Positions 1 through 64,000 of a stretch of 64,000 bases of DNA are shown here, one piece after another. Within the stretch, counting starts at the first letter, position 1. The number at the start of each line of letters is the position of its first letter. A model generated the notes under the pieces. That model did no database searches and had not been told where the DNA came from. It saw only the letters and a program-made list of their open reading frames with translations. Origin of the DNA: Methanolobus mangrovi. Its GTDB lineage: Archaea; Halobacteriota; Methanosarcinia; Methanosarcinales; Methanosarcinaceae. Location of the stretch: assembly GCF_031312535.1 (NCBI RefSeq), contig NZ_CP133594.1, forward strand, positions 2,151,934 through 2,215,933, given 5' to 3'. A program made the position numbers and the translations under genes.

Positions 1-367
1 CAGCAAGCCTTCGAATGTTGGATTTCACCATCATTTCAGCAGCTTGGATTATGTTTGTTGCTGGATTTATTGCTATAATAGGGGTTGACATAATTTCTCT
101 GGCAGTCATCTCTGCAGGAAGTACATTTCTGATAACGGTCTTGGTTATGATGTCATGTTCAGTTATGATGCCAACACTATCACCATCTTCGTTAACGATG
201 ATGCTGCCTGTGTCATTTTCCGCCATCTTTCTTGCAACATCAAGAACACTGGCAGTGACATCAATGCCAAAAATATCTTTTGACATTATTTCCCTGGCCG
301 ACATCTCATTCTGGATATCCATAATGGAGATATCGGTTTCCATGCCATCCTGAACTTTCAAGACCAT
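1..367 (-). CDS. CBS-domain protein (C-terminus beyond left edge)
   Basis: Reading the minus strand from the ATG at 367 gives an uninterrupted frame to base 1, so the 3' end of the gene is outside the window. The translation holds one complete CBS motif (around residues 30-80, with AENDTGSIIVNEDG and VGIITEHDII) and the beginning of a second (REIMSTPIIAINPATNI). CBS pairs usually bind adenosyl ligands and regulate a partner protein; no partner domain is visible in the part present. It may be a stand-alone two-CBS protein, which is common in methanogens. No ligand can be assigned from sequence. Confidence 0.85.
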   Translation of the reverse strand, partial: MVLKVQDGMETDISIMDIQNEMSAREIMSKDIFGIDVTASVLDVARKMAENDTGSIIVNEDGDSVGIITEHDIITKTVIRNVLPAEMTAREIMSTPIIAINPATNIIQAAEMMVKSNIRRLA

Positions 368-585
368 AAGATGTACCTCTGAATCCTGGGTTAAAGGAAT
401 CGATTACCCATAGTCCACTAATTAAAATGTGACTGTTATTCTATAAATAGGTGTTCATGGCTTTTTTAATATGGACTACGCTCCACTGTAAATAATGTCA
501 AGAGCATTTATTGTAGTAAAAAATAATTGATTCCGGAACAATTAAAAGCGAATGTACCGGAGATCTGATAAAAGTATTGGTTTGT

Positions 586-1713
586 TTAACGAATCATTAT
601 TCTTGTCCGGTTTCCTGCACTCAGTTCAATTTCATCATTGAATCCGGATTTGGAAAATGCGTCAATGATTTCCACAGGCATATCAATATCAAGCTGGTCC
701 ACAAGAAGTGCATGGTCTCCCCATAATGCTATACGTATCCTTCCGGTATCGTCTGAGACATATATGTTCGAAACCATATTCACAGTTCCATCATCACGAT
801 CGAATTCCCTTATTTCCCCAAGACCTGATACAAGTCCTGAGATAGAATATGATTCCCCGGGCACGATATCTGCTATGGATGTGAAATCTTCCTTGAATTC
901 GACTTCATCCTCTATTTTTCTGATAGTACTGCGGTTTCCAACCTGCATTTCAACCTGCTGGTTGAAATTGTTCTCTCTGGCATATCCGTTGATTATTTCC
1001 ACAGAATCGTCTATCTTTAGTTCTTTTGTAAGATCAGTTGTCTCATCCCAGAGGGTCACTCTTATTTTACCGGTTTCATCACCGATCATGATGTTTGCAA
1101 CTTTCCCGGCACTACCATCTTTTTTATTGAATGTCCTGATGTCAGATATATCCAGGATCCTGCCGCGGATGTTAAGGTCGCCCATTCCATTTTTGATGTC
1201 TTCTATCTTTTTTGAATCGATACGTGCCTCAACCTTTTCATCCGTTTCACAGAAAACCCCGTTGTTTCCGATATTAACTTCAATACCTGAGTAGCCTTCC
1301 TTTACGTAACCGGCTATCTGGAAATTCTGACCGACCTGAATCTCTCCTGTCTTTACGAGATCTGCCCTGTCATCCCATAATGTCAGGCGTATAGAGCCTG
1401 TTTCATCTGCAACGACAACATTTGCAACCCTGCCAGTTGTGCCATCATTTCGGTTGAATTCCCTTGCAGGGAAAACGGACATGATCTTTGCAATGAACTT
1501 GACATTACCGCTGTTTGGAGTTATTCCTGATATTTTCTGTAACTGGTTATCTCCGGTGTCGCTGGCTCCATGGTCATGGGCAACAAGCATTGCGGCGGTC
1601 CTGACATCGCAGAGTCCGCTCATTTGTTCCACTTTCTCTTCAACCTCACGTGTAAAATCCTCTTTGCTGATGACGCCGCCGAGTTTTTCATATATTTCAT
1701 TTATCTCGTCCAT
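586..1713 (-). CDS. Replication protein A-like ssDNA-binding protein with three OB folds
   Basis: 375 residues containing three successive OB-fold units at roughly residues 70-155, 175-260 and 280-375. Each carries the same signature: REFxRxDGTxGxVxNxxVxDETGxIRxxLW, as in FNRNDGTTGRVANV, FNKKDGSAGKVANI and FDRDDGTVNMVSNI. This is the pattern of euryarchaeal RPA/replication factor A, which coats single-stranded DNA during replication and repair. No zinc finger is present, so it resembles the RPA1 type of Methanosarcina rather than the zinc-finger types. It has three folds where Methanosarcina RPA1 has four. The ATG at 1713 is preceded by an AGGG ribosome-binding site. It stands alone, with a 218-bp gap before the CBS gene. 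Confidence 0.9.
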   Translation of the reverse strand: MDEINEIYEKLGGVISKEDFTREVEEKVEQMSGLCDVRTAAMLVAHDHGASDTGDNQLQKISGITPNSGNVKFIAKIMSVFPAREFNRNDGTTGRVANVVVADETGSIRLTLWDDRADLVKTGEIQVGQNFQIAGYVKEGYSGIEVNIGNNGVFCETDEKVEARIDSKKIEDIKNGMGDLNIRGRILDISDIRTFNKKDGSAGKVANIMIGDETGKIRVTLWDETTDLTKELKIDDSVEIINGYARENNFNQQVEMQVGNRSTIRKIEDEVEFKEDFTSIADIVPGESYSISGLVSGLGEIREFDRDDGTVNMVSNIYVSDDTGRIRIALWGDHALLVDQLDIDMPVEIIDAFSKSGFNDEIELSAGNRTRIMIR

Positions 1714-1912
1714 AATAATACCCTGAAAACTGAATTGAATACGTCAAATGATCATCCATGTACCTTTCAACTAGTCTAGTATTCTCTTAGATAATTAATC
1801 TAACGAAGATGTCTATAAAATGCCTGTAATTCTGATCTTCTGCCAATAATATTGTATTTATCCCGTCATTTTAATAAGATATATTAATTATGAGATGTAT
1901 TTGCAAGATATC

Positions 1913-2548
1913 ATGATCCGTAAATGTAAAGAGCATGGCTATTTCAGGGGAGAAGTCTGCCCTGATTGTGGAGAAGAAGGACGTTATGTGCTGGATGATG
2001 ATCGGGAAGAGCGTCTTGGAAGGTTTATTTCCGGTGCATTGAGACACTTCCCCGGAGATGTGGGTATTGAAATGGACTCTCTGGGATGGGTCGAGTTAGG
2101 TCAACTCTGCGATATCATGAAAAAACGGTACAAGTGGGGGACCATGGAACGGCTGATCTCACTTGTCGAATCTGACAAAAAAGGGCGCTACGAGATAGAC
2201 GATGGTTTCATAAGGGCGAGATATGGTCACTCCGTAGATGTGGACCTTATATCTGATTACCCTGAAAATGAGCTGCCTTATCTGTACTATGGTGTCAGTC
2301 AGGAAGAGGCAGACATGTTGCTCGATAATGGAATTTATCCCATAAGGCAGTGTTATGTACACCTTAGTACCTCATTTGAAAAATCAAAGGAAGCAGCCTC
2401 AGTTCATACGGATAACCCTGTTATCATGGAGATTGACGCAAACGCTGCCCAGCAGGATGGAGTCGACATTGTTACTGTAAATGCTGATATTGTCCTTGCA
2501 AGGGGAATTCCTCCTGAATATATCAGTGTTGTAGAATCTGAGGAGTAA
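1913..2548 (+). CDS. kptA: RNA 2'-phosphotransferase (Tpt1/KptA family)
   Basis: The product matches the KptA/Tpt1 family along its whole length. It has an N-terminal zinc-ribbon-like CKEHGYFRGEVCPDCGEEG, then the winged-helix RLGRFISGALRHFP region, and the catalytic half with YYGVSQEEADMLLDNGI and VHLSTSFEKSKEAA. Family members transfer a 2'-phosphate from RNA to NAD+, producing ADP-ribose 1'',2''-cyclic phosphate; the archaeal role is uncertain because archaeal tRNA splicing leaves no 2'-phosphate. I start at the second ATG (1913) because family members begin with the Cys-rich motif; an in-frame ATG at 1895 is the alternative. A TATA-like stretch at 1877-1885 would give an almost leaderless message. 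It converges on rtcA with a 3-bp gap. Confidence 0.92.
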   Translation: MIRKCKEHGYFRGEVCPDCGEEGRYVLDDDREERLGRFISGALRHFPGDVGIEMDSLGWVELGQLCDIMKKRYKWGTMERLISLVESDKKGRYEIDDGFIRARYGHSVDVDLISDYPENELPYLYYGVSQEEADMLLDNGIYPIRQCYVHLSTSFEKSKEAASVHTDNPVIMEIDANAAQQDGVDIVTVNADIVLARGIPPEYISVVESEE

Positions 2549-2551
2549 TCC

Positions 2552-3547
2552 TCATTCAACTGATATTTTGTTCAGGCCGTTGTCTCTAGTGATAGCGAAG
2601 TGTACGTCAAGGAATTGTTCGGTTACGTGGATGTTTGTCAGGCAATGCGGCGTAAGTTCCCTGGTTGTAAATGATCCGTTTCCTGCAATTCCCATGTAAG
2701 GGATCAACTGGTCAGCCAGATGGATATCAACGGCTGCCTTAGCTAGCAGTTCATCAAGCAACATTTGTGCAGCCTGACTACCTACATTTTCTGCTGGAAG
2801 TCCTTTTTTCCCGATATTTACAGATCCCATGAGGCCAGACCATAGTGTGATTCCGCTTCCGGTTGATAGGTAATTTTCTGTTTTGCTTTCTATATGGCTT
2901 TTCCTTCCATATTCTTCCAGTAATTTTCTCGCAGAATCTGCCTGCCGCTTTGCGACATGTTCGGGCAGATTGGAACAATGTGATACTCCATATATCTCAT
3001 TTTTTTCTGCTTTAAAGTCCACTCCTTTTATTCTGGAGGGCGTTATTTCTATTTCCACTGCACCTCCGCCTTTTGGATAATATCCGCGCTCAATAAGCCT
3101 GATACTGGCTCTGTATCCCATTTTTGACAGAGCTTTTAAGGTAACTTCTTTAATATAGTCTATTGATGGTGACCATGCAACATCGGTTCCTCCTGTTATT
3201 CTAAGCGACGTCTTTTCAGGAGAATGAGCTGCTATCGGCATTATAGATTGCATAAGCAGTGGGATACTTCCAGCAGTTCCGATGGATATGTTTGTTTTAA
3301 CCCCCCTTATTTCCGATGGAGAAAAGTATATCTGTGTGGAGCCCGGAAAAAGTCCCTTGACATCGGCATCGCAAATCATGGCAATGGTTTCGATGGATTT
3401 GAGATGCTGGGGTTTTAGCCCTTCTTTCGGACGATTGCGGCGTATATTTTTTATCGTGACGTCTTCTTTTATTATTGCTGAGAGAGCAATAGCTGTCCTT
3501 AGTATCTGCCCCCCACCTTCCCCATAAGAACCGTCTATTTCTATCAT
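2552..3547 (-). CDS. rtcA: RNA 3'-terminal phosphate cyclase
   Basis: 331 residues, the usual length for RtcA. The N-terminal GSYGEGGGQILRTA signature and the C-terminal VDIHLADQLIPYMG segment, which carries the adenylylated histidine in characterised members, are both intact. The enzyme converts an RNA 3'-phosphate to a 2',3'-cyclic phosphate using ATP, through a covalent AMP-histidine. The gene lies 3 bp upstream of the flavoenzyme gene's stop on the same strand and converges with kptA, so two RNA-end-processing enzymes sit tail to tail. Start ATG at 3547 follows directly from the flavoenzyme stop, suggesting co-transcription. Confidence 0.95.
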   Translation of the reverse strand: MIEIDGSYGEGGGQILRTAIALSAIIKEDVTIKNIRRNRPKEGLKPQHLKSIETIAMICDADVKGLFPGSTQIYFSPSEIRGVKTNISIGTAGSIPLLMQSIMPIAAHSPEKTSLRITGGTDVAWSPSIDYIKEVTLKALSKMGYRASIRLIERGYYPKGGGAVEIEITPSRIKGVDFKAEKNEIYGVSHCSNLPEHVAKRQADSARKLLEEYGRKSHIESKTENYLSTGSGITLWSGLMGSVNIGKKGLPAENVGSQAAQMLLDELLAKAAVDIHLADQLIPYMGIAGNGSFTTRELTPHCLTNIHVTEQFLDVHFAITRDNGLNKISVE

Positions 3548-3550
3548 ATC

Positions 3551-4921
3551 TTATGTCTTTGTTTTACGCATTTTTTTCAATGCACCCTTTGCAGCAAAAC
3601 TTGTAGGGTCTATTAGCATCGATACGGGTGGGGCATAGCATGTCTCGATGTTTGCCAGTTCATCAACGTTCGTTCTTTTTTTGATGGCAAGTGTGAGTGC
3701 ATCTATGCGTTCTTTCACACCTTCTCCTCCAACAATCTGTGCTCCTACAAGGTATCTATCACTGAATATTAGTTTGATGAAAAGTTTGCTGCCACCTGGA
3801 TAATAATCTGCTCTCGTTGAACCGGTGGCTATTCCAGTTACTATTTTGATGTTATTCTCCATTGCTTCTTTTGATGTGATTCCCGTGGTTCCGACTTGTA
3901 ATTCTCCTATGACTGCTACCCAGGGATTGAGGATAGGACCAAATTCAGCGGGGCTTGAAGTGAGATTGTTGGTTATGATGCCTGCCATTCTTCTTGCATT
4001 ACTTGCAACCTGGCTCAACATTGCTTTTCCGGTGATGTGGTTATGGACTTCGACACATTCCCCGCCACAATAGATGTCCTGATGATATTCGCCTCCGATA
4101 GAAGGGTTCAAATATTCATTCACAATTATCCCTCCGGTATCTCCAATATCAATTCCTGCACTGGATGCCAATTCATTCTCAGGTCCAACTCCGATGGCTA
4201 TTATAACAAGGTCTGCCGGGAATTCAGTGGAAGCGATTGTGACGGATTCTACGTGTGTTTCTCCGTTAATTGATTTTGGTACATGTCCTTCTATGACTTT
4301 AACTCCAAGAGATTCTAGATGTTCCTTTACTGATTCTGCCATATCAGGGTCGATATTGTGTGAGAGGATGGACGAACCTCTGTTGAGCAGGATAGTGTTT
4401 ATATTCCTCTGGCTGGTGGCCGCAGCAAGTTCCGAACCAATGGACCCACCACCAATTATAACGATATTTGATGCGTTGGTTAGTGCTTCTTCTATTTTCA
4501 TTGCATCCGAGAGCGTTCTAAGGGTGAACACATTTTTGAGTGAAGTTCCCTGGGTATGCATGGGTACTCTTGGTTTGCTGCCTGTGGCTATTACAAGTTT
4601 ATCAAAATGATATTCTTGTCCGTCAGCGCTGATGGTGTGGTTTTCAATGTTAATGGAATCCACTCTGGTTTCAAGCCGAAGGTCCATTCCCATATCTTTG
4701 AAGAACTTGTCATTTCTCAGGACCAACGATTCAAAATCCTTGATCTGCCCTCCAATGACAAAAGGCATTCCACATTGACTATATGCTGTGTGTTTATCTT
4801 CGGAGAATACTGTTACAGAGTATTTGCTGTGGCGCATGAGGCTTGTAGCCACAGCCATTCCCACTGCTCCTCCTCCGATTATGATTACCTTTTTATCATC
4901 TTGCATATTTTTTTCTCGCAT
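3551..4921 (-). CDS. FAD-dependent NADH oxidase/CoA-disulfide reductase-like enzyme
   Basis: 456 residues of the pyridine nucleotide-disulfide oxidoreductase class with a single redox cysteine: FAD-binding IIGGGAVGMAVA near residues 14-25, the cysteine at about residue 50 in SQCGMPFVIGG, and a second dinucleotide fold IIGGGSIGSELA near 155. This arrangement is shared by NADH oxidase, CoA-disulfide reductase and NAD(P)H-dependent persulfide reductase; sequence reading alone does not decide which. In an anaerobe, O2 detoxification or thiol/persulfide reduction are plausible. No C-terminal rhodanese domain is present. The start could be the ATG at 4921 or the ATG at 4906. The next gene downstream (rtcA) follows 3 bp later. 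Confidence 0.85.
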   Translation of the reverse strand: MREKNMQDDKKVIIIGGGAVGMAVATSLMRHSKYSVTVFSEDKHTAYSQCGMPFVIGGQIKDFESLVLRNDKFFKDMGMDLRLETRVDSINIENHTISADGQEYHFDKLVIATGSKPRVPMHTQGTSLKNVFTLRTLSDAMKIEEALTNASNIVIIGGGSIGSELAAATSQRNINTILLNRGSSILSHNIDPDMAESVKEHLESLGVKVIEGHVPKSINGETHVESVTIASTEFPADLVIIAIGVGPENELASSAGIDIGDTGGIIVNEYLNPSIGGEYHQDIYCGGECVEVHNHITGKAMLSQVASNARRMAGIITNNLTSSPAEFGPILNPWVAVIGELQVGTTGITSKEAMENNIKIVTGIATGSTRADYYPGGSKLFIKLIFSDRYLVGAQIVGGEGVKERIDALTLAIKKRTNVDELANIETCYAPPVSMLIDPTSFAAKGALKKMRKTKT

Positions 4922-5518
4922 ATTCTTTTAAAAGCTTGTTTGCATATTAATTCTATTCCCCGGTCAGCTTTTATCTAAATCAAAAGCAGTTGTGGTTTTA
5001 TTTTAAATAGCCATCAGAATATCAACCCATAAGTTTATAAAACTTTGAATTATATTACTTAACGTAATCATCATTATGATTGCATTATTATTTAAAACAA
5101 GATAATACAGATACTACGAACATAGGTATCTTTCAACAATAGTCATTCGCAATCACTACAGATTCAAATATGAATCATCTACCGATTAGGTATTCATTAA
5201 ATCATAAAAAGATGCTTAACAGGTCAAAAGCTACAAGTATTCAATGAGGGATTTGGAAATACTGCTTATTGATCACTGCCCAAAGCAGCATGAGTAACAT
5301 GCCTGCATTATATGTAGGGTGATTAATTACTGCTGTACTTAGCTTGGCGTTGGTTTCGATTAAGTGGAATTCATCATGTTTATTCATTGAATTTTTAGTT
5401 TCATCTTTAAAGCCTTTCGACATGATGACGAAGTCTGGGTAGTTATTACCGATTTACTATTTTTGTATTCCGAATTGTTCTGGTATCATCATTACATACA
5501 TAAATTCGGAGAATCATC
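4922..5518. other. Intergenic region between divergent flavoenzyme and dnaG
   Basis: About 600 bp of AT-rich DNA upstream of two divergent genes. I see AT-rich promoter-like stretches (for example around 5030-5060) and the dnaG leader hairpin listed separately. A 60-codon open frame on the minus strand (5241-5423) has no recognisable family and no clear ribosome-binding site, so I do not call it. No tRNA or other RNA gene is evident. Confidence 0.6.
5469..5510 (+). promoter_or_regulatory. Possible SD-sequestering hairpin in the dnaG leader
   Basis: An exact 8-base inverted repeat, TCCGAATT at 5469-5476 and AATTCGGA at 5503-5510, encloses a 26-base loop just upstream of the dnaG ATG at 5519. 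The 3' arm overlaps the Shine-Dalgarno bases CGGAG (5507-5511). If the stem forms in the mRNA, the ribosome-binding site would be partly hidden, which could tune primase translation. The stem is AT-rich, so stability is modest. Confidence 0.4.
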
Positions 5519-6979
5519 ATGCAAAATGCAGATACTACTAAATATATAATTCATTCAAAGATAGTCGCAGATGGAATAATAGAACGTCCTGATATAGTCG
5601 GAGCGATTTTTGGCCAGACCGAGGGTTTGCTTGGTTCTGACCTTGACCTTCGTGACCTTCAGAAGACAGGAAGGATAGGAAGGATAGAGGTTGTTGTCAA
5701 TGCGAAGGCCGGCAAGACCAGGGGTACCATTCTGATCCCTTCAAGCCTCGATAAAGTTGAAACTTCGATCCTGGCCGCATCTCTGGAAACCATAGACAGG
5801 GTTGGACCTTGCAGTGCAAAGATAGAGATCACTCATATAGAGGATGTAAGGGCAACAAAACGCCAGCAGATCATTGAAAGGGCAAAGTTCATTTTCACTG
5901 GCATGTTCGATGAGAATCTTCCAGAGTCTCAGGAGATCGCTGATGAGGTGCGTCAATCCGTAAGGGTTGAAGAAATGCAGTACTTCGGAAAGAACAAGAT
6001 CCCATGTGGTCCAGCAGTTTTTGACTCTGATGCAATTGTTGTGGTAGAGGGTCGTGCAGATGTCCTCAACCTTTTGAAATACGGTATCAAGAATACTATC
6101 TGTGTAGGCGGTACCAATGTTCCCCCTGAGGTTGCTGAGCTAACAAAGAAGAAGGATACAGTAACTGCCTTTACAGATGGTGACCGCGGTGGAGAACTTA
6201 TCATCAAGGAACTGGTCCAGGTTGCAAACATCGATTTCATCGCAAGGGCACCTGATGGTAAGAGTGTTGAAGACCTCGTACAGAAAGAGATCGTAAGGTC
6301 TCTCAGGCAGAAAGTTCCTGTTGAGCAGGTCATTGACAAATATGTTGTCAAAGACCAGGCACCTCAGAATGATAATGGTCGTGCTCCACGTCTCCCACAG
6401 CGTAAGGAAAGGAGACCTGCTCCAGAGGCTACACGTGTTGTTGCTTCAAAGGTCAAGAGACCTTCCAGAGAGCCACGTGAAAGGGTTACAAGTGCTGGTG
6501 AAAGCGATACGCGTGGAGAAGATACACGTGGAAGGGATACGCGTGGAAGAGATACACGTGGAAGAGAGATTCGTGGAAGCGATGCACGCGGAAGAGATAC
6601 GCGTGAAAGGGAGACAAGCCCGAAGGAAGCACCACGGGAAGTTAAGAAGGAGCCCGTTGTTGCTCAGAAGGCAAAGATCCCATCATCCCCTGAGAACAAG
6701 AGGTTCAAATCTCATGCAGATGACCTTCTAGGCACATTCGGTGCACGTTTCCTTGATGCTGCGGATAATGTTGTCAATGAAACAGCAGTCCGTGACCTTG
6801 TTAGTACTCTCAAGGACTACAAGGACGAAGTAAAGACAGTTGTTTTTGATGGTGTTGTTACTCAGAGAATCCTTGACATCGCTGCAGATAAAGGTATAGA
6901 GCGTTTGATCGGTGCAAAAGTAGGTAGTGTTACTAAGAGACCTGCGTCTGTTAAAGTGCTTACAGCTGCTTCGTTGTAA
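5519..6979 (+). CDS. dnaG: Archaeal DnaG-type primase
   Basis: 486 residues. The TOPRIM domain is clear: [17 protein letters not shown] near 174-190 with its catalytic glutamate, and the FTDGDRGGE motif near 218-226. Archaeal DnaG is found with the exosome and has also been shown to have primase activity in some archaea. The region between about 285 and 395 is a highly charged, low-complexity linker whose core is a seven-fold Asp-Thr-Arg-Gly-Arg-like pentapeptide repeat. It is followed by a conserved C-terminal domain from about residue 395. The start ATG at 5519 has a GGAG ribosome-binding site 7-8 bases upstream. A strong hairpin follows the stop codon. Confidence 0.95.
6506..6610 (+). repeat. 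15-bp tandem repeat (7 units) inside dnaG
   Basis: Seven consecutive 15-bp units encode the pentapeptides [30 protein letters not shown] and DTRER (DnaG residues 330-364). The nucleotide units are near-identical around GATACRCGTGGAAGA, so this is a coding minisatellite likely to vary in copy number by slippage. The encoded segment is an alternating acidic/basic disordered linker. Confidence 0.9.
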
Positions 6980-6986
6980 TTTTGTG

Positions 6987-7016
6987 TACTGTGCTCGCGC
7001 ACAGTATATTTATCTT
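6987..7016 (+). terminator. Stem-loop terminator after dnaG
   Basis: A perfect 8-bp stem, TACTGTGC at 6987-6994 and GCACAGTA at 6999-7006, with a TCGC tetraloop, lies 7 bases after the dnaG stop. It is followed by a T-rich stretch (TATTTATCTTT). It likely ends or stabilises the dnaG transcript. Confidence 0.6.
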
Positions 7017-7248
7017 TCATTAACTATTAATGTTCTTTTAAGTTATTCTATTTTTATTTACATGTAATTATGGCAAATCATCATGTTTAATCATTGCAAT
7101 TAAACAGAAAACTTTATATGTGCGTCTTAAGGAAATCATTTCCGTGGGAAATACCTTTATTTTGAAATCAACCACTTAGCATTAGTGCATTATTTATACA
7201 GTGCACAAAATAGCAAAAGCGGTTACATTTATAGATAGGTTGGTTGGT

Positions 7249-7533
7249 ATGCACAAAGATGAATTGATACAGTTGCACACATTGATGGCGCAAATAAAAA
7301 GGCATTTTGAACACATGGGGATAGATGAATCTTTTAACGGATATGACTCATTATCCATAAGTCCTTTACATGTTCACAGAAGTAAGGCTGAACATAAACA
7401 TGCTATCTTCGTACTTGGAAATAACATAGCCACTGCACTATCCCGGGATGATATATCCGGTATAGGGCGAACTTCTGAGAGGATGCAGGAACTTGCTTCA
7501 CGTGCAAGTGGGCGGCTGGCAAATACGAATTAG
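7249..7533 (+). CDS. UPF0058 family protein
   Basis: A small euryarchaeal protein of unknown function beginning MHKDELIQLHTLM, which is the characteristic opening of the UPF0058 family; the rest (HVHRSKAEHKHAIFVLGN, then a Ser/Arg-rich tail) also fits. I place the start at the ATG at 7249; the frame is open from a GTG at 7201, but the extra 16 residues are not part of the family. Length from 7249 is 94 residues. It is preceded by 240 bp of AT-rich DNA after dnaG and its stop codon overlaps the end of the convergent GNAT gene by 4 bp. No function is known to me. Confidence 0.8.
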   Translation: MHKDELIQLHTLMAQIKRHFEHMGIDESFNGYDSLSISPLHVHRSKAEHKHAIFVLGNNIATALSRDDISGIGRTSERMQELASRASGRLANTN

Positions 7534-8048
7534 ATATAATCCCGAAGTCTGAAAGAATGCTTCTTTCCTGAGAATACGGATTTATCTGTGTTATTCAGGA
7601 AAGCAGTTGTAAATGGAGTAAGACGCTTTTTCATAATTATTCCATCTTCTCCATCAGAATAGTAGCCATGCTCTATCCAGCAGGGAATGAAATCCATACG
7701 CTTGTAGAAGTGTTGAGCCCTGATGTTGGAAATCCTTACTTCCAGGCTTGCATAATGCAGTAACTTGGTTATAAATACTGGAAGAATGGCATTCATGAGC
7801 TTGGCTCCAACGCCCATGCTTCTGAATCCATCCCTCACTGCAAGTGAGAATATCCTTCCCTCATTGGCAGACAGTTTGTATCCTACAACAAAACCGACTA
7901 TATATCCATTGTAATCGGCAACAAGGAATCCTTCACTGTTCATTTCATAGAAGTTCATGTACAGGAACGGATTATGTTCCGAAAATGCTTCTGACTCTAT
8001 TTCCAGAACCTCCTCAAAATCAGAAGGTTCAAAGTTTCTTATTATCAT
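7530..8048 (-). CDS. GNAT-family N-acetyltransferase (RimI-like)
   Basis: 172 residues with a GNAT fold: acidic opening IRNFEPSDFEEVLEIE, beta-strand VGFVVGYKL, and the acetyl-CoA-binding signature SMGVGAKLMNA (Q/RxxGxG/A type) at about residues 77-87, followed by the Y-rich HFYKRMDFIP segment. Close relatives acetylate protein N-termini or ribosomal proteins (RimI/Ard1 type), but the substrate cannot be read from the sequence. The C-terminal 35 residues extend past the core GNAT fold. It lies 23 bp downstream of arcS on the same strand. Confidence 0.88.
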   Translation of the reverse strand: MIIRNFEPSDFEEVLEIESEAFSEHNPFLYMNFYEMNSEGFLVADYNGYIVGFVVGYKLSANEGRIFSLAVRDGFRSMGVGAKLMNAILPVFITKLLHYASLEVRISNIRAQHFYKRMDFIPCWIEHGYYSDGEDGIIMKKRLTPFTTAFLNNTDKSVFSGKKHSFRLRDYI

Positions 8049-8071
8049 TTTTCTTTAAACCATAATATGGT

Positions 8072-9913
8072 TTATTCTATTTTTTTAACATGACGCAAGT
8101 CTACTGCCACTCCTCGAGTAGCTTTCTTCATCTCATCTCCGCTCATGACCGCTCTTCCAACTGCAATTGCATTCTTACCACAGATGAGTACTTCATCGGT
8201 TGGCCTTATCAGTGGATCCGCATCAACTACTCCTGGGGCCAGAAGTGAGCCACGGGGGACGAAGTCATCTATCTTTACGATATATTTGCCCTGATCCATC
8301 ATAGCTTTCACGCCTTCAATGGTAATTGCCAGTGTTCCATATTGGGGTATCAATGTGGTGAGTTGTTTCTTTCCAACAAATACCTGGTGTTTGGGGAAGG
8401 GTCCTTTGATGGTTGACTCTTCTGGTACTAGTATCTGTCCGCATCCTTTTCCAAATTGGTAATCTGCAACAGCTTTCATGAGGTCTTTTTGGGTCTGCTC
8501 ATGGCCTCGTTTTCTTCCGGTGCAAAGTCCTGACATTGTTTCACTGAGATTCCTCAGTGATTCAGGTGATGTTACATTGCCACGGCTTGTATATGTGATA
8601 TCTATACCAAGTTTTTCTGCCACTATCTCGCATATCTGGCGGTATGCATCTTCCACATGTGCAACAATGGATGTGTACTGATGTTGTGACAGATATTTTT
8701 CAAGACATGATGCTACCCATTCTTTTTCTTCCGCATCCCAGTATCCGGTTACCGTTGTATCATAATGTGACGCGGGGTATGTCAGTTCAAGCTCCCTTGG
8801 CACAATTCCAAGAGGTGATGTGATTATGACCTCATGGACAAATTTACGACTCTTTCCAAGAGCATTGATGAATCTCCAGTGAGAGTTCGATGTGGAATAT
8901 GGCTTCTTTGCAGAGCATGGCAGGAGCAATAGTATGTCTTTTTCCGGTGGAGTATACCTTTCCTGTATCCTCCTGGCAAACCTGACGATCTCTGCCCTGT
9001 TCTGGGATTCTCCGCAAGTGGCAATGAGTCCGTTGTTCCTTGCTATGGGGCTTCTGCTCTCAACATAGTTGTACTCTGCATCCACGAGCCGCATCAGGGC
9101 AGTGAGCCATGGTCTGACTCTGCATTGTCCTTCTATATATTCACGCAGCATTCCTAAGCGTATCTTCTCTCTGACAAGAGCCGCTTCAGCCTCCATGGCA
9201 TTGATGTTGTGCTTTTCTAGGATTGATGCACGGCTCTTTTTGTCCATTTCCATAAGCCCTTTTGCATCTGTTGCTGAACAGGCACTGCACCTGCATGGTA
9301 GTTCTGCCAGTGAATCAAGATAGAATTGTCCTGCAGCAGTAAGGTAGATATCTTTGTGTGCAGCAACTATTGCTTTTGTATTGTCAAAAATATCAATTCC
9401 AAGGTAGGCCAGCATTGCAAGATTTTCAGGGGTGCAGATATTGGGTGCGTAGACTGCCGTATCAGGTGCTATCTCATTTTTCATTTCAATAAGGGTGTTG
9501 AGAATACGTCTCGCATTGTTCTCAAAACATCCTGCGCCCTCCATAACATAGAGGTCAGCTTGCTTTACCTTCTGTCCGGCAATGTAAATGCTTCCTGTAG
9601 CTCCGGTTGCTTCAATTTCAGACCTTTCTGCAAGTTTAAGTGCAAGGTCCTGCGGGGCATCAGGTGTAAGATCCTGATGAGGAAGTATTATTAAGACTTC
9701 TTCTCCAGCTGCTTTTCTTATTTCCTGGAAATATTCTTTGCTTTCCTTCAGATCACTGTATTTCCAGAGAGAGCCACCGTCTATTATCAGGCTGTCAGGA
9801 GAACTAAGGCTTCTTGTATCTAGTATGAAAGGTGTCTGGATAGTTTCCTTCAGGAGAAGTTTCCCTATCCTTGCAGCACCATCTCGTTGCTGTACCTCAA
9901 AGTATCGTGTCAT
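8072..9913 (-). CDS. arcS: Archaeosine synthase
   Basis: 613 residues: an N-terminal TGT-like half, a central segment with the ArcS signature LLLPCSAKKPYSTSNSHW near residues 325-342, and a C-terminal PUA domain from about 530 (VPRGSLLAPGVVDADPLIRPTDEVLI). ArcS acts on preQ0 at position 15 of archaeal tRNA, giving archaeosine or its lysine-adduct precursor together with a radical SAM partner in some lineages. The TGT-like half appears to lack the full catalytic apparatus of true tRNA-guanine transglycosylases, as expected for ArcS. Four cysteines (CRCSACSA plus neighbours, around 204-211) could bind zinc. The start ATG at 9913 is 85 bp from the divergent glcD-like gene. Confidence 0.93.
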   Translation of the reverse strand: MTRYFEVQQRDGAARIGKLLLKETIQTPFILDTRSLSSPDSLIIDGGSLWKYSDLKESKEYFQEIRKAAGEEVLIILPHQDLTPDAPQDLALKLAERSEIEATGATGSIYIAGQKVKQADLYVMEGAGCFENNARRILNTLIEMKNEIAPDTAVYAPNICTPENLAMLAYLGIDIFDNTKAIVAAHKDIYLTAAGQFYLDSLAELPCRCSACSATDAKGLMEMDKKSRASILEKHNINAMEAEAALVREKIRLGMLREYIEGQCRVRPWLTALMRLVDAEYNYVESRSPIARNNGLIATCGESQNRAEIVRFARRIQERYTPPEKDILLLLPCSAKKPYSTSNSHWRFINALGKSRKFVHEVIITSPLGIVPRELELTYPASHYDTTVTGYWDAEEKEWVASCLEKYLSQHQYTSIVAHVEDAYRQICEIVAEKLGIDITYTSRGNVTSPESLRNLSETMSGLCTGRKRGHEQTQKDLMKAVADYQFGKGCGQILVPEESTIKGPFPKHQVFVGKKQLTTLIPQYGTLAITIEGVKAMMDQGKYIVKIDDFVPRGSLLAPGVVDADPLIRPTDEVLICGKNAIAVGRAVMSGDEMKKATRGVAVDLRHVKKIE

Positions 9914-9998
9914 TGCTGTCTAATGGGTGTAGTCAGATGTAAATGTTTGCCTTTACCAAAAAGTATAAATCTTACTATCTCTCTTAAAAAACGATTCC

Positions 9999-11381
9999 AT
10001 GCAAAAATCCGATTTACTCACAGATTTGCAGGATATTGTGGGAAATGAAAGAATTTCCACGTCTACTGCAGAGCTTTATTGTTATTCATGTGATGCTTCC
10101 CAGATAAGGGGCATGCCTGATTTTGTTATCAGGCCCGCAAGTACTGAACAGATTTCAAAGATAGTCAGTCTTGCTAATGAGAAAGAAATTCCTGTGACTG
10201 CAAGAGGCGCAGGTACGGGACTGGCCGGGGGAGCAGTACCCGTTGAGGGTGGCATTGTGCTTGATATGTCATCTATGAACAGGATCCTTGAGATGGATCT
10301 CGATAACCTCCAGGTTACAATTGAGCCGGGTATTGTTCAGGAGAAATTGAACGAAGCTCTTGAACCGTATGGTTTTTTCTTTCCTCCGGACCCGGGAAGT
10401 TCTGCAATGTGCACACTTGGCGGACTTATAGCCAATAATGGAAGTGGAATGCGTTCTATCAAATACGGTACGACCAGGAATTATGTGCTTGCACTTGAAG
10501 TTGTACTGGCAGATGGTACTGTGATAAACTCAGGTTCAAAGACCTCCAAATCAGTTGCAGGTTATTCATTAACAGATCTTTTTGTGGGATCTGAAGGAAC
10601 TCTTGGTATTATAACAAAGGCAACATTGAAGGTCAGGGCGCTGCCAAAAGAACGTTCGGTCCTGCTTGCATCTTTTGATAATCCTGAACTTGCCGGAAAG
10701 GCAGTTGTTAAGGTTCTGTCCTCGGGAATAGTTCCATCCGCATGTGAGATCCTTGACAGGAACATAATTGAGGCTATAAACACTTATGATCCGAATGTTG
10801 GCCTTCCAAAGGCAGGTGCCATCCTTATGTTTGAGGTGGATGGTACTGAAAACAGTGTTCGTGAAGGCATAGAGATGATAAAGGATGTGTGCAGTTCTCT
10901 TGCAACAAGCATCAGGGCAGCCTCGGATAAGAAGGAAAGGGATGAGATATGGGCTGCAAGAAGACTTGTAGGTGCTGCAGTTTCAAGGCTTGATCCGCTT
11001 CGCACTCGTGTTTATGTGGGCGAAGACATCGGTGTTCCTATAAAGGAGCTCCCTGGAATGTTGCATAAGGTTCGCGAGATATCTGAAGAGTTTGACCTGC
11101 CGATCATGACATACGGGCACATCGGTGACGGAAATCTTCACACAGGAATGTGCATTGATGTGCTTGATGATACTCAATGGGATAAACTGAACAAGGCTGC
11201 AGACAAGATACACCGCACAGCCATCAGCATTGGTGGAACTGTTACGGCTGAGCATGGGGTTGGCAGTGCCCGGGCGGATTATCTAGGACTTGAGCTTGGT
11301 AAGGCCCTTGATGTAATGATATTGATAAAGAAAGCCCTTGACCCCAAAGGGATACTTAACCCTGGGAAGATGGGGGTCTGA
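9999..11381 (+). CDS. FAD-linked oxidase, GlcD/D-lactate dehydrogenase type
   Basis: 460 residues with the PCMH-type FAD-binding domain (VTARGAGTGLAGGAVP near 67-82, DPGSSAMCTLGGLIANNGSGM near 130-150, cut here only for description) and the FAD-oxidase C-terminal domain ending in TAEHGVGSARADYL and PKGILNPGKM. This family oxidises 2-hydroxy acids such as glycolate or D-lactate to the oxo acids. The next gene, 2 bp downstream, encodes its Fe-S partner, so the two form an operon resembling GlcD-GlcF or the D-lactate oxidases of other archaea. Substrate is inferred only. The ATG at 9999 is close to an AT-rich promoter-like stretch at 9960-9985. Confidence 0.9.
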   Translation: MQKSDLLTDLQDIVGNERISTSTAELYCYSCDASQIRGMPDFVIRPASTEQISKIVSLANEKEIPVTARGAGTGLAGGAVPVEGGIVLDMSSMNRILEMDLDNLQVTIEPGIVQEKLNEALEPYGFFFPPDPGSSAMCTLGGLIANNGSGMRSIKYGTTRNYVLALEVVLADGTVINSGSKTSKSVAGYSLTDLFVGSEGTLGIITKATLKVRALPKERSVLLASFDNPELAGKAVVKVLSSGIVPSACEILDRNIIEAINTYDPNVGLPKAGAILMFEVDGTENSVREGIEMIKDVCSSLATSIRAASDKKERDEIWAARRLVGAAVSRLDPLRTRVYVGEDIGVPIKELPGMLHKVREISEEFDLPIMTYGHIGDGNLHTGMCIDVLDDTQWDKLNKAADKIHRTAISIGGTVTAEHGVGSARADYLGLELGKALDVMILIKKALDPKGILNPGKMGV

Positions 11382-11383
11382 AA

Positions 11384-12442
11384 ATGAACGAATCTGATTT
11401 GCGTTCAATATTGAAATGTGTCCGTTGTGGAACATGTCGCTCAGTATGTCCGGTCTTTGATGTCATTGGCTGGGAATCTGCCAGTTCCCGAGGCCGCATG
11501 CTGGTAGCTCATGGTATTTCCCAGGGTATGGAAGCTGATAAAGGTGTATTTGACAGTCTGAACACCTGTACCACATGCGGACTTTGTGAACAGATGTGCC
11601 CTTCCGGGGCGTCCCCTGTAAAGGTCATAGAGAATGTCAGGCACCAGCTTGTGCTTCAGGGCAAGATGACCGATGCGCAGAAGGAATTGCGCACAGAAGC
11701 TCTTGAAAAAGGGAATCCTCTTGGAGAGACAACAGAGAGGATGGCATGGCTTGGTGACTCTAAAAAGGATGTCACTGAAAAGGCAGATTATGTCTTTTTT
11801 GCAGGTTGCCTGGCTTCATACAGATATCCTGAACTCACAAAAAGGACATTTGATATACTGAAGAAGTTCGGTGTCACCGCATTACAGGAAGAAGTATGCT
11901 GTGGTTCTCCGCTTTTAAGGACCGGTTCTGATCCTTCAAGCCTGATGTCCAAGAATCTGGAACAGATCAAAAAGACAGGTGCACACACAGTTATCACTGG
12001 CTGTGCAGGATGTTATACCGCACTTAAAAATGATTATCCTGAAGATTTGAATGTTATTCACGTTACCGAATTCCTTGCAGACCGCCTGGCTGAGATGGAC
12101 CTGAAGAAACTGGATCTGAAAGTAACCTATCATGACCCATGCCACCTTGGAAGGTGCAACGGAGTATTCGATGCCCCAAGGCAGATTATAAAATCAATCT
12201 GTTACCTTGAGGAAATGAAGAGCAACAGGGAAAAGTCCAAATGTTGCGGAGCAGGCGGCGGAGTACTCAAAGGTTATCCTGAGCTTTCCCTTGAGCTTTC
12301 AAAGAACAGGGTTGAGGAAATTCCAAAAGATGTGGATTATCTTGTAACCGCATGCCCCTTGTGCCGTACAAATCTCAAACGTGGCGGCCCACGGGTTGAA
12401 GTACTTGATATAATAGACTTGCTGGAAATGGCTATGGGCTAG
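11384..12442 (+). CDS. Fe-S oxidoreductase with two CCG domains (GlcF-like)
   Basis: 352 residues. Two 4Fe-4S ferredoxin motifs lie at the N-terminus (CVRCGTCRSVCP near 13-24 and CTTCGLCEQMCP near 63-74), followed by two cysteine-rich CCG domains (EVCCGSPLL and KCCGAGGG). This is the architecture of GlcF, LldE/LutA and heterodisulfide reductase D subunits. Together with the FAD protein directly upstream it should pass electrons from a 2-hydroxy acid to a quinone-like or thiol acceptor; in methanogens methanophenazine or CoM-S-S-CoB are possible but unproven. The start is 2 bp after the partner's stop, implying translational coupling. Confidence 0.9.
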   Translation: MNESDLRSILKCVRCGTCRSVCPVFDVIGWESASSRGRMLVAHGISQGMEADKGVFDSLNTCTTCGLCEQMCPSGASPVKVIENVRHQLVLQGKMTDAQKELRTEALEKGNPLGETTERMAWLGDSKKDVTEKADYVFFAGCLASYRYPELTKRTFDILKKFGVTALQEEVCCGSPLLRTGSDPSSLMSKNLEQIKKTGAHTVITGCAGCYTALKNDYPEDLNVIHVTEFLADRLAEMDLKKLDLKVTYHDPCHLGRCNGVFDAPRQIIKSICYLEEMKSNREKSKCCGAGGGVLKGYPELSLELSKNRVEEIPKDVDYLVTACPLCRTNLKRGGPRVEVLDIIDLLEMAMG

Positions 12443-12501
12443 CCATTTTAGTTTCTATTTTTTGAAATTTGAATTGTTTTTGTAAAAGGTAAGGGCATAT
12501 T

Positions 12502-13347
12502 TTATGCTCTTTTCAGTTTACTGTTCAAAGCCAGAGCAATTACTACGCCAATTACCTCAAATCCGGGTACTGGAAAACTTTGAGAGCTAGTTGTCTCAGT
12601 TTTTTCTATATTTTCCTGCGTGTATCTCAGCTCAGGTTCATCATATCCATTCATTTTCCTGAGCTCTTCGTAGTCGATATTGAGCTTTTTGCTAATGAGG
12701 TATGTTGGGTATGTCCCACCATCGATATCAGCTCCAAGGGCTTCGTAGATGATTGAAGAACCATCTTCTGACCAGTAAACTCCATAAATGGCAGACCTGT
12801 CCCAGTCCATAGGTGTGTCTTTTGTATTCTCTTTGTAGAAAGGAGTCAGTTCTCTGTGGATCACTGTGTTGTTGTGGACTGAGCAAATATCAATGGCATA
12901 TTGTCCATTCCTACAATCCTCAAAGAAAATAATCCTTGGTGCGGCATACATCTTGCTGTCAGGAGAAAATGCAACCGGGTAGTAGCCCATAGTGATTATA
13001 TTCTTGATGTTTGTTTCAGTTCCGTTTGCTGTATCATTTATGACAAAGTCCTCAACTCCAACACCATTTGCCGCATCCAGTGCTTTTTTGTAAACAATAT
13101 AATTTCCATCCGGACTGCTGGTTGTTCGTGGTATCAGCTTGTAATTTATATGTATTTGTGTATGCTCTCCATCTTCGCTGTACACAACTATCTGATGGGC
13201 TTCAACACTATCAGGATTTGTGTATGAGCACGAATAAAAAATATTATCACTGATGTTTTCATCGATGCCAATGACCGGACTGGCGAACACAAAAGGTGTC
13301 TGAATTATAAGCATTAATAAAACTGAAAATAATAATTTGTATTTCAT
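12502..13347 (-). CDS. Exported protein with beta-propeller-like repeats and a PGF-type C-terminal anchor
   Basis: The N-terminus (MKYKLLFSVLLMLIIQTPFVFA) is a signal peptide; I start at 13347, though an in-frame ATG lies 5 codons upstream. The body contains WD40/TolB-like fragments such as SSPDGNYIVYKKALD, FSPDSKMYAAP and WSEDGSSIIYEA, each with the xxDGxxIxY pattern of beta-propeller blades. The C-terminus has PVPGFE, a short hydrophobic helix and a basic end (KLKRA), which is the layout of archaeal PGF-CTERM-type sorting tags processed by archaeosortase. The protein is therefore probably on the cell surface. Binding function unknown. Confidence 0.75.
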   Translation of the reverse strand: MKYKLLFSVLLMLIIQTPFVFASPVIGIDENISDNIFYSCSYTNPDSVEAHQIVVYSEDGEHTQIHINYKLIPRTTSSPDGNYIVYKKALDAANGVGVEDFVINDTANGTETNIKNIITMGYYPVAFSPDSKMYAAPRIIFFEDCRNGQYAIDICSVHNNTVIHRELTPFYKENTKDTPMDWDRSAIYGVYWSEDGSSIIYEALGADIDGGTYPTYLISKKLNIDYEELRKMNGYDEPELRYTQENIEKTETTSSQSFPVPGFEVIGVVIALALNSKLKRA

Positions 13348-13437
13348 TTGTATAACTTCCATGTTTAATGAAGAGACATACGTTTGAAATACAGTTAACG
13401 TATCTATATTAAAAAGGTAACGATTTTATGATGAACG

Positions 13438-15291
13438 TTACCAACCGTTATTTCCTCCCTTTTTCCGGCCTATAAGACAATTCCAGGAATTTCCTACAAG
13501 GTCAAGTCTGTTGGAACGCTTTAGTCCTTCATATACAAGGTTATAGTTTGCAGGTTCCTTGTAATGCAACATTGCCCTCTGTATGCTTTTTTCCTTTTGA
13601 GAGGTGGCCACGTATATCTTTTTCCCGGTGAAAGGGTCCAGTCCTGTGTGGAACATACATGTTGCAGATGTCATAGGTGTAGGTGTAAAGTCCTGTACCT
13701 GTCTTGTGTAACGCCCGGTATCTCTTATGTATTCTGCAGTTTCTATCATATCATTGAGTGTACATCCGGGGTGGCTTGACATAAGGAATGCCACAAGGTA
13801 CTGGTCCTTGCCGAGTTTCTTATTAATTTCCTTGTACTTATGTTCAAATCTCTCAAAGACTTCCCTGTCAGGTTTTTTCATGACATCGGTCACACTGTCG
13901 CAATAGTGTTCAGGTGCAACCTTTAGCTGTCCACTGACGTGGTGGGCACATAGCTCTTCCATGTATTCCTCATCAAGCAACGCAAGGTCATAGCGTACAC
14001 CGTAACCTACAAAGACTTTTTTGATATCCGGTAGGTTTCTGAGCCTGCGCATGAGTTCTATGAGTTTCTTGTGGCTGGTATCAAGGGAAGGGCAGGCTTT
14101 GGGGTAAATGCAGATCTTATCCTTGCATACTCCTTTTTCATTCCAGTTCTTGCAGTCCATTCCATACATGTTAGCAGACGGCCCGCCAAGTCCGTTGATG
14201 GTGCCTTTGAATCCTTTGATCTCCCTGAAACCTTCAGCTTCCCTTAGAATGGAATCGATACTCCTGCTGCGTATCATCCTTCCCTGGTGCAGGGCGATAG
14301 CACAGAACGAGCATGCTCCAAAACAACCTCGATGGGTGTTGATGGAGAATTTAACCAGATCCAGGGCGGGAACGACTTCATCGTAGGAGGGATGTGTTTC
14401 TCGTGTGAATGGAAGTTCGTATACGTGGTCCAGTTCATCCTGTGTAAGTGGTCGCATGGGCTTGTTCTGGATTACCACTGTTTTTGGATGAACCTGTATT
14501 ATGCCGTGACCGCGTATGTGGTCCTGTTCCTCAAAGACCATTTTGAATGCTTTTGCGTAGAGTTCCTTGTTCTTTGAAACCTCAATATATGGTGGAATCT
14601 CTATGCGGTCCTTCAGGAGTTCTTCATGTTTCTCTTTCCACGATTTGATATCTGTTTTCCAGACGGTTCCATCGATATCAGTGATGTCTGAAACAGGGAT
14701 GCCTTTGTTGAGCTTGTCTGCTATCTCAAGTATCTGGAGTTCTCCCATGCCATAAACAATAAGGTCTGCAGGCGCATCTGCAAGGATGGACTGGCGCACT
14801 TTGTCAGACCAGTAATCATATTGTGCAAAGCGGCGAAGGGATGCTTCAATACCTCCAATCACTCTGGGGGTATCCGGATACGTTTCTTTCAGACGATTGG
14901 AGTAAACGATAGTCGCCCTGTTTGGTCGCAGTCCTGCCTTATTTCCGGGGGAGTATGTGTCATCATGCCTCAATCTTTTTGATGGGGTGTAATTGCTGAC
15001 CATTGAGTCAGTATTTCCGGCACTAATGGCAAAGAACAGGCGGGGTTTACCAAGTTTTTTGAAGTCTTCTGGATCATCCCATTTTGGTTGAGCAATAACT
15101 CCTACTCTGTAGCCTGCATCTTCAAGCACTCTTCCTATGATGCTTGTTCCGAAACCAGGGTGGTCAACATAGGCATCTCCGGTGACAATGATAATATCAA
15201 GTTCATCCCATCCCTTCTGTTTAGCTTCTTCAAGGCTCATCGGGAGGAACTTTGAGGAATCAGCTTTTCTTCTATTTTTAGTATGTTTCAT
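13438..15291 (-). CDS. YgiQ-family radical SAM protein
   Basis: 617 residues matching YgiQ proteins from end to end: N-terminal LSxEEAKQKGWDELDIIIVTGDAYVDHP-type opening (here starting SLEEAKQKGWDELD), the radical SAM cluster motif CFGACSFC (CX3CX2C) near residue 320, and the conserved QVQDFTPTPMTSATCMF segment near the end. The family is widespread in anaerobes but its reaction is not known to me. An N-terminal B12-binding-like region precedes the radical SAM barrel. It is transcribed in the same direction as the MBL hydrolase 9 bp upstream, so these may share a transcript. Confidence 0.9.
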   Translation of the reverse strand: MKHTKNRRKADSSKFLPMSLEEAKQKGWDELDIIIVTGDAYVDHPGFGTSIIGRVLEDAGYRVGVIAQPKWDDPEDFKKLGKPRLFFAISAGNTDSMVSNYTPSKRLRHDDTYSPGNKAGLRPNRATIVYSNRLKETYPDTPRVIGGIEASLRRFAQYDYWSDKVRQSILADAPADLIVYGMGELQILEIADKLNKGIPVSDITDIDGTVWKTDIKSWKEKHEELLKDRIEIPPYIEVSKNKELYAKAFKMVFEEQDHIRGHGIIQVHPKTVVIQNKPMRPLTQDELDHVYELPFTRETHPSYDEVVPALDLVKFSINTHRGCFGACSFCAIALHQGRMIRSRSIDSILREAEGFREIKGFKGTINGLGGPSANMYGMDCKNWNEKGVCKDKICIYPKACPSLDTSHKKLIELMRRLRNLPDIKKVFVGYGVRYDLALLDEEYMEELCAHHVSGQLKVAPEHYCDSVTDVMKKPDREVFERFEHKYKEINKKLGKDQYLVAFLMSSHPGCTLNDMIETAEYIRDTGRYTRQVQDFTPTPMTSATCMFHTGLDPFTGKKIYVATSQKEKSIQRAMLHYKEPANYNLVYEGLKRSNRLDLVGNSWNCLIGRKKGGNNGW

Positions 15292-15300
15292 GTTGCATCC

Positions 15301-15936
15301 TTATAATATGCTTTTAGACATGCGGAGGGAGAATCCTATTTGTTTGTTCACGTCATTTGATGTTACTTCACCATGCCCGGGGTAAAGTGTCTTAACATCA
15401 AGCTGCACAAGCTTGTTGATCGATTCAGTCAATTGTGAACGATTGCCTCCCTCAAAATCCGTGCGTCCTATGCTTCCGTTGGGAAAAACCGTATCTCCGG
15501 AAAACAGGCTTTTTGAATTTGCTTCATACAGGCAGATACCTCCTGGTGTATGCCCGGGTGTGTGGATGACTTCCAGTTCTTCGTCATTATTAATGGGTAT
15601 TCTGTCCCTTTCATTGAGAAGCATGTCAGGTTCAATGGGCGGTGCTTTGTATCCGAATAATGCAGCAGCACTCACGTTATCACTTTTCAGCAAAGTGGCA
15701 TCATCCTTATGGATAGCTATTTTTGCACCACTAAGGCGTGCTATCTCCATTGCTGATGCTGTGTGGTCGTAGTGACAGTGGGTGAGTATTATCAGTTCAA
15801 GATCTTTTATGTCTATGTTTTTCCTGATCTCTGCCATCAGTCCTTCTGTATTCATTCCTGTATCTACCAGGATCTTTCCATTGATGAGGTATGAGTTTGC
15901 ATCGTAAAGACCGGTGTTGAAATGTTTGACCTGCAT
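15301..15936 (-). CDS. Metallo-beta-lactamase-fold hydrolase (glyoxalase II-like)
   Basis: The zinc-binding signature THCHYDHTAS is present near residue 55, followed by HTPGHTPGG and FSGDTVF, all typical of glyoxalase II-like MBL hydrolases. I place the start at the ATG at 15936, because the bases just before it on the minus strand read TTAGGAGAAT, a good ribosome-binding site, and the resulting 211-residue protein opens with the usual MQVKHFNTGLYDANSYLI (family start). A frame extension to 15975 would overlap tatD and is unlikely. Substrate is unknown; thioester or lactone hydrolysis is typical. It lies between tatD and the YgiQ gene on one strand. Confidence 0.88.
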   Translation of the reverse strand: MQVKHFNTGLYDANSYLINGKILVDTGMNTEGLMAEIRKNIDIKDLELIILTHCHYDHTASAMEIARLSGAKIAIHKDDATLLKSDNVSAAALFGYKAPPIEPDMLLNERDRIPINNDEELEVIHTPGHTPGGICLYEANSKSLFSGDTVFPNGSIGRTDFEGGNRSQLTESINKLVQLDVKTLYPGHGEVTSNDVNKQIGFSLRMSKSIL

Positions 15937-15964
15937 GTATATTCTCCTAAGAAAAGAATGGGAT

Positions 15965-16723
15965 TTAGAGCTCAAATGCCCTGCGGGTATTTTGCATTGT
16001 CGCCAATGCTATTTCAGATTCATCGATGTCTTTGAGATGTGCTATCACCGGAACAGAATCAAGAACGAACGCCGGCTCATTCCGTCCTTTTCTTGGTGAG
16101 AGGTACGGGCTGTCTGTCTCTATGAGCATATTCTCAAGAGGTAGATCCTTTGCGATTGCTTTATGGTGTTCTGAGAAGCAGACGAGGGTTGGCACCGATA
16201 CGTAGTGTCCTGCATCAATTATGTTCTGCATGGTTTCAAGTGAGCCGCCGTAACAATGAAAGACCACCCTGTCAAGGTCTTTTGTCATTTCAAGTGCAAG
16301 GTCTTCACCATCTCTGCCGTGTATTACTAGGGTTTTGTTGTACCTGTCTGCAATTTCAATGACCTTTCTGAATACATCTTCCTGCCTTTTTCTTCCGGCA
16401 TCTGTGGTGCAATAATAAAAATCAAGTCCTGCTTCCCCAATACCTATGGCTTTGTCGATGTTGCGTTCCATCTGCGACAGTATCTGATTGATTTTATCAT
16501 CAGTTGCATCAGGCACCATCTGGGGACTGAGTCCGAGCGTGGCATGTATGAAGTCATATTTCCTGGCGAGTTCAAGGGAATCAGCATTTGTTTTGTAGTC
16601 TATGCCGGAGTTTATCATCTCAACTACGCCGCTCTTTCTTGCTCTCTCAATTGTCTCATGCCGATCCTTATTGAATTTTGGAAAATCAAGATGGCAATGA
16701 GAGTCTATTACTTCATAATTCAT
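15965..16723 (-). CDS. TatD-family metal-dependent hydrolase
   Basis: 252 residues with all TatD metal ligands visible: DSHCHLDF at residues 7-14, GEAGLDFYY near 96-104, LVIHGRDG, VFHCYGG and the C-terminal LIETDSPYLSP. TatD proteins are TIM-barrel deoxyribonucleases/exonucleases implicated in DNA repair and 3' trimming. It is first in a same-strand series with the MBL hydrolase and YgiQ gene. The start ATG at 16723 is followed immediately by the conserved strand containing DSHCHLD, leaving no room for a later start. Confidence 0.9.
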   Translation of the reverse strand: MNYEVIDSHCHLDFPKFNKDRHETIERARKSGVVEMINSGIDYKTNADSLELARKYDFIHATLGLSPQMVPDATDDKINQILSQMERNIDKAIGIGEAGLDFYYCTTDAGRKRQEDVFRKVIEIADRYNKTLVIHGRDGEDLALEMTKDLDRVVFHCYGGSLETMQNIIDAGHYVSVPTLVCFSEHHKAIAKDLPLENMLIETDSPYLSPRKGRNEPAFVLDSVPVIAHLKDIDESEIALATMQNTRRAFEL

Positions 16724-16810
16724 ATGTATTCAATTCTGGTCTTATTATATAGATATGAACCTGTTCTATGAGTCGGTTCAAGAAAAAGTGCTTTGAAAAT
16801 GAATTGAAAA

Positions 16811-16846
16811 TAAAAAAATAAGTGAAGAACCGTGGGAACACGGTCC
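16811..16846 (-). terminator. Stem-loop terminator after leuA
   Basis: On the minus strand, a hairpin (ACCGTG with CACGGT, TTCC loop; plus-strand 16827-16846) lies just after the leuA stop and is followed by CTTCACTTATTTTTTTA. This is a plausible transcription end for the leuA message. Confidence 0.55.
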
Positions 16847-16856
16847 TTATATTTGT

Positions 16857-18420
16857 TTATTCCATGCTCCAGAGCTTCTTCTTTTCAAGAAGTATATTGA
16901 TGGCTGTGATGAGTGCGTCCACGGATGCTGTGGCAATGTCTGCACTTGCTGATTGTGCACTGACCACACGGCCGTGTTCATCTTCTACTGAGATTGTCAC
17001 TTCTGCAAGGGCATCACTTCCTCCTGTAATTGCTTCCAGGCTGAAATCACGCACTTTTACCTTGGTGTATCCGCCAATCATAAGTTCCACTGCTTTGAGG
17101 GCAGCATCTATCGGCCCTACTCCAAAGTTGGAAGCAACAGCTTCCTCATCACCGATCTTCGCCCTTACTACTGCTGTTGGTGTTGTAAGGTTACCTGTCA
17201 TAACAGAGAACTCTTTCAGTATTATGGTCTCATTTCCGAGGTTCCTTCCAAGGACGGCAGATGCCACAGCATGAAGGTCCGCATCACATATGCGCTTGCC
17301 CTTGTTTGCTATGTCCTTGATCCTGATAAGTATCTCATCAAGTTGTTCTTCGGTGGTTTCGATGCCCATGTCTTCCAGTGATTTCTTGACAGCATGCTTG
17401 CCTGCATGTTTGCCTATTACTATACGACGTTTGTGACCCACCATTTCAGGGGTCATTATGCCGGGTTCGAAAGTATCGGATTTTTCAAGAACTCCATGGG
17501 TGTGTATGCCTGACTCATGGGCGAATGCATTGTCACCGACGATTGGAGTATTTGCCGGCATGTGTATGCCAGTGTAATTCTCAACCATCTTTGCGGTTTC
17601 AAGCAGGTATTCAGTGTTGATATTGGTCTTTGCACCATATATGGAATGCAGACACATCACTACTTCTGCGAGGTTTGCATTACCGGCACGTTCTCCGATA
17701 CCATTTATTGTTACCTGTATCTGGCTGGCGCCAGCTTCTGCTGCCATGAGGCTGTTTGCAACAGCAATTCCAAAGTCATTGTGACAATGGACATCTATTG
17801 GTATGTTCACTTCGTTGTTGATGTTCTTCACGAGCTGATACATTGAGGAAGGTGCCATTATGCCGACGGTGTCAGGTACGTTTATTATATCGCAACCTGC
17901 TCCTTCTACGGCTTTGTATACCTCTATCAGGTAGTCAAGGTCGGTCCTGGTAGCATCCATGGCTGAGAACATGCATTTTACGCCATGGTCTTTGATGTAT
18001 TCCACGGCATTTACTGCCATGGCGACAACCTCTTCCCTGCTCTTCTTAATAGTGTGTATCCTCTGGATGTCGGAAGTTGATACAAATGTATGTATCATAT
18101 CAACATTACAATCTATGCAGGCGTCCAGATCTTTTGTAAGGACGCGGGCAAGACCACAGACATCGAGACTCAGACCTTCATTGGCTATGGCTCTTACATT
18201 CTGCCTTTCGCCATCCGAAGAGACCGGGAAACCAGCTTCGAGCACATCAACACCAAGTTTGTCCAGTTGCCGGGCAATCTTGAGTTTTTGCTCATTGGTT
18301 AGTGATACGCCAGGTGTTTGTTCACCGTCACGCAGTGTCGTGTCAAAAATAGTCTTGTGTGTGTTTATAAGCGGTTTATCGCTGTAAAAAGCGATCCCTC
18401 AGTTCTACGGTTGAATTCAT
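16857..18420 (-). CDS. leuA: 2-isopropylmalate synthase, with apparent single-base frameshift near the 5' end
   Basis: Residues after the break match LeuA: LEAGFPVSSDGER, the catalytic-domain VHCHNDFG and NGIGERAGNA motifs, GDNAFAHESGIH, and the LeuA dimer/regulatory domain at the C-terminus. LeuA condenses acetyl-CoA with 2-oxoisovalerate; citramalate synthase (CimA) is the main alternative, but EAGFP and the LARV segment favour LeuA. The essential FDTTLRDGEQTPG motif lies in the same frame but has no ATG, GTG or TTG ahead of it before a TGA. An ATG at 18420 opens MNSTVELRDRF in another frame. Removing one T from the T5 run (plus-strand A5, 18386-18390) joins them as RFYSDKPLI. This gives a normal 520-residue enzyme. 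Confidence 0.85.
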
Positions 18421-18523
18421 ATTAATCATTCCGGCTTGTAGTTTATGTTATAAAACACTTCCGTATACTTCCCAAATCTTGTAGTTATGTGGGACGGTAT
18501 AATTGTGAACATCTCCGCAACCC

Positions 18524-18532
18524 TTTTATATG
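18524..18532 (+). promoter_or_regulatory. Candidate rRNA promoter TATA box 1
   Basis: TTTTATATG preceded by CGCAACCC. Archaeal transcription would start about 25 bases downstream, near 18553, at the start of the GTGCTCGCG hairpin. Confidence 0.5.
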
Positions 18533-18691
18533 AGCATTGACTTGTAAGGGTGCTCGCGTTGAGCACAATGGTGCGTCACTGCATCATGATAATAACTCTA
18601 CGTGAAGCATATGATGAAGTACTAATTTCATTTCATCGGGCAGGTGTCACAAAGGTTCATCCTTTGCCTTCGAATCTCCTGATTCGGAAGG

Positions 18692-18699
18692 TATATATA
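18692..18699 (+). promoter_or_regulatory. Candidate rRNA promoter TATA box 2
   Basis: TATATATA directly after an imperfect inverted repeat (CCTTCGAATC at 18667-18676 and GATTCGGAAGG at 18681-18691). It could be a second, proximal promoter of the rRNA operon. Confidence 0.45.
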
Positions 18700-18797
18700 G
18701 GATGATGTCCTTTGAAGGAGTCCGCGTGAATCACGCGGGAACTTACAATCACCGCCTTTTAACAAGTGGAGGCAAGAGTTATTTCTTGTCTGACGTT

Positions 18798-18832
18798 GGA
18801 TTTGGCAGTTCGGTTAATTCTGACCGGTAGTG
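18798..18832 (+). other. 16S rRNA processing stem, 5' arm
   Basis: Pairs with 20460-20496 downstream of 16S rRNA. Two helical blocks match: GGATTTG-CAGTT with AACTG-CAAATCC, and TTCTGACCGGTA with TACCGGTCAGAA. Unpaired bases between the blocks give the bulge-helix-bulge-like layout that the tRNA splicing endonuclease cuts in archaeal pre-rRNA. Confidence 0.75.
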
Positions 18833-18959
18833 AATAACTACTAAATAATTGGAATTAACCAACTAAGTGCATGTGAAAAGAAATTCTCTAGTGAGAGTTC
18901 TTTCCTAATGATTCCTTAAATGACTTCCAAAATAATATACTTTTGTGTGTGGATTAACA

Positions 18960-20434
<1,475 letters not shown>

Positions 20435-20459
20435 AAGCAGATCGGCACAACGCCGATCA

Positions 20460-20496
20460 CCACTTACCGGTCAGAAATCGAAAAACTGTCAAATCC
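20460..20496 (+). other. 16S rRNA processing stem, 3' arm
   Basis: CACTTACCGGTCAGAA followed by ACTGTCAAATCC; complementary to 18798-18832 upstream of 16S (see that entry). Confidence 0.75.
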
Positions 20497-20535
20497 GAAA
20501 TAATCTACATGGATTCAAAAAAGGCGAATCCAGGA

Positions 20536-20608
20536 GGGCTTGTAGATCAGTTGGGAGATCGTCGCCTTTGCAAGGCGAAGGCCCTGGGTTCGAATCCCAG
20601 CAAGTCCA
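20536..20608 (+). tRNA. tRNA-Ala (anticodon TGC)
   Basis: Lies in the 16S-23S spacer, as in most Euryarchaeota. The acceptor stem GGGCTTG (20536-20542) pairs with CAAGTCC (20601-20607) with one G-U pair; the anticodon loop TTTGCAA carries TGC, and the T arm CTGGGTTCGAATCCCAG is perfect. CCA is not encoded. Confidence 0.97.
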
Positions 20609-20714
20609 TTATTTAGTGCACCCGAGAAGTAACTTTTTCGGGGAAGGATGAAGTGGTCGAAGCAACAACGGCTGCAATGAGATCGTGTATATGCATGCAT
20701 ATATCAGACGCTCA

Positions 20715-20730
20715 CTGGACAAAGTGAGAT

Positions 20731-20734
<4 letters not shown>
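20715..20734 (+). other. 23S rRNA processing stem, 5' arm
   Basis: All 20 bases can pair with 23652-23671 (17 Watson-Crick pairs and 3 G-U pairs). The outer half is CTGGACAAAG, exactly complementary to CTTTGTCCAG. It brackets the 23S gene and should be the substrate for pre-23S processing. Confidence 0.8.
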
Positions 20735-23651
<2,917 letters not shown>

Positions 23652-23658
<7 letters not shown>

Positions 23659-23671
23659 TTGCTTTGTCCAG
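23652..23671 (+). other. 23S rRNA processing stem, 3' arm
   Basis: Complementary to 20715-20734; see that entry. Confidence 0.8.
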
Positions 23672-23755
23672 GCGAAATCTGATATGTGCATGTTTAATAT
23701 ACATGACCTCAAGGTAAAGTATAAGTGCAATTGATTCATTTATGAATCGCTCGTT

Positions 23756-23827
23756 GCCAAGGTGGCGGAGCGGCTACGCAATCGCCTGCAGAGCGATTCC
23801 ATTCCGGTTCGAATCCGGACCTTGGCT
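23756..23827 (+). tRNA. tRNA-Cys (anticodon GCA)
   Basis: Acceptor GCCAAGG (23756-23762) pairs with CCTTGGC (23820-23826). The anticodon stem ATCGC/GCGAT holds the loop CTGCAGA with anticodon GCA, and the T arm is TCCGGTTCGAATCCGGA. The discriminator base is U, as in most tRNA-Cys. CCA is not encoded. It lies between 23S and the first 5S gene. Confidence 0.97.
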
Positions 23828-23852
23828 TTACCATTTACCATTCATTATGAGA

Positions 23853-23979
23853 GAGTTTGGCGGCCATAGCGGCGGGGAGATTCCTGTACCCATCCCGAAC
23901 ACAGAAGATAAGCCCGCCAGCGTTCCTTACTGTACTGAAGTACGAGAGTCTTCGGGAACTCTGGATCGCTGCCAACTCA
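23853..23979 (+). rRNA. 5S ribosomal RNA, copy 1
   Basis: Begins near GTTTGGCGGCCATAGCGG and ends near GATCGCTGCCAAC, with the CCCATCCCGAACACAGAAG loop in the middle. The ends are approximate. It differs from copy 2 by two bases only (G at 23874, C at 23915), which pair with each other. Confidence 0.93.
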
Positions 23980-24063
23980 CTCATAAACAATAACTAAAAC
24001 TGCTTTTTCAGCATATTTCATTCATAACCATTAATTATTTACCACTTATAATTCATCATGAGA

Positions 24064-24190
24064 GAGTTTGGCGGCCATAGCGGCAGGGAGATTCCTGTAC
24101 CCATCCCGAACACAGAAGATAAGCCTGCCAGCGTTCCTTACTGTACTGAAGTACGAGAGTCTTCGGGAACTCTGGATCGCTGCCAACTCA
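24064..24190 (+). rRNA. 5S ribosomal RNA, copy 2
   Basis: Tandem copy exactly 211 bases downstream of copy 1, including identical flanks (ATGAGAGA before and CTCATAAACAATAACT after). The two differences are A at 24085 and T at 24126, replacing a G-C pair by an A-U pair. A T-rich stretch (AACTTTTTCTAACTGGTTTTTA) follows and probably ends the operon transcript. Confidence 0.93.
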
Positions 24191-24503
24191 CTCATAAACA
24201 ATAACTTTTTCTAACTGGTTTTTACTGTAACTAATCTATTTGTTATTCTTACTTTTGTTTGTTTTATGGTAACTACTGATGTTATTTTCCTCTGAGTATG
24301 CATGCTTATGGCGATATGTTCTATCAGTGATCTATAGAGCGAAATTTAATTATTGGATTTCGCATACAGCCTTGTTCTTATATTAATTTAATAATATACT
24401 CAAAAGCACCTATATAACATAAGATATTTAGATGAAATGTTTCTCTCTTGTTCAATAAATGAGGTTTCATAGGCCTCATTTAACTTTTTTTGCTCTGATT
24501 TCT
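24191..24503. other. Intergenic region after the rRNA operon
   Basis: About 310 AT-rich bases between 5S copy 2 and the convergent transporter gene. It starts with the T-rich probable end of the rRNA transcript. I see no gene, tRNA or strong repeat. Confidence 0.6.
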
Positions 24504-25883
24504 TTATCTCAATAGGTTCACCCATCCCTGTACCAGTATTGTCAGAACGATAAGGGATAATACATATCTTGCATATGGACTGATCCATTCAGGTATTTTC
24601 TTTCCTTTTCCGGCATTTGCCTCCTTTACGAATTTATCCCATCCCCATCCCATCTTCAGGGTGCAGAACATAACTATCGATAAAGCCCCGATCGGAAGAA
24701 TATTGCTGGTAAAGATAAAATCCTCCAGATCAAGTATTCCACTACCTGGTCCCAAGGGCTGTATGCTGCTCAGAGGACCAAAGCTAAGCGCGCATGGAAG
24801 TGAGAGAATGAATATTCCAATAGTATTAACAAGGGCCGCTTTTTTGCGCTTCCATCCCCATTCATCAATTGTAAAAGCCATTATATTCTCAAAAATAGCG
24901 ATAACTGTTGACATTGCAGCAAAGGAAAGGAAGATAAAGAAAAGAAAACCCCATACCTGCCCTCCAGTCATTTGATTGAATATATTGGGGAGGGTTACAA
25001 AAATGAGTTCAGGTCCGGAGCCTGCATCAATTCCAAAAGCAAAAGCAGCAGGGAATATAACCAGTCCTGCAAGAAGGGCAATAGACGTATCAAGTGCAAC
25101 CACATTGATCGCTTCTCCGGGAAGAGAACGCTCTTTTCCAATGTAACTTCCAAATATTGCCATTCCCCCGGCACCTGCACTCAATGTAAAGAAAGCCTGT
25201 CCCATGGCTGCATAAACAGCTTCCTTGCCTATCAAACTGAAATCAGGTTTCAAATAAAAGGCAATTCCTGCAGAAGCTCCTGGAAGAGTTACTGATTTAA
25301 AGACAAGGATCAGCAATATTATAAACATTCCAGCCATAAGATTCTTGCTTACCCTTTCAGCACCTTTTTGAAGTCCTTTTGAGCACACCCAGAACCCACT
25401 AATAACAACAAGAGCCATCCAGAAAACTATCTCTAATGTTTTACTGAGAAAAGTTCCAAAAAAGCTGCCTATTTCCTGCGGTCCAAGTCCGTTGAAACTT
25501 CCGGTGATCGAATAATATATGTATGCAAGTCCCCATCCGGCTACCGTAGTATAGAACATTACAAGCAGGATATTTCCTATAATACCCATATATCCAAACA
25601 GATGCCATTTGCTACCCTTTGGTTCCAGTTTTCTCATCGCACCGGCAATGTTCAGTTTCCCTGCTCTTCCAATAGAATATTCCATAAGGAGAATTGGAAA
25701 TCCAAGTAATATGAGAAATGCAAGATAAATGAGAACAAAAGCAGCTCCTCCGTATTTTCCTGTGATATATGGAAAACGCCATATGTTGCCAAGTCCGATG
25801 GCACAACCTGCTGAGATTAACAGGAAACCAATTCTACTGGCCAGTTGTTCTCTTTCCTCGTTGTTCTGTCCTTCATGTGTCAT
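24504..25883 (-). CDS. Sodium-dependent transporter of the SNF/NSS family
   Basis: 459 residues, about 11-12 membrane segments. The first helix carries the NSS signature GCAIGLGNIWRFPYITGKYGG (shortened: GLGNIWRFPYITGKYGG), followed by ALMEYSIGRAG-type sequence (LLMEYSIGRAG). Members such as LeuT and MhsT use the sodium gradient to import amino acids or related amines; the substrate here is open. Methylotrophic methanogens take up betaines and methylamines, so an amine substrate is conceivable but not shown. The gene is single, with a 195-bp gap to the divergent dihydrolipoamide dehydrogenase-like gene. Confidence 0.92.
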   Translation of the reverse strand: MTHEGQNNEEREQLASRIGFLLISAGCAIGLGNIWRFPYITGKYGGAAFVLIYLAFLILLGFPILLMEYSIGRAGKLNIAGAMRKLEPKGSKWHLFGYMGIIGNILLVMFYTTVAGWGLAYIYYSITGSFNGLGPQEIGSFFGTFLSKTLEIVFWMALVVISGFWVCSKGLQKGAERVSKNLMAGMFIILLILVFKSVTLPGASAGIAFYLKPDFSLIGKEAVYAAMGQAFFTLSAGAGGMAIFGSYIGKERSLPGEAINVVALDTSIALLAGLVIFPAAFAFGIDAGSGPELIFVTLPNIFNQMTGGQVWGFLFFIFLSFAAMSTVIAIFENIMAFTIDEWGWKRKKAALVNTIGIFILSLPCALSFGPLSSIQPLGPGSGILDLEDFIFTSNILPIGALSIVMFCTLKMGWGWDKFVKEANAGKGKKIPEWISPYARYVLSLIVLTILVQGWVNLLR

Positions 25884-26078
25884 ATGATACTGTCCTATAT
25901 TTCTCTTGCACTATACTAATATTATAATCATCTAATATTTATCTGTCAGGTAACGGGAAACCTTCACCTAGATATCTTCTTCATCCTGCTTTTCGACTGA
26001 ATAATCTCAAAACTGTCAGAAATGATTATACGGATTAACAACCAATGTTCATAGGAATATTATACTGTGGGGAATCAG

Positions 26079-27518
26079 ATGAAAGAATATGATCTTATTG
26101 TAATAGGTACAGGCTCCGGGATGAATTATGTTAGTGCAATGATGGATGCAGATCCTGAAATGAAGGTTGCTCTAATTGACAAGGATGAACCGGGAGGAAT
26201 CTGTCTTACAAGAGGCTGTGTTCCATCAAAAATGCTCCTTTACCCCGCAGAGCTTGTAAGGGATATTGGAAAAACAGGCGATTTTGGTATCAAAGCATCA
26301 ATCGGAAGTATTGATTTCAAAGCAGTAATGAACAGAATGCGTAGTTCAATATCACGAGACATCGAAAGCATCAGGCATAGTTACACTCATCTTCATAGAA
26401 TGGATTTCTACAACGAAGTAGCCGAGTTTGTTTCCCCTTATACCATGAAAGTTGGTGAAGAGACCATCAGTGCAAAAATGATTTTTCTGTGTACAGGTTC
26501 AAAGCCTGCCATACCCCCTGTAAAAGGATTGGATGAGATTGGTTTTCTTACAAGCGATGAAGTGCTTGAATTGACCGAACTTCCATCCAGCCTTGCTATA
26601 ATTGGTGGAGGTTACATTGCGGCTGAATACGGACATTTCTTCTCGGCCATGGGTTCAAAGGTCACCGTTATCGGCAGAAATACCCAGTTCATTCCGGAAG
26701 AGGAGCCGGAAGTATCTACCCTTGCAAAGAAGATGATGTCAGAGTACATGGAAATTCTCACCGGTTATGAGGTTGTGGAAGTAAGATCATCATTATCAGA
26801 AGGCAAGACCGTTATTGCAAAACATCGCCAGACCGGCGAGGAAAAAGAAGTTACGGCCACTGATATACTGGTTGCCACTGGCAGAAGTCCGAACACTGAC
26901 ATACTCAAACCCGAACTTGGAGGTATTGAGACTGATAAACATGGCTGGATAAAGGTCAATGAACACCTTGAAACATCCATGAAAAATATATGGGCTTTTG
27001 GCGATGCAAATGGAAAATACCTGTTCAAGCATGTTGCAAACCATGAGTCATCAGTTGTCTACTACAACGCTGCCCTGAAAAAGAAGGCAAAGGTAGACTA
27101 TCATGCGGTTCCACATGCTGTATTCTCCTATCCTGAAATAGCCAGTGTTGGAATGACTGAGAAACAGGTCATTGACACATATGGAGAGGGGAATATGGTG
27201 ATCGGTTTCTATCGTTTCCAGGAAACAGCCAAAGGTATTGCAATGTCCTTAGGTGATGAATTTGTGAAAGTTATCCTTGATAGCAAAGCCCAGAAGATTC
27301 TCGGTGCACATATAATAGGCCCTCAGGCTTCGGTGCTGATTCACCAGATAATCCCTTTGATGTACACTGAAAGTCAGGACATCCATCCGATAATGTATGC
27401 TATGGACATCCATCCATCATTAAGTGAGGTCATCAAAAGAGCATTCTACTCAAGGATGCCTGCTAATGAGTATCACATGATAATGCAAGCTTATGGATTG
27501 GAAGAAGCGGAACAATAA
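26079..27518 (+). CDS. Dihydrolipoamide dehydrogenase/mercuric reductase-like flavoprotein
   Basis: 479 residues of the class I disulfide oxidoreductases: FAD fold VIGTGSGMNYVSA, redox pair CLTRGC (Cys 42 and Cys 47), NAD fold IIGGGYIAAEYGHFFSAMG, ATGRSPNTD, and a C-terminal dimer domain with MDIHPSLSEVI, which carries the catalytic histidine. Dihydrolipoamide dehydrogenase, mercuric reductase and other disulfide reductases share this. No 2-oxoacid dehydrogenase or glycine-cleavage genes are adjacent, so another disulfide substrate is possible. I start at the ATG at 26079, behind GTGGGGA; a GTG at 26067 adds only four residues. Confidence 0.85.
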   Translation: MKEYDLIVIGTGSGMNYVSAMMDADPEMKVALIDKDEPGGICLTRGCVPSKMLLYPAELVRDIGKTGDFGIKASIGSIDFKAVMNRMRSSISRDIESIRHSYTHLHRMDFYNEVAEFVSPYTMKVGEETISAKMIFLCTGSKPAIPPVKGLDEIGFLTSDEVLELTELPSSLAIIGGGYIAAEYGHFFSAMGSKVTVIGRNTQFIPEEEPEVSTLAKKMMSEYMEILTGYEVVEVRSSLSEGKTVIAKHRQTGEEKEVTATDILVATGRSPNTDILKPELGGIETDKHGWIKVNEHLETSMKNIWAFGDANGKYLFKHVANHESSVVYYNAALKKKAKVDYHAVPHAVFSYPEIASVGMTEKQVIDTYGEGNMVIGFYRFQETAKGIAMSLGDEFVKVILDSKAQKILGAHIIGPQASVLIHQIIPLMYTESQDIHPIMYAMDIHPSLSEVIKRAFYSRMPANEYHMIMQAYGLEEAEQ

Positions 27519-27599
27519 AAACAAATCATTACTTTTTTAGTTTGAATGTATGCAATATTATAAAGGATGTGATTACTTGGTTATCCCTGATTATCAATT

Positions 27600-28475
27600 A
27601 TGCTTCCCTTTCTTAGGTATGCTTCAGATGAATGTGAGCATCATAAGCGTGATGCAATTGAGGCACTTGCAATTGTTTTTAATCTTTCTGATAGTGAAAG
27701 GAAAGAATTATTGCCAAGTGGAAAACAAGCAATTTTTGACAATCGTGTAGGTTGGGCTCGTACTTATTTAAAAAAAGCAGGTTTAATTGACTCTAAAAAA
27801 AGAGGATACTTTTTTATAACTAAGAGAGGGCTGGATGTATTATCTGAAAAACCTGATACTATTAACGTAAATTACTTATCAAAATTCAATGAATTTAATG
27901 ATTTTATTAATACTAACAACTCTTCAAAAGTTCCACTTTCAACAGTTACAAATGAAGAATTGGACCCCGAAGAATTAATTGAAAACAATTACCTGAAATT
28001 ACACGAAGAACTGATATCTGAAATGTTGGATACAATTAAAGATTACTCTCCTTCTTTTTTCGAAAAACTTGTCGTAGATGTATTGACTAAAATTGGCTAT
28101 GGAGGTTCTCGTAAAGATGCTGGTCAAGCAATTGGCAAAAGCGGTGATGGAGGAATTGATGGGATAATCAAGGAAGATCGCCTTGGTTTAGATGTCATTT
28201 ATATTCAAGCTAAGAGGTGGGAGAACACCGTAGGTAGACCTGAAATTCAAAAGTTTGCGGGTGCTCTCATAGGGAAACGAGCTAAGAAAGGCGTGTTTAT
28301 TACAACAGCAAACTTCTCAAAAGAAGCTGAAGATTATGCTAAACAGACAGGAAATATCGTGTTAATTGATGGTTCTAATTTAGCCAAGCTTATGATTGAA
28401 TATAATGTAGGTGTTTCTACTGTAAAGACATATGATGTCAAGAAAATTGATTTGGATTATTTTGATGAAACCTGA
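27600..28475 (+). CDS. mrr: Mrr-type modification-dependent restriction endonuclease, frame break at 5' end
   Basis: 291 residues with an Mrr N-terminal winged-helix domain (ELLPSGKQ, FDNRVGWARTYLKKAGLI) and a C-terminal Mrr_cat PD-(D/E)xK nuclease domain (GGDGGIDGII-type GDGGIDG, then YIQAKRW with the catalytic Q-x-K, and GVFITTANFS). Mrr cuts DNA carrying methylated adenine or cytosine. The usual opening IPDYQ is found just upstream in another frame: a TTG at 27577, behind AAAGGATGTGA, reads MVIPDYQ and then needs one extra base before the LMLPFL part continues. From the ATG at 27600 the protein lacks only about eight residues and may work. The gene is AT-rich and isolated, suggesting transfer. 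Confidence 0.88.
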   Translation: MLPFLRYASDECEHHKRDAIEALAIVFNLSDSERKELLPSGKQAIFDNRVGWARTYLKKAGLIDSKKRGYFFITKRGLDVLSEKPDTINVNYLSKFNEFNDFINTNNSSKVPLSTVTNEELDPEELIENNYLKLHEELISEMLDTIKDYSPSFFEKLVVDVLTKIGYGGSRKDAGQAIGKSGDGGIDGIIKEDRLGLDVIYIQAKRWENTVGRPEIQKFAGALIGKRAKKGVFITTANFSKEAEDYAKQTGNIVLIDGSNLAKLMIEYNVGVSTVKTYDVKKIDLDYFDET

Positions 28476-28505
28476 TTCATTTTCATCTTATCTAATATCA
28501 ATTTA

Positions 28506-28541
28506 TAAAAAAGAAAAAAACGAGAGAACCTCAGTTCTCTC
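28506..28541 (-). terminator. Intrinsic terminator overlapping the stop codon of the betaine-binding protein gene
   Basis: On the minus strand: GAGAGAAC, loop TGAG, GTTCTCTC (plus 28522-28541), followed by GTTTTTTTCTTTTTT. The loop contains the TGA stop codon of the substrate-binding protein gene, so the coding end and the terminator are fused. Confidence 0.7.
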
Positions 28542-29418
28542 CAATCCATTCGCTTACTTTTTCAGGATTTGCATCTACCCATTTCTGAGCAGCTTCTTCT
28601 TCTGATATGCCGGCTGCAAGGTCTGACATGACAGACTGGATATCATCGTGTGTCCACTGGAATCTACCAATGATCTCGTAGAGTTCAGGATCATCTTCTG
28701 AGAGACCTACTCTTGCAAGGGTTTCAACGTGGTCTGCTTCACCATAAACACCATTTGGATCTTCAAGGTATTTCAGTTCAAAGCTGTTGAATGCCCAGTG
28801 AGGTGACCAGAGTGTAACAACAACCCACTCTTCATCTGCTATTGAGTTCTTAAGCTCAGCTGCCATACCTGCACTGCTGCTTGCAACAAGTTCATAATCA
28901 AGACTGTAGTTCTCGATCGCACTTTCTGTTGTAGACATGATTCCAGCTCCCGGGTCGATGCCTATGATCTCACCATTGAACTGTTCTTTATTGTCATTGA
29001 GTTCATCGATTGAATCGATGGTTACGTATGTTGGAACAACAAGACCAATGCGGCAGTCTTCAAGGTTGACTGCAACACTGTCAATGTCATCTCCATATGT
29101 TTCCCAGTAGTTCTTCTGGGTTTGTGGAAGCCATGCAGAAGTTGTAAAATCGAACTGGCTGTCTGCAAGTCCCTGATAGAGTGCACCTGCATCTACAGCA
29201 ATGATCTCCACATCATAACCTGCTTCTTCAAGAACAAGTTTCATGACGTTAGTACTGGCTATCTCTCCATCCCAGAGAACATAACTGATAGTTGCTTCCT
29301 TTGTAGCGGTTGTTTCTTCTGCTCCGGCCTCGCCTGTGCCCTGGTCTGTACATCCGCTTACCATGACCAGCATGGCCAGCATTAAGATTACTGAAAGGGC
29401 TTTTATTTCGCTTTTCAT
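28531..29418 (-). CDS. Glycine betaine-type ABC transporter substrate-binding lipoprotein
   Basis: 295 residues starting MKSEIKALSVILMLAMLV with the lipobox VSGC, so the mature protein is probably a lipid-anchored extracellular binding protein. The body matches the OpuAC/ProX family: VLWDGEIASTNVMKLVLEEAGY, TSAWLPQTQKNYWE, and TLWSPHWAFN with tryptophans of the kind forming the cage that binds trimethylammonium groups. It is the third gene of a complete osmoprotectant importer (ATPase, permease, binding protein). The start at 29418 follows GTGAT; an earlier frame start at 29457 would not give a proper signal peptide. Confidence 0.92.
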   Translation of the reverse strand: MKSEIKALSVILMLAMLVMVSGCTDQGTGEAGAEETTATKEATISYVLWDGEIASTNVMKLVLEEAGYDVEIIAVDAGALYQGLADSQFDFTTSAWLPQTQKNYWETYGDDIDSVAVNLEDCRIGLVVPTYVTIDSIDELNDNKEQFNGEIIGIDPGAGIMSTTESAIENYSLDYELVASSSAGMAAELKNSIADEEWVVVTLWSPHWAFNSFELKYLEDPNGVYGEADHVETLARVGLSEDDPELYEIIGRFQWTHDDIQSVMSDLAAGISEEEAAQKWVDANPEKVSEWIGEN

Positions 29419-29481
29419 TTTATCACAACGTTTAATATATTCTGTAAAAAAGACCACAAGGTCTGTAAATATGATTTATTT

Positions 29482-30315
29482 TCATTTTTTAGGTGTCATG
29501 TTCTGTGTCAGTCTGTCAAGTAGAATTGCAATGATCACAATTGCAAGACCAGCTTCAAATCCCTGACCAATATTCACTCTCTGAATGCCCACAAGTACCT
29601 GGTATCCAAGTCCACGTGCACCGATCATAGCTGCAATAACAACCATTGAAAGTGAAAGCATGATACACTGGTTAACACCTGCCATTATAGTAGGGAGTGC
29701 CACGGGTAATTCCACCTTGAAGAGCTTTTGCAACGATGTGGTGCCAAATGCGTTTGCAACTTCGCTTAGCTCTACAGGAACCTGCCTGATTCCCAGGTTC
29801 GTAAGCCGGATGGCCGGTGGCATTGCAAACACGATAGTTGCAACAAGCCCTGGGACGTTACCCAGTCCAAAGAATATCACTGCAGGGATCAGATACACAA
29901 AAGAAGGCATTGTCTGCATGAAATCAAGTGCTGGCTTGACAACATGGAACACAGTTTCATTCTTTGCAGCCAGAATACCTGTGGGGATGCCTATCAATAA
30001 AGCCACAAGTCCTGATGATAATACAAGGGCTATGGTTTCCATGGACAGTTTCCACAGGTCCATATTCTCGATGAGCAAAAATCCTATTGCAGCTCCTGCT
30101 GCAAGTTTCAGGTCCCTTCTGGAAACCAGATAAACAAATACAGTAACAATAAAGATGAATACAACAGGCGGTAGGAACAATAAAATATCCTTGAATCCAG
30201 ATATTAGCATGTCGATGAATTCACTAAAGATATCCATCAAAAAACCGAAATTATCATTCAGCCAGTAAACACCTGATTCAACAGTTTCTCCTATGGGGAG
30301 TTCAGGTAAGACCAT
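29482..30315 (-). CDS. Glycine betaine/proline-type ABC transporter permease
   Basis: About 277 residues with several membrane helices and the permease EAA-like loop LREVEL-type region (here VPVELSEVANAFGTTSLQKLF), typical of ProW/OpuAB. The start is the ATG at 30315: GGAGG at 30325-30329 (minus strand) is 9 bases upstream, whereas the earlier in-frame ATG at 30324 would sit directly on it. The gene overlaps the ATPase gene by 14 bp, indicating translational coupling. It forms the membrane channel of the importer with two copies expected. Confidence 0.92.
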   Translation of the reverse strand: MVLPELPIGETVESGVYWLNDNFGFLMDIFSEFIDMLISGFKDILLFLPPVVFIFIVTVFVYLVSRRDLKLAAGAAIGFLLIENMDLWKLSMETIALVLSSGLVALLIGIPTGILAAKNETVFHVVKPALDFMQTMPSFVYLIPAVIFFGLGNVPGLVATIVFAMPPAIRLTNLGIRQVPVELSEVANAFGTTSLQKLFKVELPVALPTIMAGVNQCIMLSLSMVVIAAMIGARGLGYQVLVGIQRVNIGQGFEAGLAIVIIAILLDRLTQNMTPKK

Positions 30316-31510
30316 TCTGATCATCCTCCTTTATTGCCAGGGCACCAAGTATACTGCCTCTGACTATAACTCCTATGAGTTTCTCATTATCATTTATCAC
30401 AGCGAGCGGGAAATTGCTGTCTGCTACCATCGGGATTATGTCCCTCACGGGTAGGTCGGGTGCAACAACCGGCACGTCTGTAACTAACACATCATGCAAT
30501 GTTTTCTTGTCCTTCACAGCCTGAACAGCATCATCAATAAGAAGTATCCCTTTGATTTTCTTATCAGCATCAACTGCGAATATGGATGAAATCCCATGTT
30601 TCTTCATGAGTTGCATGGCAACTGTAAGTCCTGCGTTGATGGATACTACAGGTTCAGGTCGTTTCATGACATTTTCTGCTGTGAGTATCTTGGTTCTATC
30701 CACACCGGCAACGAATTCTGAAACGTAATCATCCGCCGGGTTGGTAAGAATTTCCTCTGCAGTTCCTATCTGGGCAATGACCCCATCCTTCATGATTGCG
30801 ATACGGTCCCCCAGTTTGAGAGCTTCATCCAGGTCATGGGATATGAAAACAATAGTTTTTTTGAGCTTATCCTGAAGTGCAAGCAATTCATCCTGCATCT
30901 CAGACCTTATAAGTGGGTCAAGTGCACTGAATGCTTCATCCATAAGCAGGACATCGGGGTCAGTTGCAAGTGCTCTTGCAAGCCCTACTCTCTGTTGCAT
31001 ACCACCACTCAACTGTGATGTTTTGCTTGTTTCATAACCCTTCAGGCCAACCTTGGAAATAGCCTCTTCAGCCTTAGCATATCTTTCTTTTTTTGGGATG
31101 CCCTGTATCTCAAGTCCAAAGGCAACATTATCGATAACGGTCCTGTGAGGCAGAAGAGCGAAACTCTGGAAGACCATGCTCATTTTTTTTCTTCTTGCTT
31201 GCCTTAGCTCTTTATCATCCATGGTGGCAATGTCATCCCCGTCAACGAGGATATGTCCGTCACTTGGATCTATAAGGCGGTTCAGGCAGCGCAAAAGAGT
31301 TGATTTTCCCGAACCCGAGAGTCCCATGAGTACAAAAGTCTCACCTTCGTAAACATCAAAGTTCACTTTATAAAGGCCGACTGTCTGTCTGGTTCTTTCA
31401 AAAATTTCCTGCTTTGAGACTCCCTGCTCTACCAAAGAGACTGCTTTTTGTGGGGTTTTGCCAAATATCTTGACAAGATTGCGTACTTCTATCTTTTTTT
31501 GTCTATGAAT
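30302..31510 (-). CDS. Glycine betaine-type ABC transporter ATPase with CBS domains; probable ATT start
   Basis: ABC ATPase of the OpuAA/ProV type: Walker A GLSGSGKST, signature LSGGMQQRVGLARAL, Walker B VLLMDEAFSALD, then two C-terminal CBS domains (from about residue 285) which in OpuA sense ionic strength. The family's N-terminal strand (KIEVRNLVKIFGKTPQKAVSL) is encoded upstream of the first TTG (31435), and between it and an in-frame TGA there is no ATG, GTG or TTG. An ATT at 31510 lies 7 bases after a GAGG (31518-31521), and a minus-strand TATA box about 65 bases upstream fits. That start gives 402 residues, the normal length. The alternative is a sequence error. Confidence 0.85.
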   Translation of the reverse strand: MHRQKKIEVRNLVKIFGKTPQKAVSLVEQGVSKQEIFERTRQTVGLYKVNFDVYEGETFVLMGLSGSGKSTLLRCLNRLIDPSDGHILVDGDDIATMDDKELRQARRKKMSMVFQSFALLPHRTVIDNVAFGLEIQGIPKKERYAKAEEAISKVGLKGYETSKTSQLSGGMQQRVGLARALATDPDVLLMDEAFSALDPLIRSEMQDELLALQDKLKKTIVFISHDLDEALKLGDRIAIMKDGVIAQIGTAEEILTNPADDYVSEFVAGVDRTKILTAENVMKRPEPVVSINAGLTVAMQLMKKHGISSIFAVDADKKIKGILLIDDAVQAVKDKKTLHDVLVTDVPVVAPDLPVRDIIPMVADSNFPLAVINDNEKLIGVIVRGSILGALAIKEDDQNGLT

Positions 31511-31572
31511 TGTAATTCCTCAATTTAAAAAAAATGGTTAAAATTATCGTCCTTTAGTTTTGACAGGATAAC

Positions 31573-31586
31573 CTTATATAAATATG
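31573..31586 (-). promoter_or_regulatory. Candidate promoter of the betaine transporter operon
   Basis: Minus strand reads ATATTTATATAAGG. Transcription would begin about 25 bases downstream, near 31552, giving a 40-base leader that includes the GAGG before the ATT codon at 31510. Confidence 0.5.
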
Positions 31587-31738
31587 TCGTTTCATTTTTG
31601 CCAAAATAAGTTCTATTTAGTTCTTTTTTTGAAAAAGGAGTCTTAATAATATCTTTTCATATATTATTATAAAATAAGCAGGCAAGCAATAGCTAAACTA
31701 TTTTCTCACAAAAATCATTTTTTGCAAATGAAAAAGTC

Positions 31739-33208
31739 TTAATTCTCAAAAGTATTGGCCATTATAGGTTGAATCGGTATTTCATATATAAATTTAGATC
31801 CTTTTTTAACCTGGCTTTCCACCCATATTTTGCCACCATGCAGCTCTACAAAGCTTTTTACAAGAGCAAGCCCCAGCCCGGTTCCTTCATAATGACGATT
31901 AATTCCATTATCGATTTGCCTGAATGGCTGGAAAAGATGTTTCTGATTCTCCTCTGAAATACCAATGCCCGTATCCATGACTTCAATATGAATTATGTTT
32001 TCAGAATTCTGTACGGATACTTTTACAGAGCCATTATTTGAAGTGAATTTAATGGCGTTGCTCATAAGATTGTAAATTATCTGTTTGAACTTTAGCTTGT
32101 CAGCATTGATTATCTGTATTTCAGTTGCATAATTGACATCGATAGCTATTCTTTTTTTAATTGCAAGTGGAGTGATAACTCCCATCACTTCATCAATGAT
32201 CTCGGTGATTATGAACTGCTCGGGGTCAAGCTCCATTCTTCCAGCTTCGATCTTTGAAAGATCAAGGATATTATTGATGAGTTCAAGAAGATGTTTTCCG
32301 CTGACAGCTATATTTTTCAGGTATTTTTCCTGTTGTTCTGTTATCTCGCCTGCCATTCCACTGAGCATGACATCTGAAAAACCCATTATGGAATTGAGCG
32401 GAGTTCTCAGTTCATGGTTCATAGTCGCAAGAAAATCACTCTTTGCATTGCTGGCAGTTTCCGCTTCTATTCTTGCCCGGATCAACTCATCAATCTCCTT
32501 ATGATCAGTTATATCCCTGCTGATCCCAACAAGGCCTATGGAATTTCCATCAGCATCATAAAGCGGAGCCTTAACAGTTTCGAAAAATATCTCTTTGCAG
32601 GTATCATCAACACACTCCTCATATTTTAGGACCTGTCCTGACCTTATGACTTCCATATCATGATTATAGGAAAACTCTGCCTTCTCTTCCGGGAAGAGCT
32701 CATGGTCACTTTTTCCTTCGATATGTTCTGCCGGGATATTTAAAAAATCTGAAAAAGAGGGATTGCAGCCAAGATATTTTCCTTCCATATCCTTGAAAAA
32801 GACCATATCCGGGATGGAATTTAAGAGTCCTGTAAGCTTTGATGTCTTTTTATTGAGTTCCTTCTGTGTGATACGGTGTTCATGCACTTCTTTTTCCATA
32901 ATACTTGAACTTGCAATCGTGGGCATCCACTTGATTATTCCAAGTGCAATAAGGATATAACTAATGATCTCACCAAATAAATTTTCAAGTATCTCCTCGA
33001 AAATAGTGCTTTCTATATATTTCTCAATTAACCATATATCATCAAAGGCATCAACAATGTATCCAATTGACAGGAACATGAAACCTGCAACTATCATTTG
33101 CCATCCACTATTGGCAATAGCTTTGTTATTTCTCCCACCATTCCAGAGATAGAATGTTGCAATAACCAGTATTGTTGCAACAATTGATTCTTTGATCAGG
33201 TCTCCCAT
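31739..33208 (-). CDS. Membrane PAS sensor histidine kinase
   Basis: 489 residues. Three hydrophobic segments at the N-terminus (around residues 8-20, 35-55 and 82-98), a PAS domain at about 125-240 (LLNSIPDMVFFKDMEGKYLG), then a HisKA domain with MNHELRTPLNSIMGF (phosphorylated His) and a HATPase_c domain with DTGIGISEENQ and GTGLGLALVKSF. No receiver domain or response regulator lies next to it, a common situation in methanogens, where partners are encoded elsewhere. The signal is unknown. It faces the betaine transporter operon on the same strand but is separated by 228 bp with its own likely promoter and terminator. Confidence 0.9.
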   Translation of the reverse strand: MGDLIKESIVATILVIATFYLWNGGRNNKAIANSGWQMIVAGFMFLSIGYIVDAFDDIWLIEKYIESTIFEEILENLFGEIISYILIALGIIKWMPTIASSSIMEKEVHEHRITQKELNKKTSKLTGLLNSIPDMVFFKDMEGKYLGCNPSFSDFLNIPAEHIEGKSDHELFPEEKAEFSYNHDMEVIRSGQVLKYEECVDDTCKEIFFETVKAPLYDADGNSIGLVGISRDITDHKEIDELIRARIEAETASNAKSDFLATMNHELRTPLNSIMGFSDVMLSGMAGEITEQQEKYLKNIAVSGKHLLELINNILDLSKIEAGRMELDPEQFIITEIIDEVMGVITPLAIKKRIAIDVNYATEIQIINADKLKFKQIIYNLMSNAIKFTSNNGSVKVSVQNSENIIHIEVMDTGIGISEENQKHLFQPFRQIDNGINRHYEGTGLGLALVKSFVELHGGKIWVESQVKKGSKFIYEIPIQPIMANTFEN

Positions 33209-33390
33209 AAGTATTCACTTGTTTTCGCAGTCATTGTTCTCAAGGAACAGTTTTTCTTGAGGGTGTTACTATTAATAGTTTTTCAAATATGTTGGCGTTT
33301 GATACCGATTATTATTATAATAATGGGTCATGTTTATGCTTACAATCAGGCAATTAATCTCCTGATCGGTGAAATGCAATAAGTGGACTG

Positions 33391-33417
33391 TAAAAAAGAA
33401 AAATGGGAAAAGATTCC
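33391..33417 (-). terminator. Stem-loop terminator after the alkaline phosphatase gene
   Basis: Minus strand GGGAA, loop TCTT, TTCCC (plus 33404-33417), followed by ATTTTTCTTTTTT. It lies about 20 bases after the alkaline phosphatase stop codon. Confidence 0.6.
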
Positions 33418-33436
33418 CGAATATACAATTAAATTC

Positions 33437-34966
33437 TCAGATTTTCAAAGCATCCACTGCATCCTGTGGAATGAATACCTTACCATTGCCGTTGTCAGCT
33501 TTTGGTGCATAGACCACTACACCATTGAGATAAATCTCAGCGCCGCCGTCAATGTTCATCACATTCTTGTTTACAGGAAGTTCAGCAACCTTGTTGTTGT
33601 ATGTGATGATAAGGACAGGATTCTTTGTGTCCGTTGTGTCAAGTTCCCACATTCCCGGGAAAGCCTTTTCAACATCGACAAATAGTTCCACACTTACATC
33701 ATCAAGAACGAAACCGAATGCATCAGCAACATATGTTGCAAGTTCAGTGTTATCGAAAAGACCGATAGGCCTGTTTGGGCCGTATGACCAGAGAGGTACG
33801 TCATCGCCGGTATGTCCGCCTGTAGTCCATCCGATCTCATTGTCACTTTCCCCATTCATAAGAGGGTCTACAAGTTCTTCCACTGTAAGGTCAGTGTATG
33901 ATGTACCACGTTTTCCGATTGTCATCCCGCCAGTGTTATGGTCAGGGAATACGATTACCAGTGTGTGTCCGTCCTCTTCCGCAAATTCAACAGCCGCTTC
34001 TACAGCTTCGTCGAATGCAAGGAAGTCGGTTACCATGTAAACAGGGTCATTTGCATGTCCTGCCCAGTCGACCTGACTGCCTTCAACCATAAGAAAGAAT
34101 CCATCTTTGTCCTGTGAGAGCAGTTCAATTGCTTTTGTGGTCATCTCTTCAATGGTTGGCTGTTCCGGGGTGCTTTCCTCTCTTATATTTTCAGGAGACA
34201 TTGCTTTGTCTGCAAACATTCCCCATACTTTTCCTGACCCTACTTCCATCATTTCATCTTCGGTGACAACGAATTGGTATCCTTTTTCCTCAAGGACTTC
34301 AATGAGATTTTCCCCATCACCGCGAGCTTCGTAGAGGAAGTCCTCCCCGCCAGCAAAGACAACATCAACGTCTTCATAGACCATCTGTTCGATAATATCA
34401 TCATATGATTTTCTTGAATCTGTATGGGATGCAAAAGCTGCCGGGGTAGCATGTGGTATTTCAGATGTTGCTACAAGTCCTGTGGCCTTTCCTTCAAGTT
34501 TAGCACCTTCAAGGACAGTTGCAAGCGGCACATAATCTTCAGCCATTGCAGATTCATCGACTGTGTTTAACAGGGTAGCGCTATTTGGTCCAACGCTCAA
34601 AAAGCCGTTTGAAGTCTTGTATCCGGTAGCAAAAGCAGTTGCTGCAGAAGCAGAGTCTGTTATAATGGAATCAGCCATATAGGTAGAGACCATTCCAGAA
34701 ACCATGCTGTCAAGTTGAAGTTCATCTCCACTGTACCAGCGTGCCAGTGTCTGGACACTCTGTGAACATCCGTCAGGTACCATCACGATAACGTTCTTTA
34801 TCTCTCTGTTTGAATTTGAGTTGTCTGTATTTTTGTGATCGTTACCATTCCATTTATTGTCAGTATCTTTTCCAGCCATTGCAGAAGCAGCGCTTCCAAA
34901 GACCATCAATCCTACAACAATAAAAACAAACAAAATTTTTGTTCTCTTATCCATGTTATCATCCAA
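33437..34966 (-). CDS. Secreted alkaline phosphatase
   Basis: 509 residues with a signal peptide at the N-terminus (hydrophobic FVFIVVGLMVFGSAASAMA, residues about 12-30). The alkaline phosphatase core is intact: metal ligand in MVPDGCSQS, the nucleophilic serine in TDSASAATAFATGYK, VEGSQVDWAGHAND with metal ligands, FPDHNTGG and TTGGHTGDDVPLW. The enzyme would release inorganic phosphate from extracellular phosphate esters. The C-terminal 100 residues (from about 410) are not part of the catalytic core and might mediate surface retention. The gene is single; a terminator follows. Confidence 0.92.
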   Translation of the reverse strand: MDDNMDKRTKILFVFIVVGLMVFGSAASAMAGKDTDNKWNGNDHKNTDNSNSNREIKNVIVMVPDGCSQSVQTLARWYSGDELQLDSMVSGMVSTYMADSIITDSASAATAFATGYKTSNGFLSVGPNSATLLNTVDESAMAEDYVPLATVLEGAKLEGKATGLVATSEIPHATPAAFASHTDSRKSYDDIIEQMVYEDVDVVFAGGEDFLYEARGDGENLIEVLEEKGYQFVVTEDEMMEVGSGKVWGMFADKAMSPENIREESTPEQPTIEEMTTKAIELLSQDKDGFFLMVEGSQVDWAGHANDPVYMVTDFLAFDEAVEAAVEFAEEDGHTLVIVFPDHNTGGMTIGKRGTSYTDLTVEELVDPLMNGESDNEIGWTTGGHTGDDVPLWSYGPNRPIGLFDNTELATYVADAFGFVLDDVSVELFVDVEKAFPGMWELDTTDTKNPVLIITYNNKVAELPVNKNVMNIDGGAEIYLNGVVVYAPKADNGNGKVFIPQDAVDALKI

Positions 34967-35123
34967 CCTCTTTCAAGGTTTAACGATTGGACATGGGGGT
35001 CAGCTCATTTGTATTTTGTACCAATAATATATGTATGCAAATGTGTCGTTCTATTTATTGGTAGGGCTATATATTCAAAACAAATATGGTAACTCTATAG
35101 ATTCCTATAGTCATGCTACAGGT

Positions 35124-35147
35124 TAAAAAAAGAAATTGAAAAAAAGT
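35124..35147 (-). terminator. T-rich transcription end after the cofE-like gene
   Basis: On the minus strand the stop codon is followed by AACTTTTTTTCAATTTCTTTTTTTAACC (described, 28 bases with two T7 tracts), the kind of oligo-T signal that ends archaeal transcripts. It would mark the end of the folate gene run. Confidence 0.5.
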
Positions 35148-35926
35148 TATGCTTTTCTGATGTTGCTATAATACATGCACTCATCCCTGGAAAACAAAGG
35201 CATTTCAATGTCATCATCTACTATCTGGACAGGTGCACCTCTTACAAGTACAGCAGGCACGCTTTCCCCGGCTTCTCCCATTAGCAACTGGGCCGCAGAT
35301 ACAAGATTATCAGCCATTGCTTTGCGGGTGATTACCATTTCCTTTCCAAAAAGGTCCAGTGTACCCCTGGCGTCCTCAACCGGCACCATACCGGAGGTTC
35401 CAAGAGCAATGCCAACACAGCCAAGTCGAAGAGGTTGTGTACGGCTGTCACCAATAATAACTCCAATCTTGCATTTGCAGCGATCTTTTATTTCCCTGCG
35501 GATCCTTCCTGCACTTTCCTGTGCATTCTTGGGGAGAAGAACCACATAACCTTCCGGTGCATTCGAGCCATCTATTCCGGCATTGGGTGCCAGTGTTCCC
35601 TTTGTGATGGTAAGTGCAGCTCCCGGAACGCCACCGAATATCTCGTCGCATTCCTGAAGAATGAGTTCCATTTCCCGGGCGTCAAGCTGATACTCCTCTG
35701 CAAGTTTGTTCGCTTTTTCTCCGGGATCAATATCTGCAAGACAAACAAGACGCTTCTCGGATGTTGCAAGTGGTGATTCGGCAATGATGAGAACATCATT
35801 ATCCTGGAATTGCATATCCTGTTTTTCAAGTGAACCGATTATAATATCTGCAATGTTGTCGCCAGGTCTTATTAGCGGTGTTTTGATGCCGAACATCTGC
35901 AAGGATGGGAAACCTGCCTGCATCAT
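35147..35926 (-). CDS. CofE-family (COG1478) glutamate ligase, possibly acting on folate
   Basis: 259 residues matching the F420-0:gamma-glutamyl ligase family: NAGIDGSNAPEG with the metal-binding Asp, GVIIGDSRTQPLRLG in place of the usual ITDTxGRPxRxG segment, GIALGTSGM and LMGEAGESVPAVLVRG. CofE adds glutamates to coenzyme F420. Here the second metal motif is altered (DSRTQ for DTxGR), and the gene overlaps the thiC-like gene by 4 bp at the end of a folate cluster with no F420 gene near. COG1478 members have been proposed (FolC2) to replace folylpolyglutamate synthase in chlamydiae, so a folate substrate is a reasonable inference. A genuine CofE elsewhere in the genome would support it. Confidence 0.8.
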   Translation of the reverse strand: MMQAGFPSLQMFGIKTPLIRPGDNIADIIIGSLEKQDMQFQDNDVLIIAESPLATSEKRLVCLADIDPGEKANKLAEEYQLDAREMELILQECDEIFGGVPGAALTITKGTLAPNAGIDGSNAPEGYVVLLPKNAQESAGRIRREIKDRCKCKIGVIIGDSRTQPLRLGCVGIALGTSGMVPVEDARGTLDLFGKEMVITRKAMADNLVSAAQLLMGEAGESVPAVLVRGAPVQIVDDDIEMPLFSRDECMYYSNIRKA

Positions 35927-37170
35927 TCATCCCCTGAAAGGTAATTTTTCATGATCTTTATAGCGCAATAATCTCCACACATTGAACAGGGTCCTTCCTC
36001 AGGACACATCTGTGCCGGCCTGTCAGGATCAATGGCAAGTTCTGCCTGTCCTTTCCAGTCAAAAATGGCCCTCTTTCTGGCAAGCATGAGATCACTGTCA
36101 CTTAAACCGTATTTCATGGAGTCTCCGATGTGGGCTGCTATCTTAAAAGTGATAAGTCCTTCTTTTACCTGTTCAGGGTTTGGAAGTGAGAGGTGTTCTG
36201 CAGGCGTAATATAACAGAGATAATCAGCACCTGCACCACTTGCCATGCTTGCACCTACAGCTCCTGCTACATGGTCATACCCGACAGCAATATCAGTTGG
36301 CAGTGGACCGGCTACAAATAATGGGAAGTCAGCTTTTTCCTTGTACAATCTGACAGAATCCGGTATCTCTGATGCCTGGATGTGTCCGCCCATTCCGTTA
36401 ATGATCACCTGCACACCCATCTCATTTGCTCTTTTTGCAAGGGCGGCATTCGTTTCTATCTCCATTAACTGGGCAGTATCCTTCAGGTCGTGTATGCATC
36501 CACTTCTCATGGTATTGCCAAGAGAGAGTACAACATCATTTTCCCTGAGAATCTGCATGATCTCATCAAAATGTTCTATGAATGGATTCTCACAATCATT
36601 GAGAAGCATGAAACTGCTGGTAAAGGAGCCGCCTTTGGATACCATACCCATGACTCTCCCGGAGCCTTTCAGCTTTTCCAGCATTCTCCTTTCAACACAA
36701 TGGATAAGTACTGAACTTACTCCCTCTTCAACATGCTTTTTGAGGTATGAAAGGATGTCATCAAAGGTGACATTGTCCATCCCGCATTCAACAATTGTCT
36801 GGTAGATGGGAACGGTTGTGACAGGAAGTTCTGTGTTCTCAAACACCATTTTCCTGATGGCTGAGATATCTCCTCCCATGGAAAGATCTGTAATGGTCGC
36901 TGCACCATATTTCTGCGCTATCTTCACCTTTTCCATTTCGGATTCAGGGTCAATTGCAGCTGAAGATGTTCCAAGGTTCACATTGATCTTGGTGCTGGCA
37001 CCCTTTCCAATAGCAATAGGTGGACAACCTTTGCGTGTCATTATAACGAGGCTGCCGTTTGCAACTCTCTCCCTGACAAGTTCTTCTTCCATTCCCTCTG
37101 TTTTTGCAACTTTAAGCATCTCGGGTGTGAGGGTGCCATTTTTTGCATGGTCTATCTGCGTTTTTATCAT
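35923..37170 (-). CDS. ThiC-family radical SAM enzyme in the folate cluster
   Basis: 415 residues matching the short archaeal ThiC proteins: NGSLVIMTRKGCPPIAIGKG-type opening (begins VANGSLVIM), KINVNLGTSS, TDLSMGGDI, SVLIHCVERRMLE and the C-terminal CSMCGDYC cluster motif. ThiC turns aminoimidazole ribotide into the thiamine pyrimidine; the paralogue BzaF makes 5-hydroxybenzimidazole from the same substrate. The cluster spacing here is CX2CX3C, one residue shorter than the CX2CX4C of bacterial ThiC; I am not sure whether this is general in archaea. The start overlaps the metF stop and its stop overlaps the cofE-like start, each by 4 bp (ATGA type). No TPP riboswitch is visible. Confidence 0.85.
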   Translation of the reverse strand: MIKTQIDHAKNGTLTPEMLKVAKTEGMEEELVRERVANGSLVIMTRKGCPPIAIGKGASTKINVNLGTSSAAIDPESEMEKVKIAQKYGAATITDLSMGGDISAIRKMVFENTELPVTTVPIYQTIVECGMDNVTFDDILSYLKKHVEEGVSSVLIHCVERRMLEKLKGSGRVMGMVSKGGSFTSSFMLLNDCENPFIEHFDEIMQILRENDVVLSLGNTMRSGCIHDLKDTAQLMEIETNAALAKRANEMGVQVIINGMGGHIQASEIPDSVRLYKEKADFPLFVAGPLPTDIAVGYDHVAGAVGASMASGAGADYLCYITPAEHLSLPNPEQVKEGLITFKIAAHIGDSMKYGLSDSDLMLARKRAIFDWKGQAELAIDPDRPAQMCPEEGPCSMCGDYCAIKIMKNYLSGDE

Positions 37171-38051
37171 TGGTTGTTCTTCCTGATGCCAGCCATTTTT
37201 AGTATGTTTGCTGTATTATCGTGTTTACCAATTGGCATTATGTGAATTCCACGGCAGAGTTTACTTAATTCATCTATGGCTTCTGCACATATGGACATGC
37301 CTTCTTCGACAGGTTTCTCAGTTTTTTCGATCCTGTCTATAATTTCAGCAGGCACATTGATTCCAGGGATATTCTGATTCATAAAACGTGCCATATTTGC
37401 GGATTTAAGCGGAATAACTCCGGCAATTATCGGAACTTTGATGTCACCGATTGATTCCATAAAAGCTTCAAACTGTGCGATATCGTAAACAGCCTGGGTC
37501 TGAATGAAATCAAGTCCCATTTTTGTCTTTTTCCGCAGTTTCATCATCTGTGCTGTCTTCGAAGAATCAGTATTTGTAACAGCACCAACCACAAAATCAG
37601 GTGGATTACCGATCATGTTCCCTGCAAGATCGTAACCTTCCTGCATCTTTTTAATGATTGCAAGAAGCTGCACGGAGTCCAGGTCATAGACAGGCTTTGT
37701 CCGTGGATGGTCACCCTTTGTAGTATGGTCCCCTGTCATCACACAGATGTTCCTGATGCCCATTGCGTATGCCCCGAGCAGGTCGGATTGCAGTGCAAGC
37801 CTGTTCCTGTCCCTGCATGTAAGCTGCATTACTACTTCATGACCTGCATCTACCAGTGCTTTGCTAACTGCAAGTGGACTCATACGCATGACAGCCTTCT
37901 GGTTATCGGTAACATTGAGCGCATCAGCCCAGTCCCTGAGAAGTTCAGCATCATTAAGAACTCCGCTAAGGTCTGTTCCTTTCGGGGGACTGACCTCTGC
38001 TGTAATTAGAAAATCGTTTGATGTAAGTTTGTCTTTGAAGGTCCGGGACAT
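37167..38051 (-). CDS. metF: Methylenetetrahydrofolate reductase
   Basis: 294 residues from the ATG at 38051, which gives the family opening (SNDFLITAEVSPPKGTD with its catalytic Glu); frames open 16 codons earlier have no family support. NVTDNQ, QLTCRDRNR, VMTGDHTTKGDHP and the FAD-barrel pattern follow. It reduces methylene-H4F to methyl-H4F, used for methionine, and fits the short MetF of acetogens and methanogens that works with a MetV-like partner; the metV-like gene lies 108 bp upstream. Presence of H4F-specific MetF beside folD and glyA indicates tetrahydrofolate in addition to methanopterin. It is translationally coupled to the thiC-like gene. Confidence 0.9.
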   Translation of the reverse strand: MSRTFKDKLTSNDFLITAEVSPPKGTDLSGVLNDAELLRDWADALNVTDNQKAVMRMSPLAVSKALVDAGHEVVMQLTCRDRNRLALQSDLLGAYAMGIRNICVMTGDHTTKGDHPRTKPVYDLDSVQLLAIIKKMQEGYDLAGNMIGNPPDFVVGAVTNTDSSKTAQMMKLRKKTKMGLDFIQTQAVYDIAQFEAFMESIGDIKVPIIAGVIPLKSANMARFMNQNIPGINVPAEIIDRIEKTEKPVEEGMSICAEAIDELSKLCRGIHIMPIGKHDNTANILKMAGIRKNNQ

Positions 38052-38159
38052 CTTAGTGGTATATGCAGGTTTGATTTTTAAAATCATCGCAGTAGGCAAT
38101 TTAGGTTTACATTTAGCAATGAGGAATATTTTCCGGAATCAGATTCAAATTTAAAACAA

Positions 38160-38771
38160 TTATTCAATTATCTCTTCTACCGTCCATACTTTTTCCAGCA
38201 GGTCAAGCCTACCAGCCTTTTCCAGTTTCCTGAAAATAAGTTCCCAGACACAGTCCTTTTCAGGATCAACTTCACACTTCCCGTCGATAGAACCGCCGCA
38301 TGGACCGTTAAGAAGTTGTTTTGGACATTGTCCTTTTGGACAGATTCCGCCAAAATAATAGATGTTGCAATCACCACACATGGCGCAGAGTTCAGGAACC
38401 ACTTCTCCCTGCGAACGTCCCCCAAGGGACTGTGTGTTGTTCGAGGGGTAGACTGGTGTTTCTGCAAGACCGGATATGATAGATACTCCACTGCCACATG
38501 CCATGACAAGGATGGTTTTTGCATTCTTTATGGCAGGGTTCTTTTCAATAAGTGAATCAAAGGATGCCACACTACAGGCGGCACTGGGGATAACCCCGCC
38601 GACAACATGCTTTCCTGCTTCTTCCAGGTGCTGGCACATTTCGATAACTTCCGGCTCGCCGCCAAGATGTTGTTTTGCAGCACATGCATTGCAGCCTATG
38701 ACAAAAATGTCATCTTCATCTTTTAATAATTCAAGTATCTCTTCAAATGGTTTTGCAGACGAGATTATCAT
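38160..38771 (-). CDS. MetV-like methylene-H4F reductase C-terminal-domain protein
   Basis: 203 residues, rich in cysteines. Conserved blocks are VIGCNACAAKQHLGG, VMACGSGVS, and the C-terminal CAMCGDC, CPKGQCPKQLLNGPCGG and DCVWE motifs, typical of the MetV/MthfrC family that accompanies MetF in acetogens and methanogens. In acetogens the MetV zinc or Fe-S protein forms a complex with MetF; the cysteines here could hold metal or Fe-S clusters passing electrons to the MetF flavin. The gene lies 7 bp downstream of the DHPS-like gene and directly upstream of metF. Confidence 0.87.
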   Translation of the reverse strand: MIISSAKPFEEILELLKDEDDIFVIGCNACAAKQHLGGEPEVIEMCQHLEEAGKHVVGGVIPSAACSVASFDSLIEKNPAIKNAKTILVMACGSGVSIISGLAETPVYPSNNTQSLGGRSQGEVVPELCAMCGDCNIYYFGGICPKGQCPKQLLNGPCGGSIDGKCEVDPEKDCVWELIFRKLEKAGRLDLLEKVWTVEEIIE

Positions 38772-38778
38772 ATTTTCC

Positions 38779-40014
38779 TCAAATATCCCTCAGGTAACGG
38801 TGTTCCACATCCATATCATTCTCAAGAGCCTCTGCTATCATCTCAGCAATGAGCGGAAGCTGGCGTGCCTGGAATGAGAGCTTGTGGACAAGTTTCTCGA
38901 ATTGCAGGAGTGTACCTATTATGATCACATCTGTCCTTTCAGTCTCATGGGATACAGCATCACGCTCAAGGGCGGCATCTCCTCCCCTTGCCAGTATCTC
39001 CTGCTTGATTATCAGTGCTTCAGTAGTCGTGATATTGTTCACACGTATCACTTTACTTATGGTCTTGTTCTTCATGACCTTAGCACCTGTGCCCGTGACA
39101 CCCATACTTTTCATGAGATATTCAGCGTCATCAGGATGAACAATGTCCATTATGGACACTTCAAAGTCCCCTGATCTTACAGGCTGTTCTTTTTTCCTCA
39201 TTGCTCTTGCAACTTCAACAACATCCTTTGTCTCAGGGATATCATGTGTCCTTATGATATGTGCCCCTTTGTGAACAACGATTGCCGTTGCTGCAAGACT
39301 ACCGTATAGCCTTTCACTTGCCGGTTTGTGAAGTACGGCATCGATGCATGACTTTCTAGAAACAGCCGCAAGCAGTGGCTTGTGGAATACTTTAAGGCTC
39401 TCAAACTGGTCGATGGTCTCAAAATCAAATATCGGGTCCTTTTCAGGGATCCATTTTCCGATGGCAGGGTCCAGTATGAGTTTATCCGTGTTCATTCCCT
39501 TTGAATCTGCTTTGTCAATTATGGCTGCAAGGGAATTCATGATCGCATCCATTCCTATTGGATCCCCTGGGATTTCCTCAGATGCCATAACAACTGCAGG
39601 GCAATCATATTCTGCCACAACATCAATCATGCGTGGATCGGTGGTGAATCCTGAAACATCATTGACAATATCCGCACCGTGTTTAAGTGATTCTTCTGCA
39701 ACACTGGCATATACCGTATCCACGGAAATGAGGGCATCCACATTATCCTTCAGGATATCCAGAGCAGGGATCATGCGGTTCAATTCCTCTTCTTCTCCAA
39801 TTACAGGATTTGCAAGAGGCCATGTTGACCGTGCACCTATGTCCAATATGGTTGCACCGCTGTCAATCATTTTCTGTGCTACATCAAGAAGAGATTCATT
39901 ACTCACAACAGAACCCTTGTAAAAGGATTCTTTGCTCAGGTTGATGACACCCATTAATCTTACAGGGTGCTCATCGCCAACCTTCAAACCGCATATATCA
40001 ACATCAACAACCAT
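38779..40014 (-). CDS. Dihydropteroate synthase-like protein with C-terminal extension
   Basis: 411 residues. The first 265 are a DHPS TIM barrel: MGVINLSKESFYKG, ATILDIGARSTWP, SVDTVYASVAEESLKHGADIVNDVSG (shortened in scope), LILDPAIG, AVSRKSCID and IIRTHDIPETK, all in DHPS order. DHPS joins a pterin with p-aminobenzoate; methanogens also need a pterin-amine condensation for methanopterin, so the exact substrate is uncertain. The extra C-terminal 145 residues (from about 270) are absent from bacterial FolP and may bind a partner or alter specificity. Its place between folD and metV argues for folate. Confidence 0.87.
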   Translation of the reverse strand: MVVDVDICGLKVGDEHPVRLMGVINLSKESFYKGSVVSNESLLDVAQKMIDSGATILDIGARSTWPLANPVIGEEEELNRMIPALDILKDNVDALISVDTVYASVAEESLKHGADIVNDVSGFTTDPRMIDVVAEYDCPAVVMASEEIPGDPIGMDAIMNSLAAIIDKADSKGMNTDKLILDPAIGKWIPEKDPIFDFETIDQFESLKVFHKPLLAAVSRKSCIDAVLHKPASERLYGSLAATAIVVHKGAHIIRTHDIPETKDVVEVARAMRKKEQPVRSGDFEVSIMDIVHPDDAEYLMKSMGVTGTGAKVMKNKTISKVIRVNNITTTEALIIKQEILARGGDAALERDAVSHETERTDVIIIGTLLQFEKLVHKLSFQARQLPLIAEMIAEALENDMDVEHRYLRDI

Positions 40015-40093
40015 TATTCAACCTGGTAGTATTAATTCAGGGTTAGACAAATAGATAAAATAGTATTTAGTTAATAAAATATAAAAATGCTTA

Positions 40094-40954
40094 TCAGGCA
40101 TTCTTTGCTGCCGTAAGCACGTGTTCCATAAGAATCGCGATGGTCATTGGTCCAACGCCTCCGGGAACCGGGGTTATGAGTGAAGCCTTCTTCACCACAT
40201 TATCGAAATCAACATCACCGTAAACCTTGCCGTTCTCTTCGGTGATTCCCACATCAAAGATAACTGCACCTTCCTTTACCATGTCTGCTTTGATGAGGTG
40301 CTTGACACCTGTTCCTACAACAAGGATATCCGCATCAAGGGTGAACTTCTTCAGGTCATCTGTGAAAACATGACACACAGACACAGTTGCATTCCTGTTC
40401 ACAAGCATTGCTGCCATGGGTTTTCCCACAACATTGCTGTGTCCGACGATAACTGCATGTTTGCCCTGTATTGGCACATTGTACTCTTCCAGTGCTCTTA
40501 TAACACCTTTTGGAGTGCAGGGCACAAGACCCTCTTCGCCAATCAGGAGTTTTCCCATGTTGTATGCGTGGAACCCATCGGCATCCTTTGCAGGATCGAT
40601 GGCAAGCATTGCAGACTTATCATCAAGGTGTCCCGGAAGAGGTAACTGAAGGAGGATTCCGTGTATGTCCTCCCGTAAGTTCAATTCCCGGATACGCTCC
40701 ATGAGTTCTTCCTGGGTGGTGGATTCAGGCATATTGTGGTCTTCTGCATGTATGCCGACCCTTTCACATGCCTTGTGTTTAAGACGGACATACATCTTGG
40801 ATGCAGGGTCCTCACCCACAAGTATTGTTGCAAGTCCGGGAATTATTCCCTTCTCTGCCTTAAGCTGTTCGACTCCCTGCTTGACCTGTTCTTCCACTTT
40901 CTTTGACAGGCTTCTCCCATCTATTTTCCTGGAATCGTAGTTCTCTTCTGTCAT
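40094..40954 (-). CDS. folD: Bifunctional methylene-H4F dehydrogenase/cyclohydrolase
   Basis: 286 residues, standard for FolD. Visible motifs are [18 protein letters not shown] with the catalytic Lys, [42 protein letters not shown] (NADP-binding) and [14 protein letters not shown]. It interconverts methylene-, methenyl- and formyl-H4F, feeding PurN and thymidylate/methionine synthesis. FolD is specific for H4F rather than methanopterin, so its presence is direct evidence for a folate pool in this methanogen, as reported for Methanosarcina barkeri. It lies 54 bp after glyA and 79 bp before the DHPS-like gene. Confidence 0.97.
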
Positions 40955-41008
40955 GATGCAAACACCTGCGATATTGTTCCTTATACAGGATTGCGTTTTA
41001 ATTGCTTA

Positions 41009-42244
41009 TTACTTGTATATCGGAAATCCGCTGCAAAGCTGCTCAACATCAGAGTTGATGCCGTGAAGTACCGTATCATCATTGAGGTTGTTGATCACTT
41101 CCATGATAAATCCGGCAATCTCCTTCATCTGGTCTTCCTTCATTCCTCTTGTTGTTGCAGCAGGAGTGCCGATCCTTACTCCACTTGTGATGAAAGGACT
41201 TCTTGTCTCGAATGGGATGGTGTTCTTATTAAGTACTATACCAGCCTTGCTCATTGCAGCTTCTGCTTCCTTTCCTGTGATGTCGAACTTGTTAAGGTTC
41301 AAAAGCATTACGTGGTTGTCGGTTCCGCCTGAAACGATATCAAATCCATTCTTCTGGAGTTCTGTTGCCAGGACACCTGCATTCTTTACGGTCTGGTATT
41401 GGTCTGCCTTGAAACTCTCTCCAAGTGCTTCCTTGAATGCAACAGCCTTTGCTGCGATAATATGCATGAGTGGTCCACCCTGGATTCCAGGGAACACAGC
41501 CTTGTTAAGTTCTTTTGCATATTCTTCTTTGCACATGACCATTCCACCTCTTGGACCTCTGAGGGTCTTGTGGGTAGTGGTTGTTACAAAGTCTGCATAA
41601 GGTACAGGGCTTGGGTGTGCACCGGCAGCAACAAGTCCTGCGATGTGTGCAATATCTGCAAGCAGGTATGCTCCTACTTCATCAGCTATCTCTTTGAATG
41701 CCTTGAAATCAAGTGTCTTTGAGTATGCTGAAGCACCACAAACTATCATTTGTGGTTTCTTCTCTTTTGCCATTTCCATAAGTGCATCGTAATCAAGGGC
41801 CTCTGTTTCCTTGTCAACACCATATGGGATTATATTGTAAAGCTGTCCTGCAAAGTTCACCGGGCTTCCGTGTGAAAGGTGACCGCCGTGTGTAAGGTCC
41901 ATTGACATAATGGTGTCCCCTGGCTTGAGGACTGAAAAATAACATGCCATGTTCGAGCCGGAACCGGAGTGTGGCTGGACATTCACATGTTCTGCACCGA
42001 AGATCTCCTTTGCTCTCTCAATGGCAAGGTCTTCTGCAATATCAACGAATTCGCAGCCGCCATAGTAGCGTTTTCCTGAATATCCTTCAGCGTATTTGTT
42101 TGTCATTACAGAGCCCTGTGCTTCCATTACAGCGCGGCTTGCATAGTTCTCTGATGCGATCAGGTTCAACTTGTAATCCTGGCGGTTTGCTTCCAGCCTG
42201 AGGGCCTCTGCAATATCCGGGTCAATTTCTGAGATGTAAGACAT
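41009..42244 (-). CDS. glyA: Serine hydroxymethyltransferase
   Basis: 411 residues from the ATG at 42244, which is preceded by GGTTGGT; a TTG 3 codons earlier is less likely. Motifs are [58 protein letters not shown] with the PLP lysine, and [13 protein letters not shown]. It converts serine and a reduced pterin to glycine and the methylene-pterin. In Methanosarcina this enzyme uses H4F, unlike the methanopterin-using versions of hydrogenotrophic methanogens; clustering with folD and metF agrees. Confidence 0.97.
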
Positions 42245-42321
42245 TGTTACCAACCGTTATATTTGAAGTAATATGTTTGTGAGAAACTTCCTGGTTTAAC
42301 CAGTAATATATGAGTATCAAT

Positions 42322-42930
42322 TTATGTGTGTACTACAATTCGACCTTCCACTTTAAGTTTACCCTCAACGAATAGTTTGACTGATTCGGGGAAGATATTG
42401 TGTTCCTGCTCAAGGATTCTTGCTGCAAGGTCATCAGCGGTATCTGTGTCAAGCACAGGTACGCATTTCTGGATAATTATAGGTCCTGTGTCCATTCCTT
42501 CGTCAACGAAATGCACTGTGCATCCGCTAACCTTCACACCGTAGTCAAAAGCCTGCTGCTGTGCATGCAGTCCTTTGAAAGAAGGAAGCAGTGCTGGGTG
42601 GATGTTTATTATCCTGTTTCGGTATGCTCCAATGAGGTCTTTTCCCACCAGCCGCATGTATCCCGCAAGAAGTATCAGGTCAACATCGTTGTCTTCCAGG
42701 ACTTTCAATATCTCCTTTTCATACTCCTGTTTATTAGGGAAATCAGAAGGATCTATGAATACATCGGTGATTCCATGTTTTTGGGCACGCTCGAGTGCAT
42801 AGGCATCTCCCACATCGCTGATGACAACAGATATCGTTGCACTTTCGATGTAGCCATTTTCGATATTGTCGATAATTGACTGAAGATTCGATCCTCTTCC
42901 TGAAACAAGTACTGCGATGTTGGTGGTCAT
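42322..42930 (-). CDS. purN: Phosphoribosylglycinamide formyltransferase (folate-dependent)
   Basis: 202 residues starting at the ATG at 42930 (MTTNIAVLVSGRGSNLQ); a frame extension upstream of this has no family support. The PurN signature is complete: AGYMRLVG, NIHPALLPSF with the catalytic Asn-x-His, and KVSGCTVHFVDEGMDTGPII. It transfers the formyl group from 10-formyl-H4F in purine synthesis. Many archaea use formate-dependent PurT/PurP, so a folate-dependent PurN next to glyA and folD is consistent with H4F-based biosynthesis. It lies 108 bp after the HTH regulator and 77 bp before glyA. Confidence 0.95.
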   Translation of the reverse strand: MTTNIAVLVSGRGSNLQSIIDNIENGYIESATISVVISDVGDAYALERAQKHGITDVFIDPSDFPNKQEYEKEILKVLEDNDVDLILLAGYMRLVGKDLIGAYRNRIINIHPALLPSFKGLHAQQQAFDYGVKVSGCTVHFVDEGMDTGPIIIQKCVPVLDTDTADDLAARILEQEHNIFPESVKLFVEGKLKVEGRIVVHT

Positions 42931-43037
42931 TGTTAGTTCTAAAAGGGATTTCTGTATATTAGAGTTTTGGGATTTATCAGGAATTACTGAATATTTAAAA
43001 AAAAGCTGTAAGAAATTAAGTATCTGAAAGCAAAACA

Positions 43038-44006
43038 TCAGATCTTGATGTTATGCTTTTTAGTCCTTTCATCGATAAGCTCTGCAAGCTCCTCTGTACC
43101 TGCAAGTTTGTCCAGTTCGCTTTTCTGGATAAGGATCGTATTCTCAACAGTTTCTGATTTGATCTGTCCGTCTATGATAAAAACCGACTTTGTTCTTGTT
43201 ACACATGATATGCTGCTCATAAGATCTGCACGTTTTATCATTGCGCTGCTATATGTGCTGATACCTGTCAGCAGTGTGTCGGAAGTATCTTTTGATATGG
43301 CTTTAAAGGGCGCCTGGCTTGTTGACATGACCTGATAACCAAGCGCATAGAGCATACTCAAAATACCATCATCCGGTTGTGTCTCAGGCGCTTTTTCCTG
43401 TTTGACCTCAACATTTATCTTTTCCTCAAAAGAACGTAGAATATCGATGGATTTTGCAAGGGCAACATCCAGTAGTTCCTCAAGATGGAGAACCACATCT
43501 ATGGATGCATCCATTCCACCTTCCTCGTATTTGCTGATAGTTCTTCTGGAGACTCCAAGTTCAGTAGCAAGGGCCCCTAACGACATGTCCGTTCTTTGGC
43601 GGGCTTCTTTGAGGACCTCACCATCTATTGAAACATAAAGTCCGCCAGGTGCCGCTGATACAAGAGGGGGTACTTCTTCCACTAAATAATCATAAAGGGT
43701 TTGTACACTAACCGCCGGAATTTCATAGCGCATATACACTACGCTATCCTCAAGCATCTGGTCCCTGGTTTTTGCACCTATAAGTACCGGAGTTCCTCCA
43801 AGGCAGCGTGCGAGGCTTTTCATTTCTCTTGCAGTTTCCTCATTTAGCCCGTCAATATTGTATAATACTTTACAAAAAATGAGGGTTTCGTCTTTCCTAG
43901 CTGCAAGATCAAAACTTCGTGGTCTTATATTGCATCTTTTTGATACAATGAAGCCTGCTTGCTGTAATACATCAATGATCTGATGTATCAGGATTTCTTT
44001 CGTCAT
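43038..44006 (-). CDS. Archaeal HTH-type transcriptional regulator with nuclease-like N-terminal domain
   Basis: 322 residues from the ATG at 44006 (MTKEILIHQIIDVLQQAGF), matching the COG1395 family of archaeal regulators. The N-terminal domain (SFDLAARKDETLIFCKVL) resembles a restriction-nuclease fold; the centre contains a Cro/C1-type HTH (MSLGALATELGVSRRTISKYEEGG) around residues 140-170 and is followed by an alpha-helical C-terminus. It is the first gene before purN-glyA-folD and could control that run, but COG1395 members have no established target that I know. An upstream frame start at 44072 adds 22 residues not seen in the family. Confidence 0.85.
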   Translation of the reverse strand: MTKEILIHQIIDVLQQAGFIVSKRCNIRPRSFDLAARKDETLIFCKVLYNIDGLNEETAREMKSLARCLGGTPVLIGAKTRDQMLEDSVVYMRYEIPAVSVQTLYDYLVEEVPPLVSAAPGGLYVSIDGEVLKEARQRTDMSLGALATELGVSRRTISKYEEGGMDASIDVVLHLEELLDVALAKSIDILRSFEEKINVEVKQEKAPETQPDDGILSMLYALGYQVMSTSQAPFKAISKDTSDTLLTGISTYSSAMIKRADLMSSISCVTRTKSVFIIDGQIKSETVENTILIQKSELDKLAGTEELAELIDERTKKHNIKI

Positions 44007-44260
44007 GACAGAATAGGCTTTGTTTGCACATCTATATAAGTGTATCGTGAACTGTTTAGTTATAATTCCCATTTTAACCTTTTATAGATACTTTTAATAA
44101 AATCTCGCTAGAAAATTATTTATTTGATGTGTTGAAATAATGGTGTATATACAACAAATGATTGCTTTTGAAAAATAGTTCAGTGTGCCTTGCCAAGGAT
44201 ATTAATATGAAGGTTTAGACTAAGGAAATGGAAAAGAATCAGTTTCTGGAGTAGTCCTTA

Positions 44261-46330
44261 ATGCCTGTATCTAATAGATTGGAAGTTCCTAATCTGGCAA
44301 TTGAAAGCAAAATATCCGCCAAAATAATGGATAAACTGCCAATGATTATTCTCTTTCTGGATACGAAAGGCAATATCTCATTTGTTAACAAAAAAATCCT
44401 TGAGTTGACAGGGTATGAAGAAAAGCATATCTCAGGGAAACAGTGGTTTGACTTATTAGTCCCTGATTCTTTTAAATCTGAATCCCGTTCCATCTGGAAT
44501 AAATTCATTTCAGATGAAATTGACTCTATTGATAATCTTGAAGTCCCTCTACTTAAAAGAGATGGTAGTAATATTTTTGTCCTATGGAATGCCGTTTCAT
44601 TTACGGATAATGGTATTTTTAAAGGAATTATAATATCCGGTGAAGATATCACCCAGCAGAAACTCTCCCAGAGGGAGCTTGAGGAAAGTGAGCTGCTTTT
44701 CAGGAATGTGGTACAGTTCTCTCCTTTATCTATTGCTCTATTGGATTCCAGTTATAGTCCGATCTATTTTAATCGAAAGTTCACGGAAACCTTTGGTTAT
44801 GCCCTTGAAGATGTGCTGGAAATGGATAAATGGTGGGAGTTTGCAGATTCCGACTCACATCGCAGAAAGACGATTTTTGATTCATGGTGCTCAAACCAAT
44901 CATCATCCCGGGATGAAAGAAGCAATGTCTATAAAAAAGAATGCAAGATTTCCTGCAAAGATGGTTCTGTAAAAGACATCAAGTTGAATTTTGCAAAAAT
45001 AACAGATGATAAGATAATTCTTCTTTTTAAGGATATAACTGAAATGAAGGCTGCACAAAAAGCTTTCTTCCTCGATGAACTAAGGTTAGAGGCCCTTGTT
45101 GAGCTTAACCAGTTTACAGGTTCAATGACAAATGATATCCTGAATTTCTCTCTTGAGAAAGCTGTTGAACTTACGGAAAGTAAGGTAGGTTATATTGCCT
45201 TTATAAATGAAGATAAAGCCACTACAAGCGTATATAGCTGGTCAGAGAAGGCAATGGAACTTTGTGATGTTCAAAATATAACGACCGAATTCAATGTTGA
45301 CGAAATGGGACTTTGGGGAGAATCCATACGGCAGCGTAAACCAATAATAACAAATGATTACAGACGTGAGAATTCGTTTAAAAAAGGACTTCCGGAAGGT
45401 CATGTGGATATCCACAATCACCTTGGCATTCCCGTATTCTATAATGATAAGATTGTTATGATCGCAGGTGTTGGGAATAAAGACAGTGATTATGACAGCT
45501 CCGATATAAGGCAGATAACGCTTCTTATGCAGGGGACATGGGAACTCATACAGAGAAAACAAAGTGAGGAACAAATCAAAGCATATGCAGAAGAACTAGC
45601 CAGGAACAACAAGGAACTTGAATCACTGGACCGTATGAAAGATGAATTCATGGCGAACATAACCCACGAACTAAAGACTCCTCTCATACCTATCAAAGGG
45701 TACAGTGAACTTCTTTTTGAAGGCCATCTCGGAGCTCTGGAGGAGGAACAGGTAAAAAGCGTGGGAGTGATTTTGCAGAATGCTAAAAGATTGCATAAAT
45801 TGATAGATTCCCTTCTATATATGCAGAACATTCATTCAGGAAACATACAGTATCATCTTGATTCTATTGATATTGTCAATGTACTCGATAAAGTAATTGA
45901 TGATCAGTTGTCGATGCGAAGCGAAAAAGGTCCGGTAGTGAATAAAGACTATATTTTATCCCTCCCATTTGTTTGTGGCAATGTGACATATCTGGAACAG
46001 GTATTCTCTCATATACTTGAAAATGCATTGAAGTTTACCTCGCCTGAAGGTTCAATAACTGTCGTAGTGTTCCAGGGAGGTAACGAGATCCATGTTGTCG
46101 TAAAGGATACTGGCATAGGTATACCCAAAGATGAAATCCAACATATTTTCAAAAGATTCTACCAGATGGACGGCTCTCTGACACGTCGTTATGGTGGCAA
46201 TGGCCTTGGATTATATCTTTGTAAAAGCATTGTGGAAGCACATGGTGGTTCTATATGGGCAACAAGTGAAGAAGGCAAAGGAACTGAAATACATGTGCTT
46301 CTTCCAACAATTAAAGAAGAGAACATCTGA
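44261..46330 (+). CDS. PAS-PAS-GAF sensor histidine kinase
   Basis: 689 residues without membrane segments. Order: PAS 1 at about 20-130 (IILFLDTKGNISFVNKKIL), PAS 2 at about 140-265, a GAF domain at about 275-430 (ELTESKVGYIAFINE), a short coiled coil, HisKA with ANITHELKTPLIPIKGYSELL at about 465-485, and HATPase_c with DTGIGIPKDEIQ and GNGLGLYLCKSI. It is probably a cytoplasmic sensor; PAS/GAF domains of methanogen kinases often bind heme or redox ligands, but no ligand residue is certain here. No response regulator is adjacent. Start ATG at 44261 has GGAG 9 bases upstream. Confidence 0.9.
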   Translation: MPVSNRLEVPNLAIESKISAKIMDKLPMIILFLDTKGNISFVNKKILELTGYEEKHISGKQWFDLLVPDSFKSESRSIWNKFISDEIDSIDNLEVPLLKRDGSNIFVLWNAVSFTDNGIFKGIIISGEDITQQKLSQRELEESELLFRNVVQFSPLSIALLDSSYSPIYFNRKFTETFGYALEDVLEMDKWWEFADSDSHRRKTIFDSWCSNQSSSRDERSNVYKKECKISCKDGSVKDIKLNFAKITDDKIILLFKDITEMKAAQKAFFLDELRLEALVELNQFTGSMTNDILNFSLEKAVELTESKVGYIAFINEDKATTSVYSWSEKAMELCDVQNITTEFNVDEMGLWGESIRQRKPIITNDYRRENSFKKGLPEGHVDIHNHLGIPVFYNDKIVMIAGVGNKDSDYDSSDIRQITLLMQGTWELIQRKQSEEQIKAYAEELARNNKELESLDRMKDEFMANITHELKTPLIPIKGYSELLFEGHLGALEEEQVKSVGVILQNAKRLHKLIDSLLYMQNIHSGNIQYHLDSIDIVNVLDKVIDDQLSMRSEKGPVVNKDYILSLPFVCGNVTYLEQVFSHILENALKFTSPEGSITVVVFQGGNEIHVVVKDTGIGIPKDEIQHIFKRFYQMDGSLTRRYGGNGLGLYLCKSIVEAHGGSIWATSEEGKGTEIHVLLPTIKEENI

Positions 46331-46379
46331 TATTCAGAGAATCATTTAACACTAATCAGTCATATTTGCAATTGGTCCA

Positions 46380-47684
46380 ATGAGCAGTGAATATACTAAA
46401 ATGATCGTAGGTATTGATGACACGGATTCCAGGGATGGTATGTGTACCACCTACCTATGTGCTCTTTTAAGGGATGAGCTATCATCTTATGCAAAGACCG
46501 TATCTGATCCTATACTTGTCCGTCTTAATCCTACTATTCCATACAAGACCCGTGGGAATGCATCGGTAGCATTGTTCCTGGAATGCGACGAACCTGAAAA
46601 AGTAATGGATCATGTTATCCGGAAAGTCGCTTCCATGGCCTGCATGGAAAATGAGAACACCAATCCGGGAATTGTTTTCATCACAGATGACCAGTTTGAG
46701 AAGGTCAGAAAAACACTGAGTGATTTTTTCAGGCATGCTGTCAAAGAAGTCATTACAATAGATGAAGCGAAGGAACTGGTTTCAGGACTTGGACTGAAAT
46801 TCAAAACATTCAAGAATGGTCGCGGACTTATCGGTGCCCTTTCTGCCTGCGGTGCAATGCTAAGTCAGGATTGGGACCATACTTATGAGTATATTGCATA
46901 CAGGAAGCTGGAGGTATGCGGTACCCCGCGTTTTGTAGATGGCGATTCTCTCTTTGAAGCTGACAGGCAAACATATCCTGATACATGGGACACTGTAGAC
47001 CTGAAAAATGAAATGGTGGTTTGTGTCCCTCATGCAGGTGATCCTGTCCTTTACGGAATAAGGGGAAAGGATGCATATTCTGTTGAAAAGGCCGTATCTT
47101 TTATCAGGTCAGAACCGGTGGAACGTGTGTGTATATACAGGACAAATCAGGGTACTGATATGCATCTGATCTCAGCATCAACTATCAGTGACATTCAGGA
47201 AATGCATTCGTATATTCTGGAAGGACAGGTCTGCTGTGAACCAAAGACCATCAGGGGAGGGCATACAATATTCTCTCTGAAGGATTCTGCCGGGGATACA
47301 ATTGACTGTGCTGCCTTTGAGCCGACAAAGAACTTCAGGGAACTGATACGCAAACTGATTCCCGGTGACCGGATCGTTGTCTATGGTAGTGTTACTGAAA
47401 GGACAGTGAACATTGAGAAAATAAAGATAATCGGTCTTTCCCCAAAGTACGAGGTTAGAAATCCCTTATGTCCTTCCTGTGGTAAGAGGATGAAATCCGC
47501 TGGTTCCGATCAGGGTTACAGGTGCAGGAAGTGTGGTACCAGTTCTATGGTTACAGAAAGATCAGAAGTAAAAAGAGAAATTGGGATTGGATTCTATGAG
47601 GTTCCACCATGTGCAAGGCGGCATCTTGCAAAGCAGCTTCTGAGATTTGAAAAAGATGAACTGCCAGTTTTTGCCGGCAGATAA
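46380..47684 (+). CDS. tiaS: tRNA(Ile2) 2-agmatinylcytidine synthetase
   Basis: 434 residues. The opening MIVGIDDTDSRDGMCTTYL is the TiaS signature; the family kinase/ferredoxin-like domains follow, then an OB fold (GGHTIFSLKDSAGDTIDCAAF) and a C-terminal zinc ribbon CPSCGKRM with CRKCG. TiaS uses ATP and agmatine to modify C34 of tRNA-Ile2 (CAU anticodon) to agmatidine, letting it read AUA; it is the archaeal counterpart of bacterial TilS. The gene stands between the sensor kinase and the convergent nadE, with 14 bp before the nadE stop. Confidence 0.95.
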   Translation: MSSEYTKMIVGIDDTDSRDGMCTTYLCALLRDELSSYAKTVSDPILVRLNPTIPYKTRGNASVALFLECDEPEKVMDHVIRKVASMACMENENTNPGIVFITDDQFEKVRKTLSDFFRHAVKEVITIDEAKELVSGLGLKFKTFKNGRGLIGALSACGAMLSQDWDHTYEYIAYRKLEVCGTPRFVDGDSLFEADRQTYPDTWDTVDLKNEMVVCVPHAGDPVLYGIRGKDAYSVEKAVSFIRSEPVERVCIYRTNQGTDMHLISASTISDIQEMHSYILEGQVCCEPKTIRGGHTIFSLKDSAGDTIDCAAFEPTKNFRELIRKLIPGDRIVVYGSVTERTVNIEKIKIIGLSPKYEVRNPLCPSCGKRMKSAGSDQGYRCRKCGTSSMVTERSEVKREIGIGFYEVPPCARRHLAKQLLRFEKDELPVFAGR

Positions 47685-47698
47685 TCCTTATTAATGCT

Positions 47699-48478
47699 TT
47701 ATCTGAGAGATCTTAGTTCTGCTATGGCAGGAGCTTTTTGTTTATGCAGGTTTGCATTGATGCGTTTAACCACAGAATCTCTCTGGGTGCTTGTCAGCCC
47801 AAGAGTATTCTGTGCGACCTGTGGGGTTTCCCCTTCTAGTAAAAGGGCAAGGAACCTGTCAACCAGTTCATATGTGATTCCCAGTTCTTCCTCGTCGGTC
47901 TGGTCTGCCCATAACCTTGCTGAAGGAGCTTTTGTGATAATCTCTTCAGGAATTCCAAGAAGTGCTGACATCTCTTTAACCTCTGTTTTGTAGAGGTCCC
48001 CGATCGGTTCAAAGTCAACGCCACCATCTCCGTATTTTGTGAAATATCCCAGGAGTATCTCTGTTTTGTTGCCTGTTCCCATAACCGTTCGTGACATCAT
48101 GTTTGCATAATAGTAAAGGGTGGACATGCGAATCCTGGCTTTGAGGTTTCCATTGGAATGTGAATTGGAAGCTGAACTCTCCGGAATTGAGTTAAGGTAT
48201 GCAGAAAGGATCTCTGATATATCAACGGTTTTGAATTCGATTCCCAGCCTGTCTGCCACTTCGGTGGCATCCAGCACATCTTCTGCAGGCGTTAGATTAA
48301 GCTCCGGCATGTGTATGCCAAGGACATTCTCCTTTCCAAGGGCTTCAACTGTCAGGTAAGCTGTCAGGGCGGAATCGATGCCTCCGCTGATTCCTATTAC
48401 TGCGCCTTTTACACCTGCTTCCTTTGTTTTATCCCTGATGAATTCCACGATGCTATCTTTAGCTTTTGAAATGTCCAT
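47699..48478 (-). CDS. nadE: NAD+ synthetase
   Basis: 259 residues, ammonia-dependent type without a glutaminase domain. The PP-loop VIGISGGIDSALTAYL is at residues 26-41, and MGTGNKTEILLGYFTKYGDGGVDFEPIGDLYKT (in part: GNKTEILLGYFTKYGDG) is the NAD-synthase signature. It makes NAD+ from deamido-NAD+, ATP and ammonia. ATG at 48478, 47 bp downstream of the KaiC-like gene on the same strand. Confidence 0.96.
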   Translation of the reverse strand: MDISKAKDSIVEFIRDKTKEAGVKGAVIGISGGIDSALTAYLTVEALGKENVLGIHMPELNLTPAEDVLDATEVADRLGIEFKTVDISEILSAYLNSIPESSASNSHSNGNLKARIRMSTLYYYANMMSRTVMGTGNKTEILLGYFTKYGDGGVDFEPIGDLYKTEVKEMSALLGIPEEIITKAPSARLWADQTDEEELGITYELVDRFLALLLEGETPQVAQNTLGLTSTQRDSVVKRINANLHKQKAPAIAELRSLR

Positions 48479-48525
48479 TTTATCAAGCCTGCCTGGTCCT
48501 AAATTAGGAATATTCTCAATTATAC

Positions 48526-49233
48526 TTATCTGTTGGCCTTTGCTGGAAACAGTTTGATACCTTCTTCGGTTATGTCATAGTTAATAATGTCCAGTGATAT
48601 CTTTGTCCCTCTCATCTTTGGTATGTACATGAACCGTTCCATTTTGCCGGTATACGGATTTTCTTTTGTCATGAGCCTGATAGTTCCATAAGTGGAGTAC
48701 TCAGCTATCCGGTGTGTGAGTTCATGGGCAGTTGCATCCATTACTATGAGTGATGTCCTTTTTTGATTTGACAGCACATATGCCAGGGTATCAAGTTTGT
48801 CCCTGAATTGTTTCAGGTCGATTCCGATTGAAAATGTGCCGAGGTTATCGAGGATGATGACATCGACATCATCCTGAATGATATGTGCGAGGTTGTTCAG
48901 GTCATCTATGTGCATGCAGACGTTGGTATATCCTTCTGCTAAATTATTTGCTCTCAATTCAAGGAAGTGTATCATGGTAAGCTGATTAGTCTCCACGAAA
49001 GGTTCAAGGTCAAATCCAAGTGCTTTACCATGAAGGATTATCTTTTCCGGAACCTCTTCAGTTGCTATTATTACGCATTTCTTTCCTTCCTGGCATGCGT
49101 TGTAAAGAAACTGAATACCAAAAATAGTTTTACCGGTTCCTGGTTCCCCTGTTATAAGGACACACTCTCCTTCAGGAAAACCTCCCTGTAATCTTTTGTC
49201 TAAGTCAATATTTCCACTGGATAATCTAGTCAT
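48526..49233 (-). CDS. KaiC-like RecA-superfamily ATPase (single domain)
   Basis: 235 residues with one KaiC domain: Walker A LITGEPGTGKTIFG at 26-39 and Walker B VIILDNLG near 125. Archaea carry many single-domain KaiC-like proteins, some tied to archaellum (FlaH/ArlH) or signalling; this one is not in an archaellum cluster. The position between nadE and nob1 gives no functional hint. The family opening SGNIDLDKRLQGGFPEG is intact, so the ATG at 49233 is a fair start. Confidence 0.85.
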   Translation of the reverse strand: MTRLSSGNIDLDKRLQGGFPEGECVLITGEPGTGKTIFGIQFLYNACQEGKKCVIIATEEVPEKIILHGKALGFDLEPFVETNQLTMIHFLELRANNLAEGYTNVCMHIDDLNNLAHIIQDDVDVIILDNLGTFSIGIDLKQFRDKLDTLAYVLSNQKRTSLIVMDATAHELTHRIAEYSTYGTIRLMTKENPYTGKMERFMYIPKMRGTKISLDIINYDITEEGIKLFPAKANR

Positions 49234-49359
49234 GAATGATCATTTCCTTTCACCCATATTTATTTTATAAATATATATGTATATTTGTTGAATATATGTT
49301 ACGTTCATTTTTGAAACTGACAAAGAATTAATCTATGTTCAGAAAGTATCAGCTATTAC

Positions 49360-49839
49360 ATGGAATATTACATTGCGGATTCTGCGGTCTTTATAATGGG
49401 GACCGGAATCGAGCCCCATAGGATGATAACTATCCCTTCGGTTGTGAATGAACTCAAAAGCAATGAGGCATCCATGCGGTTTGAGCTTGCCCGTGAAAAT
49501 GGGGCACGTGTGGAAATGCCGGAGGATAGTTCCCGAAAAGCTGTCATGGAAATCGCAAAAGAGACAAGGGATTGTGAGGAATTATCGGCAACTGATGTCG
49601 ATATCCTCGCCAAGGCGCTTGAATATAAAGGCACTTCTGTCCTTCTGACCGATGATTATGCAGTTCAGAACGTTGCCAGGATCCTGGGTATAGAAGTGAA
49701 GCCAGTGGCCCAGAAAAAGATAAAGGATGTGTTGGTATGGCAAAAAGAATGTGTGGGCTGTCGCAGACGTTTTGATAGCGGTGATGTATGCCCGGTTTGT
49801 GGTTCTTCACTTAAGAAAAGGCGTAAAAGAAAAATATAA
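49360..49839 (+). CDS. nob1: rRNA maturation endonuclease Nob1
   Basis: 159 residues: a PIN domain (YYIADSAVFIMG at the N-terminus, SATDVDILAKAL and LLTDDYAVQNVA with its acidic residues) followed by a zinc ribbon (CVGCRRRF and CPVCGSS) and a basic tail KKRRKRK. Nob1 cleaves the 3' end of pre-16S/18S rRNA at the D site. Length and order match archaeal Nob1. ATG at 49360. It reads toward the GfcR-like gene 55 bp downstream and could share its transcript. Confidence 0.95.
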   Translation: MEYYIADSAVFIMGTGIEPHRMITIPSVVNELKSNEASMRFELARENGARVEMPEDSSRKAVMEIAKETRDCEELSATDVDILAKALEYKGTSVLLTDDYAVQNVARILGIEVKPVAQKKIKDVLVWQKECVGCRRRFDSGDVCPVCGSSLKKRRKRKI

Positions 49840-49894
49840 CATCTCTGTTGTTATATAACAAATTACAGGTTAAAAATGAACATGCGGGATTCAT

Positions 49895-50506
49895 ATGAAG
49901 AATATTGATAAATTGATCCAAAAAGCCCTTGAATTGCAGGCAAATGGTCTTGTTACAAGGCAAATTGCAGATGAACTGAACGTTTCCCGGGAAACCGTCA
50001 CGTGGCTTTTGACCCGTGCAAAGAAGGAAGAAGTCTACCCTGCACCTAAAGATATATCGGTAAACTGGAGCAGTATCGGAAAGAGCTCTTACAGGATGCG
50101 CCACATTGGAATTGCAATGTGTGACATGGTGCTTGACACAGTGCAAGAAACCGGTAACGATATCGATATGGTTGTTGGTATCGGTCTTAGTGGGGTTCCT
50201 CTTGCAACTCTTATGGCAGAAGAACTCAATACTGAAATGTCAGTGTACCATGCCTACAATGAGCAAAATGATGAATCCAAGTTGAAGGGTGCATTCAGCA
50301 GGAATTTCGGAGGCATAAAAGGAAAGAAGTGTGTCATAGTAGATGATGTCATAACCACCGGTGCTACTATGAATGATGTTGTTACCCATCTTAGAAGCTC
50401 AGGTGCAAAACCAGTGGCAATTGCGGTCCTTGTTGACAAGACCGGTTCTGAGTCACTTTCCGAGGTCCCTGTACATGCACTTGTACGCATTGTACGTGTG
50501 GACTGA
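49895..50506 (+). CDS. HTH-phosphoribosyltransferase regulator, GfcR/PyrE-like
   Basis: 203 residues. An N-terminal HTH ([26 protein letters not shown], in part) at about 10-37 is fused to a phosphoribosyltransferase fold with the PRPP motif [13 protein letters not shown] at about 148-160. This is the archaeal orotate-phosphoribosyltransferase-like family, of which the haloarchaeal member GfcR is a transcriptional activator for sugar catabolism. Whether this one binds a nucleotide, PRPP or DNA only is not visible. True PyrE catalytic residues are only partly kept, so I favour a regulator. Confidence 0.85.
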
Positions 50507-50549
50507 AGATAATTAAAAAAAGTTTGAATAATAAATATTAAAGTAGGAG

Positions 50550-52673
50550 TTATTCAACTCCTACGGACCCTATTTTTTCTACAAGTTTAGAGAGCACATC
50601 TGTGCGCATACCTTCTACGAATTTTATACTTCCGACGACAAGGTGTCCTCCACCATTGACTCCGCCGCCCTTTACCTCTTCGTGAAGTTCCCTTACCATC
50701 TGCGGTATATTCATCAATACTCCCTTTGAGCGGATTACAGCAAAGTCAGGGCCATATCCTATAGTTACGACAGGTTTGCCTTCGTATCTCTTACACAATT
50801 TGTCGTGTACTTCTCCTGATGTTTTTCCTGGTGGTGGGAATGTGAACTTGTGAGCATAGTTCTCAACATCGAGCACATTCAGGACAGCTCCGTTTGGAAG
50901 GTCCTGGGCTTTCACATGGGCCATACTCACATCTATCTGTTCGGCTATCATCTCGTTTGCCTGTTCGCAAAGCACGTTGACAAGGTTCTTGTGTATCACG
51001 TGGTCACCAAAGTCCAGGATATCGTCAACGATGCCTTTTCCGTTGTTGAACTTAAGCCAGTATGCCGCAAAGTCAAGGGCAAGTGCCATATCTTTGAGGT
51101 TTTGCGTGGTATACTTGTCAGATACCAGTTCTATGTATCTCTTTGCCTCTTCCGCTTCTGAGCGGTCACCAAGAGCAGCTACTGCAGGGAGGTGTTTGAT
51201 ATCATTTTCTACGTTGACATTTATCATACGTGCTACTTCGGTACAGAGCATACCCGCTGTCATACCGAAATCTCCTCCGACGTGTGCTGGGTTAACATGG
51301 GTTAGTAGGTATTGATCTACCTCATCGTCGGGCTGGTGGTGGTCCATGACTATCATCTGGATACCGTATACCTTTGCCTGCTTCATTGCAGCCACGTTTT
51401 CTATGGATGATCCATTGTCCACACTTATGACGAGAGGCATCTTCTGTCCATGTCTTACCACATCTTCAAGGGCAAAGCCGATATCACGGACGACATCCGT
51501 CATCTCGTAGAACGGTGCTTTTGAAGGTGCACGTTTGTAGAAGTAATATTCCCCGTCCTGTCCGTTCACCTCTCTTATGAGTGGGACGATGGCCTTCTCG
51601 ATGGCCAGAGCCGCAGTCATTCCGTCAGCATCGGCATGGTGGCGCAACAGGATAGGAGTGGATTTGATAATTGCCTTCCTTATTTCCTTTGCAGCTTTTT
51701 TCATGGTCGGCCTGAGTTTCTCAAGGACCTCACTCTCAACCATGTATTCTATCTCATAGGGTTCTGCCCTGCTGTCAATGGCAGCTTCTATACGCTGGAG
51801 TATCTCAGTTTCTTTTGGTCCGGTGAGTCTTTTAAGGCTCTGGATCTCAAGCTGGAAACTGTCTCCGCGGGATGTGATGTCACCTGTTGCTGCAACTATC
51901 ATGTCCGCGTCTATTTGTGGATATGCTCTTTCACCGGCACTCTCAAAGGCAGCACAGGATATCTGTCCGGTTTCATCAGCAATAGTAAATATGGTTGGTC
52001 CTGCAGTCTGTTTGACCTGTATGACCTCACCCTGGATCTTGATCTTCTTGCCGACCATCTGGGGAATTTCGTTTGCCAGTTTTACAGGGAGGTCCTTCTC
52101 AAGTTCCACGGTCTGGTATTCTTTCAGCTTACGTGGCACAAGATCCATTTTACCCCTTGGCTTTATCTCCTTGACACTTACAATCACAGCTTCCCCTACT
52201 TCCAGTGGTTCTTTCATATTACTGGAATGTATGAGTCCCCTGAGGTTTGAATTGATGTCAACGAAAACTCCGAATTCTGCAATGTTCCTGACAACTGAAT
52301 GGTACATTTTACCAACTTCGAGTTCATCAAGGGTGCAGGAGTTGTCAAGCTTATACACGACCTGCTTCTTTGCACATGAGCTGCAGACCTCATCTCCTTC
52401 GTAGAGGCCGTCCATGGATGTCCCACATATTTTACACTTGTAAAAAGTACCTTTTCCAGAACACTCCGCACATGTTTCTCTGTTCTCTATCTCTCCGCTT
52501 CCTCTGCAATTGTTACAGGAAGAGCCATTCTTCAAAAAACTGGCCATATCCTTTTCTGAAAGTTTCATAAAGTCTACTGACTTTGATTTCCCAGTCCCTT
52601 TGCATTCCGGACATTTATCAGTGCCAGTGACACGATAGCCTTTTCCGTTGCAATCTATACATTTTTCGCTCAT
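50550..52673 (-). CDS. Archaeal DHH-family phosphoesterase with zinc-finger, S1 and OB domains
   Basis: 707 residues. The N-terminus has DnaJ-like CxxCxGxG repeats (CIDCNGKGY, CPECKGTG, CNNCRGSG, CAECSGKG) and a further CKICG/CSSC pair. An S1 domain follows at about 118-180 (EFGVFVDINSNLRGLIHSS), an OB fold at about 210-290 (ADETGQISCAAFE), then the DHH core from about 340 (RHHADADGMTAALAIE, SVDNGSS, MDHHQPDD) and a DHHA1 end (GGGVNGGGHLVVG). The family is related to RecJ and may be a nuclease or cyclic-dinucleotide/nano-RNA phosphodiesterase. The metal-binding Asp and His residues are intact, so it is probably active. Confidence 0.88.
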   Translation of the reverse strand: MSEKCIDCNGKGYRVTGTDKCPECKGTGKSKSVDFMKLSEKDMASFLKNGSSCNNCRGSGEIENRETCAECSGKGTFYKCKICGTSMDGLYEGDEVCSSCAKKQVVYKLDNSCTLDELEVGKMYHSVVRNIAEFGVFVDINSNLRGLIHSSNMKEPLEVGEAVIVSVKEIKPRGKMDLVPRKLKEYQTVELEKDLPVKLANEIPQMVGKKIKIQGEVIQVKQTAGPTIFTIADETGQISCAAFESAGERAYPQIDADMIVAATGDITSRGDSFQLEIQSLKRLTGPKETEILQRIEAAIDSRAEPYEIEYMVESEVLEKLRPTMKKAAKEIRKAIIKSTPILLRHHADADGMTAALAIEKAIVPLIREVNGQDGEYYFYKRAPSKAPFYEMTDVVRDIGFALEDVVRHGQKMPLVISVDNGSSIENVAAMKQAKVYGIQMIVMDHHQPDDEVDQYLLTHVNPAHVGGDFGMTAGMLCTEVARMINVNVENDIKHLPAVAALGDRSEAEEAKRYIELVSDKYTTQNLKDMALALDFAAYWLKFNNGKGIVDDILDFGDHVIHKNLVNVLCEQANEMIAEQIDVSMAHVKAQDLPNGAVLNVLDVENYAHKFTFPPPGKTSGEVHDKLCKRYEGKPVVTIGYGPDFAVIRSKGVLMNIPQMVRELHEEVKGGGVNGGGHLVVGSIKFVEGMRTDVLSKLVEKIGSVGVE

Positions 52674-53078
52674 TGTATCTAGTGTTAGATAGTATATGTT
52701 AGATTTATGTGTTTGCTTGTGATTAAAAGCTAAAGTTGACCAATAATTATATATTCTATTTGTATATTCGCCGCATGCTATCGATTTAAAAAATTAGTTT
52801 GAAATTATTAACGTCAAAATCAATCACATTAATAAACGATTAACGAGTTCTACTATTTGTTGGGTCTGAAGTGTTATTTCGATAATAACAATATGCTTTC
52901 GTGTACATCCCCTCAAACAAGAATTCAGACCCACATCCTCTACAAAATCCAATCTAATGGTTCTTGTGATTCCCTTCTAGCGTTCTTAAATATTATTCGT
53001 CCAGCCACCGGTATATTTTTAAGAAGTAGAATCTTTATATAAGCTATACTTAAGTTCACCCAGGAGAGTGGTAAATAT
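52674..53078. other. Intergenic region between DHH gene and slipin gene
   Basis: About 400 AT-rich bases upstream of two divergent genes. The slipin side holds the promoter and ribosome-binding site noted separately. No gene, tRNA or clear repeat is seen in the rest. Confidence 0.6.
53034..53041 (+). promoter_or_regulatory. Candidate TATA box of the slipin-nfeD operon
   Basis: TTTATATA, 38 bases before the slipin ATG at 53079. Transcription would begin near 53062 at the AGGAG ribosome-binding site (53062-53066), so the leader would be very short. Confidence 0.5.
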
Positions 53079-53843
53079 ATGCCTTTGATAGATTTTATTT
53101 TTCCTTTAGCTATTGTTGCAGTTTTGATACTGTCCAAAGCAGTCAAGATTGTAAATGAATATGAACGTGTAGTTATCTTCCGTCTTGGAAGATTAAGTGG
53201 GATAAAAGGTCCGGGTCTGTTCCTGATCATCCCTGTAATCGATACAGTTGTGAAGATAGACCTGCGTGTGGTTACCATTGATGTACCCAAACAGGCTGTC
53301 ATAACCAGGGATAACGTAACAGTAGCCGTTGATGCCGTGGTCTATTATCAGGTTATTGACCCTTCAAAAGCTGTCAATGAGGTTGAGAACTTCAAGTATG
53401 CAACAGCTATGCTTTCACAGACCACCCTGCGTGATGTTATCGGTCAGATAGACCTTGATGATGTACTATCAAAAAGAGATGATATCAACAGGAGTATTCA
53501 GGAGTTGCTTGACGCTTCCACAGACCCGTGGGGTATCAAGGTTACAAGTGTAACTCTAAGGGATGTCAGTATCGATGAAACTATGCTTCGTGCAATTGCA
53601 AAGCAGGCAGAAGCAGAGCGTGAAAAGAGATCCCGTATCATACTTGCAGATGGTGAGTTCATTGCCGCTACAAAGATGAAAGATGCTGCACGCCTTTACG
53701 AGGAAGTGCCGGTTGCGATCAAACTCAGGGAACTGCAGACATATGCCGAAATAGCAAGGGAAAAGAATATGATTGTCGTAGCCAACTCAACCAATGTTGG
53801 AGACGTTGCAGCCCTTTCCAAGGCATTCTCTAAGAAGGAGTGA
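53079..53843 (+). CDS. Slipin/stomatin-family SPFH protein
   Basis: 254 residues. An N-terminal membrane segment (about 4-20) is followed by the SPFH domain: VNEYERVVIFRLGRLSG, GPGLFLIIPVID, VDAVVYYQVIDP, LRDVIGQIDLDDVLSKRD and a helical C-terminus (AKQAEAEREKRSRIILA). Archaeal slipins are found as operons with NfeD-type membrane proteases, as here: the nfeD ATG lies 11 bp after this stop. Slipins form membrane-bound oligomers and may be substrates or regulators of the partner protease. Confidence 0.94.
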   Translation: MPLIDFIFPLAIVAVLILSKAVKIVNEYERVVIFRLGRLSGIKGPGLFLIIPVIDTVVKIDLRVVTIDVPKQAVITRDNVTVAVDAVVYYQVIDPSKAVNEVENFKYATAMLSQTTLRDVIGQIDLDDVLSKRDDINRSIQELLDASTDPWGIKVTSVTLRDVSIDETMLRAIAKQAEAEREKRSRIILADGEFIAATKMKDAARLYEEVPVAIKLRELQTYAEIAREKNMIVVANSTNVGDVAALSKAFSKKE

Positions 53844-53854
53844 ATGGAGGAAAC

Positions 53855-55183
53855 ATGAGACATAAGTGCCGGTCATACCTGAGCACTTTTCTTTTTTTTA
53901 CATTGCTCCTTTCCCAGTTCACCGGCCTTGCATATGCTGCCGGACAGCAGAAGGTACTGGTGCTTGAGATATCAGACTCCATAACTCCTGTTTCCGATGA
54001 CATTGTGGCTGATGCCATTGCCTTTGCAGAGAATGATGATTATGAAGCTCTGGTGATAACACTCAATACTCCCGGCGGGGGTCTGGATGAAACCATCGAC
54101 ATAATTGAGCAGATAGCTGCAACCGATGTCCCGGTGATTGGATTTGTGTATCCTGAAGGAACAAAAGCGTGGTCTGCAGGTACTCTTATTTTAATAAGTA
54201 CGGACATAGCTGCAATGGCACCTTATACTATCATAGGTTCTGCACAGCCTGTCACAGTGACCGCCAGCGGGACAGAACCTGTTGAGGAAGCGAAGATAGT
54301 CAATGCTCTTGTAAAAAGAGCTACTGAAAACGCGAAAAAACATGACCGTAATCAGACAGCTGCAGAGGAATTCATCACTAAGAACCTGAACCTTGATGCT
54401 GATACTGCTCTTGAGTATGATGTTATTGAGTATGTTTCCCCAACTCTGGGAGATCTGATGTCACAGGTTGACGGTGAAGAGGTGAAAGGAAAAGTACTCA
54501 ACACCGACGGTGCTGATATCACTTACTATGAACCATCCCTGCGTCTTGCGTTCATGAACATCATATCAAATCCGATAGTTTCCTCGCTGCTCCTGCTTCT
54601 TGGAGTCTATGCGATAATACTGGGAATATCAAACCCAGGATTTGGAGCTGAACTTTTCGGAATAGTTGCCATTGCTCTTGGTCTGATAGGAACCGGTTTT
54701 GATGTGAATATCGGTGCCCTTTTCCTCATTATTGTTGGTGTGATATTGCTTGTGCTGGAATTCCAGGCTCCGGGATTCGGGGTTTTCGGAATAGCGGGCT
54801 TTGTATGCATAATTGCCGGCAGTGTGTTGTTGGCTCCTACGGATTTCCCTCGTAATTATACACCTGCAGAATTCCAGAGGACACTGATAATATCGGTCTC
54901 TGCACCTACTGTTATCCTCGGCATTTTCCTTGTTTTTGTGATTTACAAGGTATTTGAGGTAAGAAGGAAAAGACCCCTGTTCGGTGAACTTATTGGTGAC
55001 AGTGCAAAGGCTCTTGATCCTATTGGTAATGGCCAGGAAGGTTATATTCTCCACCATGGGCAACACTGGAAAGCACGCTCATCGGATCTGATCGAGAAGG
55101 GAGATAAGGTCAAAATTCTTGAAAAAGATGGTGTGGTGCTTGTTGTTGAGAAATTAGAAGAAGAGGATGAATTAGATAAGTAA
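53855..55183 (+). CDS. NfeD-family ClpP-class membrane serine protease
   Basis: 442 residues from the ATG at 53855, which has GGAGG 5 bases upstream; the GTG at 53840 would overlap the slipin stop and lacks such a site. A signal peptide (residues 1-28) precedes a ClpP-like protease domain with NTPGGGLDETI and the nucleophilic Ser at about 107 in WSAGTL, then four or five membrane helices (about 225-360) and a C-terminal NfeD OB-fold domain (GEEGYILHHGQHWKARS-type sequence). In Pyrococcus, such a protease cuts the C-terminal region of the partner stomatin. The operon order slipin-NfeD supports this pairing. Confidence 0.93.
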   Translation: MRHKCRSYLSTFLFFTLLLSQFTGLAYAAGQQKVLVLEISDSITPVSDDIVADAIAFAENDDYEALVITLNTPGGGLDETIDIIEQIAATDVPVIGFVYPEGTKAWSAGTLILISTDIAAMAPYTIIGSAQPVTVTASGTEPVEEAKIVNALVKRATENAKKHDRNQTAAEEFITKNLNLDADTALEYDVIEYVSPTLGDLMSQVDGEEVKGKVLNTDGADITYYEPSLRLAFMNIISNPIVSSLLLLLGVYAIILGISNPGFGAELFGIVAIALGLIGTGFDVNIGALFLIIVGVILLVLEFQAPGFGVFGIAGFVCIIAGSVLLAPTDFPRNYTPAEFQRTLIISVSAPTVILGIFLVFVIYKVFEVRRKRPLFGELIGDSAKALDPIGNGQEGYILHHGQHWKARSSDLIEKGDKVKILEKDGVVLVVEKLEEEDELDK

Positions 55184-55199
55184 GAAAGGAAGAACCTTT

Positions 55200-56519
55200 C
55201 TACTTATTTTTTACCATTTCTATTACACGGCGTTTCTTTTCGATAGCATCGAGCGCTGCCCTGTCAATGGCTTTTTTCATTTCATCATAGTCACGCGGGT
55301 TCTCGTCACCGATCATTTTTTTGATAGGTGTGTATGCCGATTCCCTGAAGCGTGGTGTGAAATCCCTTACCTGTCCGTCAATTATGATCTCAGAACCGGT
55401 GCCTTCAACTACTTTCCCGATAACTGCGATATCCACATCTGCACTTCGGATGGTCTTCATAATATCTTCAGCATATTCTTCAGGTGCAATTATGAGCAAA
55501 GCATCAAGGGAAACTCCAAGATAATCAATTTCGAGTGATTCAAGCATCTCAAGGACCACCGGGTTGACGAGTTTCCTCATTTCCTTCTCTTCAAACGTGA
55601 GTTTGACACCAGCAGTTCTGGATATTTCCTTTGCATCCCCGCGGATTCCGCCGTTTGTTACGTCTGTCATTGCATGGATGTGTTTCACAAGACCAGATTC
55701 CAGGAGTTTATCGCATGCTTCCAGGAACTTTATGTTGATGGTTTCATCTACAATATCATGCATTCCATAATAGAGCGCTGTTGTGGATATGGTTCCGCCA
55801 CCAGCACCTTCTGTCATGAGTATGACGTCTCCTACTTGTGTCTGTTCACGTGATGTCAGGTCGGCTGAAACACCTACGGCACCGACTGCACCGGTCATGC
55901 GTTCGCCTATGACCATGTCGCCGCCTATTCTCAGGGTGCTGCCTGTTATGAGTGGGATTCCTGATAGCTCGGAAACTGCGGTAATACCTGCTATATGGTC
56001 AAAGATCTTACCTACATCACCATCATCTGCCACGTGGATGTCTGATAACATTGCAATGGGTCTTGATCCCATGACATATACGTCACGTAGTGCTGCTCTT
56101 GCAACGTGGAACCCTGCAAGGAATGAGTAATCGCTGAGTCTGGAGTGCATACCGTCAACGGTGAGGATGACATATTCTCCTCCCTCTGTTTTTACTACAC
56201 CGGAATCATCAAGGTGGGTGGTATCAACGACTGCACTGGTCTTTCCTATGACTTCAGCTATCTTTTCATGAGTGTAAAAATCTCCAAGTCCTCTTGAACC
56301 GACACCGAACTCTCCCATTGTTACGCCGGAAACAGTGGGTTCAAGCACATCTCCTTTCAGATTCAGGGTGGCTTTGGCCTCGGTGATGGTTGCCTGTGCA
56401 AGCTTGCGTGCATGTTCAGGGCTTGTTTTCTTTACCTCCAGTATCCTGGCGGTGAGTCTGTCCTCGATGTCAGGCTCGTTGTTTTTAAGCCCCCGTTTTG
56501 CGTAGCCTTCAATATCCAT
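55200..56519 (-). CDS. AIR synthase-related protein (PurM/SelD/HypE superfamily)
   Basis: 439 residues from the ATG at 56519. The two-part PurM fold is clear: a central ATP-binding segment (VILTVDGMHSRLSDYSFLAGFHVARAALRDVYVMG, in part AALRDVYVMG), ITGSTLRIGGDMV, LMTEGAGGGT, and MTDVTNGGIRGDAKEI, with a distinct N-terminal 60-residue region. It is an archaeal/methanogen subgroup without a known reaction; SelD, HypE and PurM are cousins acting on selenide, carbamoyl and formylglycinamidine substrates. It lies 11 bp after hisH on the same strand, but a histidine function is not implied. The longer start at 56537 would overlap hisH. Confidence 0.8.
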   Translation of the reverse strand: MDIEGYAKRGLKNNEPDIEDRLTARILEVKKTSPEHARKLAQATITEAKATLNLKGDVLEPTVSGVTMGEFGVGSRGLGDFYTHEKIAEVIGKTSAVVDTTHLDDSGVVKTEGGEYVILTVDGMHSRLSDYSFLAGFHVARAALRDVYVMGSRPIAMLSDIHVADDGDVGKIFDHIAGITAVSELSGIPLITGSTLRIGGDMVIGERMTGAVGAVGVSADLTSREQTQVGDVILMTEGAGGGTISTTALYYGMHDIVDETINIKFLEACDKLLESGLVKHIHAMTDVTNGGIRGDAKEISRTAGVKLTFEEKEMRKLVNPVVLEMLESLEIDYLGVSLDALLIIAPEEYAEDIMKTIRSADVDIAVIGKVVEGTGSEIIIDGQVRDFTPRFRESAYTPIKKMIGDENPRDYDEMKKAIDRAALDAIEKKRRVIEMVKNK

Positions 56520-56530
56520 AGTATCATCTC

Positions 56531-57139
56531 TTAGCACATAGCAACAAAGTTCTTCAGCATTTTAAGGCCCACGTCACCGCTTTTCTCAGGGTGGAACTGG
56601 GTTCCTATGACATTGCCTGTATCATTGACCACGGCTGCTGCAAATTCAGTGCCGTATTCACATGATATCAGTGTGTTCTTCCCTCCGGTATCCACGTAGT
56701 ATGAGTGGACAAAATAAACAAAGGAACCATCGGGTATGCCTTCAAAAAGTGGATGTTGCTGCGTTATTTTTATAGAGTTCCAGCCCATGTGCGGAACTTT
56801 AAGGTCTGAGTGCGGGAACCTGAGAACCTGACCCTTTACAAGATCAAGACCTTCTGTGAGGCCGCCTTCCTCTGATGTGCTCATCATCATCTGCTGTCCC
56901 AGGCAGATACCAAGCATTGGCTTGCCTGATGCTACATACTCATCGATAGTGTTTCTCACTTTCTCTACATTCTTCATTGCGTCCTTAAATGCGCCAACTC
57001 CCGGAAGGATTACCCCGTCTGCATTTTTTATCTCTTCAGGATCGCTTGATATGAGTACGGTGGCTCCTGCGTGTTCCAGTCCCTTTTGAACACTCCTTAG
57101 GTTACCAAGTCCGTAATCGATGATGACTATCTTCTTCAT
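56531..57139 (-). CDS. hisH: Imidazole glycerol phosphate synthase, glutaminase subunit
   Basis: 202 residues, a class I glutamine amidotransferase with the catalytic Cys at 79 in MLGICLGQQMM and His/Glu in GTQFHPEKSG near the C-terminus. IIDYGLGNLRSVQKGL at the N-terminus and PHMGWNSI are HisH-specific. HisH supplies ammonia to HisF in histidine synthesis; hisF is not in the window. Start ATG at 57139. Confidence 0.96.
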   Translation of the reverse strand: MKKIVIIDYGLGNLRSVQKGLEHAGATVLISSDPEEIKNADGVILPGVGAFKDAMKNVEKVRNTIDEYVASGKPMLGICLGQQMMMSTSEEGGLTEGLDLVKGQVLRFPHSDLKVPHMGWNSIKITQQHPLFEGIPDGSFVYFVHSYYVDTGGKNTLISCEYGTEFAAAVVNDTGNVIGTQFHPEKSGDVGLKMLKNFVAMC

Positions 57140-57266
57140 GTGTGAATTAAAGAATGGTTTTGGTACATGAATGTAACGATATTAATTATTCACTCAACAA
57201 CATAAAAATCAGAAACAAATCAGTAAATTTATATCTAATGTATTTTTCATAGCATTCGGTGTTTTT

Positions 57267-57755
57267 TTGACCAATTTACAAAAACTGTTTAATGATGATA
57301 GGGCCATCGAGCTTCCTATCAATATTGTAGTCATGCTGGTGGTTGGTATGGTTGCCCTTGCGGCACTTGTGGCGATTATCCCTCCTCCAACTAAGAATAT
57401 GTCCGTGAATATCATTGAGTCAGGCGAGCAAAGTGCAACTCCAAGTCCAGGTAATACTATCATTGTGGATTCGACCGTAGCAAATTCCCCATTTGATATC
57501 GGTGTTGAGATATCTGTGTCCGATCCGGATGGCTATCCTGTAAGAGCTGCCAATGTGGTCTTACGCGGACTTGGCGGTGTGGCAACGGGTACTACAGATG
57601 ACCATGGCAATTGTTCTCTCAGTACTGCAAGCAGTGGCTCATCTGTCAGCCTCGGTCCTAATCAGAATGAAGGAACCATGGATCTTACTATCTCAACCGA
57701 TGGCTTCTATGATTTCGAAAAGACGGACGCAGTAATGATAGTCAGGACTTCATGA
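57267..57755 (+). CDS. Archaeal type IV pilin-like protein with carboxypeptidase regulatory-like domain
   Basis: 162 residues from a TTG at 57267, behind GGTG. The N-terminus is a class III signal peptide: basic/acidic DDRAIELP then the hydrophobic VVMLVVGMVALAALVAII, the layout of archaeal pilins cut by EppA/PibD peptidases just before the hydrophobic helix. The rest has an Ig-like, carboxypeptidase regulatory-like domain (VSDPDGYPVRAANVVLRG, TTDDHGNCSL). It is paired with a similar gene 30 bp downstream, suggesting that the two form a surface pilus or pilin-like complex. No assembly ATPase or membrane gene is present nearby. Confidence 0.8.
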   Translation: MTNLQKLFNDDRAIELPINIVVMLVVGMVALAALVAIIPPPTKNMSVNIIESGEQSATPSPGNTIIVDSTVANSPFDIGVEISVSDPDGYPVRAANVVLRGLGGVATGTTDDHGNCSLSTASSGSSVSLGPNQNEGTMDLTISTDGFYDFEKTDAVMIVRTS

Positions 57756-57785
57756 TCCTGGCATCTCTTTTATTTTCAGGTTTAC

Positions 57786-58217
57786 ATGCTTTCTGATGAA
57801 TCCGCATCTGCAGGACTTCCGATGAGGATTGTTGTGCTCACGATAATCGGGATGATAGGTATCTATGTGATAGTCACATCGATCATGAGCACACCTTTTG
57901 TGCCGGGTTCAATGTTCGCGGCTTCAAATTGCAGCAGCTTCAACATGACCGGAGCAATATGTGATTCTCCTGACCTTATCGTAAGCGTTTTTGACAATGA
58001 AGGAAGGCCGGTAGGTGGTGCAAATATTATTGTATGGGGACCAGACAGGGAAAAGGTTGCAGGTGGTATCACAGATGCCAGCGGTGAATTCAATTACAGG
58101 TTACTGAACATTTCCTTACCTCAGGGTAAAACCGAAGGCTATCTTTCGGTCAAGGTTATGCAGGAAGGGTATCTGGATTATACAAATGACTTTCTGGTTA
58201 AAGTAAGAAAAGTATGA
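57786..58217 (+). CDS. Second pilin-like protein with carboxypeptidase regulatory-like domain
   Basis: 143 residues. The N-terminus (ESASAGLPMRIVVLTIIGMIGIYVIV) has the same class III signal pattern as the gene before it, with LPMRIVV after the cut region. A carboxypeptidase regulatory-like domain follows (VFDNEGRPVGGANIIVWGPD, ITDASGEFNYRLLN). Two cysteines (SNCSSF and AICDSP, about residues 45 and 55) could form a disulfide. It lies 30 bp downstream of the first pilin-like gene on the same strand and almost certainly shares a transcript. Confidence 0.8.
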   Translation: MLSDESASAGLPMRIVVLTIIGMIGIYVIVTSIMSTPFVPGSMFAASNCSSFNMTGAICDSPDLIVSVFDNEGRPVGGANIIVWGPDREKVAGGITDASGEFNYRLLNISLPQGKTEGYLSVKVMQEGYLDYTNDFLVKVRKV

Positions 58218-58278
58218 GATTCCGGTTCTGGAATACTCATCTGATATTTTTACATTCTAAGGTTATTTTCACTTTGTT

Positions 58279-58926
58279 TCATGCACGCTTGCTGTTGGCC
58301 ATGTAGAACTTCAAAAGTACTGCAGCTGCAAACACAAAAGCAATTGAAAATGAGAAATAGGCCGAGCGTACGATGTCCCAGCGACCTGCCATGATGAGAT
58401 AGCCTGTCAGTGCAAGTATAACTGCTCCAACGATACCTGAGAGTTCCACGGGAACTTTCACCGAACCTATATTGATGCGGTTATGATTCTCGGCTTTCTC
58501 AAGGTGCATGCTGAGCTGTGTGATCTCATTTTTGATATCAAGGCTGATCGATTCAGGTTTCTGCTGTTTTTCTTGATTCAACTGTTCTGAGAGTTTTGAG
58601 TTCTCTTCCTGAAGCTCTGTTATGTGTGAGTTAAGGGTGGTAAGTTCAGAGTCAAGTTCCTGAAATCTGCTTTCATAGTCCTGATACTGCAAACTGCCTT
58701 GTTTCAGTTCATCGATATCAGAATGAATGGCAGCTATCTCTTCTCTTGTGTGCTCAAGAGCTTCTTCAAAATTAGTCTCATATTCCGGGATCACATCTTC
58801 AAGGGGAACATCAACAGAGAGTCTGCGTTCCACCGCACGCAATCGTTTTTCCACGCTTCGAACGGTCTGGTCAACAGAGTGTAACCTGCCGTTGATGTCT
58901 TCTTTTATCTGGTTGTCGTTTTTCAT
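58279..58926 (-). CDS. Coiled-coil membrane protein of unknown function
   Basis: 215 residues. The first 135 are highly charged with heptad-like Leu/Glu/Gln patterns (VDQTVRSVEKRLRAVERRL, LNSHITELQEENSKLSEQL), a long coiled coil. Two membrane helices near the C-terminus (about 165-180 and 190-208) end in a basic NSKRA tail, so the coil probably projects from the membrane. I recognise no family. It lies 59 bp from the 86-residue orphan upstream and precedes no other gene in its direction within 60 bp. It could be a structural or tethering protein. Confidence 0.7.
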   Translation of the reverse strand: MKNDNQIKEDINGRLHSVDQTVRSVEKRLRAVERRLSVDVPLEDVIPEYETNFEEALEHTREEIAAIHSDIDELKQGSLQYQDYESRFQELDSELTTLNSHITELQEENSKLSEQLNQEKQQKPESISLDIKNEITQLSMHLEKAENHNRINIGSVKVPVELSGIVGAVILALTGYLIMAGRWDIVRSAYFSFSIAFVFAAAVLLKFYMANSKRA

Positions 58927-58985
58927 CAGGTCTGTCCACCAACAGACATGTCATTTTTACAGGATATATTAAAATCCTTCGATTT

Positions 58986-59246
58986 TCACTCAGATAATTG
59001 AAGAGTTATGTGTTCGGGGTTCACATCAACAATGTAGTACTTTCTTTTGTCCAGTATAATATAGGAGGACTTCCTGGGAAAATAGAAGTTCAGGGCATGC
59101 CCCTGATAGCCCTTTGAAAAAAGGAGTCCGATAGAGAAAGTGCTCTCCGAAGACATCCCGCAGTACATCATGTCCTGGGATGTTCCGAAGAGACTGCTTT
59201 TGATCGTCCTTCGTTCTCCTATTGCGAGGGTGAATGTCCCGTTCAT
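58986..59246 (-). CDS. Small protein of unknown function
   Basis: 86 residues, no known family to me. The sequence is mostly beta-like with ERRTIKSSLFGTSQDMMY and YIILDKRKYYIVDVNPEHI. It begins 12 bp after the UDP-glucose dehydrogenase stop on the same strand, so it is probably the second gene of that transcript. Its real status as a gene is supported by the tight spacing and by an uninterrupted frame with ordinary codon use rather than by homology. Confidence 0.55.
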   Translation of the reverse strand: MNGTFTLAIGERRTIKSSLFGTSQDMMYCGMSSESTFSIGLLFSKGYQGHALNFYFPRKSSYIILDKRKYYIVDVNPEHITLQLSE

Positions 59247-59258
59247 AGTCGATCCTGC

Positions 59259-60554
59259 TTACCAGCAGAGACCTTCATAGTCAACATCGGTGCTGATGTC
59301 CTTTGGATCGATGAGGTGCCTGCCGTCTATGACTACCCTGTTGGCCATGGATTCGAATTCTTTGTCCAGTTTCCTGAACTCGGTCCATTCTGTCATGATG
59401 AGGCAGCCTTCTGCTTCTTCCAGTGCCTGTGCTGCGCTTTTGCAGTATGTGACATCGTGGAATATCTTCTTCATGCTTTCCTCTGCCATTGGGTCGTATG
59501 CGGCTATGTCAGCCCCAAGACGCAGCAGTTCAGTGATCACCGGAATGGAGCGGGATTCTCTGATATCATCGGTGTCGTTCTTGAAGGCCAGACCAAGCAC
59601 GGCTATTCTTTTGTTCTTGAGATCGCCGAGCTTCTTCTGGAGCAGTTCAACCATCTTCAGGGGCTGTTTATCATTAACATCTACCACTGATCTCAGTAGC
59701 TGTGGTTCATACCCGATGTCCTTTGCCTTTCCTATGAGAGCCTTGACATCCTTGGGGAAACACGAGCCTCCGAATCCGGCACCGCAGTTGAGGAACTGGC
59801 GTTCTATCCTGAAGTCCGTGCCCACGGCATCCATGACCTCGTAGGTGTCGATGCCAAGCTGTTTGCAGATGTTACCAACTTCATTTGCAAAGGATATCTT
59901 GGTCGCCAGGAATGAGTTGTTGACGTATTTGATCATCTCGGCTGTTCTGGGATTGGTGTGCGTGACCTTGCAGTCCAGCCTGCGGTAGAGTTCGGATACT
60001 ACAAAGAATGACCTCTCATCTATCGCACCCACCACTATCTTGTCAGGGTGCATGAAATCATAGACCGCCTTGCCTTCTCTCAAAAACTCCGGGTTCATCG
60101 CAACTCCGAAATCCTTTCCTGCCTTCTTGCCGGAGTACTCTTCAATGAGCGGCAGCACCACTTTTTCAGTTGTCTCAGGCACCACTGTGCTCTTGACAAC
60201 AACAACATGATAGTGATCCTTCTTCGCAATAGCCCTTCCAAGGCTGGCACTTGCAGCCTTCACAATGGAGAGGTCAATGCTCCCGTCCTCTCCCGACGGT
60301 GTCCCCACACAGATAAATGAAGCATCGGAATTCTGCACAGCATAATCATAATCCGATGTGGCAATGAGCATCTTTTGTGTATGCTTTTGCATCAGCTCAT
60401 CCAGCCCCTCCTCCCAGATAGGTGCAATTCCTGCATTGATCTGCTTTACCTTCTCTTCGTCAATGTCAATACAGATGACCTCGTGTCCAAGTTCAGCAAA
60501 GCAAGCAGCTGAGACCGACCCGACATAGCCCGAACCTATGATCGATACTTTCAT
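59259..60554 (-). CDS. UDP-glucose 6-dehydrogenase family protein
   Basis: 431 residues. NAD fold IIGSGYVGSVSAACFAELGH at the N-terminus, VVVKSTVVPETTEKVV, MNPEFLREG and the catalytic Cys at about 265 in GAGFGGSCFPKDVKAL, followed by the C-terminal UDP-binding domain (GLAFKNDTDDIRESRSIPV). It makes UDP-glucuronate from UDP-glucose with two NAD+, for surface polysaccharide or glycoprotein. The related UDP-ManNAc dehydrogenase cannot be excluded, but the pattern is that of UGDH. ATG at 60554 follows AAGGAGAATC. Confidence 0.93.
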   Translation of the reverse strand: MKVSIIGSGYVGSVSAACFAELGHEVICIDIDEEKVKQINAGIAPIWEEGLDELMQKHTQKMLIATSDYDYAVQNSDASFICVGTPSGEDGSIDLSIVKAASASLGRAIAKKDHYHVVVVKSTVVPETTEKVVLPLIEEYSGKKAGKDFGVAMNPEFLREGKAVYDFMHPDKIVVGAIDERSFFVVSELYRRLDCKVTHTNPRTAEMIKYVNNSFLATKISFANEVGNICKQLGIDTYEVMDAVGTDFRIERQFLNCGAGFGGSCFPKDVKALIGKAKDIGYEPQLLRSVVDVNDKQPLKMVELLQKKLGDLKNKRIAVLGLAFKNDTDDIRESRSIPVITELLRLGADIAAYDPMAEESMKKIFHDVTYCKSAAQALEEAEGCLIMTEWTEFRKLDKEFESMANRVVIDGRHLIDPKDISTDVDYEGLCW

Positions 60555-60649
60555 GATGAGATTCTCCTTGTGGTGTAAATTGTTTGGAAGTGTATATTAG
60601 ATTAATGACTCTCTTATTATTAATGAAACCTTTATCCCAGTTTAGCCTA

Positions 60650-63574
60650 TTAATTGCTTGGTGCTGTAATATAATCATAAATCGAATCTTCAACAGGATG
60701 ATTCATCCGATATTTTACTTTTACAACTGACACTTTTTTATTATCGTCATTAACCAAAGTAGCTTCTTCGAAGCTTTCATCAACAGGAGTCACATCACCC
60801 ATATAGTAGAAATCATTACTTTCTCCATTACTTTTTTTGATGAATAAAGGCAGTCTAAGACCATTTTTGTAATTTCTAATAATAACAACATCAGGGCTAT
60901 CCAGTTTTCTTCCAGATTTAGACATCCATTCGAATTGAGAATTATTAACAAAACCTTCCTCATATTTTGTAGTGCTCGAGATATGTTCTTCTTTGTGATA
61001 GTTTACGAATATTGGGCAATTTGTCTTCTGATCATTGATACGATAACCTCCGACATTCTGTGCCAATGGATTCTGATCCCAATTCAGAATTCTAAATACA
61101 TCTTTTCGGGAATACTTCTGATACAATATGAAGCCATCAACATACTTGTTTTTGTCAAAATTTCGATCATAAATTGTTTTGGAATAGTCTAGCATATCAT
61201 TTAGGAAATGCAAGAATGTTTCATTTTTTAGTGAATCAATAAATAGATCACTAAATGAGAGAATTCCGTTTTCATAAGAAACGATGCTTAAATCGTATAT
61301 TTCACTAACACTAACTAAATTACCACTGTACTTTTCAGTTACAAAGTCAAAATTGATGTTTTTGACACATGATTCTATCGTTTCATCAGGAATCGAAATG
61401 CCATATTTATCGAAAATAATTGCTTTAAAATCTTCCTTTAATAGAGTATTTCCAGCAATTAGTTCTTTGAGAATAATAACTTCCTCGACTCTCTTAGTGT
61501 TTGCAATTTCATTGGAGAATAACTCGAGGAGCTTTGTTTCCTTTTCAGATAATTTATTTTGTAAGGCTTCTTCTTGATGTGATGCGAAGTTAAAATAGGA
61601 TTTTGAATAGTTTACATACAATTGTGGATCTCGAGAACCATGTTCTACAAAGTCCATCATCAGAGGGATTCTACCAATCTTGAATTTTAATAGCTCGTAG
61701 TCTTTATCAAGGTCCTTTTTGAGATGCAAATTAGCTTTGTTAATTGCTGCAAAAATTCTATCATGTGTAATTTTATCAAAATTAATAGTTGAAGCACCCG
61801 GAACAAAACTGCTTCCACTTAACATCAATTTGCGCAGTGTATCCTTGTTATAAGTAGTATCTCCATATAATGCAATTGGAACTAAGTAATTATTATTGTA
61901 ATTGCCTATAAAATCAATTACAGTGAGGTATTCTTTGTCTTTAGCTTTACGCAATCCTCTTCCTAATTGTTGTACAAAAACGATGGCAGATGCCGTGGGT
62001 CTTAACATGATGATTTGGTTTACTTTTGGAATATCTACGCCTTCATTGAAGATCTCAACAGTAAAGATATAATCTAATTTTTCAAAAGGATCATGACTTT
62101 CCAATCTGTTTATTGCAGTATTTCTCTCCTCTTCACTATTTTTGCCAGATAATGAGACAGTCTTGTATCCTCTTGCATTAAATAAATTAGATAGTTCCTG
62201 ACTTTCATCTACACTGCTACAAAAGATAAGTCCTCTCACGCATCCATTATCACAACCGTAAAATTCAGCTTTTTCGATAATCCTATCTACACGTTCTTTT
62301 GCTGTTAACAAAGAGAAAGCTGCTTCTTCGTCTAAGACTTTATCATCTACCGTAACATCAGTTACACCAAAATAATGAAAAGTCGATAACATTTTTTCTT
62401 CTAAAGCTCTATGCAACCGAATTTCGTATGCAATATTGTGTTCAAATTGAGAAAAGATATCGAATCCATCAGTTCTTTCAGGCGTAGCAGTCATGCCCAA
62501 CAAAAATTTTGGTTTAAAATGATTGAAGATTTTTTGATAACTTTCTGCCCCTGCTCTATGGGTTTCGTCTACAACTATATATTCAAAATGCCTTTGGTCA
62601 AATTGATGTAAATGTTCATCTCTAGAAATGGTTTGAATTGTTGAAAAAATAAAATCTGCATTAATTTCTCTTTCATTTCCTGAGTAAATACCCATGCTTC
62701 GACTCTCACCAAAAATTCGTTTGAAGCTTTTTATAGCATCATCTACAATGTTTCTTCGATGTACTACAAACAAAAACTTTTTAGGATTGTATGCTTTCAC
62801 ATCAAATGCAGATAGATATGTTTTTCCCGTCCCAGTTGCAGAAATTAATAAAGCCTTATCTTTATCCTTTGATCTTAAATCTTCCAGATTTGCCAATGCT
62901 TCAATTTGCATTGAATTGGGAGTTATTGAGTCATTATGACGAGATTCAATGCTTTTTCTTGAACTTGAAATGAACTTCTTTTTCAAATTATAATCTAATG
63001 TATATGATTCAATGAAGTTATCATCCACAAATACAGCATTTTCAAATTCATTTCTGAATTCATTAATTGAGTCAATTATTAATTTTGAGTCAGAAGTAGC
63101 TGATATTTTCAAGTTCCATTCTTTATTTGAACATAGTGCACTAGATGTAAGATTGCTGCTTCCAATAATTAAGTTAAAGCGATTGCTTTTTTTGAATAGG
63201 TAACCTTTTGCATGAAAATCAGAATCGACTGCTATTTTTAAATCAACATTTTTGAGTTTTAATAAAGACTTTAATGCTTCTGGTTGAGTGAAATATTGGT
63301 ATTGGGATACCAGTATTTTTCCGTTAATTCCAGCTTTTTCAAGTTCTTGGAGTGTATTTATTAAAGAAACTACTCCACCTTTTGTTGCAAATGCTACTGA
63401 AAACCAAAATTTCACACAGTTTTTTAGTTCTCTAGATATAGTCTGTAGTACTTTTTTCCCATTACTAGTATCATTTACCAGTAACTCTGGAAGATATTCT
63501 TTTTTTGAAGCTAAAGACTGGTCAATAAAGCCAGTTTTCAAGCTGTCCAATAGATGTACAGGAAAGTGATCCAT
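60650..63574 (-). CDS. SauUSI-like type IV restriction enzyme: PLD nuclease - SF2 helicase - DUF3427
   Basis: 974 residues. The N-terminal phospholipase-D nuclease domain (about 35-175) has the HxK motif H121-x-K123 in DSDFHAKGYLF with IGSSNLTSSA 15 residues on. An SF2 helicase follows: Walker A SATGTGKT at about 245-252, DETHRAG at 336-342, TATPERTDG at 362-370 and QQLGRGLRK near 555. The last 330 residues fit DUF3427. This is the same domain order and size as Staphylococcus SauUSI, which cuts DNA containing 5-methyl- or 5-hydroxymethylcytosine and uses ATP. The gene is strongly AT-rich compared with its neighbours. It begins 1 base after the NUDIX stop, with AAGGAA before the ATG. Confidence 0.88.
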   Translation of the reverse strand: MDHFPVHLLDSLKTGFIDQSLASKKEYLPELLVNDTSNGKKVLQTISRELKNCVKFWFSVAFATKGGVVSLINTLQELEKAGINGKILVSQYQYFTQPEALKSLLKLKNVDLKIAVDSDFHAKGYLFKKSNRFNLIIGSSNLTSSALCSNKEWNLKISATSDSKLIIDSINEFRNEFENAVFVDDNFIESYTLDYNLKKKFISSSRKSIESRHNDSITPNSMQIEALANLEDLRSKDKDKALLISATGTGKTYLSAFDVKAYNPKKFLFVVHRRNIVDDAIKSFKRIFGESRSMGIYSGNEREINADFIFSTIQTISRDEHLHQFDQRHFEYIVVDETHRAGAESYQKIFNHFKPKFLLGMTATPERTDGFDIFSQFEHNIAYEIRLHRALEEKMLSTFHYFGVTDVTVDDKVLDEEAAFSLLTAKERVDRIIEKAEFYGCDNGCVRGLIFCSSVDESQELSNLFNARGYKTVSLSGKNSEEERNTAINRLESHDPFEKLDYIFTVEIFNEGVDIPKVNQIIMLRPTASAIVFVQQLGRGLRKAKDKEYLTVIDFIGNYNNNYLVPIALYGDTTYNKDTLRKLMLSGSSFVPGASTINFDKITHDRIFAAINKANLHLKKDLDKDYELLKFKIGRIPLMMDFVEHGSRDPQLYVNYSKSYFNFASHQEEALQNKLSEKETKLLELFSNEIANTKRVEEVIILKELIAGNTLLKEDFKAIIFDKYGISIPDETIESCVKNINFDFVTEKYSGNLVSVSEIYDLSIVSYENGILSFSDLFIDSLKNETFLHFLNDMLDYSKTIYDRNFDKNKYVDGFILYQKYSRKDVFRILNWDQNPLAQNVGGYRINDQKTNCPIFVNYHKEEHISSTTKYEEGFVNNSQFEWMSKSGRKLDSPDVVIIRNYKNGLRLPLFIKKSNGESNDFYYMGDVTPVDESFEEATLVNDDNKKVSVVKVKYRMNHPVEDSIYDYITAPSN

Positions 63575-63575
63575 T

Positions 63576-63971
63576 TTAAGATTCCTTCATTAATTTTGAA
63601 ACAATTGGAATATCTGCTTCAGCCCAGTCCAAAGTCGATAATTTTTCTGGATTCAACCATTTGAAAGCAATGTGCTCTTTCAGATTAAATGTTGAATTTA
63701 AAGCGGTGCAAATGAAACTGTGCATGGTAACACTAAAATCAGGATACTGATGATTTACAGTTAAAAACTCTCTTTCTATTTTTATATCTGCATCAAGTTC
63801 CTCTAATAACTCGCGTTGTAATGCTTGTTCTTTAGTTTCGCCAGATTCTATTTTTCCACCTGGGAATTCATACTTTAAAGAAATGTAATCGTATTTTCCA
63901 TGATCTCTTTGAACACATAGAATCTTATCATCATCAATTATTATTGCTGCAACTACTTCGTGGTGTTTCAT
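63576..63971 (-). CDS. NUDIX hydrolase, NudG/MutT-like
   Basis: 131 residues from the ATG at 63971, preceded by AGGGATG; a TTG at 63992 is less likely. The Nudix box is complete: GGKIESGETKEQALQRELLEEL with G, E and REXXEE residues. The opening HHEVVAAIIIDDDKIL and the C-terminal EADIPIVSKLM (compare ADIPLLEAFM in E. coli NudG) point to the NudG/Orf135 subgroup, which prefers CTP and 5-substituted dCTP (5-methyl, 5-hydroxy). The stop TAA is 1 base before the SauUSI-like ATG, so the two are translationally coupled. The gene shares the AT-rich composition of its partner. Confidence 0.85.
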   Translation of the reverse strand: MKHHEVVAAIIIDDDKILCVQRDHGKYDYISLKYEFPGGKIESGETKEQALQRELLEELDADIKIEREFLTVNHQYPDFSVTMHSFICTALNSTFNLKEHIAFKWLNPEKLSTLDWAEADIPIVSKLMKES

Positions 63972-64000
63972 TTGTTTTGTACATCCCTGCAATTATAATT

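Follow-up and report, generated by a model that had tools for sequence, protein, structure and literature searches.

Type IV restriction enzymes of the SauUSI class are encoded almost without exception beside a small NUDIX hydrolase, and the two genes are co-inherited. We regard it as reasonably probable that they form a two-gene type IV restriction unit in which the NUDIX enzyme guards the nucleotide pool and so protects the cell from its own nuclease. SauUSI, one of the main obstacles to gene transfer in S. aureus, has so far been investigated as a protein acting alone; the pairing suggests that the NUDIX enzyme is an overlooked cell-protecting partner of SauUSI-type enzymes.

In the archaeon Methanolobus mangrovi (Methanosarcinaceae; genome of 2.62 Mb in one contig) the unit lies on the minus strand of the window, by which we mean the whole 64,000-nucleotide stretch analysed (Table 1). 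An earlier note on this DNA had described a 131-residue NUDIX protein and a 974-residue PLD-helicase-DUF3427 protein whose genes are a single base apart, AT-rich and at the edge of ordinary genes. That description is borne out: both open reading frames are present, with one base between the stop of the leading NUDIX gene and the start of the nuclease gene, the GC content of the unit is 31.9% against 42.9% for the whole window, and ordinary genes stand on either side (a UDP-glucose dehydrogenase gene downstream, methyltransferase and hisI-type genes upstream, beyond the window). A defence island at this locus was rejected in view of these flanking genes. The one-base separation makes it likely that both genes share one transcript, the NUDIX gene coming first, and a TATA-like sequence, TTTATAAATT, is found about 40 bases 5' of the NUDIX ATG, just beyond the window (L001 4857-4866). 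The nearest named relatives of the unit, in the genome-contig scan and the NUDIX tree, belong to Methanolobus and Methanococcoides. According to an archaeal survey, the PADLOC family PDC-S07, which the NUDIX protein matches, is mostly bacterial and its archaeal copies probably stem from transfer (PMC12988326); the AT-rich character of the M. mangrovi unit is consistent with the proposed transfer into archaea. No PF00145 m5C methyltransferase is present in the M. mangrovi genome, and hence no cognate methyltransferase for the nuclease.

Table 1. Genes of the M. mangrovi unit and domains of the nuclease, in positions of the window
Feature	Position	Strand	Details
NUDIX hydrolase gene (P0001)	63971..63576	minus	131 aa; ATG 63971, stop 63576; NudG-like / PADLOC PDC-S07
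SauUSI-like type IV restriction enzyme gene (P0002)	63574..60650	minus	974 aa; ATG 63574, stop 60650
PLD nuclease domain (PLDc_2)	63038..63367	minus	residues 70-179; H121, K123, GSSN motif invariant in alignment A1
SF2 helicase domain 1 (ResIII)	62474..62926	minus	residues 217-367; Walker A SATGTGKT, DETH box
SF2 helicase domain 2 (Helicase_C)	61949..62236	minus	residues 447-542
DUF3427, predicted modified-DNA recognition domain	60665..61519	minus	residues 686-970

Over its whole length the nuclease (P0002) matches the SauUSI-type mREase_IV model of PADLOC (745 bits), and its Pfam domains follow in the order PLDc_2, ResIII, Helicase_C and DUF3427 (262.7 bits). The catalytic motifs of the PLD and helicase parts (HxK, GSSN, SATGTGKT and the DExH box) are intact, their key residues being invariant in A1, and judged by its sequence P0002 is a SauUSI-type type IV enzyme that probably cleaves methylated-cytosine DNA. 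Binding of modified DNA by DUF3427 is a prediction taken from PMC7159879. SauUSI itself cuts DNA with m5C and hm5C, not with glucosylated hm5C, and is active as a single polypeptide in vitro; it also restricts alone when cloned in E. coli (PMC3874153). Cutting therefore does not depend on the NUDIX partner.

The NUDIX protein (P0001) matches the Pfam NUDIX family (8e-17) and the PDC-S07 model PDLC04899 (9.6e-50), the NCBIfam MutT and NudG models both falling under their cut-offs. Its Nudix box, of the GX5EX7REUXEEXGU-type signature, is intact (G39, E45, R53, E54, E57, E58), and these residues together with Asp120 are invariant in 74 of 74 nuclease-linked NUDIX proteins; His100, Trp116, Phe79 and Tyr76 are nearly so across the same 74, and the glycine late in the signature is replaced by D, N or S in many partners and by D in P0001. 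In all 74 partners Asp120 falls opposite the PAD Asp of NudG, the base-recognition position of that enzyme. The closest solved relative of P0001 is B. fragilis Q5LBB1 (PDB 3GWY; E=3e-43), followed by 5X1X and, further off, NudG (2RRK; E=3e-15), and 3GWY falls within the SauUSI-linked part of the NUDIX tree, a tree built from a short alignment with weak deep forks. Q5LBB1, characterised in vitro only, cleaves mainly the alpha-beta phosphate bond, with kcat/Km values (per M per s) of 4.8e6 for 5-Me-dCTP, 4.4e6 for 5-hydroxymethyl-dCTP, 6.7e6 for 5-Me-CTP and 8.5e4 for 5-OH-dCTP (PMC5158307). These data lend support to the guess of a 5-substituted dCTP substrate that the earlier note had drawn from NudG; a preference for 5-methyl-dCTP has been measured for 3GWY (PMC5158307) and NudG only, and by kinship with 3GWY we infer that P0001 is a 5-methyl-dCTP / 5-hydroxymethyl-dCTP pyrophosphohydrolase. 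The substrate set of the homologue thereby matches the target set of SauUSI, the same two bases being involved in both. The B. fragilis locus encoding Q5LBB1 was sought among Bacteroidales and one genus and was not found.

Is the pair kept together in other genomes, as the earlier note had suggested checking? A scan of genome contigs with the ten-sequence alignment A1 gave 80 SauUSI loci from Bacteroidota, Bacillota, Pseudomonadota, Spirochaetota and archaea, of which 69 have a NUDIX gene within 150 bp of the nuclease and 72 within 1 kb. Contig ends truncate five of the eight loci without one (L061, L070, L091, L099, L116), and among the 75 loci whose flanks are readable, 72 have a NUDIX gene near the nuclease. 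The 69 close pairs occur in three layouts (51 with the NUDIX gene upstream on the same strand, 11 downstream on the same strand and 7 downstream on the opposite strand, convergent); the adjacency is therefore not one frozen operon. Given a background of 184 NUDIX genes in about 88 Mb, or about 2 per Mb, some 0.2% of SauUSI genes would be expected to have one within 150 bp by chance. Among 295 Halobacteriota genomes nine, M. mangrovi included, carry a full-length SauUSI-like gene, and the NUDIX gene is directly upstream in 9/9; the SauUSI-class genes of Flavobacteriaceae (299 genomes) and Bacteroidales (295 genomes) are paired in 6/6 and 2/2 cases, one genome in each of these two samples being shared with the 80-locus scan. 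Lactobacilli also have a NUDIX gene beside the SauUSI-like gene, as do two S. aureus records (L036, L039), where it stands directly upstream of SauUSI and encodes the sequence of PDB 5X1X, an entry titled 'Mutator mutT protein'. Distances between SauUSI proteins correlate with those between their NUDIX partners at 0.74 across 85 pairs, a value of 0.15 being the highest that 2000 permutations reached. The association is asymmetric, the nuclease without NUDIX being rare and NUDIX without the nuclease common. Viral contigs yielded three partial SauUSI-like genes with no adjoining NUDIX gene, all of them ending at contig ends.

The three readable-flank loci without a NUDIX neighbour differ in kind. 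One nuclease (L058) has lost both the PLD domain and Walker A; a second (L108) is intact, and a NUDIX family member is encoded elsewhere in the same genome; the third (L082) is intact, and a search of its MAG for a NUDIX family member found none. The plasmid collection adds one more exception, an intact nuclease of a Fusobacterium (L037) that has no NUDIX partner. Among PLD-helicase-DUF3427 proteins of a second class (PDLC03659-like, about 1050 aa), the NUDIX partner is present in 0/18 loci of Halobacteriota, 4/9 of Bacteroidales and 12/19 of Flavobacteriaceae. It is thus the SauUSI class that shows the near-obligate link, which the second class shares in part; that every PLD-DUF3427 protein goes with a NUDIX gene was rejected as a general rule.

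Genes of related NUDIX proteins are found next to other enzymes as well, each case being a single locus rather than part of a counted survey: two HNH proteins (L254, which matches SRA weakly, and L256), a C5 methyltransferase (L162), and McrC together with a PLD protein (L257). Their position beside unrelated modified-cytosine enzymes favours a shared substrate over a shared contact. Many members of the NUDIX family adjoin other defence genes, and others stand among ordinary genes (L157). Directly after the nuclease, lactobacilli (L034, L038) and a member of Bacteroidetes (L048) have a gene for a MazG-like pyrophosphohydrolase, a second nucleotide-pool enzyme; one paper connects human DCTPP1, a member of the MazG-like superfamily, with the metabolism of 5-methyl-dCTP (PMC4491611).

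The hosts also avoid m5C methyltransferases. In Flavobacteriaceae these are found in 4/25 genomes with PLD-DUF3427 proteins against 134/274 others (p=0.0014, with the classes pooled and shared ancestry ignored); the SauUSI class alone, at 1/6, gives no significant difference (p=0.22). The corresponding counts in Methanosarcinaceae are 0/8 and 9/25 (p=0.07), likewise not a significant difference, and 3 of 24 SauUSI-bearing genomes sampled have such an enzyme. Methylation of host cytosines seems to be costly for genomes with PLD-DUF3427 proteins.

What could a nucleotide hydrolase contribute to such a nuclease? In the mechanism that we propose, the SauUSI-like protein would cut DNA with 5-methyl- or 5-hydroxymethylcytosine, the corresponding triphosphates might arise by salvage of degraded modified invader DNA or by uptake, and the NUDIX partner would split 5-methyl-dCTP and 5-hydroxymethyl-dCTP into monophosphate and PPi, keeping modified cytosine from new host DNA. 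A nuclease with no protective methyltransferase of its own would then spare the host chromosome by way of its partner. Salvage from restricted DNA is, at a guess, the simplest source of 5-methyl-dCTP in the cell. The proposal supposes that P0001 and P0002 share the specificities of their homologues, that modified triphosphates form in the host, and that self-protection is the selected role. Self-protection fits best because of the asymmetry of the association, restriction by SauUSI alone, the unrelated modified-cytosine enzymes beside related NUDIX genes, the scarcity of m5C methyltransferases and the MazG-like addition. Against it we count that same restriction by SauUSI alone in E. coli (PMC3874153), though E. 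coli carries NudG, the intact exceptions L082 and L037, the frequent absence of the partner in the PDLC03659 class, the ordinary context of L157 and the lack of significance for methyltransferase avoidance in the SauUSI class taken alone (p=0.22, and p=0.07 in Methanosarcinaceae). As for the wider notion that modification-dependent restriction can tell self from non-self through the nucleotide pool, by a guard enzyme that bars the modified base from host DNA rather than by a mark on that DNA, and that such a guard is common to SauUSI, SRA-like HNH and McrBC systems, we see about even chances.

The earlier note had offered two roles, self-protection and the draining of a phage's modified dCTP. 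In the latter case NUDIX would be a second arm of attack that depletes the pool of phages with 5-methyl- or 5-hydroxymethylcytosine, the nuclease cutting whatever modified phage DNA remains. The same 3GWY substrate data speak for this, as do the listing of PDC-S07 by PADLOC as a stand-alone candidate and the many family members near defence genes. However, removal of the modified base erases the mark that the nuclease needs and would shield the phage, so the two arms would oppose each other unless another restriction system were present. The PDC-S07 model, moreover, also matches E. coli NudG (1e-43), and membership is therefore no evidence of defence. We consider this second role unlikely. Tight linkage and co-inheritance could instead mean that NUDIX acts on the nuclease, as a regulatory or structural subunit or through a nucleotide signal controlling the ATP-dependent enzyme, but the activity of SauUSI as one polypeptide on its own, both in vitro and in E. 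coli (PMC3874153), the invariant catalytic residues of NUDIX and the related genes beside unrelated enzymes such as McrBC make this decidedly improbable. Slightly less probable still is a general anti-mutator of the MutT kind, directed at 8-oxo-dGTP or oxidised dCTP and travelling with the nuclease owing to damage repair or oxidative stress: the family is NUDIX and the MutT and NudG models do match, if below cut-off, but the nearest relative with assay data prefers 5-methyl-dCTP to 5-OH-dCTP by about 50-fold, and the invariant Asp120 aligns with the NudG Asp. That the genes are neighbours by chance or hitch-hiking and share no function, for which the two intact exceptions could be cited, is a negligible prospect; the idea was rejected because 69 of 80 loci, spread over several phyla and three layouts, have the genes side by side where the NUDIX density predicts about 0.2%.

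The proposed self-protection by the NUDIX partner joins parts that are individually familiar. SauUSI, NudG, the 3GWY kinetics and the PDC-S07 model are already known, and a survey of S. suis has noted in passing that PDC-S07 and type IV RM lie together, in 23/23 cases (PMC12813430). Both proteins are in PADLOC-DB (as PDC-S07 and mREase_IV), and the word 'undescribed' in the earlier note was too strong for the pair, although it stands for the functional link within the literature searched. The SauUSI mechanism paper (PMC7913695) makes no mention of mutT or pyrophosphohydrolase; among open-access papers, 'SauUSI' and 'nudix' occur together only in one survey of other conflict systems, and no statement was found in them of a dedicated modified-dCTP hydrolase accompanying SauUSI-type enzymes or of a reason for one, which is not proof of priority. 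SauUSI would normally have a partner, one crystallised as 5X1X, and the two were never discussed together in the papers searched. The pairing points to a likely physiological function of the orphan candidate PDC-S07 and of a 5-methyl-dCTP pyrophosphohydrolase whose activity was measured in 2016 with no such role attached. It also makes testable the question of how cells with modification-dependent nucleases escape self-cutting while recycling modified nucleotides from destroyed DNA.

Among known systems, PDC-S07 is catalogued by PADLOC as a single-gene phage defence candidate with no mechanism, and its model includes NudG (Orf135) of E. coli, a stand-alone housekeeping gene and a more distant relative of P0001 than Q5LBB1/3GWY, the closest solved one and a member of the SauUSI-linked part of the tree. 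The nearest counterpart of P0002 is SauUSI of S. aureus (PDB 7CLG; full-length match, E=4e-215), with the same domain order and homology throughout. P0002 differs in its archaeal host and in an identity of about 40%, ATP-dependent cleavage at m5C and hm5C being known for SauUSI only. The likeness extends to the arrangement of the genes, as the S. aureus and M. mangrovi loci both have the NUDIX gene directly upstream of the nuclease.

Twelve SauUSI homologues from Bacteroidota (at loci L044, L045, L051, L052, L054-L057, L060, L071, L079 and L080 of our set from other genomes and records) are lengthened at the C-terminus by about 175 residues. Because this extension resembles the LexA/UmuD-type S24 peptidases (GESM...IPNG; PF00717, 2e-5), its sequence hints that control of the restriction enzyme may be linked to DNA damage. 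At three further loci, a gene for a MazG-like nucleotide pyrophosphohydrolase directly follows the NUDIX-SauUSI pair. Locus L113 has two different NUDIX genes, one on each side of the SauUSI gene, the second being divergent in sequence. By eye, two small neighbouring genes in the Methanolobus window show a hydrophobic segment at the N-terminus, together with a repeated domain of carboxypeptidase-regulatory-like appearance.

Coordinates of genes at or near the loci discussed
Locus	Feature	Position
Window	Two small neighbouring genes	57267-58217
L034	MazG-like gene	7868-8188
L038	MazG-like gene	7984-8295
L048	MazG-like gene	3564-3956
L113	NUDIX genes	4483-4941 and 7893-8318
L241	NUDIX gene and adjoining MksE-type condensin gene	1489-2503

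Schlafen group 3 helicase proteins (PADLOC PDC-S41) repeatedly adjoin genes of the NUDIX family (L163, L166, L170, L239, L247, L257 and L258, the last a fusion of the two), and possibly constitute another partner system for it. NUDIX genes also adjoin an SRA-like HNH protein (L254), an HNH protein (L256) and McrC with PLD (L257), and lie near an HpaII endonuclease (L249) and a C5-cytosine methyltransferase (L162). The condensin gene beside the NUDIX gene of L241 belongs to a family linked to plasmid defence.

What does the PADLOC 'phage defence candidate' PDC-S07 count? Its model, PDLC04899, matches E. coli NudG at 1e-43, and reports like PMC12851794, where 99% of Enterobacter genomes are said to carry PDC-S07, are therefore probably counting a housekeeping enzyme.
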